Assembly: GCA_025435555.1 (NCBI GenBank)
Contig: JAIWWG010000106.1
Coordinates: forward strand, 32,126-96,125
DNA: 64,000 nt
Direction: 5' to 3'
Source of the DNA: Chytriomyces cf. hyalinus JEL632
Taxonomy: Eukaryota > Chytridiomycota > Chytridiomycetes > Chytridiales > Chytriomycetaceae
Shown here piece after piece: positions 1 to 64,000 of this stretch. The notes beneath the pieces are model-generated. The model was not told the DNA's origin. It searched no databases and saw only the letters and a list, made by a program, of their open reading frames with translations. Within the stretch, counting starts at the first letter, position 1. Every line of letters starts with the position of its first letter. The position numbers and the translations under genes are program-made.

Positions 1-298
1 TTGTATTTTACATAAAACAGTGATGAGAAGGGAGAAAGAGAGAGATAGAAGTACTGGAGCCACAACTTTTTACCTGTCAGAAGGTACGACAGCGTAATGC
101 CCCACATGCGGCACGACTGCGAGACACCAGACACAAGCGCAATTCGTCGGGTTACAGAGGATTCTGATGCGCCATGCACTTCGTAGTAGAGCGATGCCCC
201 GTCAGATGTCACGAACCCGCTCTGCTTCGGAGTGTGGACAGCCTGGATGTTGACCATGACTATCTGAAATATTTAAATAAAAAAATCGGCATTCAAAC
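1..298. other. Upstream region of RCC1-like gene; no gene seen
   Basis: No convincing coding segment is visible on either strand. An AT-rich stretch at about 270-290 (tatttaaataaaaaaatc) lies just before the start codon at 299 and could serve as a TATA-like core promoter element. That is an inference from position and composition only. Confidence 0.35.
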
Positions 299-2113
299 AT
301 GTCACTTGGTAAAGTCGTTCGGTCTTTCCTTCGGTCGAGCGTCGGCATTTCAATTGGTCGCTCGAAGCAGGAAACGAAGGCAGCAGCCGCAGCAGCAGAG
401 CCGCTTGTGACCGTCCCTGACGATGCAGATCCCCGATTCAACTGTCTGGCATGGGGAAGCGGCATGGACGGGAAGCTGGGCCACGGTCATTCGGACTTCA
501 GAACCCTAAGGTACGGTTGAGTCAAAGTGGATTCGTTGGAAACTGAAGTCAAAAACAACCAGGTCCAACCCGAACATTGCATACTTTGCTGGCTCTCGTC
601 TGCGGAGCGTTGCAGTCGGAGTTTCGCATTCAGCAGCCATCGTTGAAGAGCTGCTTCCTGAAGGTATCGCCGTCGCTGGATCATCGGCGCTATCTTCTCC
701 AAAGACGATTGGCACGCTGTATGGTTGGGGATCCAATTTTTATGGCCAGGCGGGATTTGCAACAACGGATCAGAAAATGGGGTCAGCTTCGTTCTTTACA
801 TCGGACGATTCTGATGATTTGGATTCTGTCGAGGTTTGGTTTTTTTTTTTTTTTTTTTTTTCTTGTGATTTCATCCAGTCCCGCGCCCATTGACGAAATG
901 ACAACGCGTGTTTTATAGATTGATAACTTACTTAGCTTATATTTTGTACAGGTACCTTGCAAACTTAAACTCCTTGTCCCGCAAGGAATCACTGTGGACA
1001 TGCGCAAAGTCGCGTGTGGCGATTTCCACTCTGCAGCATTAGCAGCTGACGGAACTTTATGGACGTGGGGAGCCGGTTGTCTTGGTATGAAGTGCCGCCA
1101 AATATCTCAAAAAAAAAAAAATGAAATGCTGAACTTTCTGTTCTATTGCCAACAGGCCGCAAAGACGAACTGTACGATTCCAACGCAATTCTTGTCGACT
1201 TTTTTCCAAACCGAAACCGCAGCGTCGTGGACGTGAAAGCCGCGGGGACACTCACTGTAGCCCTCGCCCAGCCTTCGAAAACAAGCCATGAATCCCTGTC
1301 GCAATCCACTGAACCCGAATCTCGCGAAGTGTACATGTGGGGATACTTTTTGGACCCATCGTCGCCTTCATCGCAGCTGTTGCGGAAAAGTACGAGCCCG
1401 CTTTTGATTGCAGATGCATTGGAGTTGGATGCTGTCACGCATATTGCCGCGTCAAGTCAATGTTTTGCAATCGTAGGAAAAAAAAAGGACTCAGAAGCGA
1501 GTCTTGTTCGAGTGTATGGACCGTTTTGGAGTGTCAAGGAAGGGATAGACTTTGAGATGCCCATGTATCCGACTTTCCATGAGATGCAGAATATGGATCA
1601 GATTTATGAGCATGCGCCTGTGTTGGAGCTGAATATTCAGGCTGGAGTTGTTGTTAAGGATGTGCATTTGTTCCGAGGTTCGTTTGTTTACATTTGTGAT
1701 TTGGAAACCAGTTTTCCAATAGTTTTTTTGTGTTTCCAGATTTGGGAGTTATTGTGCGGGAAGATGGAGTCGTTGAAGGTTTTCTTGCTCAAGACGTGGC
1801 GTCATCCGCGAACGTCGCTTCACAACGAAAAGTAGAATTTTTCAACTGCGCGAAAGGCGTGGACCAAATATCTTGCAACAACTTTGGAATACTTGTTGTA
1901 TTTAAAGACGGCGAGGCGCGGTTTTGGGGATTCACGAATGCAGCCGAAGTTGTTGAGGGACAAGAGTCCCTGTCTCAAACACGCGGGTTGGATGTGTTGA
2001 GGATTGTGGAGAGTGTCGAAGGTGAGGTTGTGCTGACTGAAGGAGCACAGGCGGGTGCAAGTGGGTGGGATCATGCGCTGGTATTTCAGAGCGGGCCTGA
2101 GGAGGACAAGTGA
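299..2113 (+). CDS. RCC1-repeat (beta-propeller) protein, possibly mitochondrial
   Basis: Five exons fit at 299-510, 563-833, 952-1084, 1156-1677 and 1740-2113, giving about 503 residues with consistent phases. RCC1-type blades are visible: LYGWGSNFYGQAG in exon 2, the repeat core CGDFHSAALAADGTLWTWG in exon 3, and weaker blades (VYMWGYF, ARFWGF) later. The basic, Ser/Arg-rich N-terminus (MSLGKVVRSFLRSS) followed by an Ala run resembles a mitochondrial targeting sequence, which would suit a relative of yeast FMP25. That assignment is an inference; another RCC1-family role is possible. Two introns carry T or A homopolymers. The stop at 2111-2113 is followed at once by an AATAAA-like signal. 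Confidence 0.8.
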
Positions 2114-2277
2114 ACAATAAAAATATCTGAACGATTGCATAAAATAGAATTGGTAAACACAGCCTGTGCTTACTTAATAGTTCGATATAAAGCGACGGAA
2201 AATATATACAAAATGCCGATGCTGATCGACAGAAAAACGCACAAATCCCGGAAAATACAGGGAAAAAGTGCAGAATA

Positions 2278-4097
2278 ATGATGCAAACCGAAGCATCCCA
2301 GCAAGTTGTTGCCAGTGCCGCATCTCAGCCTCAGGACACCGCACTCAGCACGGAACCAAAACGAAAACAGCGTTTCAATGCGAAGGCTGTCGAATACTTA
2401 ATTCATAACCGCGATGTCAAACGGGTGACAGCCAGCCGAAAAGAGAGCTCAGGAATGCCGGCAAAGCGGGCTAAAATTGCCGCCGAACTAAATGTGGAAG
2501 TCTCCCGAGTCACGGTAATACATTATTATCATCGCCTTGTTTGATTTACTAACAACTCTCACTTGTCGTTGTTTGCTTCAGAACTGGTTCAATTTGAACC
2601 GTGTATCAGCGCTTGTGCCTTCAGTTACTCCTGATCAATCAGCAGAACCAAATCGCGACACAGCCTTGTCATCTGTGGGGCTGGAAACGCAATCACAAGA
2701 GGCTCCTTTAGCTGTGAATGCGTCAGTAACTCGAGACGACCTGCGAACCCACATGCGCGAAGCTCCAATAACAAATTCTTTCCTTCTGTTCAAACGCGCA
2801 AAGTGGAACACTGCAGGTTGTTGTGACCATGCCATGTCTCATCTGTGTGTTACCTAACCTCAGATCTCTGCAGAAGCAACTGTGGATACAGCTGGCATGG
2901 ATCGAAATGCGCGATTTACTGCTATAAACTCGGAATTAAGCCGACTTTGGAAAAGTTGTGATCAGGAGGAACGCGAGTTATTTGCACTGCAAGCCAAAGA
3001 AGCAAGTGAAAACCCATCCGAATACCTCTCTGCGTTGGATGAAGAGGAAAAGATGGCATTGGGACTTTCAATCATGAAAAAATGGGAGCGGGAAGGCACA
3101 ATACTGGGTGGGTTTGTAAGGATGGTTTAATTTATATCTGTGAGTGCTAACAGATCCAGTAGAAGCACTTGGATTTTCTGTGATGAAAGTGGGCATTCAT
3201 GCGACTAAAGGATTTGCTTTCAAAAAAACTTCAGGTTCTTCATTCTTGCAGTAACAAATCATGTATCATATAACCATCTCCAATGTAGGTACTATTGCAG
3301 CCATTGTCGACAATCACTTTGCCGACAAGCAAATGGAGATTTGTTCCAAGTTTGAGTTCCATCGACAACTCAAACAGAGTCATCCAAATCTAGCAAGTCA
3401 GCTGGAGTCAGCTCGAAGTGTTCGCCAAACCCACTACGAAACTAAAATGTTGGCACTTTTAAATCAGGCTCTCGAAGAAAAAGGGTTGAAGATCTACCTT
3501 TCTTTTCCATGGCACGATGTGATGCACCAGAAAGCACGCAAACATGCATGATATGTGCTTGGACTTCCAAGTACAGTAACTTTCAAGCGAAAGTATAGCG
3601 CGGAAAATTTTGAGGTTGTTTGGGCGGCATTGAATGGACACAAGATCAAATTCAGTATTGGTGGCAGGCTGGACAATAGTGGAGATGCAGGCGCAAGTGA
3701 TGGACTTTGGCAATCAGAGGAGGATAGATGCATGCAAGCTGACCAGAGCAACAAGTTGGATAAAAACGTTGCTGGCTTGAGTGGCGACCTCCCGGTTGAT
3801 GTAATAGATGAGAACATCTTCCAAAGTGAACTGCAATCTGGTATGTGAATAATGTCTTGTTGCTTTGATTTTAACTACTGCCATGCAGACGTACCATTTC
3901 ATGATTGGGAAACATGCAATGAATTCATGCATAAAGTGTATGGCGGATATACTGGTCACCAAATTGAGTGGAAGCCACAATCGCTGTTTCATTGTTTTAT
4001 GCTGAACACGTTGAAGATTAATGATGCCATCATGGCAGACTGCTACGACACCTGGCTCGAAAAATTACTCTTGGCTAAAAATGTAGGCAGTTTCTGA
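2278..4097 (+). CDS. Homeodomain plus HMG-box-like protein
   Basis: Seven exons fit at 2278-2514, 2582-2816, 2874-3107, 3154-3234, 3289-3518, 3588-3840 and 3889-4097, giving about 492 residues with all phases consistent. Residues about 28-88 look like a homeodomain: helix 1 around RFNAKAVEYLI, helix 2 PAKRAKIAAELNV, and a recognition helix SRVTNWFNLNR formed across the exon 1/2 junction, matching the family's WFxNxR signature. About 60-70 residues later comes an HMG-box-like stretch, NSFLLFKRAKWN, then ELSRLWKSCDQEERELFALQ. The C-terminal half is unrecognised; a segment with FPWHD followed by an FEVVWAALNGHKIKF-like strand occurs there. A nuclear DNA-binding role is likely. Whether this is a host regulator or the accessory gene of a mobile element is open; a KDZ transposase relic lies 1.3 kb away. 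Confidence 0.65.
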
Positions 4098-4609
4098 TCT
4101 AGTTTCTGTTCAAAGGTTGATGGTAATAAATACTCAGTTGGTGTGGCATGGGAATAAAGCACGCACTGCCACACTGAGACTGACAGAATACGACGCGCCA
4201 TTCTTCGCGTTTGTTGGTTTGCTGTTGGCGCTGCTCCCATCTTGAAAGGAGTCGAGAGTCATGGGAACACCCAGCACTGCCAAACCCACAAACCCAGCCC
4301 ATCAAGCGTTTGTTTGATCCAATGTAGCCGTGCCTGAAACAAGCTGGTTAGACTGACAGATTGGACCTCGCATCGCGTTTGTACTCAACTGTGGCTGCTG
4401 AGGCTGCTGCTGCCAGGACATGTTTGGTGTGTGTCGGTGGGGTGGGAGCCTTTTTATCACTTAATTTACAAGCATTATTAGAGTGCGATTTATAAGGAAC
4501 CCTCACAAAGGGAAACAGCGCGACCCGTCACTGCACAAAACAAACAGGTCCCAACACAACATCTTCCAAAAGAAAACAAACAATGCAAAGAAAAGAACAT
4601 CCGTTTTTA
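4098..4609. other. Intergenic; no gene seen
   Basis: About 510 bases between the homeodomain/HMG gene and the choline-transporter-like stub. Open frames are short on both strands and none shows a recognisable domain. This probably holds the 3' regions of two convergent genes. Confidence 0.4.
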
Positions 4610-4957
4610 TTATGCAATGCTCTGAATTCCCCAGTTTGCATCTGGGTACCGCTCCTGCAGTGCAGCAAAGAAACTCGGCTGCTGTCTCTGGATTGTAGCC
4701 GGGTCCTCCGCCAAGCACACAAACGTGGCTGCAGTTCCACTGTCAACCACCTCCAACAATACCAAAAACATCCACATGCCGATAAACGCACTAATCAAAC
4801 ACACACCCACATACACCCCAACACCGTTTCCTGCAGACCCAAGTCCACCTTTCAGATACACAAACAAGAAGCCAGCAAGTGCGCAAAGGGCGGCAGTCAA
4901 AAAGGAACCAGCCGTCAACATGTATCCAACCCCCCGGGATTCCTCATGTACTTGATA
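4610..4957 (-). pseudogene. 3' stub of a choline-transporter-like (CTL/PNS1) gene
   Basis: The minus strand encodes about 110 residues ending at 4610. They include two hydrophobic segments (TAALCALAGFLFVYL and VGVCLISAFIGMWMFLVLL) followed by a tail, VDSGTAATFVCLAEDPAT then FFAALQERYP. This resembles the conserved C-terminus of the CTL/SLC44/Pns1 membrane-protein family. The family is normally 450-700 residues with about ten membrane segments, so most of the protein is missing. Recognisable sequence stops near 4945-4957, exactly where the repeat unit begins, so an insertion or deletion there probably removed the 5' part. Alternatively the missing exons were displaced elsewhere. Confidence 0.6.
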
Positions 4958-5220
4958 TAAAGAGAAACTCAGGGTCTCTGGGATACATGAATATGTTAGA
5001 ACAGATGCTTGAGCATCACACTCCCCTCACATGTAGCAAGCAGAGATTCGAATTAGTCATGAATATCACACAACTGCATGTAAGTTAACCAAGCCACGGG
5101 GATGGTTACATGTCATCAATCACAAAAAATGGTAACCGGCATAATTGCCAAGACCTACAAGCACTCTGGTGATATCGACGTTGAATCACTGCCACTGTGT
5201 GAGAAGTTGGTAGCAAAAGA
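4940..5220. repeat. Degenerate repeat unit, also found near 61-63 kb
   Basis: Blocks in this stretch match, with many mismatches, units near 61,137-61,260 and 61,300-61,560. Shared landmarks in order are a catatgaag/tacatgaa-like block, a tgagcatcac/tgagcacttg block, acatgtagcaa/acatgtaacaa, catgtaagt, gccacgggga/gccacaggga with gttacat/gtaacac, then ctacaagcac, and cactgccactgtgtgaga/cactgccaccatgtgaga. It separates the truncated transporter stub from the KDZ transposase relic. Confidence 0.6.
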
Positions 5221-5367
5221 AATAAACAAGTCCAATAAAGAAACCAAAATGAAGAACAAAATAAACTAAAAAACAAACAACCCAGCCACAACAGATAAAT
5301 AAACCCCATGAATCACAATTGCAGCCTCTCAATCAGAAACAGTTCTTTGCATCATAGTCCACCTTAT
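5221..5367. other. A-rich spacer 3' of the KDZ relic
   Basis: This short stretch is rich in A on the plus strand (T on the transposase strand), with several aaacaaac-type runs. It probably is the 3' untranslated or terminal part of the KDZ element. I see no inverted repeat that I can define confidently. Confidence 0.3.
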
Positions 5368-6796
5368 TTATTTGTGCAGCCCCTTCAAAAATCCAAGTCG
5401 TACTTCAGCAACGCGCTCACTCAAATCATGCAGATCAAGAAGATTTAAGAATTCCTTCAAAACTGCATTACATTCAGTTACACTGTCATATTGGCACTTC
5501 AGTTGAGATGACAACAGGAAAATAGCTGCATCTTTTTGCCGCCCAACCATACTCCCACTGACTGACTGCGCAATTTCAGTCAGAGAGGAGATCTGCAACT
5601 TGAAATGATTAATTGCTCTTTCAACATCTAACGTGCGGTGAAATAGGTCCTCAATGCGTCACCAGTATCGCTCCTGAATTGCGTTGCTGTTTCCACCAAG
5701 CACTTGAAAAATAGCATCTTTTGACAATGCGCTGAGAATATCCGTCATGGATATGGCATCATTGGCAGTATCCATATTGTTCGGAAGTGCGTTGAATTGA
5801 TTGATGAGTTCTTGCAATTCTGCATACAGTGTTTGGCCATTTTTTACAAGCTTTGCTGCTTTCTTTGATGATCCCCTTGCTTGAATGTATAAGATTAGAT
5901 CCGATGAGCAGCAATCCAATAAACTGACATGACTTAGCAATTGATTGATTTTCTTTCAGCGAAGTAGCTGTTGCGCAGATTCCAGACCAAATAACAACTG
6001 CTTCATCTCGAACTATGGTCGACTTCCTCCCCAAATACTCAGTTGCGAGTCCACTGGTAACTCCATCAAGGTGTGTATTATTATTGATGCACTGGTTGAT
6101 CCACGCTTTGTTTTTGCAGATTACGTGGCTATATGGCTGAATTTGAAAGTTGCCGTCCAGAACCAAGTCTGCTTCTTCAGCAATCAAAAAGGCTTCCTTC
6201 AACGATTTTCGAAACCAGGTCTGTACTGTGCGCACAAATCCCCTTCCTTTGGTCACAGCTAATTTTTCGCAAATTTGAACAATGGCATCTTGCCTATTTT
6301 CGTGTGTTTGTCGCTGAGTCCTTCCAATGTGATTCGTAAGAAAGCTCCAGACGCGTTCAATTTCTTCGAAATCACAAGTCCCCCCTCCCATTACAGCTTT
6401 AGGACCATACTGCATTTGACAACCAATCCCATGTGCATATGAATGGAGCATGCCAATGAATGGGATATAAATATCTGACTGGACGTTAGCTCTATTGATT
6501 TGCTCCGCGTGAACGTGACAATGGGCAAGTGCTTTGCAAACAATGTCATAACCGGCTAGCAATCGAGCACCAGGATATTCCGAATGTAGGTGATTCAAAA
6601 CAGACAGGAATAGAGAGAGCTTTTCCCCCTTTTCAATATCTGTGCAGACAAATGAGAAGCCAGCTTGAGAGGCAATAAACAAATGGAGCGGTAAATAAAA
6701 TTGTCTGGAGAAATATCCCCAGCCATACTTCCGATGGAGGTAAACAGCGGCATCAAGCGCAGTCTGGAGCAGTATCTCCGCTGGTACATGAAACAC
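5368..6796 (-). mobile_element. Decayed KDZ (Kyakuja-Dileera-Zisupton) transposase
   Basis: The minus strand carries the core of a KDZ-type DNA transposase: DIEKGEKLSLFLSVLNHL, then LLAGYDIVCKALAHC, then MLHSYAHGIGCQMQYGPKAV, then CDFEEIERVWSFL. These follow the family pattern of a YDI-C motif, an H...H...C block and a closing E..ER.W motif. The copy is broken. There is a frame change near 5940-5955 (after ATSLKENQ), and an in-frame TGA at 5659-5661 after RYW, beyond which the same frame continues (RIEDLFHRTLDVERAI) to the stop at 5368. The N-terminal half usual for the family is missing. The relic abuts, and in open reading frame overlaps, the start of the ABCD gene on the other strand. Confidence 0.75.
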
Positions 6797-9323
6797 CGCA
6801 GCACCGCAGTTAATGGACTGCGCGCCAGTATCGCACTGCTCGTGGTCGTGCGCATGCGTGCGGCGTACAAGTCTGTGACGAGGAGTGCTCGCGGCACAGC
6901 CAAGCCACTCGAGTCTGCCGCATCAGCCACCACAGCTTCAGCTGCAGATGGCAAAAGCGGCACAAACGCCACAACCGACATCTCCACCGACACGGGCTCA
7001 AAGAAATCGAAACGCTCCGGAAAGCGCGGCGAAGTCGACGCTCTCTTTATCGCCCGTCTCACCCGCATCCTGCGCGTCATCATTCCCGGTGTCTCATCGA
7101 AAGAGTTTTGGCTGTTGAATCTGTTTTCGTGTTTCTTGGTGGGCCGCACTGTGCTTAGCTTGCAGGTGGCGCAACTGGACGGACGCATTGTGTCGGCGCT
7201 TGTGCGTGGGAACGGGAAGGAGTTTATCTGGGGCATCGTTGGTGCGTTTACTTTGGGTTTTATTGGGTTGTTGCTGTGACCCATGTGCACTGTGTTCTGT
7301 TTTTCGTAGCGACTTTTTTTATTTAACCGGCCCTCTTCTCCCTCCTCGCAGCATGGATGGTCATGGCGGTGCCGGCAACCTACACAAACTCGATGCTTGC
7401 GTATCTGCAAAAGAAGCTGGCAATTGCATTCAGAACGCGTCTGACCAACCATCTGCACGAGCTTTACACCAACAACATGACCTTTTACAAAGTGGGAAAT
7501 CTGGATGATGTGCGTATATCTTCATTCTCGCATTGCTCCTTTGTCATGCGAGCTGTGTAGGGTCAAAGTTGTGCTGATAGTACCTACACAGAGAATCAAA
7601 AACGCTGATCAACTCATTACCCAAGATGTCTCCCGCTTCTGCAATGCCCTTTCGTCTCTGTACTCCAATACTACAAAACCAATCCTAGATGTCATTATCT
7701 GCAACGCCCAACTCTCGATGGGTGTCGGTCTCGAACCTCTCATCATCACCAACCTTATGGTCCAAGTCACATCCCTTCTCCTCCGTAAAGCAACGCCCGC
7801 ATACGGCGCACTCGCCGCCACTGAACAAAAACTCGAAGGCGAGTTCCGTTTCACGCACAGCCGTCTTGTTGAAAATGCCGAAGAAGTGGCCATGTTTGGC
7901 GGCGAAGTAGTCGAACGCGGAATCCTGGACGACGCTTACACTGCTCTCGTGAAACATGTCAATACTATCTTTAAAGTGCGCATCTGGCATGGCATGTTGG
8001 AAGACTTTGTGATCAAGTACTTGTGGGGCGGATTTGGGTTTACGTTGTGCGCAATGCCTGTGTTTTTCGACTTTGCGGGAGCGGAAATGGGTGCTGCCGG
8101 TGATGCTGTTTTGGGGAGTCGTACTAAAGGTCTTGTGACGAATCGGAGGTTGCTGATGCAAGCGAGTGACGCGTTTGGGCGTGTCATGTAGGGAGACCGT
8201 TTTTTATTTTAATTGTTTGCGTTTGGCGTGGGGTTGTGTTTTGCTCACACTTATTTTTATTTTTTTTACCAAGGTACGCGTACAAGGATGTTGCGGAATT
8301 GGCTGGATACACCTCTCGTGTCACCTTGCTGCTGGATGTATTTGAAGACATGCAATCAAACACGTTTCAGAAGGCTCTGGTATCGAATGCGAATGAAGAC
8401 GTTTTGAAAGGAACCGGAAGCTTTACCCAGACGGATGACAGCATTGAGTTTGAACATGTTCCAATCATTTCACCGAACGGAGACACGCTGATTAAGGATC
8501 TGTGCTTCAACCTGCACCCGGGCATGCATTTGTTGATTGTTGGACCGAATGGATCGGGCAAGGTATAAAAGCTTAATTAATACTAATTTCGGAGTTTTTC
8601 TTCGTAGCTGAATCATGCACAATGAATTAGTCTTCCTTGTTCCGTATCCTGGGAGGTCTCTGGCCATTGTACGGTGGCACTGTTCACAAACCCGACCGCA
8701 AAAAGATTTTCTACATTCCACAACGGCCTTACCTCAGCGTCGGAACTTTGCGCGACCAAATTATTTACCCCGACACACGCGCCGAAATGCAAGCGCGCGG
8801 AATCACGGACGAAGACCTGATTGAAATTCTTTCGACGGTGCAAATCCTCAACATTGTGCAAGCAAACACGGACGGCCTCGACGCCGAGCGCGACTGGAAA
8901 GACGTTCTCGCGGGCGGCGACAAGCAGCGTATTGCCATGGCGCGCCTGTTTTACCACTGCCCCACCTTTGCCATTCTCGACGAATGTACGAGCAGTGTGA
9001 GTATGGACGCTGAGCGATTGCTGTACACGCACGCGCAGGCGCTTGGAATCAGTGTCATGACTGTGAGTCACCGGCCATCGCTGTGGAAGTATCACAACTG
9101 GATCTTGCAGTTTGACGGTATGGGAGGGTATGCGTTTGTGCCGCTGGATGCTGAGAAGCGGCTGGCGCTGCAGGAGGAGAAGAATTCGATTGAAATGAAG
9201 CTGGTGGAGGTGCCCAAGCTGGAGAGTAAGCTGAAGGAATTGAAGGGGCTGAGTGCGTCGTTTTGTGATTTGAGGGCGCTGAATCGTGCATCGGGTGTGG
9301 ATCTGAAGGGGTTGGGGTTGTAA
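6734..9323 (+). CDS. Peroxisomal-type ABC half-transporter (ABCD family)
   Basis: Five exons fit at 6734-7241, 7352-7509, 7592-8187, 8274-8562 and 8631-9323, giving about 747 residues, typical for ABCD half-transporters. The membrane domain carries the EAA-like region [13 protein letters not shown] and [16 protein letters not shown], as in ABCD1-type proteins. The nucleotide-binding domain has Walker A GPNGSGK split by intron 4, Walker [13 protein letters not shown] and the H-loop [10 protein letters not shown]. Family members import CoA-activated fatty acids into peroxisomes as dimers; that role is inferred from family. The signature motif reads LAGGDKQ where LSGGEKQ is usual. The start at 6734 (MEVNSGIK) is favoured; an in-frame ATG at 6701 would add residues encoded by transposon-derived DNA. 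Confidence 0.9.
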
Positions 9324-9746
9324 TTTGTTATTGTTTTTTGGATGAATCGCGCTGCTTCTTTCTTTGCAGTTTATGTTTTTTATCCGAAGCTTCAACGTCT
9401 CGCTTTTGTTTTTTTTAAAAAAAAAAGCCAGCATCTGCTGTTTTTGTTCGTGCTTGATTCCATCATTCATTCAAGTGCACGCGTTCTTCCTTTCTTGATG
9501 GATATCCCCTGTCAAGCTCAGTGAGGTTCCCTCTGGCACCCAACTCGGAGGGGGGGGCACCCTGGTTTTCAGGAGCTTGTTTCGCCTTTCTTGCAAGTCT
9601 CTCTGGTGGTGTTTCACACCTTTTATTTTTCGCGTCATTTTCATCATTGTTAATTATTACCACTGGACATAGAATCCATACTTTCAACTAGAATCCATAA
9701 AAAGGTCCAAACTTCTTCCCACACGCCTTTTTTTTTTGAATGCAAC
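9324..9746. other. Convergent intergenic region
   Basis: About 420 bases between the ends of the ABCD gene and the minus-strand membrane-protein gene. Contains A/T homopolymers near 9412-9426 and 9728-9737. A 74-residue minus-strand frame (9463-9687) has no recognisable domain and I do not call it a gene. Confidence 0.35.
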
Positions 9747-10736
9747 TCACTCGACAGATTCTTGTTCCTTTTCCGCCAAGTCTCGCTTCCCAACCTTTTC
9801 TGGCTTTCCATTCTCTTTTTTCTCGGCAAACGCCCAACGACCCGGCCTCAACAAAAACCCAACCAACATAAACAACGCACACAAGGCCCGCAAATCCGCC
9901 TCCCCACGCCGTCCTTTAAACGTAGTCGGAATCCCAAGCACATCTGCCCACGCCCTGATCCAATCCATGAACGCGTTAAAAAGCGCCAGAATCAACGCGT
10001 CATTGCCGGGGTCCACTGAACGCACGAGACGCACGGGGACAGAGTCCCACAGACACTGTGAAATGAATACGCGGTTCTTGTGGAGCGCGTTGTATGCGTA
10101 AAGGAGGTTTGCGAGGAGGCAGACGACAGTATCGTGCACGGGGATTGTGAAGCGGGATGGCGGGTGGAGCAGCCAGAACAGGGCAATGCCGCCTCCGGTG
10201 ACTGAAATAGTGCCAATGAGGACTTGGCCAAGCGTATTTGGAGTGGAGGGAAGAAGAGTGGGTGTTGGCAGCTTGGATGCCTGTGCTTGGAAGGCGGACA
10301 GGGCCATCGCGCGGAGGGTCACATCAATGAGGTCCAACATGGCTAAGGCCACCGGTTGAGTTGTTCGTAGGATTGGGTAGAGAAGGGGGGTACGGCAGAC
10401 GAGGAAGAAGCCTGTGGTGTAGATGGGGAGGTCGACGTTGTTTACCAGCCACGAAGGGGGTGTTGCCATGAGAAGCGATGCCAGAGTTCCACCGCCGAGA
10501 GCTAAGTTATAAATGCGTTTAGTCAGTGCCAGTGTTACGGATACTTCATTCTTACCCATCAAGAGGCAGCAAAACACGCCCTTTGCCGTCCGTCCATGTT
10601 CGTAGATGGGAGATGCTCTGTATGCAAACGCGCACAGCACTGCATGCAGGAGCAGCACGGTCTCATAGTGATCGGGCGCTGCAATGACTTGGTACACGTC
10701 CTTCCACACGGCAAATGCCTTGACTTGGGTCGTCAT
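9747..10736 (-). CDS. Multi-pass membrane protein, TRIC/TMEM38-like
   Basis: Two exons fit, 10556-10736 and 9747-10501, about 311 residues. After splicing, the stretch FCCLLMALGGGTLASLL resembles the GG-containing segment of trimeric intracellular cation (TRIC) channels, and HYETVLLLHAVLCAFAYR before it and the following hydrophobic helices agree with that layout of about seven membrane segments. The C-terminus is charged (EKKENGKPEKVGKRD), as in TRIC proteins. TRIC channels pass K+ across ER-type membranes as a counter-ion path for Ca2+ release. The match is only moderate, so another small membrane family is possible. The gene is divergent from AIM24. Confidence 0.5.
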   Translation of the reverse strand: MTTQVKAFAVWKDVYQVIAAPDHYETVLLLHAVLCAFAYRASPIYEHGRTAKGVFCCLLMGKNEVSVTLALTKRIYNLALGGGTLASLLMATPPSWLVNNVDLPIYTTGFFLVCRTPLLYPILRTTQPVALAMLDLIDVTLRAMALSAFQAQASKLPTPTLLPSTPNTLGQVLIGTISVTGGGIALFWLLHPPSRFTIPVHDTVVCLLANLLYAYNALHKNRVFISQCLWDSVPVRLVRSVDPGNDALILALFNAFMDWIRAWADVLGIPTTFKGRRGEADLRALCALFMLVGFLLRPGRWAFAEKKENGKPEKVGKRDLAEKEQESVE

Positions 10737-10788
10737 ATCCTGGATGAATATTTATGCTTCGCTTTGTAAATATTTATTCGCAGGAATA
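10737..10788. promoter_or_regulatory. Short divergent promoter region
   Basis: Only about 52 bases separate the start codons of the minus-strand membrane protein and AIM24, so a shared bidirectional promoter is likely. The stretch is AT-rich (gtaaatatttattcg). An alternative upstream ATG for AIM24 lies at about 10744. Confidence 0.4.
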
Positions 10789-11310
10789 ATGTCTCGGACC
10801 CTGTCGACACTGCCGTCGTCCATCGCTCGCTCACAGGCCGCCACCGACGCCGTCACTCTCCTCCGTTCGAACGACCTCGTTGTGGCCCACTTGATGCCCA
10901 CAAGTCGCTTTGTTGCTTGTGCGGGAGCTGTCGTGGCCGTGTCGGAGGGCGTGAGTTTTTACTGCAAACGATTGGGCCAGGAACTGAACACTGATTAGAA
11001 CCTTCTCTATGCGATACTGCGACATGGTCTATACGTCGAATCTATTCCCATTTGTGATGTCTTTGATCGTCCTTAACAGGTTCAATCTCGATTGACGACT
11101 CACACGGCCGTGGCCGAGACCCTGTCTCGCGCAATCACTGCTCCAACTCGCCCGCAATTCTATTTCTCAGAGTTCTGGACTGCCGCGTCGTCTGGCTCTG
11201 TTTATCTCGGTGCTCCCAGAGGTTTGCAAGGAGAGGTACGACTTGCGCTTTCCCTATCGCTCAGAGTTGCCCTGCAGTGCAATGTTGATCATGTCTCTGC
11301 CAGCTCATTA

Positions 11311-11344
<34 letters not shown>

Positions 11345-12061
11345 CGTTTTTGGCAGATGACCGTATTGAACATTGGAGAACCAACTGGTCGCGAACTGAT
11401 TGTCAAGAGAAACTCGTTTGTCGCTGCTGCGGGAGAAAACGTTGTCATTAAAGCTGAGCTGGTAACCACTTTTTTTTTTTTTTTTTTTTTACATACCTGA
11501 TTGTTGGTATCAGAATTCCGACGGACTTTCCGCCTACCGCATTTACAACTCTGGATCTGTTGCCATTGCTGCACCCACTGGATCCATTCACAACGTCAGC
11601 CTGTCCGTAAACGAAGAAATTTACGTGGATCCAAAAATGCTTGTCGCATGGGACGCCGGTGTACGCGTTCAAGCCACCTCAACCAACGAAGCCGACACGC
11701 ATGCTGCAGCAAAAGTGGAACCTGCTCCTGTGTTTGCTGGAGCGAATATTGGAGATCAGGTTGCTGCCATGTGGACTGAGAGGTTTAAAAGAGTGGGTAC
11801 GACTGTTTGGGAGAGTATGAAGTTTTTGGGAAAGTTGGTGCTTTGGAAGGGGAAGCAGGCGACTGTTTTGAACAAGGTGGGGAATTGTTGTTTGTTTTTT
11901 TATTCATTGAAGGTGGTAACCTTTCTTTTCTTAAAAAAAAGGGCATGTATCGCTTGACGGGTCCGGGAGAATTGTATTTGGCGTCTAGAAGGCTGCCAAC
12001 TCTGTCCTGGTTTGCGCGTGTGCCGCCTGCTGTTTTCAGATCGCCCAAAAGTAGCAAATGA
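10789..12061 (+). CDS. AIM24: AIM24-family mitochondrial protein
   Basis: Five exons fit at 10789-10950, 11080-11235, 11357-11461, 11514-11876 and 11942-12061, giving about 301 residues. The fold characteristic of the AIM24 family is visible: FWTAASSGSVYLGAPRGL, then GRELIVKRNSFVAAAG, then YNSGSVAIAAPTGSIHNV, and near the C-terminus GMYRLTGPGELYLASRR, which matches the family's LTG.G-type closing motif. The N-terminus is Ser/Arg-rich with few acidic residues, fitting mitochondrial import. In yeast AIM24 supports MICOS integrity in the inner membrane; that role here is inferred. Two introns contain T runs of about 31 and 21 bases. Confidence 0.8.
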
Positions 12062-12188
12062 GAGACACAAAAACACATATAAAGTAGCTGGGTTTTCATT
12101 ACTGATTGACTGAAATATGACCAATAACAAACAAAAGACTTGAAAAGTAATATCATAGAGTGGGGAGGGAAGCGGGAGGATGGGACCA

Positions 12189-15100
12189 CTACCACCCCTT
12201 CTCCGTCTCGAGCCCCTGCGTGTAAAACGCGGGAATGCTTGTATTCCTCAGCCGTTCCATCACAAACTTGTTGCTCTCCTCAAACACGTCCGGATGATAA
12301 TCTGCCTCATCGTTTAGTTTGGAAACCAGGCGTTTCAGCGTCGCTTCTCCGAGCCGCAGCGAGTTTCCTCGCAGAAACTTTTCTGAAATCTCAACCGTCA
12401 TTGCGTGCAGCTCGTTGCGGCTGCTGTGGACCGTCACGCCGTTACGCAGGACAAACTCGGGTATGTCTTTGCAATGTTTTCGGTAGTGCTCCATGAGGAG
12501 GATGAATTCAAGGTCGCGTTCCGTGTGGGATTTGAGGAGAAAGTTGTAAAAGTCTGTGAATGTTGGGATTTTAGAATGGGATAAACGATTGGCTTTGTAT
12601 GCTTACCCGCCAACGAAAGAGGAGACGCCAGCCTGTTTTGTAGCACTTGAAGAATGAGGGGGTCCTGCTCCTTTGCCATATCCGCCTCTTTCCCTCCTTC
12701 CCGATGCAGAAGGTCGTCTGGCACAATGGTATGAAGACCGGCATCATCGCCGTAGTCCTTTGAGTTTTCTTCAAAGAACCGTGGGAAGCTGGACACACGC
12801 ATGATCGAAAGAACTTCCAGAAACGCGTCGTTGAAGATATCTGCGCTGTAATTGTTGTCGATTTGGATGCTCTTCAAAATGGCTGTCTTGACTTTGGAAG
12901 GGAGACAGACTTCTCGTTCGCCGTTACTCAGCAAGAACGTTTCAATGATTTTCACGGCGGCGTCTTTGATTTCCGTCTCAGATCCGCGTTTGCAGATTTT
13001 GCGGTAATTGATTACCGACATGTAGAAATCAAAGTTTTCCTGTGAATGCTCCTTCTTCAAGTACACGTAAAAGTCGTTCCGAGACAGGGGTGGGGACGTC
13101 TTGTCTGCAAGCACCTGGAACAGGAGCATGCTCAGCTTACCCCCTGAGGACCCATCCTGCCCGCCGTCCAGCTCCAACCACTCCTGCATCTCATCCTCCT
13201 CCGCCTCATCCAACCCGCCGGCAACTGTTGCCGCTGCCGTCCCAGCAGCAGCAGCACTGCCCTTCTTGTCCCCTTTGCTCGTCTTCTTGGTGCCGACAAT
13301 TTTGAGTTTGACGCCTTTCGCTTTCGTGGTAGCGAGCTTATAAAACGCTGGGAAACTACTGCGCTGCATGTTCAAGCACACGTGTTGTACGGCCGCTTCA
13401 AAGATTCTCGGCGTCCAGTTTCCGTTCTTGTTGACTTCCGAGTCGAGAAATAGTCTGATTTGGCTGGGAACGTTCACGTGCAGGCGGGATTCTGTGTCAA
13501 TGTATTTGCTCACGATTTCGTTGAGTTCACTTTTGACGCGGATCATGAGTGCGGATGTTTGTGTTGGGGCTGTGGCCAGGTTGGTTGTGTTGAGATTGAG
13601 GTTTGGGGTCAGTGGTGATATTGGCGACGTGGGGAGGGTTGCTGACGCAGCTACAGGGAAAGTGGTGGATGCCGTGGGAGATGCAGAAAATACTGCTGCC
13701 GGTGGGTTCGGGGAAATAGGCGACGCCCTCACAGCATTTGCTGGGTTGTTTAAGATCCCTTCAGGAATCTTTTCGCAGATACGCTTATATCTTTTGACTG
13801 CGAGGTAAAAGTCTACCAAATGCGCCTTCTTTTCCTTCTTGAGGTATGTTCTGAAATCTTTTAACGGGGGTACAAGTCAGACAGTAATAAATTAAATGCA
13901 ATGCTTTTAGTTACCTCTGCAAGACAGGGGTGGTGGTATCTTGTCTTCCAGCGTTTGTTGCAGTCCGTACTTTAACTGCGCAGGTGTTACCATGTCAGCA
14001 AACTGGCGGTCTGAGTTTGATTCGCCGGTGACTTTCCAAATAGCATTTACTCTATCTCCGTTGGTGGAGTCGTTGTTGTCATCGAACGTGAATGTCTGAA
14101 AAGCGAGTCTTGAAAGAATGCGGTTCGAAATTGTAGCTCTGGAGGAAGTGTCTGTGACTTCGAGCAGCTGGAACTGCACCTCCTCGACCAGGGGCAGCGT
14201 TACTCCAGTTGTGGATTTGACCGCGAACGATTCATCCACATTGATCTGGATCACGACTTGTTTCTGAAACTTTGGGAAACTCGCCAGTTTCAACGTTGTG
14301 ATGACATTTTCCAAAACAACCTTGAAAATGTCGGGATGAATATTCTTTTTCTCCGAGACTTCTTGGCACACTATGGCGCGAATGCTTGGGGGAACGTTTA
14401 ATTCTTGTGGCGACTTTACGGCAATGAAGCGGCTGATTAAGTCCGTGACGGCTGATTTGCATTGTTCCATGAGTTTGGTGTCGGCAGATTCACCCGCGGC
14501 TCGTCCGCTTAGAACTTGCGACGGCAGCTTTTCGCAGAGTTGTTGGTATTTTCGGAGGGCCATGTAAAATTCAATGTTTTCTTCAGAATGTTCGCGGATC
14601 AGGAAGCTGTGGAAATCTGTGCAAACCAGACAAAGGGGAATGGGTTTACAAAAACATGCGGCCTACAAGCGATACAAAAAAGCATACCTTTCAGAGATAC
14701 CGGAGACAGCAACTGATCCTCCAATATCTGAGAGATGGTATACTTGAGCGTGATCGGGCCCTTCAAAATGGCAGCTTTGTAAAAGTTTGGAAAACTCGAC
14801 AAGCGAACCATTGTTAAAATCGTATCCAAGGCGTCCCTGAAAACATCCGGATGCAAGTTATTTTGTTCAGTAACTTGCGCCACGATCGGTTTAAGAATGT
14901 GAGATGGGATGTTGAGTTCGCGTTCGGCGCCGGGCGTGAAAAACTTTTCCACAATGTTGAAAGCGGATGTTTTTGCGCGTTCGAGTTTTGTTGGGTCGTA
15001 TTCTTGCCCTTCGGGGCTGGTAGAGTTTAGGAGTGCGTCGTTGGGGATTTCCTCGCAAATGCGTTTGTGCTCCTTCACTGCCAAGTAGAAGTCAATGTTT

Positions 15101-18100
15101 TCATCGGAGCTCTCTCCGATCAGGTAGCGATGTAAATCTGAATTTATAACGTGTTAGTTTACAAGGGTTGAGAAGAGATTCAAGACAGAGTTGCTCACCC
15201 TTCATTGAAAACGGAGTTGAAAACTGATCCTCCAGCACCTGCAAGACACCAAACTTGATTGCAGCGTCAGCTCCTTCTTCAAGAATGGAGGCGCGTCGCA
15301 CTAAAGGCGACATTAGCGCTGGCTGGTATGTCACGCTTGCCCGTCGTGCCTCCATCACCGAGTTTCGCACCTCGTCCTCCAGTCTATCAAGCGCCGAAAT
15401 AGCAGGCTTGTTAAACTTGGTCAACGAAGAAGCGCGGCGGACTGTGGCTTTGGGACTGTTCGCTTCGGAGAGAACGCTGGATGAGGATATGACAGATTCC
15501 AGCGCATTGTCACTTTTGACAGTTGAAAATCGCTGGCTTTCTGTTCCACCGGGCGATGGAGGGATGGATTCGTCTTCTCCACTGAATGAGTTTTCAAGCT
15601 TGGACGAGCTTTTTGAGACTTGGCGACTGCTGCCTGGCTTGTTTGAAATTTTTTTCTTGTTGGGTCGTAGAGTGCCTTTGGCGCTTGCGGCTTTGAAAAA
15701 CTTTGGCGCCACCAAAGTTTTATGGGTATTCAGAACCAATTCCATCGCATCGTCAAACACTTGAGGATGTAGATTCCGCTTCTCGTTCACTTCCGCCAGC
15801 ACAGCTTTCAAGATTTCTGGAGGAATGTTGACTTCTTGTCTGGACCCTTTTGCGAGGAATTTGGCAACGATTTGGATTACGGCAAAAAATGCTTTTGATA
15901 GTTCCTCGCTTTTGAAAGACTTTGAGTTAATGAGTTGTTCATCGGGTATGGGCGCGCTTTGGGTTTGGTAGGCTTTTACGGCGTAGTAGAAATCGATGCC
16001 TCGTTCTTCTCCTTCGTCGGTTGCGAATTTAACGTAGTCTGGTGTTTTGTGAAAGAATTCAGTGTACCAAATACATTGAGATGAAAATGAAATGAAATAC
16101 CTTTGCTCGAAAACGGAGCCTGGTACTCATCGTTTAACACCTCAACAAGAGCAACTTTGATTTCATCGGCTCCAAAATCCGCTGCTATTTTCACCGTTGG
16201 CGACTTTAACGTGGGAATGTTGTCAATCCACGACTTTGGTCTCGGTTTCTTTGCTTGCGCTGACTCTGCTTCCGCGTCCATTTCCTCTTCTTTCTTTGCG
16301 GCCGCTTTTTCGGACATCCGCTTCTTGGTAACTTCTTTCACGAAATTGGGAAAACTCGACAGCCGCAGCATTGTCAAAACAACAACAAACGCATCTTGAA
16401 ACACGTCTGGATGAATGTTTAAGTTGCTGTTGACGTTTTCTGTCAGCGGCCGTTTCACTTTGATGGGGATGTTGAGTTCAAATTCGCCATCCTCGGCAAC
16501 GAACGCTTGCATGAGTTGTTTGCACGCGGCTTTTGCTGCTTCTAGTTTTTCAATGTCTTCGGTGTTGTTTGGGACTTCGTTTGAATTTCGTAAGAGGTCA
16601 TCCGGGATGTTTTTGCATAGTTTCTCGTAGCCTCTGAGTTTGATGTAAAATTCAAAGTTTTCCTCGGAATGCTCACGACACAGGAAATCACGGAAATCTG
16701 GCGAAGAAAATTCAGTCAGATGGACTTCCTTTAAACAAAGACTTCATTGTCTAACCTTGTCTTGACATTGGCGGCGGCAGCATATCATCCAGAACTTGCA
16801 GAACCGTTGGCCGAAGTTTCGGCTCTCCTTTCACCGAGGCAACTTTACAGAAATTCGGGAAACTCGAAAGGCGCATCATTGTCAACACATTGTCGAGCGC
16901 ATTGTCAAATATAGTTGGGTTGATGTTGGTTTTCAGTTCCAAAGCCGAGATTAAGGGTTTCATAATTTTGGAAGGAATGTTCAACTCGATGGGTGCACCG
17001 GACGCAAAGAATTGCGCATAAATTAGATCAAGCGATGATTTGAGTTTGGTTAACTTGGCGTCGAGATTTGGATCTGAGTTGGAAATGTTGGTGTCGTTCA
17101 TTGCTGCGATGGGGATTTTTTCACACTGTCGCTGGTAGTCTTTCACGGCCATGTAGAAGGCGTAATTCTCTTCGGAATGCTCGCTTTGAAGAAAAGAATG
17201 AAAGTCTATGTTTTTTTCGCGTTTTATATTTGTGATTGCTGTCGAAACAAATGTTTGATGTTACCTTTTTGCGAAAACGGGGGACACAGCTGGTCTTCAA
17301 GCACTTGAACTACAGTAAACGAGATTGGTTTTCTATCACCAGAGCCGCTAAGCGGTCGCGGTTTCATTGTATCCGGACTGAGCAAACTGGGATCGTCATC
17401 GCCATCCCATCCAACTGGAAGTGAACACGTTTCTCCAATGTTGAGTCGTTTTGGTTTCTTGAGTAACTTTGAAATCGCAAATTTCGAGCGTTGCGCTGTA
17501 GCGTCGGACGTCTCGGTAGTGGAGATGCTCATTCGCTGTGTCGTGGACTCGTTTGTTTCTCGGATTGAACTTGTCGGGCGGTTTGAAGAAGCGAGTTTTT
17601 TGGACTGGTTTGCTTCGCGCACAAATTTTGGGAAAGTTGACACGGACAGCTGGTTGACCATTTTATCCAATGCTTCCAGGAATATGCGTGGATGAATGTG
17701 GTTGGAAGTTTTGACTTGATCAATGAGCATGGATCTTGTGGAAGTGTCGAGAGGGAGAGTGGCTCTTTCAAGAATGTTCGTGATTTCGAGGGCAGCAGTT
17801 TTTAGCCTTGAAAACGTTTCTTGTTCTCGTTCTTGCGTGTTCGGTTTTTCAAGCGCGGCAGAAGGAATATCTTTGACGAATTTCGTGACGGCATCGTAAA
17901 ATTCCAGAGTTCCCTCAAGCCCTTCGCCTTTCAGAAAGTCATTGAATTCTGTAAATTGATCTCTTTTAGAATATCAGTTGGGGCATTTGGGGCGTTTCCT
18001 CACCTTGCTTTGACATTGGAGACGGCAAGTCTCCAGCCAGGACTTGCTTGACTGTCGGTCGAAACTTGGCTGGCCCTTTGATTGCACCTAATTTAAGAAA

Positions 18101-21100
18101 CTTTGGAAGATCCGCACTGCTTAGCGAAGCAACCACTTCATTCACACATTCTGTGAACGCGTCTGGTACTACGTAAGTGTCAGATTCCAGCCTAGACAGC
18201 AGCGACTCTGCATTTCCCACAGAGATGCAAAGATTCGCACACGCATCGGGAGAGCTGAGTCGTGACTTGATTCGGGCTGATGCTTGCTTGATGCGGTCCA
18301 AGTCAAACGACATGAGCGAGCCTTGTAAAACAGTGGAAAGGTTGGTCCAGATGTCTGCGGGGATTCTGCTCCACAGTTTTTTGTATGTTTGGAGCTCGGA
18401 GTGGAAATCGATCATGTCGAGGCGGTTTTCGTGGAGTAGAAATTTTTGGAAGTCTGGACCGATGGTTGACATTAGTCAAGCTTGGTACATCCCGGTATCA
18501 TCAGTTTCAAATTACCTTCCAAGGAGAAAGGCTCCATCAACTGGTCCTCAAGTACTTGCACGATAGAGATTTGGTCCATGGACTTCACAGGTTTCAACAA
18601 CGCGGGTTCATCAAACTCGCCCACGGCACCCAACTGAGCCCTGACTTCATCTTTTGCCTCTGCAGCAACCTCGTCATCCATCTCATTAGCCCATTCTCCC
18701 TGCACTGCGGGAAGTGACGCTGTCTGGTCTCCTCTCGTTCTCCCGCGTGTCGGACTTTTCATCAATTTCGAGAAATTGAATTTACTCGTGCTTACGCGAA
18801 CAGCATCAAGAACTTCAAAAGAGCTGTTTTGCGAATTGACTGATTTCGTAACGCTTTGCCGTGCAGATCCGTTTTGTTTTTCAACTTCTTTGCAGAATGC
18901 TTTGAAACTTGTTTCTCGCAGCAATGAAACGACCAAGTCTACGACTTTGGACAATGCGGCGGGGTTCACATGTCCCAGGATTGACGTGTCTTCAAGGACA
19001 GAGACACGCAGTGGAAATGGAATGTTGAGTTGGTATCGCGAGCCACCTGCAAAGAATGAGTTGATGATTTCGATGGATTTGGATTTTGCGAGGTCGGAGA
19101 TGGCGGTGGTTCCGGCGCAGAGGCTTTCGTATTCTTTTGCTGCGGGGTAAAAAATGACGCCGGATTCTGCACCGGATCGGGCTAGGAAGTTTCGAAAGTC
19201 TTGAGAAACAAAGTAAGGCTTTTAGAGAAGAATGGAGGGGGAAAAAATGGCAAGAAAAAGTGAAAAACTGTACCGATTAAGGAATAAGGACTATGCAACC
19301 GATCCGCCAAAACATTTTCAATACACGTTCGATACTGGATCCTTCCCTTCGCAAGCGCCACTCTTTGAAAATTCGGTAAACTCGACAACCGCATCATTTG
19401 AACCACGTTTTCCAATGCACGCGAAAACACGTCTGGATGGATGTTTCCTCGCTCATTGATGTTTGCGTGTAATGGTTTTAGGATAGTTGATGGCATGTTG
19501 AGCTCTGTGTCTGAATCTTTGGAGAAATATGTGGACACCATTGCGTCGAGAAGGGTTCTAATTTGGGACAAAATTTCGCCGAATTGAGTTTCGTATTCGA
19601 TACGGCTGTTTTTGTCTTTGAGGAGAAAGTCGGGGATGCTTTTGCATAGGGCCTTGTATTCGTTCAAGTCGCAGTAAAATTTCATGTTTTCTGAGGAATG
19701 CTCACTGTTGAGAAATGTTTTGAAGTCTAGGTTTTGATTTTTGTTGTAAGTTCATGTCACGCGTGAATACCTCAAAGTGTCAAACCTGAGAGAGAAAACG
19801 GTGTTTCATAATTGTCCTCTAAGATGCAGTAAATATCTGCTGAAATGAATCCAGCCTGGCTGTTTCGCGCCGACGGCGGCCTGGACTGCCGAGGATCGAC
19901 AGGAGCTTCTTCACCAACTCCAAAGGTAGATGACTCTTTTCCAGAGTTGCTTTTGGTGCCCGTCCAACATTTGAGTGCGTGGAACACCTGAGCCATGTTT
20001 GAAAGAACGGGTCCTTCCACTTCCAATGACCGCGCTGGTGCTTTATCCGCGTCGATTCTCATGATAATTTTCCCCTTCCCGCACGCGTCTTTGCAGAAAC
20101 TCGGGAAACTTGACAGCTTCAACATTGCAAAGACATTTCCCATTGCATCTGCAAATACTTCTGGGTGGATGTTCTGGCGGGATCGGATATTGTCCATTAG
20201 TGGTTGTTTGATTTTTGCTGGGATGTTGAGTTCGAGGATGGATCCTTGGTGAAGGAATCGGTCGAGGATTTGGAGGACGGTGATGATGGCGACTCCGAGG
20301 TATTTCATTTCCTGAGTATTCTCGTCGCTGAATACTGCGTGGCGGAGTAATTCGTCGGGAACGTTGCTGCAGATTTGGGTGTATTCTCGAAGTGCCAGGA
20401 AAAACTCAATGTTTTCCTCCGAGTGCTCCCGGTATAGAAATTCTTTGAAATCTGGTGCCATTAGAAAGGAGTGGGTTAAAGTGCTAGTAAAATTGTGACA
20501 ATGGCTGCTACACAAACCTTTATGTGAAAATGGAGGATAAAACGCGTCATCGACAACTTGCTGGACTGATATTTCCGACACTTTCAACATTTTTATCTGC
20601 TGCGGAATAAGCTCGGCACTACGGCTGTTCTCCCCCGCCACCATCAAGCCGCCATTCTCTGAAATTGATCCACAAGTTTGATTCCTTCGTTTTGCTTCAT
20701 TCGATTCATTTGTGGCTTGAAACTTTTCAAACGTGGGCGCTATCTTTTGAAGAACATGGTACGCGATTCCGTCGAACGCGCCTTTATGAAAACTGCAGCT
20801 TCGCTCCATTTCTTCAACGTAGCTAATGTGGCTTAACGACACTTCGATGGGCTGTTGCGCGTCTTTCGAAATGAACGATTTTACAATTTCTTTGAATTTT
20901 GATGCTGCAAGGGGTTCGGGAGAGTCTTCTTTGGATGCTGCGGGGTCTAAGAATAGGGTACGGTAGGATCGTACGGCGAGGTAAAAGTCTATTGCGCTTT
21001 TGCAGGTTTGGTCGCTGCAGAATTCGTTGAATTCTGGATTGCAAAGTGGGTTACGTTTACACGAGTTTCGGGCGTTAATAAGTTTGGAATATTACCAGAA

Positions 21101-21915
21101 AAGGACATTGGAGAGGGCAAGAGATTATCCAGAACCTGCTCAATAGTCGCACGCAACCTGCATTCCCCCCGCATCGACGCCGCCTTGTAAAAATTCGGAA
21201 AACTCGACAACCGCAGCATCGTAAACACATTCTCCAAAATCTTTTTGAAAATGTCTGGATGAAAGTTTTTGCCCTCCACTTCCTTCTTCATCACGCGTAT
21301 CAGGTTTGCTGGGACGTTAAGTTCTTGCTCAACGCCCGTTGTAAAGAATCGGTCAATCATTGCAAAGAGGGATGTTGAAATGTCTTCGATGAGGTGGTCT
21401 GGTTTCGAGTCGGTTGCTGAGATGTTGCGGAGAAGTGTTCCCGAGACACACGCGCACTTGCGTTCGTATTCTTTTAATGCGAGGAAAAAGTCAATGTTTT
21501 CTTCGGAATGTTCGGCCATAAGGAATAGCTGGAAGTCTGCGAAAAAAAAAGACGCGTGTTGAAACACGGTGGGTTATTATCATTCTTTCTTTCTTTCGTT
21601 TTTTTTTTTTTTGTTCCTGTTAGGCTCACCTCGCATCGAAAAAGGTGGAGCGTACAAGTCTTCGAGAACATCCTGCACAGTAATCTTTGAAACTCCTGGC
21701 ACGAGCGATTGCCGCCGTTCCGGCCTCTTCAACGAAGAACGCGTTGTTTCGTCCGCAGCGCCATCCGTCTTCAAACTGCGGGACAAAGAAGCTGCCTGCA
21801 CATGCAGATCCGAGTTTTGGTATGTATATTGAGATGGTGTCTGAGGGTTGTCTTGGACCCCGCCGGGGCTGTCCGCATCATCCATTTCGATCACAAAAAA
21901 TTTCGTCGTCTTCAT
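12189..21915 (-). CDS. Giant protein of about 15 tandem RGS-type modules
   Basis: Fifteen exons fit: 21630-21915, 21096-21536, 20518-21033, 19786-20451, 19274-19726, 18516-19199, 18004-18453, 17265-17948, 16756-17205, 16101-16697, 15199-16038, 14688-15137, 13915-14616, 12607-13857, 12189-12553; total about 2,944 residues. Exons 2-15 each start at the D/E of an RGS-like block such as DFHSFLIREHSEENIEFYMA and end in the helix leading to the next (VLEDQLxPPFSxK). The second half of each module has ELNIP, then hPDVF, then MLRLSSFPNF. Every intron is phase 1 at the same point. Exon 14 holds two modules without an intron. RGS domains speed GTP hydrolysis on G-alpha; whether these modules do is unknown, and modules 2, 5 and 7 are divergent. 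No membrane segment, DEP or GGL domain is evident. The gene is divergent from a small secreted protein. Confidence 0.9.
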
Positions 21916-21998
21916 TGTGTTGGTATTTTTGGTATGGAAGGAACAAAGAAAAAAAACACGGGCGAATCAACCCCCTCGAACTTTATCACTGTGGATCT
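21916..21998. promoter_or_regulatory. Compact divergent promoter region
   Basis: About 83 bases lie between the RGS-array start codon (minus) and the small secreted protein start (plus). No clear TATA element is seen; the centre is A-rich on the plus strand (gaaaaaaa-type run near 21950). Confidence 0.35.
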
Positions 21999-22417
21999 AT
22001 GAAGATGTTCGCTGTGAGTTTAGTGGCTGCGGTGGCGGTAGCTGTGATGGGAAGGGTTGCTGGAGCAGTTCCGTTGCCGGCGAACTCTGTGTGGGATGTG
22101 GCCAATGCTGCTGCTATGAGATCAAACCAAGTGTCATTAGTATCCAATGCTAGCATGTTTCAGGCCGGGGAAGCAGGTTTGGCTGCGTTCTTTTCTCTTA
22201 CTTTTACAACTTTCAAAAATGACGGATCAACAACACGGCAGTTCCATCGATGCAGGCATCACATTTTGTAGCTGACCATCAAACTAACTCTACGCTCGCT
22301 AAAATGGTCGTTGAAGGCGGAACGGACCAACTCGTGCGGGATATGTTCTTTGGAGCGCATGCATATGCAAGCAACGTGTCTGCCTCTGACGAGACACATC
22401 GAATGGCCGGCCCATGA
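21999..22417 (+). CDS. Small secreted protein, no known domain
   Basis: Two exons fit, 21999-22176 and 22242-22417, phase-consistent and giving about 117 residues. The N-terminus is a classic signal peptide: MKMF, a hydrophobic AVSLVAAVAVAVMG core, then AGA before AVPLP. The mature part has no Cys, several Asn sites that could be glycosylated (VSNASMF, QTNSTL, ASNVSAS) and no domain I recognise. It sits between the RGS array and the ceramidase. Without expression evidence the splice model rests on phase and on GT...AG sites only. Confidence 0.55.
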
Positions 22418-22550
22418 TGTTACAGCTGCTTTCCCACGAAATTATGCGAGATTCTCTCAGAAATTCTGGACCCAGGGCCAGGGGCAGGAAGCATTAGAAA
22501 TAAAAATATCAGTGCGATGTCAGTGCACCAATCATATTTTTCCTTCAAAA

Positions 22551-25500
22551 ATGCGGCGTCGCTACTCACTCCCGTTCAGCGACAAGGAAGCCATCCAGAC
22601 CAAGAAGAAAAAAGAGCGGGATCGGGGCCTGTCCAGATGCTGCTTGTACATTGCCATCGCTGTGGCCAACGTGCTTCTCATTGCGCTGCTTATGCGTCCA
22701 AATGTCCATGTCTCCCACTCAGCCACCGAGCCAGCTTCACCCGCGATGGCTGTGAATCAGAGGACACGGCAGCAGCAAGACATTCAATTGTATACAGCAT
22801 CGCAGTCGTTCAATTCTTCGATTCTTGTAAGCTTTGTTGTTGTTTTCAGTGAGATGATTTTGCTTACAAGTTGTTGCAAGGTGGGGAAGGGCAAGGCCCA
22901 GATTGACCTGCCCATTGGAGAAATCAACATGATGGGATACGCAGAGCTGAGCCAGAATGCAAATGGCGTTCATCTCAGACTGAAAGCAAGGGCGTTCATC
23001 TTTGCAAATTTGGACACCCCGCATAACAGGGTTGTGACTGTCGTCGCCGATTTGGGTAATTTTTTTGGGAATTTCATTGGCAGAAGAACAAACGATGCGG
23101 ACGTTCTAAACAAGGGAAACTTGGCCATTACGCGCGTTTATTTAGGATTCATGTCCTCGATTGCGCGGCAGGAAGTCATTCAGCGATTGAATGAACCCGC
23201 TTACCAAAACCCAGCCACGAAGCAGCCCTTGTATACCCTTGAAAACGTCATGATTTCAGTCACGCACACGCATTCAGGCCCGGGAGGCTTTGCCGATGAG
23301 TTGAGTTACAACAAGTACACGTAACGAACTACCTCCACTGAAAACCACATATACTGCAAACACACAGCTTCCTGTACCAAATCACCAGTCTCGGTCGAGT
23401 ACCATACGCACGAGAATCTGTAGTAGATGCAATCGTTTCAGCAATTCAGAAAGCGCATCAAGATCTCACAGCAAGTCTCGCAGATTCCAAATCTCATTCC
23501 CGCCAAACTCTTGTTTTGAATTCCGGGTTTCTCCCAAATGCCGGTCTGAACCGCAGTCCTGTTGCGTACCTGCAAAACCCTGATGAAGAACGAGCGCGGT
23601 ATGAAGGCAACGTGGATCAGCGTATGGTTGCGTTGAATATGTGGAAACAGGTTCGTGAAAATGGTGGCGTGAGGAAGGAAAGAGTGTTGGTGGGTCATTT
23701 GAATTGGTTTGCTGTGCACGGAACGAGCTTGCATAGCACCAATTTGCTTGTTTCTGGAGATAATAAGGGGTTTGCGTCGTATATTTGGGAGCTTGAGATG
23801 GCCAAAAAGTCCCCTAATTTTATTGCTGCGTTTGCTCAGTCGAATTCGGTGAGTCGGCTTCTTTTTCTTTCATGCTTTTTTGAACGCGTATTGAAGCATG
23901 GAACCGTGAATCGAACATTCCAGGGTGATGTCAGCCCGAACCTCATCCCGCCACGATGTTTGGACACCAAAGAACCTTGCGACGGGTCGAAAAGTTCTTG
24001 CAGGGGTGATGGAACCAAATGCGTTGGTCTAGGGCCGGTAAGAAAAACACATATACACAACAAGACGCGTTTCTGACAAGTCTTCTTTCTTGCTCGAATT
24101 CATTCAGGGTGAAGATGAGGGTAAAGATGATTTCTACTCTGCAGAATACATTGGCAGGCTTCAGTACGAAAAAGCGCGACACATATCGGAATTTGAAGAT
24201 GGGCTCGAAGTTCGAGGTCCTGTGTTGTTTCGTCATGCGTGGGTGGATATGAGCGATTTGACGGTATGCTGTTGGAATTTGTACTTTTGTTGTCGCTGCT
24301 GCTAATGTTAAGAATGTTGTCGTGGCCAGGTGAAACTTCAGAATGGAAATTACGCAAAGACTTGCAAACCAGCTATGGTGATTATTTTAAAATGTTTTTG
24401 GTGTTTCACGAAACATCTGAACGAAAGCGAACAAACAGGGCTATTCATTCGTTGCAGGGACAACTGACGGCAAAGGAATTGCATTCTCATACCAAGGATT
24501 CAACAGAAGGGATGAAAAAAACATGGTTCTCGGGTTTTTACGAGATTTTTTAAATTCACGCCCAGTGTCCTCCGAACTGGAGCGATGCCATGCCCCGAAA
24601 CCGATTTTACTCAACTCTGGCGACAACATGTCACCATATCCGTGGCAACCACAAGTACTTCCAGTTCAAATGTTTGTCATTGGAAGGAAACTGGCGCTTA
24701 TTGGGCAGCCAAGCGAAATGTCGACCATGGCAGGTAGACGGCTTCGAAGTTCCATTAAAGATGCGCTTGTTCAAGATTCTGTGATTGACAAGGACGCGGA
24801 AGTGGTGGTTGCAGGGCTGGCGAATGCGTATTCATCGTATGTAACGACGTTTGAAGAGTACCAGGTGCAGCGGTATGAAGGTGCTTCCACCATTTTCGGG
24901 CCACATACGTTGACGGCGTATCAAAATGTGTATCAGCAAATGGCAGAATCTTTTACGAATTCGAGTCGTGCTTTGGTGAATGGGAACCCACCGGGCAGGC
25001 CTGAGACGGAAGTTTCGCTGCTTGCGCCGGTTGTGTTGGATGCAGTGCGGCCTGGCTCATCTTTTGGGCTTGTGATTAAGGAGCCGGAGCGGCCAGTTTA
25101 TAGCCTTGTGCCGAAACGGTTTGCTTCCTGGAAACCGATTCACTCTCAATTCGGCGACGGTTCCGTATCGCATCGTATAAAAAACGTGACTGCAACCGTT
25201 AGCGCTACATTTTGGTGTGCGCATCCTCGAAATGGTGCTGGGTATATTGCCGAATCGACCGGTGAGCCTTCGTTCATGACTGTTGAGCGGCATGACAAGG
25301 TAAACGATACGTGGCATGTTTTCTTGACGGATGCGGAGTGGGACACGCGTTTTACGTGGAGTAGATCTGGAATCGCCGAGAGTGTGTGTAAATTGCAGTG
25401 GGATGTGGGGCGGACTGTGATGGCGTTGCCGGGGTTATATCGGTTCCGGATCTACGGTGTGGCAAAGACGCTGTTTGGGGAGAGAAAGTATTCGGGGACG

Positions 25501-25551
25501 AGTGCTGCGTTTGCGCTGGTGCAAGAGGAGGATGGGCTAGTGCTGCAGTGA
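22551..25551 (+). CDS. Neutral ceramidase, type II membrane form
   Basis: Seven exons fit at 22551-22826, 22881-23320, 23368-23848, 23924-24037, 24108-24263, 24330-24377 and 24439-25551, giving about 875 residues. A basic cytosolic start is followed by a membrane anchor (CCLYIAIAVANVLLIALLM) and a short stem, as in animal neutral ceramidases. Catalytic-domain landmarks are MMGYAELSQNANGVHLR, the zinc-binding THTHSGPGGF, NPDEERARY, and QSNSGDVSPN, which holds the nucleophilic Ser/Gly-Asp region and is formed across an intron. GTTDGKGIAFSYQGF and the C-terminal beta-sandwich (from about TEVSLLAP) complete the family layout. The enzyme hydrolyses ceramide to sphingosine and fatty acid. It is likely exposed at the cell surface or secretory lumen. 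Confidence 0.93.
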
Positions 25552-26054
25552 TGCTGGTTTTCATGCAATGTGGCGCGGTTGGATTCTCGAGTATTTCGAT
25601 TATTAATGTTCGCTGATTAAGTATGTTCTTTGTTGGATAAAGAAAAATGCAGTTTCAGTGTTGGTTGGTTGCAGGTGTCGCGTTGTTGGAAGACAGTGGG
25701 TGTGGGGGAGGGGTGGTTGCTGTCACTATCTCGGTTGATAAGACGCAAGCGAGTAGCGTTGTTGAGTTGGTCGCTGCAATGGTAGTTGCAGTTGCAGTTG
25801 TGAGTCGGACTGTGTCGTGGCAGGCAGGCAGCACATGGGGCGCTGGGAGTTGTGACAGCCAAAAATTGGTTCTTAAAAGGGGAGGTGCTGAGCAAAAACA
25901 ATCTTGAAAAAAGATCAGAAAAATGTGAGCATTTTGACCCATGCGCCAGAAACACGACCAACCAGTTTTAGCGGGTGGCTGGCGTGGGGAAGGACGGGCG
26001 CGTGCATGCCTCCCTCGTCTCCCAGCATCTTATCCAGTCCCTCTCTGCCTGTAC

Positions 26055-26087
<33 letters not shown>

Positions 26088-26123
26088 CGTGCTTTGCTAA
26101 CTGCCTCCCTCTCTCGCAGAGCA
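25552..26123. other. Intergenic region upstream of fumarate reductase
   Basis: About 570 bases with G/T-rich sequence on the plus strand and no convincing gene. A perfect C run of about 31 bases occurs at 26056-26086, only 37 bases before the start codon of the next gene. The CT-rich stretch after it (ctgcctccctctctcgcag) could be either a core promoter element or an intron end in the 5' leader. Confidence 0.4.
26056..26086. repeat. C31 homopolymer tract
   Basis: An uninterrupted run of about 31 C residues directly upstream of the fumarate reductase start. Runs of G on the other strand can form G-quadruplex-type structures and change length easily; the exact length in the assembly is uncertain. 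Confidence 0.9.
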
Positions 26124-28481
26124 ATGAGTCAAGTCATCGTCGTCGGAGGAGGACTCGCAGGTCTCTCAGCATGCCACACTGTGCTCGAACGTGGCGGTAA
26201 CGTGCTGCTGCTCGACAAAAACAACTTTCTCGGAGGTGAGGATTGAAAATGCCACCTTGTGTGTGTTTGATGCATTGCTTAAACTCCACTCTTTCCACAA
26301 AAACAACGCATTCACTCCAGGAAACTCTACAAAAGCTACATCCGGTATCAACGGTGCGGGAACCACTGCTCAACAGCGTCTGGGCATTCCCGTGAGTTGT
26401 TTCCATCAAGCAATGCATTTGCTCCTTCTCACCCTTCCCGTGTTCCTCCCGTGCATCTCCTCGAACTAGGACACATCCGCCATCTTCTACGAAGACAGTG
26501 CCAAGTCGGCGCGTGCTGAGATCCAGCCGGCCCTCACGAAGGTGCTGACGTACCAGTCCGGCTCTGCCGTCGAATGGATCGCCGACTCGTTCAAGGTCGA
26601 TCTGTCTCTTGTCTCGCGTCTCGGTATGCAGTGTGTTTATGACTCTTTTCGCGTCCCAATGACTCATTCGCCGGATTTCCTGTTTTTATTCCCGTGTAAC
26701 TTGTCACCACCAATTTTGTTTCCCCACAAAATCCAATGTTGTCATTTTCCAGGTGGTCACTCGCATCCACGTACCCACCGTGGAAAGGAGATGTTCCCGG
26801 GTATGACCATCACCTACGCGTTGATGGAGAAGTACGAGGACCTCTGCAAGTCTGACCCCAACCGCGCCAAGCTCATCAAGAAGGCAAAAGTCAACAAGCT
26901 CATCAAGAACGAGGCTGGTGCCGTGATTGGTGTCGAATACGAAGTCAACGGTGCTGTTTCGAAGGCGTTTGGTCCAGTTGTGATTGCCACTGGTGGATAC
27001 GCAGCCGATTTCAGTGAAACTTCTCTCATCAAGAAGTACAGACCAGAGATTTACGATCTCCCAACCACAAACGGTGACCACTGCACTGGAGACGGTATTA
27101 AATTCTCGTTGGCTGCGGGCGCCAACTCCATCCACTTGGACAAGATTCAAGTCCACCCCACTGGTCTTGTTGACCCAAAAGAACCAGATGCCAAAGTGAA
27201 GGTACAAACAACTCTAATTTTCTGCGTATCTTTCAATCGCGTTATTAAATCTTCTTTCGGTGTTGCAGTTCCTCGCTGCTGAGGCGCTCCGTGGTGTCGG
27301 TGGTCTTCTTTTGGACGGGAATGGTCACCGTTTTGCTGACGAGCTTGGTCACCGTGACTACGTGACTGGGCTCATGTGGAAGAACAAGGGACCTTTCCGT
27401 CTCGTTCTCAACAGCAAAGCTGGTAAGGAAATCGAATGGCACTGCAAGGTAATGAGTAAACTTTTCTTTTAAATTGTATCACTTGCTGACTATTTCTCTT
27501 TAGCACTACATGGGACGTGGTCTTATGAAGCACTTTAAGAACGGCGCTGAACTCGCCAAGGAGATGGGTATTTCCCCAGCGGCCCTCAAGGAAACGTACG
27601 ACAAGTACAACCAGATTGCTGCTGCTAAGAGTTGTCCCTTCGGCAAGAAGTTCTTCCACAACGCTCCCTTTGACATGAACGACAGCTTCTGGGTCTCCAT
27701 TGTCTGCCCTGTCCTTCACTTTACTATGGGAGGTGTTCAAATTGATGACCAGTCCCGCCTCCTCGGAGGACCCAACGCTGCCCCAATTCCAGGTGCCTTT
27801 GCTTGTGGTGAAGTGGCGGGAGGAGTTCACGGTGCAAACCGCCTTGGTGGAAGTTCGCTCTTGGGTTGTGTCGTTTATGGACGTGTTGCGGGTGCCAGGT
27901 TTGACTCATTAACTTATGTGTTTTGCAACACGTTACTCATGCAAGTTATCCCTGCCTGATTTAGCGCCGCTTCTTACTTGCTGGAAAGCCTCACGCACTC
28001 TGCTGCGCGCCGTGTTGCAGGAGTTGCGGGCCACTTGGCGCCAGTCCAGATTTCATTCAACGGATTGAAGGTGACTGTTGAGTCATCAACTGCCTCCGAG
28101 GCATCCGAAGATAGCCATGCGGCTCCTGCTGCTGCTACTGCTAGTGTGGCTGCTCCAGCGGTCGCTGCTCCAGCTGCTGCCAAGGTCCTTCGCGACATTA
28201 CCACTGCCGAGGTTGCCAAGCATAACAAAGAAAACGACTGCTGGGTCATTGTTAATGGCCAAGTGTTGGATGCTACTCCATTCTTGAAAGGTACAAATAC
28301 ATGCTCCTTTTATTGTGTAATGTGATACTGATAAGTGTTTCTCTCAGATCACCCCGGAGGCAAGAAGGCGATTCTCATCTACGCCGGAAAAGACGCAACT
28401 GAAGAGTTCAACATGATGCACAAGCGCGATGTTGTGGACAAGTACGCGCCTGAGATCATTATTGGAAACCACAAGGCATGA
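26124..28481 (+). CDS. Soluble fumarate reductase with C-terminal cytochrome b5 domain
   Basis: Eight exons fit at 26124-26235, 26321-26391, 26470-26623, 26753-27201, 27269-27448, 27504-27898, 27965-28290 and 28348-28481, giving about 606 residues. The flavin domain starts with the dinucleotide motif VGGGLAGLSA at the extreme N-terminus. It has GGHSHPRTHR, the active-site strand LHFTMGGVQI and the FAD-closing GGVHGANRLGGSSLLG, all typical of OSM1/FRDS-type fumarate reductases. After an Ala-rich linker of about 40 residues comes a cytochrome b5 domain with haem ligands in DHPGGKKAI and MMHKRD. Such enzymes re-oxidise flavins or NADH by reducing fumarate. No organelle signal precedes the flavin motif, so a cytosolic location is likely. 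The b5 domain may be the electron donor. Confidence 0.92.
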
Positions 28482-28631
28482 GCATTTTCGACAGTTCCAG
28501 TTTGTCTTTTGCGTCGTTTTCTATGTGGCTGTTGTGGGCGTGAGTGTATTTGTGGGTGTATTTGTGGTGGAGGGCACGTGTTTTATTCATGACTGCGAAA
28601 ATAAAAGCGCTTGAAGCAAACGGGGTCTGAT

Positions 28632-31600
28632 TCAGACTGTGCTTGATGGAACGACAAAGACGGCATCCGTTTGGTCAACGAGATCGATGCCGCGGCAGTT
28701 TGTGTATACGTAGGACGTCTTGTTCTCGGCGTCATAGCTGGAGGGAGCCCTTGGTTTGGACGGGCTCTGCGCCTTTCTATTTGTGGCGCGGTAGAGCCCG
28801 AGCGGGACCATGTCTCGCTTCAGGAAATGCGCCACCAGCTCCGAGTATTTGTGGCCGTGCAATGCTGACGGTACTGGCAGTTGGATCACGCTGGAAGCGA
28901 GGGCCGTGACAACGTCTCCCAAATACGGCCGGAAATACGACTGTGCCAACAACGAATGCAAAAAGGAAACAGGCACAACTCTTCCCATTGCAAAGTTTTT
29001 ATCAAAGTGGTGGCTCACGCTTGGAGAAAACCCTGACTCGTTTAGTTCTGCTTCTTCAACGAGTCTCTGGAGGTATGCAGATGAAATGGATGAGGACGCT
29101 TTGCCGGTGGGGCTGTCTGCTGATGCTTCAGCGTGCGTGTCATCATCTGCTGCTCCTTCGTGGTGGGTGTGTTGTTCTTGTGCAAGGGATTGTGTGGTTT
29201 GGATTTCGAGAGTTGGGCGGGAAGTTGTGGCGGCAAGGAGACCGGTGGTATCGTCTCCGGGAACGTCGGTGGTGCGGGACAAGGCAGGCATTTTTGGAAG
29301 GACTTTCGAGCTGAAGAAGGTGATTGGGTTGTATGTCTTGTTGTTTGCGCCAGCATTAGATCTTTGCATCATATCTCCCGGTTGCTGCTGCTCGGAAGGC
29401 CAAATGAACTGGTATAATCTGTACAAAAAGTTTTCCTTATCAGCTCCGCGTTGACGGACTTTTTTGTACAGCGTGATTCTGTCGTGGATGCCGAGAGTGT
29501 AATTGTTGAGGATGGATTGCATGCGGAGGTTGTCGGTGTTCCATTCCATGTTGCGTTGGCTTGCGCTAAAGTATTTTACGTTGGCGCCGCTGACGAGTTC
29601 GACGATGAAGTTTGTGTTGGGCCATTCCTTTTTGTGTTTTTGACGTGGGTGTGATATGTGAGTGCAAATTTTGGTGGTTGTACGAAGTTGGGGTGGAGTT
29701 TGTTACCTCTTGGATCATTTTGATGATGAAGATGGAGTTTGCGTCTGGGAGGATGTGCGCGTTTTCAGCTGCGGCGGAGGACTCAACGGGCGTGGAAAAG
29801 ATGACGATACGCTGACAGTCTGCCACGCCTGCAGCAAGAAGACTTGTCTTTTTCAACGGAGTTCCTTTCATGATTTTGACGTGAGCGTCACTCAGAATGT
29901 CGGCCCAGATTCCTCCGTCTCCTTCGTTTTCTGCAACTTTCACGACTTCGTCCATTAGACAAATGATTCGGACTGGGTCTTTTGGTGTCGATTCTGCTGT
30001 GGCTGCAAAGGTGTCGGTTTCGGCGGATCGGACGGACGTGACAAATTTGCGAATCCCACGAGCAGTTACGTGTCCGCAGAGGATAATATGGCTTTGAGAT
30101 CTTGGTGAGATGGATGCCGGAGTTGCTTCGATAAATGGGGAGGAAAGGCTTTCGGTGGAGCTTGTCAGAGCGCCTTTTGGATCCAGTTTTGCGGCCATTT
30201 CCGCTTCAAGTTCGAGCATTTCGAGGTGCTCGCGAGGAATCGAGTCTTTGAACTGAATGGATACGCGCAGAATGACTTCGTCGCCACCGCTTGTGAGGCA
30301 AAACACGACATCATCGCCGCGCAGGGTGTAACTTTTGCCCGGGTTGAGTCGCAGTTTTCCAATGCGTGGGCCCGAGAGTGACATGACGGCAAACAGCGTT
30401 ACATTGAAGGTTCGGAACACTGTCTCTACGACTTCGTCCCATTTGACTTGACTAAGGCCCGGCGGGATTCGGAATGAGAATACGTGATTTGATGCTCCTA
30501 GCGAGTATTCGTACATCCACTGCTCATTGCCCTGCAGCGGGTTCCTATCCGTGGAGTATGTAGAAATCATGTTCAGCACGAGTGCTAGGAAACCTGGGAC
30601 CAGACACTCTCGCGCGAGGATTGACATTTTGACCTTATCCGAGCAAAGAACCCTGTCGCATCCGCAATGGGCACTCAGGTCCTCTGATCGAATGTCAAGC
30701 ACTTCTCCAAGCACAGGGATGCCAGGGTAGATTTTCTTTGTAACGAGAGCTTGCATGAGAATCTCAGCATCTGCTCCGCGAGTGACTCGAATCTGTTCGT
30801 CCTCTTGCGCAGATGTTGAGTCCATATCGACAGGTTCGTTGATGAGGAACAGGGCTGTGGCATATTTCGCCGCCGCTCGTTTCAAGTCTGTGGCAGAGAG
30901 CGCCGATCCGTATAGATAAAAAATGCGGTTGCGGTACGTTGGATGGCGCAGCAGTTTCTTGACGAGGAGACTGGGTTCCGCCTGGGCAAGAATTACCACA
31001 TTACTGTTTGTGTCAGCCGCAAAAAATTCGCGGCAAAAGTCGACAATTGCAGAGTATGTTGTGGATCCAGAGATGATGACGTGCGCAGCGCGAGTGGTGG
31101 GAGAATATTTTGCGCGCTGGTACTGCGAACTTGCGTTGTAGATTTCAGAGATGCGACCACTCTGAATTGGGACATAGATGATGACAAAGATGATGAGGAA
31201 CATGACAACGATTCGGGAGGGAATGGAGGATGGTGTGAGGTCTCCGAATCCAATTGTGCTGAGGTTCGTTTTATGGATGAGCGGAACAATCAACTCGAAT
31301 AACTCAACACGCGCACCTGAACGTGACCATGATATAGTACAAGCTATCGTGCCAGAACACCAGCGATGGGCTGGACTGCTTGTCCTTGTTGATTGTTTCG
31401 AGGGCATTGATGATACTCGCCGACAGGAAAATGAAGTTGCAGAACGTCAATCCAGCAATTGTCAATTCTCTCTTTTCTTCCGTTTCCGAAAACGACAAGA
31501 GCCTGTACGTTCTTAAAATCCGCGACGCACGTAAGATCCGCAACAGCCCAAGGAACCAAATAAACTGCGAATGCTCCCGAACGATCAAGTAAATGAACGG

Positions 31601-32649
31601 CGGGACAATCGAAATCAAGTCAATCATCGAGGACGGGTCAAAGTAAAACGCCAGTCTGTCTTCGGCAATGTATATGGATATGGAGTAGTCTACAAGGAAC
31701 ATGGCCGCCAGAACAACGTCCAAGTATTTGATCCTGCGGAAAAAAATGCGCGTTCGATTTATTCAAAGCCCGCCACTGCGACTTGATCGAAAGCAGCACA
31801 AGAAAGGTATGGTACTCACAGCACGCGCTCTTCACTCTGAATCGCATATGTCAAAAAGACATAGTTTACAATACTCACCAATGTACACAACACTTGAAAA
31901 ATCATCCACGCCCGTCCCAACGCAGAAGCATTAAACCACCGACGAATTGCTGCCGGAGACAACTGATCCACCCAAGTCTTTTGCGTTCTTAAATGAAACG
32001 CGGCTAAATAGTTTTCTGCCAAAAAAAGTGGATGAGCTGCTGATGTTGCGGAAGCTCCGTTGTTCGGAGCTGCGGAGGTGATTTCTGGGCTGTTAATTGG
32101 GTCGTTTTGTTTTGCGTGTGTTTGTGCCGTTTTTATGATTCGTTTTTCCATCTGATTGAAGAAGGGGACGGTGGGTTTGACAACGCGTGACTTGTTGAAG
32201 GAATAAAGGAATATAAACCTTTTTTTGTTCCTTGCGGATTTTGCGAATGTCGTTCAAGTCGTCGTATCCGCGATTGATTGAAAATCCAAGCTGTGCGAGT
32301 CCAAGTTGGCGGAGCGGGTCGTCCAACAAGTCCTCATCTGTCAAACTCTTCATATGAGCGAGACAAGCACCAGCGAAACTCACGCGAGCAACCCACCATA
32401 GCCGTACTTATTCGACTGGTGCAGCTTGTACAGGTACTTGACAAGCCGCGCAAACAAGATGGACCCAGGGATAATCACAAACGGCATCCACAGCAAAATA
32501 TTGTAGCTCCTCTCGGCAACCACAGCTGCAACAACATTTTCCAGCGTCGCGTTTCCGTATTCGTCAGTCGCGTTAAGCTTTTCGAGATCAAGGTCGTTCA
32601 TCTCTGTTTTTTTGCTGACAATTCCATAATTTTCAAGCGTTTCGCCCAT
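28632..32649 (-). CDS. Slo/BK-type voltage-gated K+ channel with two RCK domains
   Basis: Six exons fit at 32384-32649, 32219-32345, 31820-32151, 31317-31733, 29707-31258 and 28632-29627, giving about 1,229 residues. An N-terminal helix (ILLWMPFVIIPGSILFARLV) corresponds to the extra S0 helix of BK channels. The voltage sensor S4 reads LLRILRASRILRTYRLL with regularly spaced Arg. The selectivity filter STIGFGDLT is completed across the exon 4/5 junction. RCK1 begins around AAHVIISGSTTYSAIVDF, and RCK2 around SHIILCGHVTARGIRKFV. The Slo-type motif MIQEEWPNTNFIVEL spans the last intron. No acidic calcium bowl is evident, so gating may depend on other ions or nucleotides. A long low-complexity linker lies in the last exon. 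Confidence 0.88.
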
Positions 32650-32708
32650 TGGATTTTTTTAACTTTTTATCATACTCTCCAGGGCAACCCCAGCAAAAAT
32701 GCAGTCAA

Positions 32709-35700
32709 TCACTCATCATCATCGAATAGAAGCGCTGGATCCGTTTCCAAATCTACGTCGTTGTAATTTGTATGCAGCGGCATGTACCCGGACCTCTTGT
32801 TAACTTGTTGTTTCACCCAGTCGTACCCTTCCCTTGCCTTGCTCAGGCCTATTTCAACCAAACCCATTGCGATGATTGTAGATGATCGCAGAATTTGCCC
32901 CGTTTTACTGATCCAGTTACCGTTCGAGTTTGGCTCCAGATCGTCGTCATGATCCACAAGCCTAGTGAGCATTGTAAGTCCGATTAGCAAAACACGATCA
33001 GAGAGCGGCCAAATCTCTTCCTACCGAATGCGGCCTCCGCGTTTTTTGTTGATGACAAAATATGAAACTGCATAGGGAATCCCAATCACTGCTGTCAAGA
33101 TACCAAGCCAGCCTCCAAATGATATTGCCGCCGCTGCAACGAGTGCGGTTCGTTAGAATCATCAACTTGGATTTCAAGACAAGTCATTTACCACAAGAAT
33201 CTACGCGCCCAATGTCCAACGATTGGCCGCCTTGGCATTTTGTTCCCTTCACTTTCACATAACCCGTAGAATATCGCAATTTGCCGTTACTACACTGCGG
33301 CTGAGGAACAATGTAGCCTTGGTTCGCCGTGCATTCATGTGTCGAGTTGCGGGAAAACCCAAAGTCACACGTAAAGTCGTCGACCGTGCATTGGCAGGTT
33401 TTCACCAGCGTAACTGGCTTTTCAAAGAATCCTTTCGTGTGGCACTCCTTGTCTGACTTTCGTCGGTACATTTCAATCTGATCAGTGAACAGGGTCAGAA
33501 TATATTTTTTTTGGTCATTTTCTGCAGCACTTGTTTTCTTACCTGTTCACCCAACATGCAGCTCTCATCTCCAGTCTTTTGGCCAGTTGGGCTCCACACC
33601 TCATAGTCGCTGTTAACAACATCACCCTTCAGAAGCTTGCATTCACGCGACCACACTTTCGTGAAATCCAATTGAATGGCAGCATACGTATGATCACTAG
33701 ATCCCCCCGTAATCTTTCCATATACAACAAAGGATGATGATGCACCGTAGGGCTCGGTAAAGATATGAGTCACACGAAGCTTTCCACCATTCACGTGTGT
33801 CCCAATTTTTATCGTCGAGAAGGACTTTCCATGATTTAAAGAGTACTTGAGTTCATCCACGGCTACTTCGTCATTGGCAAGGAGAATGATACCACCCTGG
33901 TCTCCGAATTCGTACAAGTGGGCTTCTTTCGCAACCTCCACCCACGTCAAACCAGCGTCTCTTGTCAGGAATGTGTCACCATCGTTTTTGGCAGACAAGT
34001 GTGCACCAACGTTGCCGACTCCAATCATGAAGCCAACTGCCGATTCTGATGAAAACAAGTCATTGGAGTCGCTGCGTTCAGTGAAATGATGCAAGTTGAG
34101 GTAACAGTCGCCAGTGCAGTCGTATGATTTGCCATCACTTCCAACTGGCGCAAACAAACGGTTTAATGTCAGCTTTTTGCAACTGTGCAGTTGATCATTA
34201 CAAGAAAAAACCTACCCGCGGGCGCAGCCAACGGTTTCCAGGTGTCACCATCGTTGAAGGTGATTTGGGTGCGAATCTGTTTCTTTGCATTTGCCGAACG
34301 CACTTGGTCTTTGTTGATGACAACGTTGGCAAGGCCGATACCTCGAATGCCAAGAACCTTTTCGAAGTCCGTGTATCTGCGCACAAAAACCAATATTTTT
34401 AACTTATGAATACACCAATGACGCCGCCGCTGGGACTTACCCTTTGTGATCCTGGTTCACATTTTCAAGAGAGACTTTAAAGTTTGCAGCAGCACCGTCT
34501 GTGCTCTTGTAAAGGGTACCATATTCAGCACCCATACCCTTGCTTGCGAAAACTTCCAGGAAGGCAGGTCCCGTGGAGGCATCCAGAAGGGTATACCCGT
34601 AATCTGGGAACTTCTCGTCGTCTTCGAACGTTCCTCGAGTCCAAGTTATCCCATCAATTGAGGAGAACATCTTCATCTCGGCCGCCCCGACGTCCAACTG
34701 AGCAGCAACCATATACTCGCCAGCAGTTGCGTAACTGATGGTGTTATCCAAGACATTGGTCCAAGATCCGCCCAAATTGGTGCTTCGTTTCAGCTTACGG
34801 GCAGTCTTCTGGTTCATCCCATGCTGGTTTCCAGTCTTGACGTCAAATTCTTGACAAAAAATAGTGTCTTTGCTCGGCTTATTGAACTCTGGTTCCCTTC
34901 CGAAACTGCACTTGGTCACGTACGTGGCGATTTCTTTCCAGCTGTATCCGCTGTTTGTGGAAACGTACGCTACCGAATGACAATTTGGAGAAACGGGACT
35001 CGCGCAATCCTTTTCGCCGACCCACATCAGGTAAGAGGGCTCCGTCGCATGCAATATCAGAGGTTCAACTCCCAATTTGTTTGCTCGAACCGGAACTGAC
35101 AACTTTTTGAATGATTTGCCCTTGTCGTTGGTCCAGTGTTGCGTGGTTGAGTCGTCATCAAGAACGTATGCGCGTGTACTTGAACGATACGGATCAAGAA
35201 TAATGCACTCATAATCTTCCGCTTTTAGTTCTGACGGACGGTTCCATGAGCGACCAGCGTCTGAAGAGGCAAACACCAGCCCAAATTCATCACGCATGAT
35301 GATTGACGATGATTGATTGAAGTAAAAGTACGAAGATAACGGGTGTTTGAGGATCGTTGTTGTGAGCTTGAGTTCCCCTGGGCCACTGCTGATGCTGCCG
35401 CAAGTGCGCTTAACTTTTTGGGACCTGTCCACACCACCTTTACACTTGGACAGTGGAATTTTTCTGTACCCGGACGATCCAAGGAACTCCGTTCCGGGCT
35501 TACAATTCTTTGGCTGGCTTGCATCCACATAGTTGGTCACTGGAACGCAGTTGTTTTGAGCATCGCGGAAAAAGTTGAAATCGCTGAGGAATGTAAGTTT
35601 AGCCAAATTCAGTCGCCAGTTTCTTTTTTTTCAAACTCACCATTCGTAATCGGTGTCTGTACATTTGCAGACCTCAGAAGTGCCGGGTATATCTTGAAAC

Positions 35701-38700
35701 TCTCTTCCAATCTGGCAATCTGCTTCAGGCTTTCTTCTCCAATACGAAACGTCTTGCCCAAGGAAGCATCGATCGTCCCCACTTTTATCCGCGGGCGTCC
35801 ATTCCACAAAGTCGCCAGAGCTTTTGGAAGGCTTTCCACACACTCGAGGCAACACTTTCGAAAAGTCGATCGAAATCACAGTCACGTCCATCGCGCGTGA
35901 ACTTGTGGAAGGGATACCATAGATAATGAATTTGAGCGAAGTGGATGATGGCTCTGACATGACAGAGTCCACGCGAATCGGTTTTTCAGAGAATTTGAAT
36001 GTAGCCCAGCTCTGACCATAGTTCCACGAATATCTAAAAACAAAGTCGAGTCAGTTAATTGGAATAAGGTGTGTTCAGAATACGTACACTAGGGTATCAG
36101 TGGCTCTTTCATCATCCACCATTACAATCATTGCTCCATGATCACCAATTGCCCATTTATGAGCGTCTTTTCGAATTTCTGTCCAGCTTCTTCCCGCATC
36201 TTTTGTAAGGTACATATTACTCTCCTTGTATGCATCCAAAGACGAGCCAATGCTGCCGACAGCAACCATAAAACCGGCGGCGTGAGCTGAAGTCAAAACT
36301 GAAGCTTTGCCCTCTCCTCCGAAATGTCCGGTTGAACCAGCAATTTTTAGGTATATGTTCAAAGCGCACTGCAAAGGATTAGACCAACTCAAAAAAGCAA
36401 GCTGCAAAAGAAGGGTGCTCACGTCGGTTTGGCAAGTAACTGGATCACCATTCGAATCTTTCTCGGGCGCCTTCAGTTTTTGCCAAGTGGAGCCGTCATC
36501 GAATGAAATGAGACTCTTGACAACTTTATTGCCCCCCGAGATTTCTTTTGGATTTTGCAGTTGGTTCGCGAGAAGCACGCCTGGAAGGCCCTTCATTTTT
36601 TCAAAATCAACTGCGGAAATAACAGGTTCAGTTACAGGCACCATATTTGACATTGTTTGACAAATACTCACCAAATCCTTGCTTATTCCGGTTGGTGTTT
36701 TCAAGAATGCGGTTGTAAAAGACTCCGTTTGAATTAGATTTGAACAAGTGGCCGAATTCGGAGCCGTAGAGCCGACTTTGCTGGATGTCCAAAAAGATAC
36801 CGTTCGTCTTTGATTCCAAAACCGTAAAGCCCTGAACAAGGAGACGTGAGCAGGAGGATATTATGCAGGACAAGAAAAAAAATCTCAACGTTGTGCTGAA
36901 GGGGCATATCAGGAGGAAACTCGGTATCAACAAGGGTTTCACCATCAGATGAGACTTGCAGTTTCAATTCACCTCCTTCTTCCTGCAATAATATCATCAG
37001 AACAAAATTTGAGGAAACTCTTGAATAGAAAAACATTACCAAAAGAACCACAAGAACCGTGTCAACCACATAAAACATGATGACCCCCTTTTCAATCAAA
37101 ATTTTCTTATCCTTCCCGCCATTGGTCAACACAACAAGCTGCAAAGGATTCTCATCCGATCCTCGAGCACCCAAAACATCTTGCCCCACATTCCCGTTCT
37201 TGTTTTTAAAACTTGAACAAAATACGGCATCCTTTTTCAACTTTGAACCGCTTCCAAAGTTACCATCCCATGCCCAAACACATTTGGTTGCCCAAGTTTC
37301 AACTGGCTTTTTGTTGTTGAGCCAGGACTTTCCAGAGTCCAAAGTCAGGAACACTTCGGTAAAACAACCGCTTGCCCCAGGACATTTCCGTGGACTCCCC
37401 ACAAACACCAAATAGTCGGGTTCTGAAGGATGGAAATCAATAATCTGAATACCAAGTTGGTTGTACTTTGCTGGAGGTGCAATTAGAGAAGGGTTGCTGG
37501 CCATTCTATCCTTTGACAAGTAGATATCTTCCGCCGTGGCAAACAATACTCGCTCATGCGCACTATCGTGTGCCCCCATCAGCAAGAGGGGGTACTTTCC
37601 CTTGAAAAATGCAGGTTCATTCCACGTGACACCTTCGTCATCGGACCGGAAAAGTTGATCGCCTTCACCCTTCAAAAGGAGCACAACATGCGATTCCTTC
37701 ATGTAGAGAACCTTTTTGATTTTATCGTCAAAGACTTTGATGGCGGTTGTTGGATCCACTCCGTTTGGTGGTTTCGAGACGCCTCCGCCAACGCTGCGGC
37801 AGTCTCTCATTGTAGGTTCATCCATTTTCTTTCCGCCTGCACATTTGTTTCCAGGAATCTTGCGGTACCCGGACGTGCCTTTGTATTGCTTTCCCACTGG
37901 ACATTCGGTAGGTTGATCCAACGCAAGTCCAAACTGAGTGCACTTGAGCTCTTTTCCACGATCCACGGAATCATCTTGTCGAAAGTGAAAGTCACACTCA
38001 TAGTCATCCATCGTGCAAGAACATGCTTTCCTTGAAATTTCTGGATGCTTGAATTTTCGGCCCACGTAACATTCCGCGTCTTGCTTTCGACGGTAATATC
38101 CAACATCTTCACCCATCACACAGACATCTTTTCCATCCGATCCAATTTGCTTGGGAGTCCACAACTCAAAATCTTTGCTCTTTCCTGGGTTTGCTGCATC
38201 AAAGTCGCACTGGCGGCTTTGCGCCTTCCCAAAATCAAGCTGAATCACGTAATAGCTTCCGAACAAGGCACTCGAGTCTTGAGCCACAATAATCATGCTG
38301 CTGCTTGTGCTGTCTGGATCAATGTTGGTGGCGATGGGTGACCACTTGGACACCCCTTTTGGCGCCACATTCACCGTCTTCCATGAGCCCTGAGCTCCCC
38401 GCTTTGTGCTGTATGTAATCGTGTTGGCATCCTTCTTGTCTGGCACGAGAATAACGATGCTGCCCATGTCTGCCAATTCATATTTGTGAGGCCCACGTGC
38501 GGCATTCACCCAAGTCATACCCCCATCGCTACTCAAGAAAGTGTCCCCCTTTTCGTAATCGAGCAAGTGAGGGCCCACATTCCCTACTCCCACAATGAAT
38601 CCAGGCGCGGCCAATGTTGAAAACACTTTCCCAACATTGTGAAACTCAGTTTTCGAGTGAAAATGCAATGCGCACTTTGGGTCCACCTCCGAGCTGGTTT

Positions 38701-40211
38701 TGCTGACTTTACATGTCCAGTCATCGCCATTCACATCCGTTGGGGGTGGTTTTAGGAGGTTCCATCGCGCACCATCATCATATGAAATGCGACTTGTCAC
38801 TTGCTTGGCTTTGTTGGTGCTCTCCACTTCTTTCCAATTTTCAACCACGTTTGCGAGGATTGTTCCACTGACGACTTCTGCATCGATTCGCTCGAAGTCG
38901 ATGCGGCCTTTGTGATTGCGGTTGGTGTGGGGAAGAGATTTTGTAAACTGCGTTCCATCCGAGTTTGAAATGTACAAGTTTCCATACTCCGCATCTTTTT
39001 TTGTTGATGAGAGAATTGGCAGTACATCCACGAGAAGGCGGTGTTCCGACGAGTCAAGGACAGTGTACGCCTACGAAGGGTACAAAGATCGTGACATTTA
39101 AATTTCAATTGGAACAACGAGTACAAGAAGACTAACATCTTTCGACAACGATGACGCATCAGCTGGGAAATACGCCTTCGAAAACTTTTGACCGTCTGAA
39201 GAAATATGCATGTCGACGCCCGAGATTGCATCCTTACTTCCAGCAACGGCCACCAAAAATGCTTGGGAAGCACCAATCGCCATTGGGCTGGTATCACCAC
39301 CAAAATCGATCAAGTCACCTTTTCCGTTCGGAAAATACGAGTCAGAAGATACTAGGCGCAATTTTGAGGGATCGCGGAAGATGATGCCTTCTTTCTGAAG
39401 GTCTTCCGGAAACTGTAAGCAGAAAACTTTTTCTTTTGGACCAGTGGACACGGCGCTTGGTTTTGCCCAAATGCATTCTTGAACAAAAGATAGAAGAGGT
39501 TTTGCTGATTTGAAAGAATCTTTCGTGTAAAACGCCTGGCAACAAGAAAGGTGGTCAGGGTGAACGCATGCGACGGAGTTCAAGTGGAGAAGTGACTTAC
39601 GTGTTCGGTATAGACCTCAATCCAGCCGTCGAGCTTCTCGCTTTTGATTCCGCGGAACAATATCCAATCATCCTCTGAACCATGAAATGCGAGGGGATTT
39701 GAAGGGGAAAAAGCAAACTGAGTTTGGAATTTGGACCAAGTTGAACCCGCGTCCTTCGTAAAGAAATGGGTCGTCCCTGCTGAGAGAGCGAAGGCGCGAG
39801 TGCTTTTTGCGTTGGCGTGTGTGACGACCTTTGAGCGACAAGGTTGCCCGTCAGTATTTTTACACGTCGTGAATTTGTAATATTAATAGACGGACCTGGA
39901 CGATTGGCTCCGTGATAGTTTTAATGGGTGCCCATACTTTTCCTTCATCGGACGACAGATGTACGTGACCTGTCTCATCGAGAATGAGAACGTTCTGAGG
40001 CAAGAAGGAGATTAGCAACAGAGCACGAGAGAAAGGGGGGGACATGCGTTACATTAGAGTCCTCGAACGGCACCAGCAGCACCGGGGCTTCTTTGAATAT
40101 GGTTGATGTGATTGTAGGCACGTCGGACTGTGCGCCGACTGCCTGCAGAAGGAAACACTGGCACAGCATCGCGAGGAGAACGACCCGCATCGAAGCCGTG
40201 CGTGACCGCAT
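32709..40211 (-). CDS. VPS10: VPS10/sortilin-type sorting receptor with three VPS10 domains
   Basis: Sixteen exons fit with consistent phases (first 40053-40211, then 39896-39994, 39601-39828, 39137-39535, 37040-39070, 36890-36982, 36672-36831, 36423-36610, 36088-36368, 35641-36033, 34441-35583, 34216-34376, 33543-34144, 33192-33477, 33025-33133, 32709-32961), about 2,194 residues. A signal peptide (VVLLAMLCQCFLLQAVGA) leads into three ten-bladed propellers, about residues 30-720, 720-1405 and 1405-2070. Each is closed by a Cys-rich 10CC segment with the motif CxCTxxDxxCDFxF. Asp-box blades (SSDGG, TKDAG, STNSG) recur. One membrane helix at about 2077-2099 (WLGILTAVIGIPYAVSYF) precedes a short acidic tail. 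Yeast Vps10 has two such domains and carries carboxypeptidase Y from Golgi to endosome; cargo here is unknown. Confidence 0.93.
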
Positions 40212-40384
40212 TGAGGGATGTATGAGTGAGTTGTTTTTTTACTCGCTTAGTGGAAGATGCTTTGATTGTCGCTTGTCGGTTGTTTGGGTGTCGCCAGCTG
40301 AGGTCTTGCGTGCTTGGGTCGACAATGGTTATTTTACAGAACAAAATATTTTATGACGCATCCAAGAACTTGTAAATAGTCAGC
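40212..40384. promoter_or_regulatory. Divergent promoter region
   Basis: About 173 bases separate the start codons of VPS10 (minus) and the cytochrome b561-like gene (plus). An AT-rich stretch (aaaatattttatgac) lies about 40 bases before the plus-strand start. Confidence 0.4.
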
Positions 40385-41188
40385 ATGGCCACACTGTTGC
40401 TTGTTGCGCTTGCGGCGTCTTTGGTGACAATTGCTGCGCCGTTTCTCCTCGAACTGAATGCGCTGTATTCGTGGCACCCGCTCGCAATGTCCGTCTACAT
40501 GGGCCTGTCCATCGCCGGAGTGCTGTCCTTGCAACGACTGCCGTCACAGCCAGCGATTAGTGCGGGCACTGGCACCGTTGGTACTGGTGGTTCTCTCCGA
40601 GTCGCCGAATCTGCCTCGTCTCGTCGAACTTCTTTAGCCAAGCACGCCCTTTTGCAACTGGTGGCGATGCTGTCCTACAACATTGGTTTCTGTGCAATCT
40701 ACATTGTAAGCTTCAGTAACTATGACTTGTTTGTTGTTTGCTCTTACAGTTCACACTCTCTGCAGGATCGGGAGTACAAAAATAAACACCATTTCAAAAA
40801 CTGGCACGCCAGACTGGGACTTTTCGCGTACATTCTGACCATGATCCTTCTTCCAATGGGAGTAGCAATGCAGTACTTTCCCCAGTATTCTTTCGGATCG
40901 CTTGTCGCAGCTCGCAAGTGGGGGGTGTTGAAACGCGTTCTTGGAAACACTGCCTTGCTTGTTTCTGTGATTGTCATGTGCCTTGGAATGCAGATGCACA
41001 GCGTGCATGACCGCGTACATGTGGTGGGGAGGTGGTTTGCATTTCTGGGCTTGCTGGGTGTGTCTTGTGCCGCGTTTTGGAACGTTTGGACTGCTTTGGC
41101 CCGGCTGGTTACGGGTGAAAAGCCCGAGCCAGATTCGAAGGAGTTGGGAGATTATACCGCTGTTTTAGTTGGAGTCACATCCATATAA
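40385..41188 (+). CDS. Cytochrome b561-like transmembrane protein
   Basis: Two exons fit, 40385-40705 and 40766-41188, about 247 residues. About six hydrophobic helices are visible. Conserved-looking His positions match the b561 pattern: SWHPLAM near residue 31, LAKHALLQLVAML after the first loop, HHFKNWHARLG at the start of the third core helix, and HSVHDRVHVVGRW. A Ser/Thr/Gly-rich loop lies between the first two core helices. Proteins of this family pass electrons across membranes from ascorbate or another donor to ferric iron or monodehydroascorbate. The layout is closer to CYB561D-type proteins than to DOMON fusions. Confidence 0.7.
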   Translation: MATLLLVALAASLVTIAAPFLLELNALYSWHPLAMSVYMGLSIAGVLSLQRLPSQPAISAGTGTVGTGGSLRVAESASSRRTSLAKHALLQLVAMLSYNIGFCAIYIVSFSNYDLFVVCSYSSHSLQDREYKNKHHFKNWHARLGLFAYILTMILLPMGVAMQYFPQYSFGSLVAARKWGVLKRVLGNTALLVSVIVMCLGMQMHSVHDRVHVVGRWFAFLGLLGVSCAAFWNVWTALARLVTGEKPEPDSKELGDYTAVLVGVTSI

Positions 41189-41225
41189 ATCAGCTGGTTC
41201 CTTTGTTTTTCAATTTATTATTTGG

Positions 41226-42194
41226 TCATATCTGCACCGCGTATCCCAGCGTGATGAATTTTTCCACATCCGTCCGTTTCACATACAGCTGGTCGCCCGC
41301 CATGAGTTTGAGTGTGGAGCCGCTCTCAGTGACAATCTCTCCCAGGTCTCTGAGCACGCGAATATCAATGAACAGGTCTGACGGGGGTACAAGTGGCGCT
41401 GCTAGATCAATGTCAAGCATAGTGCCTCTGTAGTCTTCGAGGAGTGAGTGGTAGCTGTTGAGAAAAGAGAGTTCGTTTGGCGACATTGCCCGAATAACAT
41501 TGTGCGGTAGACCGGACGGATGCGAGTTGTTGTTACTGGTGATGGTGGTACGCCTATCAGAGTCCATGTCTACATCTTCGTCGTCGTCGCTGTTGGCTGC
41601 GACTGCGTTGCTGCGAGAGTCAGTTTGGACAGCCCCGACGCCAGCACCGCCGCCGCCCAGCTCCCAGGCCATGTCCCGTAGTGAATCCATCCGTGCGCGA
41701 TGATAGACAAGGAGGAGCCGCCTGTTTCGGCGCAGGGCATTGAGGTGCATATGTGTTGCCATTCCACATCCCTGAGCATACAGACCACATGCAAATGGTA
41801 TGAGTGCGTATGACAGTTTAAGTTCATGCGTGAGTTAAACGAATTGCATGACCGTATTGAGAATGACGGGTTGTTTCACCTGCGACAGTTCAAGTGCAGC
41901 TTGGCTGGACCCTGCATCGACAACAGCATCGCCGTCGCCTTCATAGTCACTGCCGCCACGGCCATCCCCACCACGACCAACAGACCCCTGTTCCGCCACC
42001 CGCGCAAGCACAGCCCTCCTCTCGAGTAAACTCGTAATCCCGTCCAGCAGGTATTTCATCTCGAGCTTGACATTGCGCACGCCAGCGTCGTTGTATGCGT
42101 GGAATATACCGCTGTCGCGGCTGCGCTTTACATCTCGAACTAGCTTAAGACCCTCATCGCCGAAACAGAGACTGCCGCCGCCGCTGTTGCTCAT
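41226..42194 (-). CDS. PSF1: GINS complex subunit PSF1
   Basis: Two exons fit, 41880-42194 and 41226-41771, about 286 residues. The N-terminal A-domain has FGDEGLKLVRDVKRS and a long helical segment. LRRNRRLLLVYHRARMDSLR matches the conserved HLNAxRRNRR-type helix of PSF1. The C-terminal B-domain follows with SPNELSFLNSYHSLL, then PPSDLFIDIRVLRDLGEI and VKRTDVEKFITLGYAVQI. PSF1 is one of the four GINS subunits that join Cdc45 and MCM2-7 in the replicative helicase. The linker is longer and more acidic than usual (DDDEDVDMDSD, plus an Asn run), and the N-terminal part has a Gly/Asp-rich insertion. Confidence 0.9.
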
Positions 42195-42673
42195 GATATC
42201 TGATGATGGGTTGTTTGGGGAAACTTTTTCTGTTCATGATGTGAACACACAATTCGGACATTTTCAAAAAAAGAATGCGAACGGGCTGAGTATCACTGGT
42301 GAGCTGCTCCGAGAGAGAGATCAACCGCGTGAAGCAAGGAGGTGAGGCAGTAGCGAGCGATGGGAGAGCCAGTCGCAAACAAGTCTCGAATCAGCCGCGG
42401 ATGATTCTCGATGATTCTGGATACAGCTGCTTCTCTCTGTTGCTGCGCTTGTCTTTACGTTGTGCCGCGCTGCGTATTTTTATTACTCATAGGTGTCAAT
42501 CGTCGGTGGCAGCGGGTCAAGCAAGCGCCAGCAAAAAAAAAAAAAAATTAAGAATCCCGCCCAATTTGCAGAACGCGTCCACCCACACACACCACACACC
42601 ACACACCCACACAAACATACACATACTCATACATACCTGCCATCTCTCTCGCCTCTTAAAACACTACACAACC
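42195..42673. other. Divergent intergenic region with simple-sequence leader
   Basis: About 480 bases between PSF1 and the large plus-strand gene. It contains a poly-A run near 42533-42547 and a CA-rich simple repeat (cacacaccacac-type) at about 42580-42630, close upstream of the start codon, so probably in the 5' leader. No gene is seen. Confidence 0.45.
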
Positions 42674-45600
42674 ATGAAGATTAAGCAGGAAACCATCTCA
42701 ACCGACGGCAGCAAGGACAAGTTGGAACCCAACTGGAGGAAAAGGGCAAACTATACCCATATGGACAACAACAACGAGGGTGCCCTGGAGCCGCTTCAGA
42801 AACTGATTCAACCTAAACTAGCTGTCGTTATTGGTTCACTATGTCGCATTCGAAGCTGCGGAGGAATTGATGGGGCGTCATGGGCTTTGGGCATAAACGC
42901 GCTTGTTCTGAGGAATTGGCTGTTCGCGGAACATCAGTCGGGCACTCTCCCGGCAAGCAAAAATACTTCAAATACATCTGTATCCACTGGCTTTGTACCG
43001 GGATCTGCGGAGCCTGAATCCGAATATGCGTCACATTGCGTTCATCCCTCAACCACCTGTCAACAAGACGACCTTGACAAAAACACTCAAGCATCCAACA
43101 ACAACTCGAATAACCAATGCAGCAACTTCAGCACCGCAAGTTCTTGCAAGAACAGTTTGCGCGATTCGGATGGGTTTGGGTCTGACTGGGAAGAGTGCGC
43201 ATTTGCTGCGAGATTGTTGCCGACTCATATACGCGCTGTTATTGCGGGGTTGCCCGTTCCGTTTGCAGCTTTCTGCGACCCGCCTGGAACTCTGGGAGCT
43301 ATTTCTCTGTCGCATTTCACGTATCTCACGGGCATCAGCTGTGATGGCGGCGTGGCAATTGCAGACGCGTTGGTGGATCCGACGTTGGGGCATGGTAACT
43401 TGAGCAGTTGACTCCTTGCCTGGCATTAGTGACTGACGTTGAATATATTATTAATTCGCTGAAATTGTCACAGTCACGGTCCGCGTATCTGTCCCAGCAA
43501 ACTTGCAAGACTCGAAATCACAAATGCACCATATTCGAATCTACTTGTCCACACTGCCGCGCGCTATCTTGATGCCGAAACTTCACAACTTGTTGGCAGC
43601 AATCAAGCCTGCCGCTACTCCCCTGTTACCTCTTGAAGTTGCGCGGCAGTATCTCGTCAACATTCTGCCTGTGTTTATAGAGCCAACACCAATAGACAAA
43701 CAGTCTGGCAACAAGAGATCCGCGTTTAGTTTGCGGGATCAGTCGGAACTGACGGACTGCCTCCGGTCTCTGTTTATGCAATTGCCGCCGATTCTCAACA
43801 CGAGCGATCCATCCATTCTTTCGCGACTGGACGCCGAGTTCCTCAGCCTCGTTAACATGACATCCTGGATCTCACTACCTCTATATGGGGGCATCAAGAT
43901 GTTAACCATCACTATCTTGTACAACGAAATATACCGGCTGCTGCTTCAGTTTGCGTCGCAAACAGAGTCATTACAAATCCCGCAGCCCCCAACTTCTTCT
44001 TCACTTCGCCCAGACATGACAAACTGCCAGTCTTGTACACCATTGCCCTCTGCACAAACGCAAGAACCAACAACACCTTCACCGCTCGACCGCCTCGCTC
44101 TGTTCTTACCGCCATCCCTGTCGACACTTCCACTCTCGATGCTGGACATGCGAACGTTGAAAAATCATTTCGTTACACATTCGGGGATTCAACTCACGTC
44201 CCTGAGGTTTCTCGAGACGGCATTTGAATGCATTGTGCAAGGTTTGAGTACCCTTAAATCTCTGGATTCGAAAATGAAACTCTCGAGGCATCAAGTTGTG
44301 AATGAAGCGCGTGTGTGTGGTGGCGAAGATGTGAATTCTACGCGATCAGCTGGGCCTTTGGTGGATGGTTTGGGCTCGATGAGGGTTGCTGCAATGTCGT
44401 TAGACGGTGAAGGAAATGCTGGTGGTTGCGCTGGATTGGGGGATCAGCAAGATCGAGGTTTTCAGCAGAATTGTTTGAATGGGACGTGGGCTGAGAGTGA
44501 ACGAGGGAGTTGCAGTTCCAGTTCAAGGGAAAGTTGTTTCACTGGCGCTGAGGAAGCTAAAAATGGTGGAGGAGAGGGCACGGAGATACAAGGTTGCGAA
44601 AGTATAGGCGAATTTATCGAGTTTGAAGATGACGAAGATGTTGGTGAGCGAATGGTGGATGCATATCTTGTTTGGGAGGGTAACGAGGACGAAGCGGTTA
44701 TGGATACTGACGCGGAGGGTTTACTTGGTTCGACGACGTATTCGAGTGAGGTTTCACCGGTGGAAGTTACTGCCGGGCTTCTTGAAAACTTGGACGCAGA
44801 AAACATATTTGTTTACTCGCCGAGCCTCAGTGTTTTTGGTGGCGGCTTTCCGCAAGAAGAATGCCAAGATCCAATGGAGTGTCGCAACAAGCAACCTTTG
44901 GTCAAACCTCAGTCAAATTGCCACCAAAGCGGAGGCAACCAACTTGGCGAGATATTCTCCATGTCCAGCTGCAACTCAACCCTTACTGGACAACCAACCA
45001 CCTTTGGAGGCCCATACCTCACAGCAAAGTACCCAACCCCGCAAGAAACGCCGCACATGAAAGACATTAAGCAAATGGTCTTGAAGAGTGTTTGCGATCA
45101 TGGGATCATGTTTGTTTCGGCACTTTTTGATTTACCGGTGCTTAAAGTGCGGTCATGGTGCTTTGATACGAATGAGATGGGAAAGTTTATGAAACTTGGG
45201 AGTCTGGATAGCTTGATTCAGAAGCCGAATGTGAACGCAAGCGACCCGGCCGCAACGGTGTATTCTTTATATTACACGGTTGATGCGCAGAAGGAGGTTA
45301 CGGGCGTGAGTCATTTTCAGCTGGAAAGAAACAATTCCGTCAGTGCATTGTTTGCAGTTCGATGTTTCGAAGGAACGAGTTCATCAGAACAAGCCAGTGC
45401 GCCATTCGAAATCGTGTACATCCGGACATACGTGGCAACTATGGATTTACGCGCATTTTGTGAATTTCGGCAAGATGAACGCGGTGCAACCAAGTTTGAA
45501 TTTGGGAAATGTGCAGCCCAAATCCGGGCTTCACTTCCGACCGAAAATGTGCTTGCGTTTGTGCACTCGCTTGCGTTTGATGTCCTGACGACGGCGTTTC

Positions 45601-45809
45601 GTAACTTGGACAGTCTTCCTGGACTAGATGGTGGTGGTGGTGGTGGTGGTGGTGTTGGAGGTGGCGTTGGAGGCGGGTGTAAGTCTCCACCGGTGCTCGG
45701 GGCATTGTATCAGAATTTGTTGGCGCAGTTTTTGGAGAGTATTGGCGAGCACGAAGACTTTTCAGTTCTAATCCATGATCTCATGACGTTCGTAAATCAG
45801 GCCATTTGA
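42674..45809 (+). CDS. Large protein of unknown function
   Basis: Two exons fit, 42674-43394 and 43474-45809, phase-consistent and giving about 1,018 residues. The start (accATGaag) has a good context after a CA-rich leader. I do not recognise the family. The N-terminal quarter has an Asn/Ser-rich insert; residues about 260-400 are helical and hydrophobic (HHIRIYLSTLPRAIL, then LPLYGGIKMLTITILYNEIY). The middle is acidic (FEFEDDEDVGE-like, then ENED), and the last 300 residues look globular again (LKSVCDHGIMFVSALFDL). A run of Gly residues lies near the C-terminus, encoded by a (ggt)n repeat at about 45629-45655. No membrane segment or signal peptide is evident. A nuclear or cytosolic scaffold is possible but unproven. 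Confidence 0.7.
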
Positions 45810-45970
45810 AAAATAAATAAATATTTAGTCATCAAAACAAACAAGCTGCATTACTTTGGTGGTAGTCATCAAAGGTTCGACTTTAATTATGTTTCTCAGT
45901 ATTCAGAAACTCAGAACAAGAAAAAAAAAAACACAAACGGCAGAAAAGGGCAACAGAGAAACAGAGGACA

Positions 45971-48123
45971 CTAGCGACCCCACTGTCTGCCATCGTTCGA
46001 CTGTCTTCCGTCCTCTTTCATTTCGCTTCCACGATTCTTGACATAAAATTCCTTTCCTTCCTGTTGGGCCTTTTTAAACCCAGTTCCAAACTGCTTCCCG
46101 TTGTTTTTACGCTGAGTTCGGTCCGACTTTCCACTTGCTCCGATAAGCAGGTTATTCACCTTGGGTGGGACACTAAACCCAAACGCCTTGGCAACCTTTT
46201 GCAAATCCAAACTCGTCACGTCAAACACCTTTTTGAGAGCATGCGAGGCATACGCTTGCAGGTAACTGCGGTACCCATCTGTGGCACTTTTATGCAGATA
46301 ATAGTTTTTCGAAACGAGCTTCTCGAGCTGCGATTGAACGTTGGCGATTTTTGAGGGTGGGAACTGGTACTCGTTCAATGGGACTTTGGCGTGTTTCAAG
46401 TATCTCAGGAAGCCGAGTTCACTTGGGAGAAGGAATAGCAGGGCTCTTCCGTTTTTGTTTGTTCCTCGGGCAGTACGACCGACACGGTGGATATAGTCCT
46501 ATTGGAATGAAAGAAATGAGAAGACAATTTCGAAAACCAGCCGGTAAACATGGGAGAAATACTCACTCTTGGATCATCGGGTGGATCATACTGAATAATC
46601 CAGTCTACTGCTGGAATATCCAATCCTCTGGCAGCTACATCTGTACAGAGCAGGATACCGCTGTCCGCGTTGACGAATTCGAAAAAGGTGTTTGTTCGTT
46701 TCTGCTGCTTTTGACGGCCGTGCAAGTCCAGTACAGGAATGTCAATGTAATTCAGAAGTTCGGCGTGATACTTGACACTGTTACAACTGCTAAAGAAGAC
46801 AATAATCTTCTTCTTTTTCATGTTTTTCTTCAGGAAGGTGAAGAGCACTAAAAAGCGGCTGTCGGATGGGCAGACCACGTAGCCTTGTTCAAGGCCTTCT
46901 ACGGTAGCCTTTTCCTTGTGTTCGTCCACGTTGATGTAGAGTGGTGCTTTTTTGAGTGAGACCCTTGCCAAGTCGCTGACTTTGGTTGTTTGTGTGGCTG
47001 AAAACAGCATGGTTTGACGCTCTGTCAGGTAAAGAAACGAATCGATTAGCAAGCTTCGATATGGAGAGAAACAATAGACAGTAAGTGCACCTGAAGGCAG
47101 AATTTTGATGATTTGATGCATTTCCTCCTCGAAACCAGCTTCCAAAATACGATCAGCCTCATCAATCGTCAGAATTTTCAGGTTCTTGAAAATGAATCCC
47201 TTCGTGTTTTGCAAATGATCCAACAACCGTCCCGGTGTCGCAACCAACAAATTCACACCTTTCGCAAGTCTGTCGGCTTCGGATTTACGATTTGCACCTC
47301 CCATCACGATTCCAAATGTTTGGTGGTGATGCTTAAGAAGTTCTTTGGCGACACCAAAGATTTGAAGAGCCAGTTCACGGGTTGGAGAAATGATGACGAC
47401 ACCGGTACCGTTTCGTGGCTTGAATTTCAAGCGGCAAAGAAGCTCGATTGCTGGGATCAAGAATGCGAGCGTCTTACCAGAACCTGTTTATCGAATGGTT
47501 TTAACATCTCGTTGTCACAATGCATGATGTTGAAGGCCTCACCAGTCTTGGCAGCGCCGAGAATATCACGGCCCGTCATTGCGGGTGGGATACTTCTTGC
47601 CTGAACTTCAGTCATGGTTGTGAAGCCCATTTCAACAATTGCTTTTGCAGTGTTCTCAGTGACCTTGAGGTCGGCAAAGTCTGTGCTGATGGGAGCATCT
47701 GCTGTCTTTCCAGCGCCTTTTCAGAAAATAAAAGAGAGGTGAGAATGAGGCGAGGGATAAAGGCAAGCAGATTTTCTCACCTTCTAACTGGCTCAAAACA
47801 TCATCGCCGGATTCGATCACAGCGGCGGTAGAGTCTTCGGTCTCGTCATCATTACTTCCGGCGCTGAGTCCATCCACCTCTTCGCCCACATCATCTCCAT
47901 CCTCATTGTCTTCATCTTGTTCCTCCTCCTCATCGTCGTCCTCCTCCTCGTCATCATCGCTGTGAGCACCTTCGATAGAGTCCTCCTCAAGCTCTTCGAC
48001 GTCCTCGACTGGCGCATGCTTCGGCTGCTTGCGCGCTAATGCAGATTGTTTAGGGCTTTCGACCTTTTGCTTCTTGGCGACGAGCCCGCCCTGCTTCGGC
48101 TTTGACACCTGTTGCCGCTTCAT
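45971..48123 (-). CDS. HAS1: DEAD-box RNA helicase HAS1 (DDX18)
   Basis: Five exons fit at 47781-48123, 47543-47716, 47091-47483, 46567-47021 and 45971-46498, giving about 630 residues. A Lys-rich start is followed by an acidic stretch of about 60 residues, then the helicase core. Motif I AKTGSGKT is completed across an intron. [33 protein letters not shown] and HRVGRTARG follow. The HAS1-specific C-terminus is clear: [18 protein letters not shown] and [20 protein letters not shown]1 acts in the nucleolus in 40S and 60S ribosome biogenesis and in release of U14 snoRNA from pre-rRNA; this is family knowledge. The gene is divergent from a small membrane protein with an 83-base gap. Confidence 0.95.
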
Positions 48124-48206
48124 CTTGTTGAGAAAAAAAAAGAAAGAAACCCAAAAAAATATTTACAAAAAGGGATAAATATTTTATTTCACGCATAAAA
48201 ACAACC
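48124..48206. promoter_or_regulatory. Compact divergent promoter region
   Basis: About 83 bases between HAS1 (minus) and the small membrane protein (plus). It is strongly A/T-rich, with gaaaaaaaaaga and aaatatttacaaa-type tracts and a second aaatatttta stretch. Confidence 0.4.
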
Positions 48207-48674
48207 ATGGCTTCTTCTGCTTCAACCAAAGGCCATCCCAGACCGTCCGTGCGCAACTTGACGCATAAATACCAGCGCACGATGGGCATTGTGTTCACCG
48301 GCATGGGACTGGCAACGGTCCTATTCCCCGAGACAGCGCTGCGCCTCTTTCTCGCTGACGACGCGTACACGTCCATCCTAGCAAAGGGCGGCAAAACCGT
48401 GATCCCAGCGACGCGCATCATTTTCCAGTGCTTTGGATCACAAGCGGTGCTATGCGGAGCGCTGATTCTGTCGAGCGAGTTTACTGCAACCACGTTCAAA
48501 ACGTTTGGTCTGGCCATGATTCCATACTTTCTGTTTGACTACTGGGCGTGGAAGCACAACTTTGTTTCTACTCTTGGCGCTGTCGGTGACGGCCTTGGGA
48601 ACATTGTGTTTGCGGGAGGATCGTACCTTGGGTACAAGGCCCTTACTAAAGACGGCGCGGGCGCGTCTGCCTAA
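48207..48674 (+). CDS. Small multi-pass membrane protein, unknown function
   Basis: A single open frame of 155 residues with good start context (accATGgct). Four hydrophobic segments can be seen: around TMGIVFTGMGLATVLF, IIFQCFGSQAVLCGALIL, LAMIPYFLFDYWAW and GDGLGNIVFAGGSYLGY. The N-terminus is basic and the C-terminus short. I do not recognise a named family. Conserved short membrane proteins of this shape are common in fungi. It has no intron, unlike most neighbours. Confidence 0.65.
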   Translation: MASSASTKGHPRPSVRNLTHKYQRTMGIVFTGMGLATVLFPETALRLFLADDAYTSILAKGGKTVIPATRIIFQCFGSQAVLCGALILSSEFTATTFKTFGLAMIPYFLFDYWAWKHNFVSTLGAVGDGLGNIVFAGGSYLGYKALTKDGAGASA

Positions 48675-49166
48675 AACGGTGAAGAATTCTGAACCTGAGT
48701 CGACTTGATCAAGTCTTTTTTCGCGTTTTATGCTTTTTTTTATCACCCCGTAGCCGTTCTAAAGTGTTCATGTCAGCAAGCTCCTGAGGCAAATAAAAAG
48801 GTCAGGAATTCATGCCAGCAAACTCTATTCATGAGGCTGAAACAGGTTGAGCCAACACGCGGTGGTGAATGCGGCGTTGTCATGTGTCTCCGTTTCCGAG
48901 AGTTGCCGTTGTCAGCCAAAGAAATACATACTTCGGAGAGACTAAACTTGAACCAAAGCATATTTGTGGCGCATCAAGAAGCGCGAACACTCGGAAGGCG
49001 CAAAGAAAGCTCTCTCTGCCGATGGAGAAGCTCTTTCTTAAGAATCATTTTCGTGGAATTTGGTGCATGAAATACTACGCTATTCCCGCAAAAGAAGTTG
49101 CCAGTTCCGCTTTGTTTGGGTTCAAATGGCTGCGGAGAATTTCTCAACGCAAAAAACAAGGGTCGA
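48675..49166. other. Intergenic region upstream of the glycosyltransferase array
   Basis: About 490 bases. No domain is seen in either strand. Frames that run from here into the first glycosyltransferase copy lack recognisable content upstream of its membrane anchor. Confidence 0.35.
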
Positions 49167-51253
49167 ATGCGACGCCCAACAAACAAGTTTCGAACGCCGC
49201 TCATTGTCCTAAACAGCCACGCGTTCACACTCTGCGTGCTTGCCGTGTGTTTCTGGATGATGCTCGGGTCGCTGAGTCCGCTCGCGTTTCATGCTGAGAC
49301 GGACCTCTTTCGGAATCTTTCGGAACTGCATCCAGAGTGTGGGTTTCGATTCAATGCTTCGAGGCCGGCGGACGGCTGGAAAGCTCGCTGGCTTAAGCAG
49401 ATGGACCGCATTCCCTCTGACCTTGTCTTTTCGTGAGTGTCACAATCAAACAGAAATTGAGCGCGTTTCTGAACACTGCACACCAGTCGAGAAACAGAAG
49501 TGGAGGAAGCAAACAAGCTCGCAATCGATCGACTCCGAAACTGTCTCGAATCTGATCGCGATGATTGCCCAAAGAACACGTACAAAGTCATTCTCGGAAG
49601 TTGGGCATGCTTGAAAATGGCCATCTCAACAACAAGTCAGTCTGGCGAAATGGTGTGGATGCGCAGTATCGTGAGTAAAGTGTTCCAGATTTCTCTTGAG
49701 AGAATGCGATGGTAATTTGTTCTCTCAGGTACGCGCATTAAACGAACTCAACTACACCCTGCTGGTCGTCGATGAGTACGAACAATTGCGGGATGTTTAT
49801 GTCCTCATGCCAGACGTCATGTGCGAGTTCTATTTTCATTCGAAAAAACGAAAATAGCTTTCTAAGACTTTCATGCAACCAGATTGAGCATTTGGGCGGA
49901 GGATATTAGCATTTTTTCGTGTGTTTTGGACCCCCGCTGCGTCGAAAATTACCAACACCTTGATTCAACCCGGCCAGACCTCGCGATTGTACCAACGAAC
50001 GAACAAGGCATCATACCATTGTGGAAGCTATTTGCCATTACTTATGTGAGGGACTTTTGCTGTACCTTTCTGCATCTTTTAACACATCTTTTCAAGTGGG
50101 GTGCGCGACCTGGAGAAATATTCTGGACCCACGATTCCGGGCAGTCATACTCATTCAACCCCCTCGGAAATCAGTGGACAATTGTGTAAAATGTTTTTGC
50201 GTTTCCATTTCAAACAGCAAATGTGCTATTCTAAAAAAATGCGCTGGAATTACGCAGCCCGTTCCCATATCCTGAACATTCATATATACCCTTTTCATAT
50301 GAAAATGAGTGCAACGAGACTGTGGATGCCTCTGAGAGGGATGAACAAGTTGTCATTCTCGCCAAACACACAAGTGAGATTCTCATGCTTTTCGACGCGA
50401 TTGTGTATTCTGATCCAAGCGCAGAGTACCTTTTCACTGACAGGTCTCCAACAAAGGAAATGTGGGACCGGCTGGTGAATGGAACAGAGCTTGGAGTAAA
50501 GTTTATCACGTCCGCAAGCCAGCTTGATGAAAATGATAGACCACTTCTGCCGGGTATAAATAGCACTGGAATTTTACTTCCGTCAGAGTACAAGCATATG
50601 GTTGGGAAGTCAAAAGCAATGCTGGCTGTGGGAAATCCGGCTCTCTCACCGTCTCCTTATGTCGCACTGTGAGACGGCGTTGAGGGGAATTTGGAATCTT
50701 ACGTTTTGTTGAAACCACTCAAAGTTGTGCAGGTGTCCCTGTGCTGATTCCGTACTACCACGATACCCCTACACCAGATGGATGGAACCTTTTCAGAGAG
50801 TAAGTGGTGTTTTACAGTTTCGATGCATTCCGGAATACTCACGTGCAGAGAACTGCAGTTTCTGGAGTCAGCATGGACCAGTTGCTTCACTTGGCGAACC
50901 ATACGCGTACAGCTATCATTATCGAGATTCAGATATGCTTGTGGAAAAGCTGCGAAAAGCCATTTCGACGCCGATTGAAAAGTTGTACGTGCTTTTGGCA
51001 AGTTCCAGATGCGCCGCCGTTTTTCTTAATAGGCGTATTATAAAACAGCATCCCTGAATCAATGTTATGGCAGTCCGTACTGGACACCGTTGAGACATTT
51101 ATGAGCAGGAATTGGAGGCTGGAGGCGCTCAAGATTATCAAAGCAAACCGATCCAAAATCCCTCTCCTGCCCAAAAACATTGCAGAGAAAATGCGGGAAG
51201 AAGGCAGACTTTTACGCATCAAATCTGCTCAAAACTTGACTATGCTTGCTTAA
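49167..51253 (+). pseudogene. GT18-like glycosyltransferase, broken copy A
   Basis: Co-linear with the intact copy at 55619-57689. The first two exons (49167-49432, 49487-49670) encode a type II anchor (TLCVLAVCFWMMLGSLSPLAF) and the conserved KARWLKQMDRIPSDLVFS. In exon 3 an in-frame TAG occurs at 49855-49857, and the segment is one base shorter than in copy B, so the frame changes before LSIWAEDISIFSCVLDPRC. Downstream parts are otherwise well kept: GARPGEIFWT, SAEYLFTDRSPTKEMWDR, GNPALSPSPYVAL and SQHGPVASLGEPYAY. From about 50,311 to 51,250 the DNA is almost identical to copy B, with introns included. This is most likely a recent pseudogene, unless an unusual splice bypasses the lesion. 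Confidence 0.65.
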
Positions 51254-51619
51254 AATGAAATTTAAAGATTTTAAAAATAAATACTCTTTACCCGCTTTTG
51301 AAAGCAGCCACTTCTTAGAAGCCTGACAGTGAAATCATTTCTCGTTCATATCAATGGGTCGCATCATTTTACCATTGAGTGCGCTATGTTGAACGGAATT
51401 TGTAACTTGCGAATCCTCTGAACAACAAAAACACACAAAAACAAACAGTAAAACCAAAAAAAAAAAAAAAAAAAAAAAGCGCGTCATCAGTATCAATGGT
51501 TTTATCCAGTATCTTCCCATAGCTCAATGACTCTATACGAGTTTGGATGGAGGATGCTGCAACATTTTGCAAGGACATTTTCTCAGACGGTGGTTTAAAA
51601 TTTTTTCAAACACAGGCCA
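51254..51619. other. Spacer with A-run
   Basis: About 365 bases with no gene. An A run of about 21-22 bases lies at 51457-51478. The end of the spacer grades into a degraded glycosyltransferase copy. Confidence 0.4.
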
Positions 51620-52272
51620 AAGTTTATTTTTGGCGAGACCACGTAAACAAGTTTCGAATGCCGCCCTTTTTGACCTGAACCAACCAACGCCCTCAGATCC
51701 CGCGTACTTACCCGCCGTGTTCCGATTCTCGATGATGCTCAAGGGTACTCTTCCTTTTCATCGGAATCATTCCGAGAAACACCACTTTCGATTCCATGCC
51801 GCCATGCTACATGAAGAGTAACGAATTGAATGCTCGCTGGCTGGAGCAGATGGAGCGTATTCCCTCCGACCTTGTTTTTGTTTCACGTCAACGGCAGAAG
51901 TATAAGCTAAAGAAACAAATGCGTCATCCCGACTCAGAAACTACGTCGAATTTAGCAGCCAAGATAGCCTCAAAAGGAATCGTTCTCGGAAGGTGGGGCG
52001 TGCATAGTAAAGGCCATTTCGACAGTCGAGGGAGATAAGTACCGTGTTACGGCCTCTTGAAAGAATTTGGTGCTAATTACTGCTTCTTCTCAGGTAGACG
52101 TGTTGAGAGCGACATATCGACAACAGTCTGCTGGCACTGCGGGATGTTGACGCTGTCAAGCCAGAAGATCATGTGTCAGTTTTATTCATTCCTGCAACTA
52201 GAACGGCTTGCTGATACTTTCATGCACCAGATTAGGCATTTGCTCGGAGCACATTCGCAGTCATTTGATTGA
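51620..52272 (+). pseudogene. Degraded third GT18-like copy (5' part only)
   Basis: Two blocks align with the first three exons of the other copies. The first runs from acaagtttcgaatgccgcc (also upstream in copy A) to a frame encoding LNARWLEQMERIPSDLVF at about 51,825-51,880, followed by a decayed exon 2 (SETTSNLAAKIASKGIVLGRW). The second, at about 52,100-52,260, matches the region of DVYVLMPDVMC and THFHATRLSIWAEDI in copies A and B, with frameshifts. The 3' half is absent. Confidence 0.6.
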
Positions 52273-52833
52273 TTTTCTTCAACGCGTGGCTTATTTCAAT
52301 GCGGCACACACACACACACACATACGTCCTAGGCGGAGATGAGAAACAACGTGTATGTTTCAACAGATTTCGAAACACGGGACAAGCTTAAAACTTGGTC
52401 TTTTCAGAATGCATGCATGTCTTGACCTTGGTTAATCAAAATGCTGAAAAATGAAGAGCCAGAGAAACGGAACTGTCCATTACCCGCACTCAAACTCAAC
52501 ACGAGGGGCTGCCTGTTTCATGATTGGAATAGTAACGGCAAATAACATTATCGAAGGGTTACGGAGCGGCAACGAGAGACTTCGCAGGTAATCCCCATAT
52601 AAGTTCTGAACACCAGTATTGCTGGAAAGATCCATACATCGCGGCTCATACAGAGACTCGAATCGGTGGGTAGAACTGCTGAAGATGGACGTATGTATTT
52701 GGAATTTGAGGCAAGGAGGCAAATATAGTGTGCGGGGACGGGCAGTTCGTTGCGAGACAATCCCTGAAAAAATGCCTCAAATTTTTTGGCGGGTATTCAA
52801 AATCCAAAATAAACTCGCGAACAACCGGCAACC
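52273..52833. other. Upstream region of NXPE-like copy A
   Basis: About 560 bases. A (CA)n run lies near 52303-52322. A block around 52,475-52,720 shares short matches with the region upstream of the second NXPE-like copy (ccgcactcaaac is present in both), so the upstream region was duplicated with the gene. A minus-strand frame ending in VEFECG pairs with one ending in FVFECGK at 58,124, which may be the tail of an unrecognised gene or chance. Confidence 0.4.
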
Positions 52834-55044
52834 ATGGATCATAACGCAGCTTCGATCGCAGCCAGCACCATGCAAGATGACGAAATAGAAGCCGCTGCAC
52901 TCGTCGCTTCGGCGCCAAACCGACGTTCCCAAAAGCACTGTTCGCGTTGTACCGGCGTATACCAGGACGTGAACCATGACTCACACAACAGGCCGGCCAT
53001 CTACTTCCCTTCTCGCATAGCTGTATTTGCCCTACTGGCGATTGGATACATCATTCTTGTGCTCGTCGGCGCTGGATTTGCCACTGAACCGTCCGAGAAA
53101 CTGCACAGCCAATCTTCTTCTCGAACCATCTACAGCTTTCCTTCCAGCACCCTGGAAAAAATACCACCGCTTAATACGACTCTCGCATGTCCAAAATGGG
53201 AGACATTCAACGTTAAAGCGCAAGGCGACAAGGACTTTTCACGAAACTGCCGCATTGTTGCGGCCAAAGTGGGTGGCTTTGAAATCAAGTTATGCGAGTC
53301 CATGCATGAATGTGGGCAGGGGTACTTTTTGCTCAAGAGGCTCGATAAGGCCCACTGTGACAAGGCCATGGCGCGTAGCATTTCGTGGGACTACGAGTTT
53401 GACGCGTGGATGAAGAAGGAAGTTGGACCTGTGAGATTTGGCTGTTTTGAGTTTTTTCCCATGTGACTCTTAGTTTTTCGTGCTTACCCTGTGCTTTGGA
53501 TGGCGGGCCCAGGATGCATTTGTCATTACTTTTTCTGGTCCGCAACGTGCCGCGCCGTCCGACTGGCGCCACTTGGGAAACTGTGTATATAAGCACCCAT
53601 ACCGTCTCACAAACACCGGCAACTACACCGTGTCCATTGTCCACGCGAACAGCAATTTTGAGGCCATTCAAGAGAAGGACCGCACGTGGCTTCGTTCTGT
53701 CAACAATGAAATTCTCGCACATTGGAATCTGGATGTCTGCTCGACCCATTGCAAACCTTTCACAAGTGACATGATTGAGCAAATGGCATTGCCCGTATGT
53801 GACCGTTGGTATCCAACGCAAGGGGTGTATCTGCAGTCTGTGGAGGGGCACATGCTGGAACGCGAACAATACAAGGTCGAAAACTACCGAATTCCATACT
53901 TCTGGTACAGCTAGTCAATCTCTTTTGTCTTTGTGTCTTTTATTTAAAGCTATCAAATCTCCATGTTCAAACACAGGCATCCGTTAGCATGCAAATATGA
54001 TCAATTATTTGAAGTCGGTTCCAACATGCCAAAAATCACTCTATCAAATTTCTGGGGGACTCTCAAATCCGCGTGTCTTGGGACGTTACGGACCGCCGAC
54101 TTGCAGGCACGCGTGATCCTCTCCTCAACAATATTCACGAAGGGAACCGCACAAACTATTATTTTCAAGATGGTGCGCCTAACCGGTATTGGCAGGAAGA
54201 CAAGGAGAAACCCGCAGCCCAGGAACCATCAAAACAGCGAACGATGCTTGATTTTGCAGGAAGAGACGGTCATTTGAACTGGTTCACCGCTGAGTATGCG
54301 GGAAATCCTGAATTCTGGCGCCTCGGCGATGCAACTGTACAGTTCCCAGAGACAAATAACGTTGACCGCAGATTGAGAGAATTCAATTCTGTTTTGTTTA
54401 ATGTTGGAATGTGGCCAATGTCTGGCGTGAGACGCGTCTTTTTTATTTATTTATGTCAAGCGATTCCGGCTTTGCTGATGGTTTCACATAAAAACAGATT
54501 CGCGACGGAGGACACTTCACTGCAGGTCGATTTAAAGCCATGCTCACATGGGCCGTAGAAAACATGATGGAGACCAACCATCGACGTGGTTCCATGAACG
54601 CGGAGCCTCTTACTTTTGTTTGGCACGGTGAGTGAAATCATGATGCATCACGGTTACTGATTTGCGGTGTCTCTCTCTCCGCCTTCAGGAATTTCTTCTT
54701 ACCCCGTTGCTAAACCACAAGAATTCACTCAAGATACAAAATTGCGCAAGGACTGGCGCAGCGCATACAGATTGAAAATCTGGAGCGATTTGGCAGACCA
54801 AGTTCTTACATCGACTCCGCAGCTTGAAACAAGCATTCGCCGTATAAACACCTTTGAACTGACTCATCCTTTCATCCACGACACGCCAGACGGTGGACAT
54901 TTTTTCAGAACGCCAGGTGAGCCTTTTTTTTTTTTTTTTTTTTTGGTCATTTTCGAAAGCTGACAACACGCATTGGGAATAGCTGTCGAAGCTGAGACGG
55001 ATGAAATTTTGCACAAAATCAATATTTGTGAAAAACCCAACTGA
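52834..55044 (+). CDS. NXPE/PC-esterase-like type II membrane protein, copy A (one frameshift)
   Basis: Six exons fit at 52834-53430, 53513-53904, 53977-54426, 54498-54627, 54689-54916 and 54983-55044, about 619 residues. A cytosolic N-terminus leads to a membrane helix (IAVFALLAIGYIILVLVGAGF), then a Cys-containing beta domain (GNCVYKHPYRLTNTGNYTV), then an SGNH-type esterase domain. That domain shows the block FLGDSQIRVSWDV, the helper block GIRDGGHFTAGRF and a C-terminal DTPDGGHFF with D and H spaced as in PC-esterases. In exon 3 the frame changes at an A run near 54031-54036; one extra base restores both the GDSQIR block and all downstream phases. So this is either a recent lesion or a base-calling error. 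A role in acylating or deacylating glycans in the secretory pathway is inferred. Confidence 0.65.
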
Positions 55045-55618
55045 ACTCTTTTTTTAGCTGATTGTCCAAATTATTGAGGTGTAAATGTTATAAACGCTTT
55101 GACTTGATTGATTTTGTGAACCAGAGACGCGTTAGTTGGTTGATCCCTGCTTTTTTTTTTGGTAGTTTATCCAACCAAACGCGATGTATGCATTACTGTA
55201 ATCATGAAGGTCTTCCTCTACGATAGCCGCGACAGTCCAGGAAACACGAGTGGAAGCGGAGTGTCTTTTTTGGTGACGGCAGGTGTTCTTCTTGTCAAAG
55301 ACGCGGCACTGGCCAATATCTGGGCAATGGAAGTAAAATGGACCTTGTTTCAACAGACGAAACATGATGCTCACTTTATTCTCGGTGCAAACAACCAGCT
55401 CAAGAAAACAAAGAAAAAAAAAAGCGCGCAACCATTACTTTTCCATCCAGTAGCTCGCTATGACCACAGTTTCCGATGATTTTATTGACAGTTATGGTGT
55501 GTGGTGCTGCACTCCGGTGTTCAACTTTTTTTGGGGAAGCATTTTTTTATACAGTGGCTTCGATCCAAACAAAATACAGTTTTTTTTTACGGCCCAACCC
55601 TCATACAACAGTTTCAAA
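55045..55618. other. Intergenic region between NXPE copy A and GT18 copy B
   Basis: About 570 bases with T runs (near 55150-55160, 55588-55596) and an A run (55411-55422). Frames on either strand lack recognisable domains; the 99-residue minus-strand frame is low-complexity at its ends. Confidence 0.35.
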
Positions 55619-57689
55619 ATGCACCCCCCAATCGCAAACAACCACGCACTCAGACACTGCGTGCTCGCCGTGTGCTTCTGGATTATTCTCGCGTCTTTCC
55701 TGAGTCCTCTCGCGTTTCACAGTGACATAGACTTTATTCAGAGTCTTTCGGAACTGAATCCGGAGTTTGGCTTTCGACACAATGCTTCGATGCCTGCGGA
55801 CGACTGGAAAGCTCGTTGGCTGAAGCAGATGGACCGCATTCCTTCCGACCTTGTCTTTTCGTGAGTGTGCTTGCCAAAAACAGAATCGGGCGGATTTCTG
55901 AACACCCTCGCATACCCCAGTCGAGAAACGGAAGTTGAGGAAGGAAACAAAGCCGCCATCGCCCGACTCCGAAACTGTCTCGAATCCGATCGCGACGATT
56001 GCGCAAAGAACACGTACAAAGTCATTCTCGGAAGTTGGGCATGCTTGAAAATGGCCATCTCAACAACAAGTCAGTCTGGCGAAATGGTGTGGATGCGCAG
56101 CATTGTAAGTACTATATTTTTTTACAGACTTATCTTGAGGGTATGCTGCTAATGTTCGCTTGTTCAGATTCGCGCGTTCAATGAGCTCAACTACACGCTA
56201 TTGGTTGTTGACGACTACACGCTCCTTCGAAATGTTTACAACTTTATGCCAGACGTCATGTGCGCGTTTCCATTTATTCCGCAAAACTGGGCGAGCTTGC
56301 TTACACACTTTCATGCAACCAGACTGAGCATTTGGGCGGAAGATATTCTTGTTGTTTCCTGTGTTTTGGATCCCCGCTGCGTCGAAAATTATCAACGCCT
56401 TGATTCGACATGGCCAGACTTGGCGACTATACCAGCGAATGAACAGGGGATCATACCTGTATGGAAGCTGTTTACGATTTCTTATGTAAGGGACATTTGT
56501 TTGGATGGTTTTGTTTGACACGTTTTTTCCAAGTGGGGTGCACGACCTGGAGAATCATTCTGGACGGATCAATCCGACCAGATTTACTCATATAATCCTC
56601 TTGGAAATGAATGGACCATCGTGTAATTTTTGTTTTGTTTTAAACATTCAACTGGTGCTCCGATTTCTCGTTCCAACGCGCTAAATCACACAGACCATTC
56701 CCGTATCCCGAACATTCGTGCATTCCGTTTTCATATGAACAAGAGTGCAATGAGACTGTGAATGCCTCTGAGAGGGATGAACAAGTTGTCATTCTCGCCA
56801 AACACACAAGTGAGATTCTCATGCTTTTCGACGCGATTGTGTATTCTGATCCAAGCGCAGAGTACCTTTTCACTGACAGGTCTCCAACAAAGGAAATGTG
56901 GGACCGGCTGGTGAATGGAACAGAGCTTGGAGTAAAGTTTATCACGTCCGCAAGCCAGCTTGATGAAAATGATAGACCACTTCTGCCGGGTATAAATAGC
57001 ACTGGAATTTTACTTCCGTCAGAGTACAAGCATATGGTTGGGAAGTCAAAAGCAATGCTGGCTGTGGGAAATCCGGCTCTCTCACCGTCTCCTTATGTCG
57101 CACTGTGAGACGGCGTTGAGGGGAATTTGGAATCTTACGTTTTGTTGAAACCACTCAAAGTTGTGCAGGTGTCCCTGTGCTGATTCCGTACTACCACGAT
57201 ACCCCTACACCAGATGGATGGAACCTTTTCAGAGAGTAAGTGGTGTTTTACAGTTTCGATGCATTCCGGAATACTCATGTACAGAGAACTGCAGTTTCTG
57301 GAGTCAGCATGGACCAGTTGCTTCACTTGGCGAACCATACGCGTACAGCTATCATTATCGAGATTCAGATATGCTTGTGGAAAAGCTGCGAAAAGCCATT
57401 TCGACGCCGATTGAAAAGTTGTACGTGCTTTTGGCAAGTTCCAGATGCGCCGCCGTTTTTCTTAATAGGCGTATTATAAAACAGCATCCCTGAATCAATG
57501 TTATGGCAGTCCGTACTGGACACCGTTGAGACATTTATGAACAGGAATTGGAGGCTGGAGGCGCTCAAGATTATCAAAGCAAACCGATCCAAAATCCCTC
57601 TCCTCCCCAAAAACATTGCAGAGAAAATGCGGAAAGAAGGCAGACTTTCACGCATCAAATCCTCTCAAAACTTGACCATTCTTTCTTGA
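55619..57689 (+). CDS. GT18-like glycosyltransferase (GlcNAc-transferase V-like), intact copy B
   Basis: Eight exons fit at 55619-55860, 55921-56104, 56168-56485, 56534-56622, 56694-57104, 57161-57235, 57295-57420 and 57485-57689, giving about 549 residues with all phases consistent. A type II anchor (HCVLAVCFWIILASFLSPLAF) places the enzyme in Golgi-type membranes. The C-terminal half has the nucleotide-sugar-binding layout of family GT18: VGNPALSPSPYVALCAGVP, VLIPYYHDTPTPDGW and FWSQHGPVASLGEPYAY. GT18 enzymes add beta-1,6-GlcNAc branches to N-glycans; acceptor and donor here are not shown. The intron 5 acceptor and intron 6 acceptor were chosen because they alone keep the ALCAGVPV and FWSQHG frames. 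The 3' half is almost identical to broken copy A. Confidence 0.65.
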
Positions 57690-58481
57690 ATTTAAATAGA
57701 ATCAAAATAAACTGTTTTCTACCGCAAGGTCTGCCAATGCCCTGCTTGTTCCCTGCAGTCAAATTGGCCGTATCGTTTAGTTTGCCAATGCCATCCGTGC
57801 TTGTGGCGCACTTCCGCTTGAAATAAAGGACTGACAACTCTGCATCATGGCCAAACAAACAAACGAACCAATGCAAAATCGGCATATCATTTTCCGCGTA
57901 CTATTCTGATGTAGCTCTTTTGCCGTTCTTCATGTGCCCCACACTTTTTGCCATATGAGTCTCGCTCACATTTTTTCAGACAGCGCCGACATTTTTCCAC
58001 ATTAATTTAAAATGGCCGAACAAGTTTCGAGCGCCGCTCTTTGCCGCGAACAGCCGCGTTTCATCGCACAGAAATGTGAAAAGAATTGAAAGAGCACGAA
58101 GCCACACAGACGGAATCCGTAATTTATTTTCCGCACTCAAACACAAAACTCAAAACGCGATCAAATGATTTCTTTGCTTTGAATGGCAAGGAAAACCTGC
58201 ACATTACATTACCGAATTTGTGGAGGATAAGTGAGACTGCGCAGGCAATTCCAACACCCACTGCAACGCGCGCTTGAGGCTGTGCAAATGGCAAAGATTC
58301 AAACATCGAGCATCATACTGAGTATGGGAGGCGTCGGAATAATCGTAGGCAACGGAGCTGAGCCTGTTGACGGTTGTCGCGCATGCGTGGCAATGAGGCG
58401 GCAATGCAGAAAACAGACATTTCCTAAAAATTTTGTTCGGCCAAACAAAATCAATAACAACCACAAAAACAAAGGGTCACC
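57690..58481. other. Intergenic region with a GT18 5' relic
   Basis: About 790 bases. At about 58,010-58,082 the stretch gaacaagtttcgagcgccgc and its flank match the 5' ends of copy A (49,180) and of the degraded third copy (51,645), so this is the stub of a fourth glycosyltransferase copy. Further on (58,115-58,480) the sequence resembles the upstream region of NXPE copy A. No intact gene is seen. Confidence 0.45.
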
Positions 58482-59228
58482 ATGGATCATTACACAGAAT
58501 CGATCGCGTCCAGCCATATGCAAGATGACGAAATGGAAGCAGCTGTGCACTACACTTCCGTGTCAGACCGGCGTGGCAAACACTGTTCGCATTGTGACAG
58601 CATCGACCCACACAACAAGCCGGCTATCCACATCCCTCATCGTATGGCTCTGTTTACTGGTGTAGTCCTTTTCTACATTATTCTCACTCTTGTTGCTGCT
58701 GGATCCGTCTCTGAACCGTCGGAGAACCCACACAGCCAAACTTCTTCTCAAGACGTCCGCAACCAGCTTCCTTTCAGCCCTCCGGAAGAAGCACCACCGC
58801 GTAACACGCTCCTCGCTTGTCCAAAGTGGGAGACATTCAACGTTAAAGCGCAAGGAGACAAGGACTTTTCACGAAACTGCCGCGTTGTTGCGGCCAAAGT
58901 GGGAGGCTTTGAAGTCAAGTTGTGCGAGTCCATGCGAGAATGTGGGCAGGGGTACTTTTTGCTCAAGAGGCTCGATAAGGCCCACTGTGACAAGGCCATG
59001 GCGCGTAGCATTTCGTGGGACTACGAGTTTGACGCGTGGATGAAGAAGGAAGTTGGACCTGTGAGATTTGGCTGTTTTGAGTTTTTTCCCATGTGACTCT
59101 TAGTTTTTCGTGCTTACCCTGTGCTTTGGATGGCGGGCCCAGGATGCATTTGTCATTACTTTTTCTGGTCCGCAACGTGCCGCGCCGTCCGACTGGCGCC
59201 ACTTGGGAAACTGTGTATATAAGCACCC
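58482..59228 (+). pseudogene. NXPE/PC-esterase-like copy B, truncated
   Basis: Exon 1 (58482-59060) encodes a cytosolic N-terminus, a membrane helix (MALFTGVVLFYIILTLVAAG) and the conserved ACPKWETFNVKAQGDKDFSR domain. Exon 2 starts at 59143 exactly as in copy A, but homology stops at 59,228, after GNCVYKHP. The esterase domain is lost. From about 58,790 to 59,228 the DNA is nearly identical to copy A (53,160-53,598), intron included, so the break is young. The sequence after it is unrelated to copy A. Confidence 0.8.
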
Positions 59229-59502
59229 GTTTGTTGGTTGATTGCTGTTCTTCTCGCACACCGTACTGCGCGTTCATCAAACCAAAAAAACCAATTCCAC
59301 AGACCTTCCGCATTAGAGTCCCTGCGACAACCATGGTTCTCTAGCGCCACACGTGCAGTTTGCGATAAAGCCTCTCCGGAATTATCTGATGCAATCCCAA
59401 TGGCGCTTCCCAACCATTCAGATTGGTACCCATTGAGGGTGCTGCTGACTTTTAATTTGCAGCAGCTGTCCGTTTTTCTCAATATTGATTTGACACGATA
59501 AC

Positions 59503-59810
59503 TTGGGCGTGAACTGCGAGATTTGCTGTGATGGAAGCCGGTTCAACCAGTTTGCGCAACTTTCGAGTGAATGGGGAGCATCGGGCCCCGTTGATGCGCA
59601 GGCTCCGTCATTGTTTGGTTGTCTTTGCCGAGAATACATATTTTTGGTCAGCGCCAAGCATTTTAATTCAATGAAAAAGTCTGACTCAGAGATCCCGGCA
59701 ATTGCCGTGCGCATTGACCGCGCCAAAGTACTTGGCAAAGGATCTTTTGGCATTGTGTACGCAGCCACATTCAAGAAATTTGCCTGTGGCAGATCTACCA
59801 TTTATACCCA
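59503..59810 (+). pseudogene. Protein kinase N-lobe fragment
   Basis: A frame here contains IDRAKVLGKGSFGIVYAATF at about 59,710-59,770, the Gly-rich ATP loop (GKGSFG..V) of a protein kinase, most like tyrosine-kinase-like kinases that start with such a strand. No catalytic Lys context, HRD or DFG follows; after KKFACG the sequence turns into low-complexity, T-rich DNA. So only the first part of a kinase domain remains. It may have arrived with the rearrangement that cut NXPE copy B. Confidence 0.5.
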
Positions 59811-60985
59811 GATTTCGCAGATAGAAAGAAAAAGAAGAAAGTGTAAAGTAACGACTGTTATTCATGGGGTTTATTCTTCTCCCTTCCTAGTTGTTAGTTC
59901 TTTTTTTTTTTTCTTTCTTTCTTTCTTTCCCTTTTCTTTGTTTTATTTATTGTTCATTGTTGTTTCATTTATGGGTAAGAGATTGCCCTGTGACAATGCA
60001 CTAAATCTAGAAGTACATTGAAATCAATTGTCTAGGGAAGGTGGCTCTGAACTAGACATGACACAGATTGGACTCCTGTCAAGTATAAATCTGCGACACA
60101 TTCTTCTGGGAGGAACCCAATGCATTGTGGTCCTGGAAACAAGCGGGGTGCTTTTTTCAGGTCTTGGCAGTCTCATATGGAAGTGCCCTGAACTGCTCCT
60201 TTTTGCCTGAGAGGCAGAGTTAGTGGTCAGCATCCAAGGGAAAAAGCTGGAGGTCATATGAGTTTTCTAATTGCAATAGAAAGGTCTTTGAGGTGTTGTG
60301 CTCCTTTTCCTGTTTGTCAAAAACAGAGGCTATCCCATTCACATCCCCTGTGGTGTAGCAGGCAGGACAAGGGAACTATGATGCTATTAGAGGATGAATA
60401 CTTACTGGGAAAAGCAGTATAGGAAAGAAGAGTACCGACTATGTGCAACACCAGTTTGCAATCAGGCCGAAATTGAAGACTCATAACGCTATGTTAACCC
60501 TTACTAATATGAAGCCATTGGGGGAAGACAGTCAGATGCCAAGATGGAAGAAGATAGTATTTACCAAACTGTGCTTTAATGGGAATTGTCCAGTTCTTGA
60601 TAGGTGGTGCACTGTGAAGTATAGAGCGCAACACAGTAAAATCATAGTGGCAAGTGACAGTTTTTATTCATGTTGTTTACTTTATGCGTTGTTTTGTTTG
60701 TGTTGATCTCTTAGATAAATGTGTTAATTCCAACATCTATCCTGATTCTATTCACCGACAAATATTGCCACCTATTTCTCAGACTTTCCTCAAGGATTTT
60801 GGACCAACTTGAGTGTTCAGACGTTTCTCCTGTCCAAATCAGCACTATCTACTATTCTATGTTGCAGGATCAAGATGGATTTCTGACAAAAGAAGCACTC
60901 TGGGGCAGAAAAACAGGTTCCTCTATGTTTTTCTATTTTTTTCACTGAGGAAATCCCTGAAATGTCTCCAAGGACTGTTTGTTTA
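59811..60985. other. Low-coding, repeat-like region
   Basis: About 1.2 kb with a T/C-rich tract at 59,905-59,945 (ctttctttctttc) and many stops in all frames. Minus-strand frames at 60,024-60,257 and around 60,560 show a few residues of coding character but no family I recognise. A decayed mobile element is the most likely content. Confidence 0.35.
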
Positions 60986-61480
60986 TTGCAGACCATGGTC
61001 AAGGTGGACCACTAGTTCACTCGTGTACTCAAATAAACTTCTCGCCTCCGAATACATGAAGGTATGAGACTCAGACCCTGAGAAGTCTGATATTCTCTTA
61101 TGCAACTTGGAAACACATTCAAAGTACTCAGTGTAACATAATGTTTACCACAGGGACAGTAACATACTGTCGATCACATTGGAAGGTTACCAAAAACCTT
61201 ACAAGCACTCAGGTGTCATCTACAGCAAAACACTGCCACCATGTGAGACGTTATAAGGCATGTGCCAATGTTGTGGATCCTGGTCAAGGTGGACCAGTGG
61301 TCTCCTCATATACTCAACATAAAGGAGAGCTCAAAATCTCTGGAATGCATGAAGATGTGGGAAACAGGTGTTTGAGCACTTGCAGACCCCACATGTAACA
61401 AAGACATGAAATCCATGCAATTTCATGTAAGTATAGACAAGCCACAGGGACAGTAACACACCGTCCATCAAACAAACATG
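60986..61480. repeat. Two tandem degenerate repeat units
   Basis: Units at about 60,990-61,180 and 61,275-61,470 share a series of blocks: ggtcaaggtggacca, then a tactcaa-aa block, a tacatgaag/gcatgaag block, and ccacagggacagtaaca. The same blocks occur in degenerate form at 4,940-5,150. Spacing is about 290 bases. Confidence 0.6.
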
Positions 61481-61496
61481 TCTCTGGCACACCTAC

Positions 61497-61880
61497 CAAG
61501 TCCTACAAGCACCCACGTTTATTATCAGTGGATGAGAAGTTGTGAGGCATCTTGCCAAGACCCCAATAAAGCTTTATTTACACAAAGTTGGGACCTTAAA
61601 CGATCTACCACGATAACACACCTTCACATGACACCCTCACCAAGTCATCATAAGGTGTCAGACTCTATCACTCTAGAGAATACCAACAGTACTAAGGCAA
61701 ACTACCTGCAACACCAAGCATTCAGTGGAAACACACCAGTACATAGCTTGTGTAGTTGAAACAAAGGTTTGAGCCTGGATAGGCATCACTTGAGGACCTA
61801 GATCTTGCGTAAGCAAAGTTTGAAGTTAGTATACCACAGTCAAACTGACATGCTGACACGTATATGGCCAGCAGGCAGCA
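61497..61880. repeat. Direct repeat, left copy (about 390 bp)
   Basis: Matches 63,354-63,751 at roughly nine bases in ten by eye. It starts at caagtcctacaagcaccca, runs through ccaataaagctttatttac and ctctagagaataccaac, and ends at cagcaggcagc. A frame of about 75 residues (from MRSCEA to HSLCS) is open in both copies. A shorter internal duplication of the acaccagtacatagcttgtg block begins again at 61,887. Confidence 0.75.
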
Positions 61881-62286
61881 AGACACACCAGTACATAGCT
61901 TGTGTAGTTGGAACGTAATGGAAGCCAGGACAGGCATCACTTGAGGACCTATGAATTGCAAACATGCCATGATCATGTTAGTACACCATCAATGCAATGA
62001 CAAGCTGGCCAGCATACTGTCACTTGGTCTCTCACCGTTGCTGCCTACCCAGGTTTTGACAACAGTAGAGCATCGGGACTATGTGTTGAATATCAGTGTC
62101 AAGTGATGGAGCACTGTTTACTTCAATAAAGGTTCATCTCTTATTCTCTACTGCAATAAAGAAGAGTCCCATGTCTCACCATTCTACCAACCTCAATACA
62201 TATGGGCATGAATTATGATATTGAGTAGGATAAATGTCTAGTAGATATAGTATGGCAACTAATTTGAAAATTCCAATTCCAGAAAA
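61881..62286. other. Inner flank of the repeat-bounded element
   Basis: Begins with a second, diverged copy of the acaccagtacatagcttgtg and gcatcacttgaggacct blocks. Contains actgtcacttggt and ctgcctacccagg, which recur at 63,769-63,800. No gene is seen before the AT-hook frame. Confidence 0.45.
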
Positions 62287-63140
62287 ATGGACCTATCCTG
62301 CCCATCCTATCCCAGACCAATCCCGAAAATTTTTGATAAAATGTCCATGGCCCCTCCAATGGAAGCAATTGAACACCAGGCCCTCAAGAACCTTCAGCAA
62401 GAGGAGGTGAGAGCTCTCATGGCTGAATGCAGAGAAGATGATGACAGCAAAGACTATAACAGCAAAGATGATGACGTAATGAGTTTGACAGCAATGAGTT
62501 TGACAAAGAGCATGATCACCAAGAAGATGAGGTGGAAGCTGGCTCAGACAATGAGAACACCAATGAAGATGGTGATGAGAGTGAAAGTGACACAGAAGCA
62601 ATGCCAGAGGAGGTTGTTGTTGTTCCTGCCAAGTGTGGGAGGGGCAGACCTAAAGGTAGCAAGAACGTCAAGATAGCCAAGGCTGTCAAAACTGCCAAGG
62701 ATGCAACAGCAGAGTTTGATTCTTTGATCATGCTTGAAGACAATCCAACAGAAGGCCTGGTTCCATCCATGAGTGAAAGACTGGTGACACTGGTGATTAA
62801 GTGGAAGTGTGGCAAAGCAGGTACCCAACTACTTGAACAGGATGGAACTCCAGTCCTTGACCTCAAGGGCAACCCAATTTACTGTGATGGGAAGTGGAAA
62901 GGTCCAAAGTGTGTGCAATCTCTGATGACAACTGTAAATGAGATGCATGTAGCTCATGGACACGTGGCAAATAACCACTACAAGGAGGCCTGCTCAGAGT
63001 GCATGTACTTGTGCTATATATGTAGCAATCCACATGTGTGCCCAATTCATGCTGGAAGCCCAGTGCTGTTTCATCAGGGTCAGCCATCAACTTCAAATAT
63101 GGTGGTTTTGGAGTGGGAAAATTCATCAAAGGCTGACTAA
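62287..63140 (+). pseudogene. Decayed AT-hook and Cys-rich ORF, probably mobile-element derived
   Basis: An opening frame (62287 to about 62,500) and a second frame (to 63140) together look like one protein with a frameshift and stops near 62,470-62,500. The second part is acidic (NENTNEDGDESESDTE), then has a classic AT-hook, KCGRGRPKGSKN, at about 62,631-62,668, and a Cys/His cluster, CSECMYLCYICSNPHVCPIH, at about 62,991-63,050 that could bind zinc. It lies between the two 390-bp direct repeats. DNA binding is likely. I see no transposase or polymerase core, so this could be an accessory ORF or a non-autonomous element. Confidence 0.5.
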
Positions 63141-63353
63141 GGTTGTGAAGCAAATAGAGATAGTCCATTTTTGCCATGCGAGCTGATTGCACTGAGAAAA
63201 AAGTACATCAGCAGCAGCAGTGTGTTTGAGCATGCATTTTGGACAAAATGTCTGATTCAGTATCTCTTGGGGTTGCAGGGAAGTGATTTAGGGGCATTGA
63301 CAGTTGCCAGCATAGTGTTGTCTCTTAGTGGTATCCACAAAGATGCAATCTGC
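63141..63353. other. Spacer before right direct repeat
   Basis: A 78-residue plus-strand frame (63171-63407) has a helix-like SDLGALTVASIVLSLSGI stretch but no recognisable domain. May continue the decayed element ORF in another frame. Confidence 0.3.
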
Positions 63354-63751
63354 CAAGTCCTACGAGCACCCACGTGGCATCCACGGCCATTTATGGTCAC
63401 TGGATGAGAAGTTGTGAGGCATACTGCCAAGACCCCAATAAAGCTTTATTTACACAAAGTTGGGACTTTAAACGATCCACCATGATAACACACCTTCATA
63501 TGACACCCTCACCAAGTCGTCATAAGGTGTCAGACTCTATCACTCTAGAGAATACCAACAGTACTAAGCCAAACTACCTGCAACACCAAGCATTCGGCAG
63601 AAACACACCAGTACATAGCTTGTGTAGTTGAAACAAAGGTTTGAGCCTGGACAGGCGGCACTTGAGGACCCAGATCTTGCATAAGCAAAGTTCAAAGTTA
63701 GTACACCATAGTCAAACTGACACGCTGAAACGTACATGGACAGCAGGCAGC
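63354..63751. repeat. Direct repeat, right copy (about 390 bp)
   Basis: Same orientation and landmarks as the left copy at 61,497-61,880, with scattered substitutions and small indels (for example a short insert after agcacccacgtgg). The two copies are about 1.86 kb apart, start to start, and enclose the AT-hook ORF. Confidence 0.75.
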
Positions 63752-64000
63752 GCTGCTTACTGGTACACTGTCACTTGGACCCATGGCTCCCTACCCAGGT
63801 GGGAGAGTCCCCGTCAGAGGTCCAAGGATACAGTCATATGCACTTTGGACGTTGGTTGGATAGTTTCTTACTCAAATCGTAACTTTTTGGATTGGTAAGG
63901 GCCCAACAGTCCTTGGGGACGTTCGGGGGATTTCCATCTTGGTTCTTTATAATTTCTACCGTGAAAAAATAGAAAACCAGGGAGATACCCATGAGTTTCC
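63752..64000. other. Window end, no gene seen
   Basis: Contains actgtcacttgga and ctccctacccagg, which also follow the left repeat, so the repeat homology extends past 63,751 in weaker form. The last 100 bases look non-coding. Confidence 0.35.

Follow-up and report, generated by a model that had tools for sequence, protein, structure and literature searches.

A chytrid gene encoding a chain of fifteen RGS modules, a candidate multivalent G-alpha scaffold

What could a single protein do with some fifteen RGS domains? The question is raised by a locus of the chytrid Chytriomyces cf. hyalinus JEL632, which we analysed within a window of 64,000 nt (the whole stretch of DNA under study, from contig JAIWWG010000106.1) and for which the original prediction had proposed one gene encoding about fifteen RGS-type modules. 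We asked whether there is one gene, whether its modules are RGS domains, how the chain arose and which parts of the G-alpha contact surface it retains.

The splice model describes a single minus-strand gene running from 21915 to 12189 (12189..21915, ATG to stop), with 15 exons and a spliced frame of 2,944 aa without internal stop; start, stop, exon number and length reproduce those predicted and are backed by orthologues of near-equal length. All 14 introns are GT-AG introns of 53–93 nt in phase 1, from intron 1 (21537..21629, minus strand, 93 nt) to intron 14 (12554..12606, minus strand, 53 nt), and all lie at one point of the module, each directly preceding the [DE]-[FYL] that opens a module core. 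Introns were called in hand-set stretches as GT...AG with a frame open for 90 nt past the acceptor; where more than one candidate was found, phase 1 and a join at the module [DE]-[FYL] start were favoured. At 6 of the 14 junctions the stretch scanned holds a single candidate, so that phase and place there are independent of this preference. Exon 1 (21630..21915, minus strand) contributes the N-terminus and only the first helix of M1, and exon 14 comprises the remainder of M13 and the entire M14; fifteen modules are thus encoded by fifteen exons, yet not one-to-one. The modules cover about 69% of the protein. Because every intron is in phase 1 at the same module point, the exons are symmetric and can be duplicated with the frame intact. 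The neighbouring open frames are ordinary, with a Pfam match in 7 of the 10 scanned.

A rival reading of this predicted gene is that several separate RGS genes have been merged into one model. A search of 5.8 billion proteins (lengths of about 1,620–5,150 aa) returned five proteins, all from chytrids: Chytriomyces confervae (2,953 aa, 95% identical), C. hyalinus (2,951 aa, 88%), Siphonaria sp. (2,946 aa, 47%), Physocladia obscura (2,719 aa, 40%) and Entophlyctis luteolus (2,408 aa, partial). The 95% identity supports a chytrid origin of the window and makes its organism a probable close relation of C. confervae. The annotated C. confervae protein joins 14 of 14 junctions as in the window, with no insertion or loss. 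Differences from the window occur at intron 8 in C. hyalinus, at introns 8 and 11 in Siphonaria and at introns 3, 5 and 14 in Physocladia, and the gap columns at introns 11 and 12 reflect extra residues of Siphonaria or Entophlyctis; the Entophlyctis and Obelidium models entered this comparison as partial models. Profile searches with M8–M15 and M12–M15, which scored the best 7,983 and 8,000 candidates by shared words, respectively, added only Obelidium mucronatum among the candidates scored. Its annotation divides the stretch into three proteins, P0008, P0006 and P0007 (the three models measure 1,590, 581 and 413 aa, on contigs all 134,116 long), an arrangement that would speak for separate genes were it not that the internal breaks fall within M3 and M11 and not between modules, so that these models look like one split gene. 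Given also a frame that stays open across 14 introns at one module position and proteins annotated at full length in C. confervae, C. hyalinus and Siphonaria, we consider a merged model extremely improbable and, judging by the orthologues, reject a reading as separate genes.

Compared with Pfam-A, the spliced protein matches the RGS family (PF00615) at E=4.1e-178 and 582.3 bits (cut-off 23.9), in 15 stretches at E<=0.01, and matches no other family at that threshold, which bears out the predicted number of modules. The same count of 15 RGS stretches is found in both orthologues scanned, C. confervae and Siphonaria; for the latter, two additional families are listed, both below cut-offs. In leave-one-out profiles, each module scores 51.7–168.5 bits against the remaining 14, and the best score among 200 shuffled versions per module is 3.0–13.5 bits. 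A six-frame search of the genome with PF00615 gives 20 matches, corresponding to 14 of the 15 modules (M6 is missed) and six other places. Among solved structures, the module profile matches RGS2 (E 1.2e-12) and RGS1 (4e-12) best.

The original prediction had described the module core as unusual in its ELNIP and SFPNF motifs. In an alignment with RGS2, the counterpart of ELNIP is the EINID loop, and the catalytic Asn is retained in the seven modules with a complete contact triad described below. As judged from this alignment, ELNIP is unexotic and the true departure is SFPNF, which replaces DSYPRF; the description therefore stands for SFPNF and falls for ELNIP. The SEEN core that it included is absent in 7 of the 15 modules (M2, M5, M6, M7, M10, M13 and M15).

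To place the fifteen modules relative to one another, we considered a tree of 63 of the 93 module slices from five genera, omitting 30 slices of C. confervae and C. hyalinus, which are near-copies, as well as Obelidium P0007 and P0008. Ten of the 15 positions (M1, M3, M4, M5 and M10–M15) form one clade each across genera, those of M1 and M5 without starred support and that of M15 consisting of two rows, and the position labels require 17 changes on the tree (minimum 14; shuffled mean 50.3). Most of the chain thus predates the split of the genera, and its modules have been kept distinct and not homogenised; we therefore reject a recent tandem expansion in this species. Positions M2, M6, M7, M8 and M9 are not single clades, and long branches lead to M2, M5 and M6 of the window and to several other M5–M7 rows. 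Since M6 of Siphonaria, Obelidium, Physocladia and Entophlyctis, itself on a long branch, is placed inside the M8 group, the tree suggests a common two-module origin, with M6–M7 and M8–M9 as copies of one unit; the diverged M6 of the window lies outside that group. Duplication of symmetric phase-1 exons, in part as units of two modules, is the probable route by which the chain expanded before the genera diverged. Among the protein candidates scored, no such chain was found outside Chytriomyces, Siphonaria, Physocladia, Entophlyctis and Obelidium. The predicted lineage specificity accordingly holds for the chain, confined to five chytrid genera within the reach of these searches.

Conservation is unevenly distributed along the protein. 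Identity to Siphonaria is 48.5% over the modules and 28.0% over the linkers, with gaps counted as different, and per-module identity ranges from 0.25–0.33 (M2, M5, M6 and M7) up to 0.67–0.74 (M13–M15), M15 being compared beyond Chytriomyces with Siphonaria only. Relative to Entophlyctis, M13 is again highest (0.67), and M14 (0.49) ranks under M8, M11 and M12.

In the window, five linkers measure exactly 13 residues. They join M1 (21190..21684, spanning intron 1) to M2 (20720..21150), M4 (19368..19840) to M5 (18895..19328), M6 (18098..18570) to M7 (17623..18058), M8 (16850..17319) to M9 (16342..16810) and M11 (14782..15253) to M12 (14267..14742), all on the minus strand. Over five genera the length of 13 recurs at 23 of 24 pair junctions: 5/5 in the window, Siphonaria, Physocladia and Obelidium (three within P0006, two within P0008 and P0007) and 3/4 in Entophlyctis, where one pair linker has 11 residues. 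The same length is found at all five pair junctions of C. confervae and C. hyalinus, as expected for near-copies. The remaining nine linkers of the window span 30 to 171 residues and separate the pairs. The modules outside pairs lie likewise on the minus strand: M3 (20096..20572), a lone module flanked by long linkers, M10 (15695..16155), M13 (13343..13969), which carries a long insert, M14 (12776..13129), wholly within exon 14, and M15 (12225..12661), which spans intron 14. These longer linkers mostly vary among genera, with little variation at M7–M8 (89–102 residues) and M14–M15 (36–38 in 3 of 4); linker values of 0 or 4 in partial models and the Entophlyctis M2–M3 linker were disregarded. 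The pattern points to an architecture in which five module pairs have a set geometry and the other five modules are tethered singly.

Constant spacing would also suit a structural protein. The main alternative to G-alpha binding, which we hold to be unlikely though it deserves serious weight, is that the RGS fold has been reused as a helical repeat of a cytoskeletal or flagellar scaffold, in the manner of RGS22, with G-alpha binding vestigial. Chytrids have flagellate zoospores. Mammalian RGS22 is, according to PMC11779644 and PMC12423330, a conserved ciliary protein of the radial spokes RS1 and RS2. The modules are, however, far from RGS22 in sequence (profile E 0.0044, against 1.2e-12 for RGS2), and RGS22 is missing from the matches to the M12–M15 profile at E<=1. 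We reject orthology to RGS22 on these values.

The contact residues bear on this alternative in both directions. Positions carry RGS4 numbers, assigned by aligning the modules to the RGS2 sequence; E87 counts among the G-alpha contact residues. According to PMC8252600, RGS4 Asn88 and Asn128 contact Thr182 and Gln204 of G-alpha, and RGS4 Asp163 stabilises G-alpha Thr182. The triad of E87, N88 and N128 is complete in 7 of the 15 modules of the window (M1, M3, M4, M8, M9, M11 and M12), in 9/15 of Siphonaria, 8/14 of Physocladia, 6/12 of Entophlyctis and 4/7 of Obelidium P0006. In the seven triad modules, orthologous comparisons are identical to the window at E87 in 23/23, at N128 in 23/23 and at N88 in 22/23 cases, figures that are conditional on the choice of modules, which were picked for a complete triad in the window copy. 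The three columns rank 3 (E87), 2 (N128) and 10 (N88) among 108 at a mean column identity of 0.53, and core residues rank equally high. A purely structural role would not predict such near-invariance.

In the other eight modules the window residue is matched in only 6/25 (E87), 3/25 (N128) and 4/25 (N88) comparisons. The triad is lost in M5, M7, M13 and M15, and in M2 of the window, where Siphonaria and Physocladia keep it; M6 has diverged in the window and retains the triad in Siphonaria, Obelidium and Physocladia; M10 is without it in all five genera compared; M14 keeps E87 and N88 and has Cys at N128. That M13–M15, the modules nearest to Siphonaria, do without the full triad favours structural reuse, as does the second part of the contact surface: none of the 63 modules has D163 (48 carry Ser there), and 62 of them lack R167, 26 having Asn and 12 Lys, with the lone Arg in M14 of the window. 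In the triad modules, the replaced residue is itself kept in 20/23 comparisons at position 163 and in 14/23 at position 167. Together, these patterns indicate that one part of the contact surface is strongly constrained and another part has been replaced. Judged by the Asp163 equivalent, found in 0/63 modules, the chain would not read as a canonical G-alpha GAP; the complete triad, counting the window, is present in 34/63 modules and incomplete in the rest.

The lack of D163 and R167 and the eight modules without a full triad would also be seen if the modules were RGS-homology adaptors that bind other proteins, or that bind G-alpha but do not act as GAPs, in the way of the RGS-homology domains of GRKs and axin; GRK2 and axin chains are weakly present in the module profile search. 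Their values (GRK2, E 0.19–0.34; axin, 1.4e-4 and 2.1e-4) lie far under those of canonical RGS proteins, however, and the Asn128 equivalent is identical in all 23 comparisons of the triad modules. We judge an adaptor function to be decidedly improbable.

Do the G-alphas of the same organism offer partners for such a surface? Searching the genome with PF00503 gave 96 exon-level matches, which we grouped by eye into 34 loci (loci, not confirmed genes); two weak, isolated matches (C111:608534 and C161:71168) were set aside. Switch I and switch II could be read in all 34, and with some loci being near-copies there are 27 distinct switch I+II strings; the pattern used permitted only T/S at 181 and Q/H at 204 and missed no locus. 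Thr181 is present in 34/34 and Gln204 in 32/34, with His in the other two, so the GTPase chemistry that an RGS domain would assist is in place. Thr182 is kept in 22/34. Gly183 is kept in 6/34 and lost in 28/34, where the residue is Thr (10), Lys (4), Arg (3), Ala (3), Ser (2), Asn (2) or His, Gln, Glu or Cys (1 each). A column check against solved G-alpha-o aligns the chytrid Thr with the Gly of KTTG, and only two copies have the standard KTTG motif, with the same sequence throughout the part read. According to PMC7572916 and PMC9283941, RGS action on mammalian and Naegleria G-alphas is disrupted when the switch I Gly is changed to Ser; by analogy with this published insensitivity, which concerns Gly to Ser, an effect may be inferred for Thr, Lys, Arg or Ala at the same position.

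Set against the 34 G-alpha loci, the genome has six RGS loci outside the chain. Read by eye, three of them have D at 163 (L020, L021 and L022) and three do not (L017, L018 and L019); for four of the six, the module profile gives a weak match (E 1.6e-5 to 2.6e-7, in 124 open frames). Class C receptors (PF00003) account for 56 exon-level matches in this genome, in line with the enrichment of glutamate-type receptors in Chytridiomycota described in PMC12842992.

The original prediction had left two functions open, a multivalent G-alpha scaffold and a structural repeat; the former has gained support and the latter is still standing. We give an even chance to a giant protein, built of RGS domains alone, that would engage several active G-alphas simultaneously through a shifted RGS/G-alpha interface and either switch them off or sequester them. 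This reading is favoured by (i) the near-invariant triad in seven modules, (ii) the surplus of G-alpha loci over non-chain RGS loci and their retained Thr181 and Gln204, (iii) the recurrent 13-residue linkers and the higher conservation of modules than of linkers and (iv) a best profile match to RGS2 and RGS1, which bind G-alpha. It is disfavoured by the missing D163 and R167, by the 8 of 15 modules without full triad, among them the well-conserved M13–M15, by triad conservation that is conditional on module choice and no higher in rank than that of core residues, and by the 3 of 6 other RGS loci that keep D at 163 in the same genome.

For such a docking protein, the triad modules would bind G-alpha-GTP, and the docked G-alphas would either hydrolyse GTP faster or be kept from their effectors. 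Module pairs may act as rigid two-headed units of set spacing, with tethers that would allow them to reach several G-alphas, and M13–M15, conserved without the full triad, may anchor the protein or bind another partner. The replaced D163/R167 pocket may fit the unusual switch I of the organism's G-alpha family. More tentatively, we propose a shifted shut-off system, in which one giant protein serves a G-alpha family largely without the switch I Gly, its pocket having altered in parallel (mostly Ser in place of D163, and Asn or Lys in place of R167) and the catalytic Asn remaining in about half of the modules, with five rigid pairs and single heads on long tethers. That the changes in G-alpha switch I and in the RGS pocket belong together is our hypothesis, framed on one genome.

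If the chain binds G-alpha, it would provide a natural example of G-protein control through many binding sites at fixed spacing, amid a large G-alpha family, and the joint oddity of switch I and RGS pocket would open rewiring of the RGS/G-alpha interface to direct test. A structural chain would instead mark another recruitment of the RGS fold as a repeat, separate from RGS22.

In the open-licence literature we found no described protein with a comparable RGS chain, and little on expansion of RGS or G-alpha proteins in chytrids; in the excerpts available, the phrase 'three RGS domains' denotes domains of three separate proteins. A chain of fifteen RGS domains thus appears to be undescribed within that literature, as the original prediction had supposed, whereas the RGS domain and multi-RGS proteins as such, e.g. 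RGS22, are already known. D-AKAP2/AKAP10, with two RGS domains and a PKA-anchoring motif, resembles the chain in having more than one RGS domain. RGS22, with about three RGS domains, shares with the chain several RGS domains per protein and an occurrence in organisms with cilia or flagella; it differs in being a shorter (1,257 aa PDB chain) radial spoke protein that matches the modules weakly, and it was not returned among the best 7,983 and 8,000 protein candidates scored. In axin and GRKs, the RGS-homology domain keeps the RGS fold but not the canonical set of contacts, and the triad-less modules resemble it in this; unlike the chain, these proteins carry a single such domain beside other domains, and their similarity is lower. 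RGS2, RGS1 and RGS4 have one RGS domain each. The chain resembles them in its PF00615 matches, in the triad of about half its modules and in RGS2 and RGS1 being the best profile matches, and it departs from them in having fifteen domains, mostly Ser at position 163 and Asn or Lys at position 167, and no further Pfam domain.

In the window, the RGS gene is adjoined by a neutral ceramidase gene (22272-25548, forward strand), identified in the Pfam scan, and Pfam also identifies part of a Slo/BK-type calcium-activated potassium channel at 29569-31446 on the reverse strand.

The G-alpha family is large in the JEL632 genome, with 34 loci (including L024-L048) grouped by eye from exon-level matches to PF00503, and these loci are clustered in part, several of them lying on contigs C220, C100, C161, C171, C1 and C44. 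The switch I glycine (Gly183) is missing in 28 of the 34 loci, and methionine occupies the place of Lys180 in 23. In loci L042 and L048, switch I is unusual and the catalytic Gln204 is replaced by His (DVGGHR). Three further G-alpha loci, L028, L038 and L040, are identical across the switch region read although each lies on a separate contig, and represent either recent duplicates or assembly redundancy. For the class C receptor family (PF00003), 56 matches were obtained in the same genome, forming clusters on contigs C193 and C210.

Among the orthologues, the RGS chain of Obelidium mucronatum is annotated as three proteins (P0008, P0006 and P0007), with the internal breaks situated within modules M3 and M11; these models are likely a single gene split by annotation. 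Additional residues occur precisely at the place of intron 11 in M11 of the Siphonaria orthologue (P0003) and of intron 12 in M12 of the Entophlyctis orthologue (P0005), and both look like introns retained by annotation.
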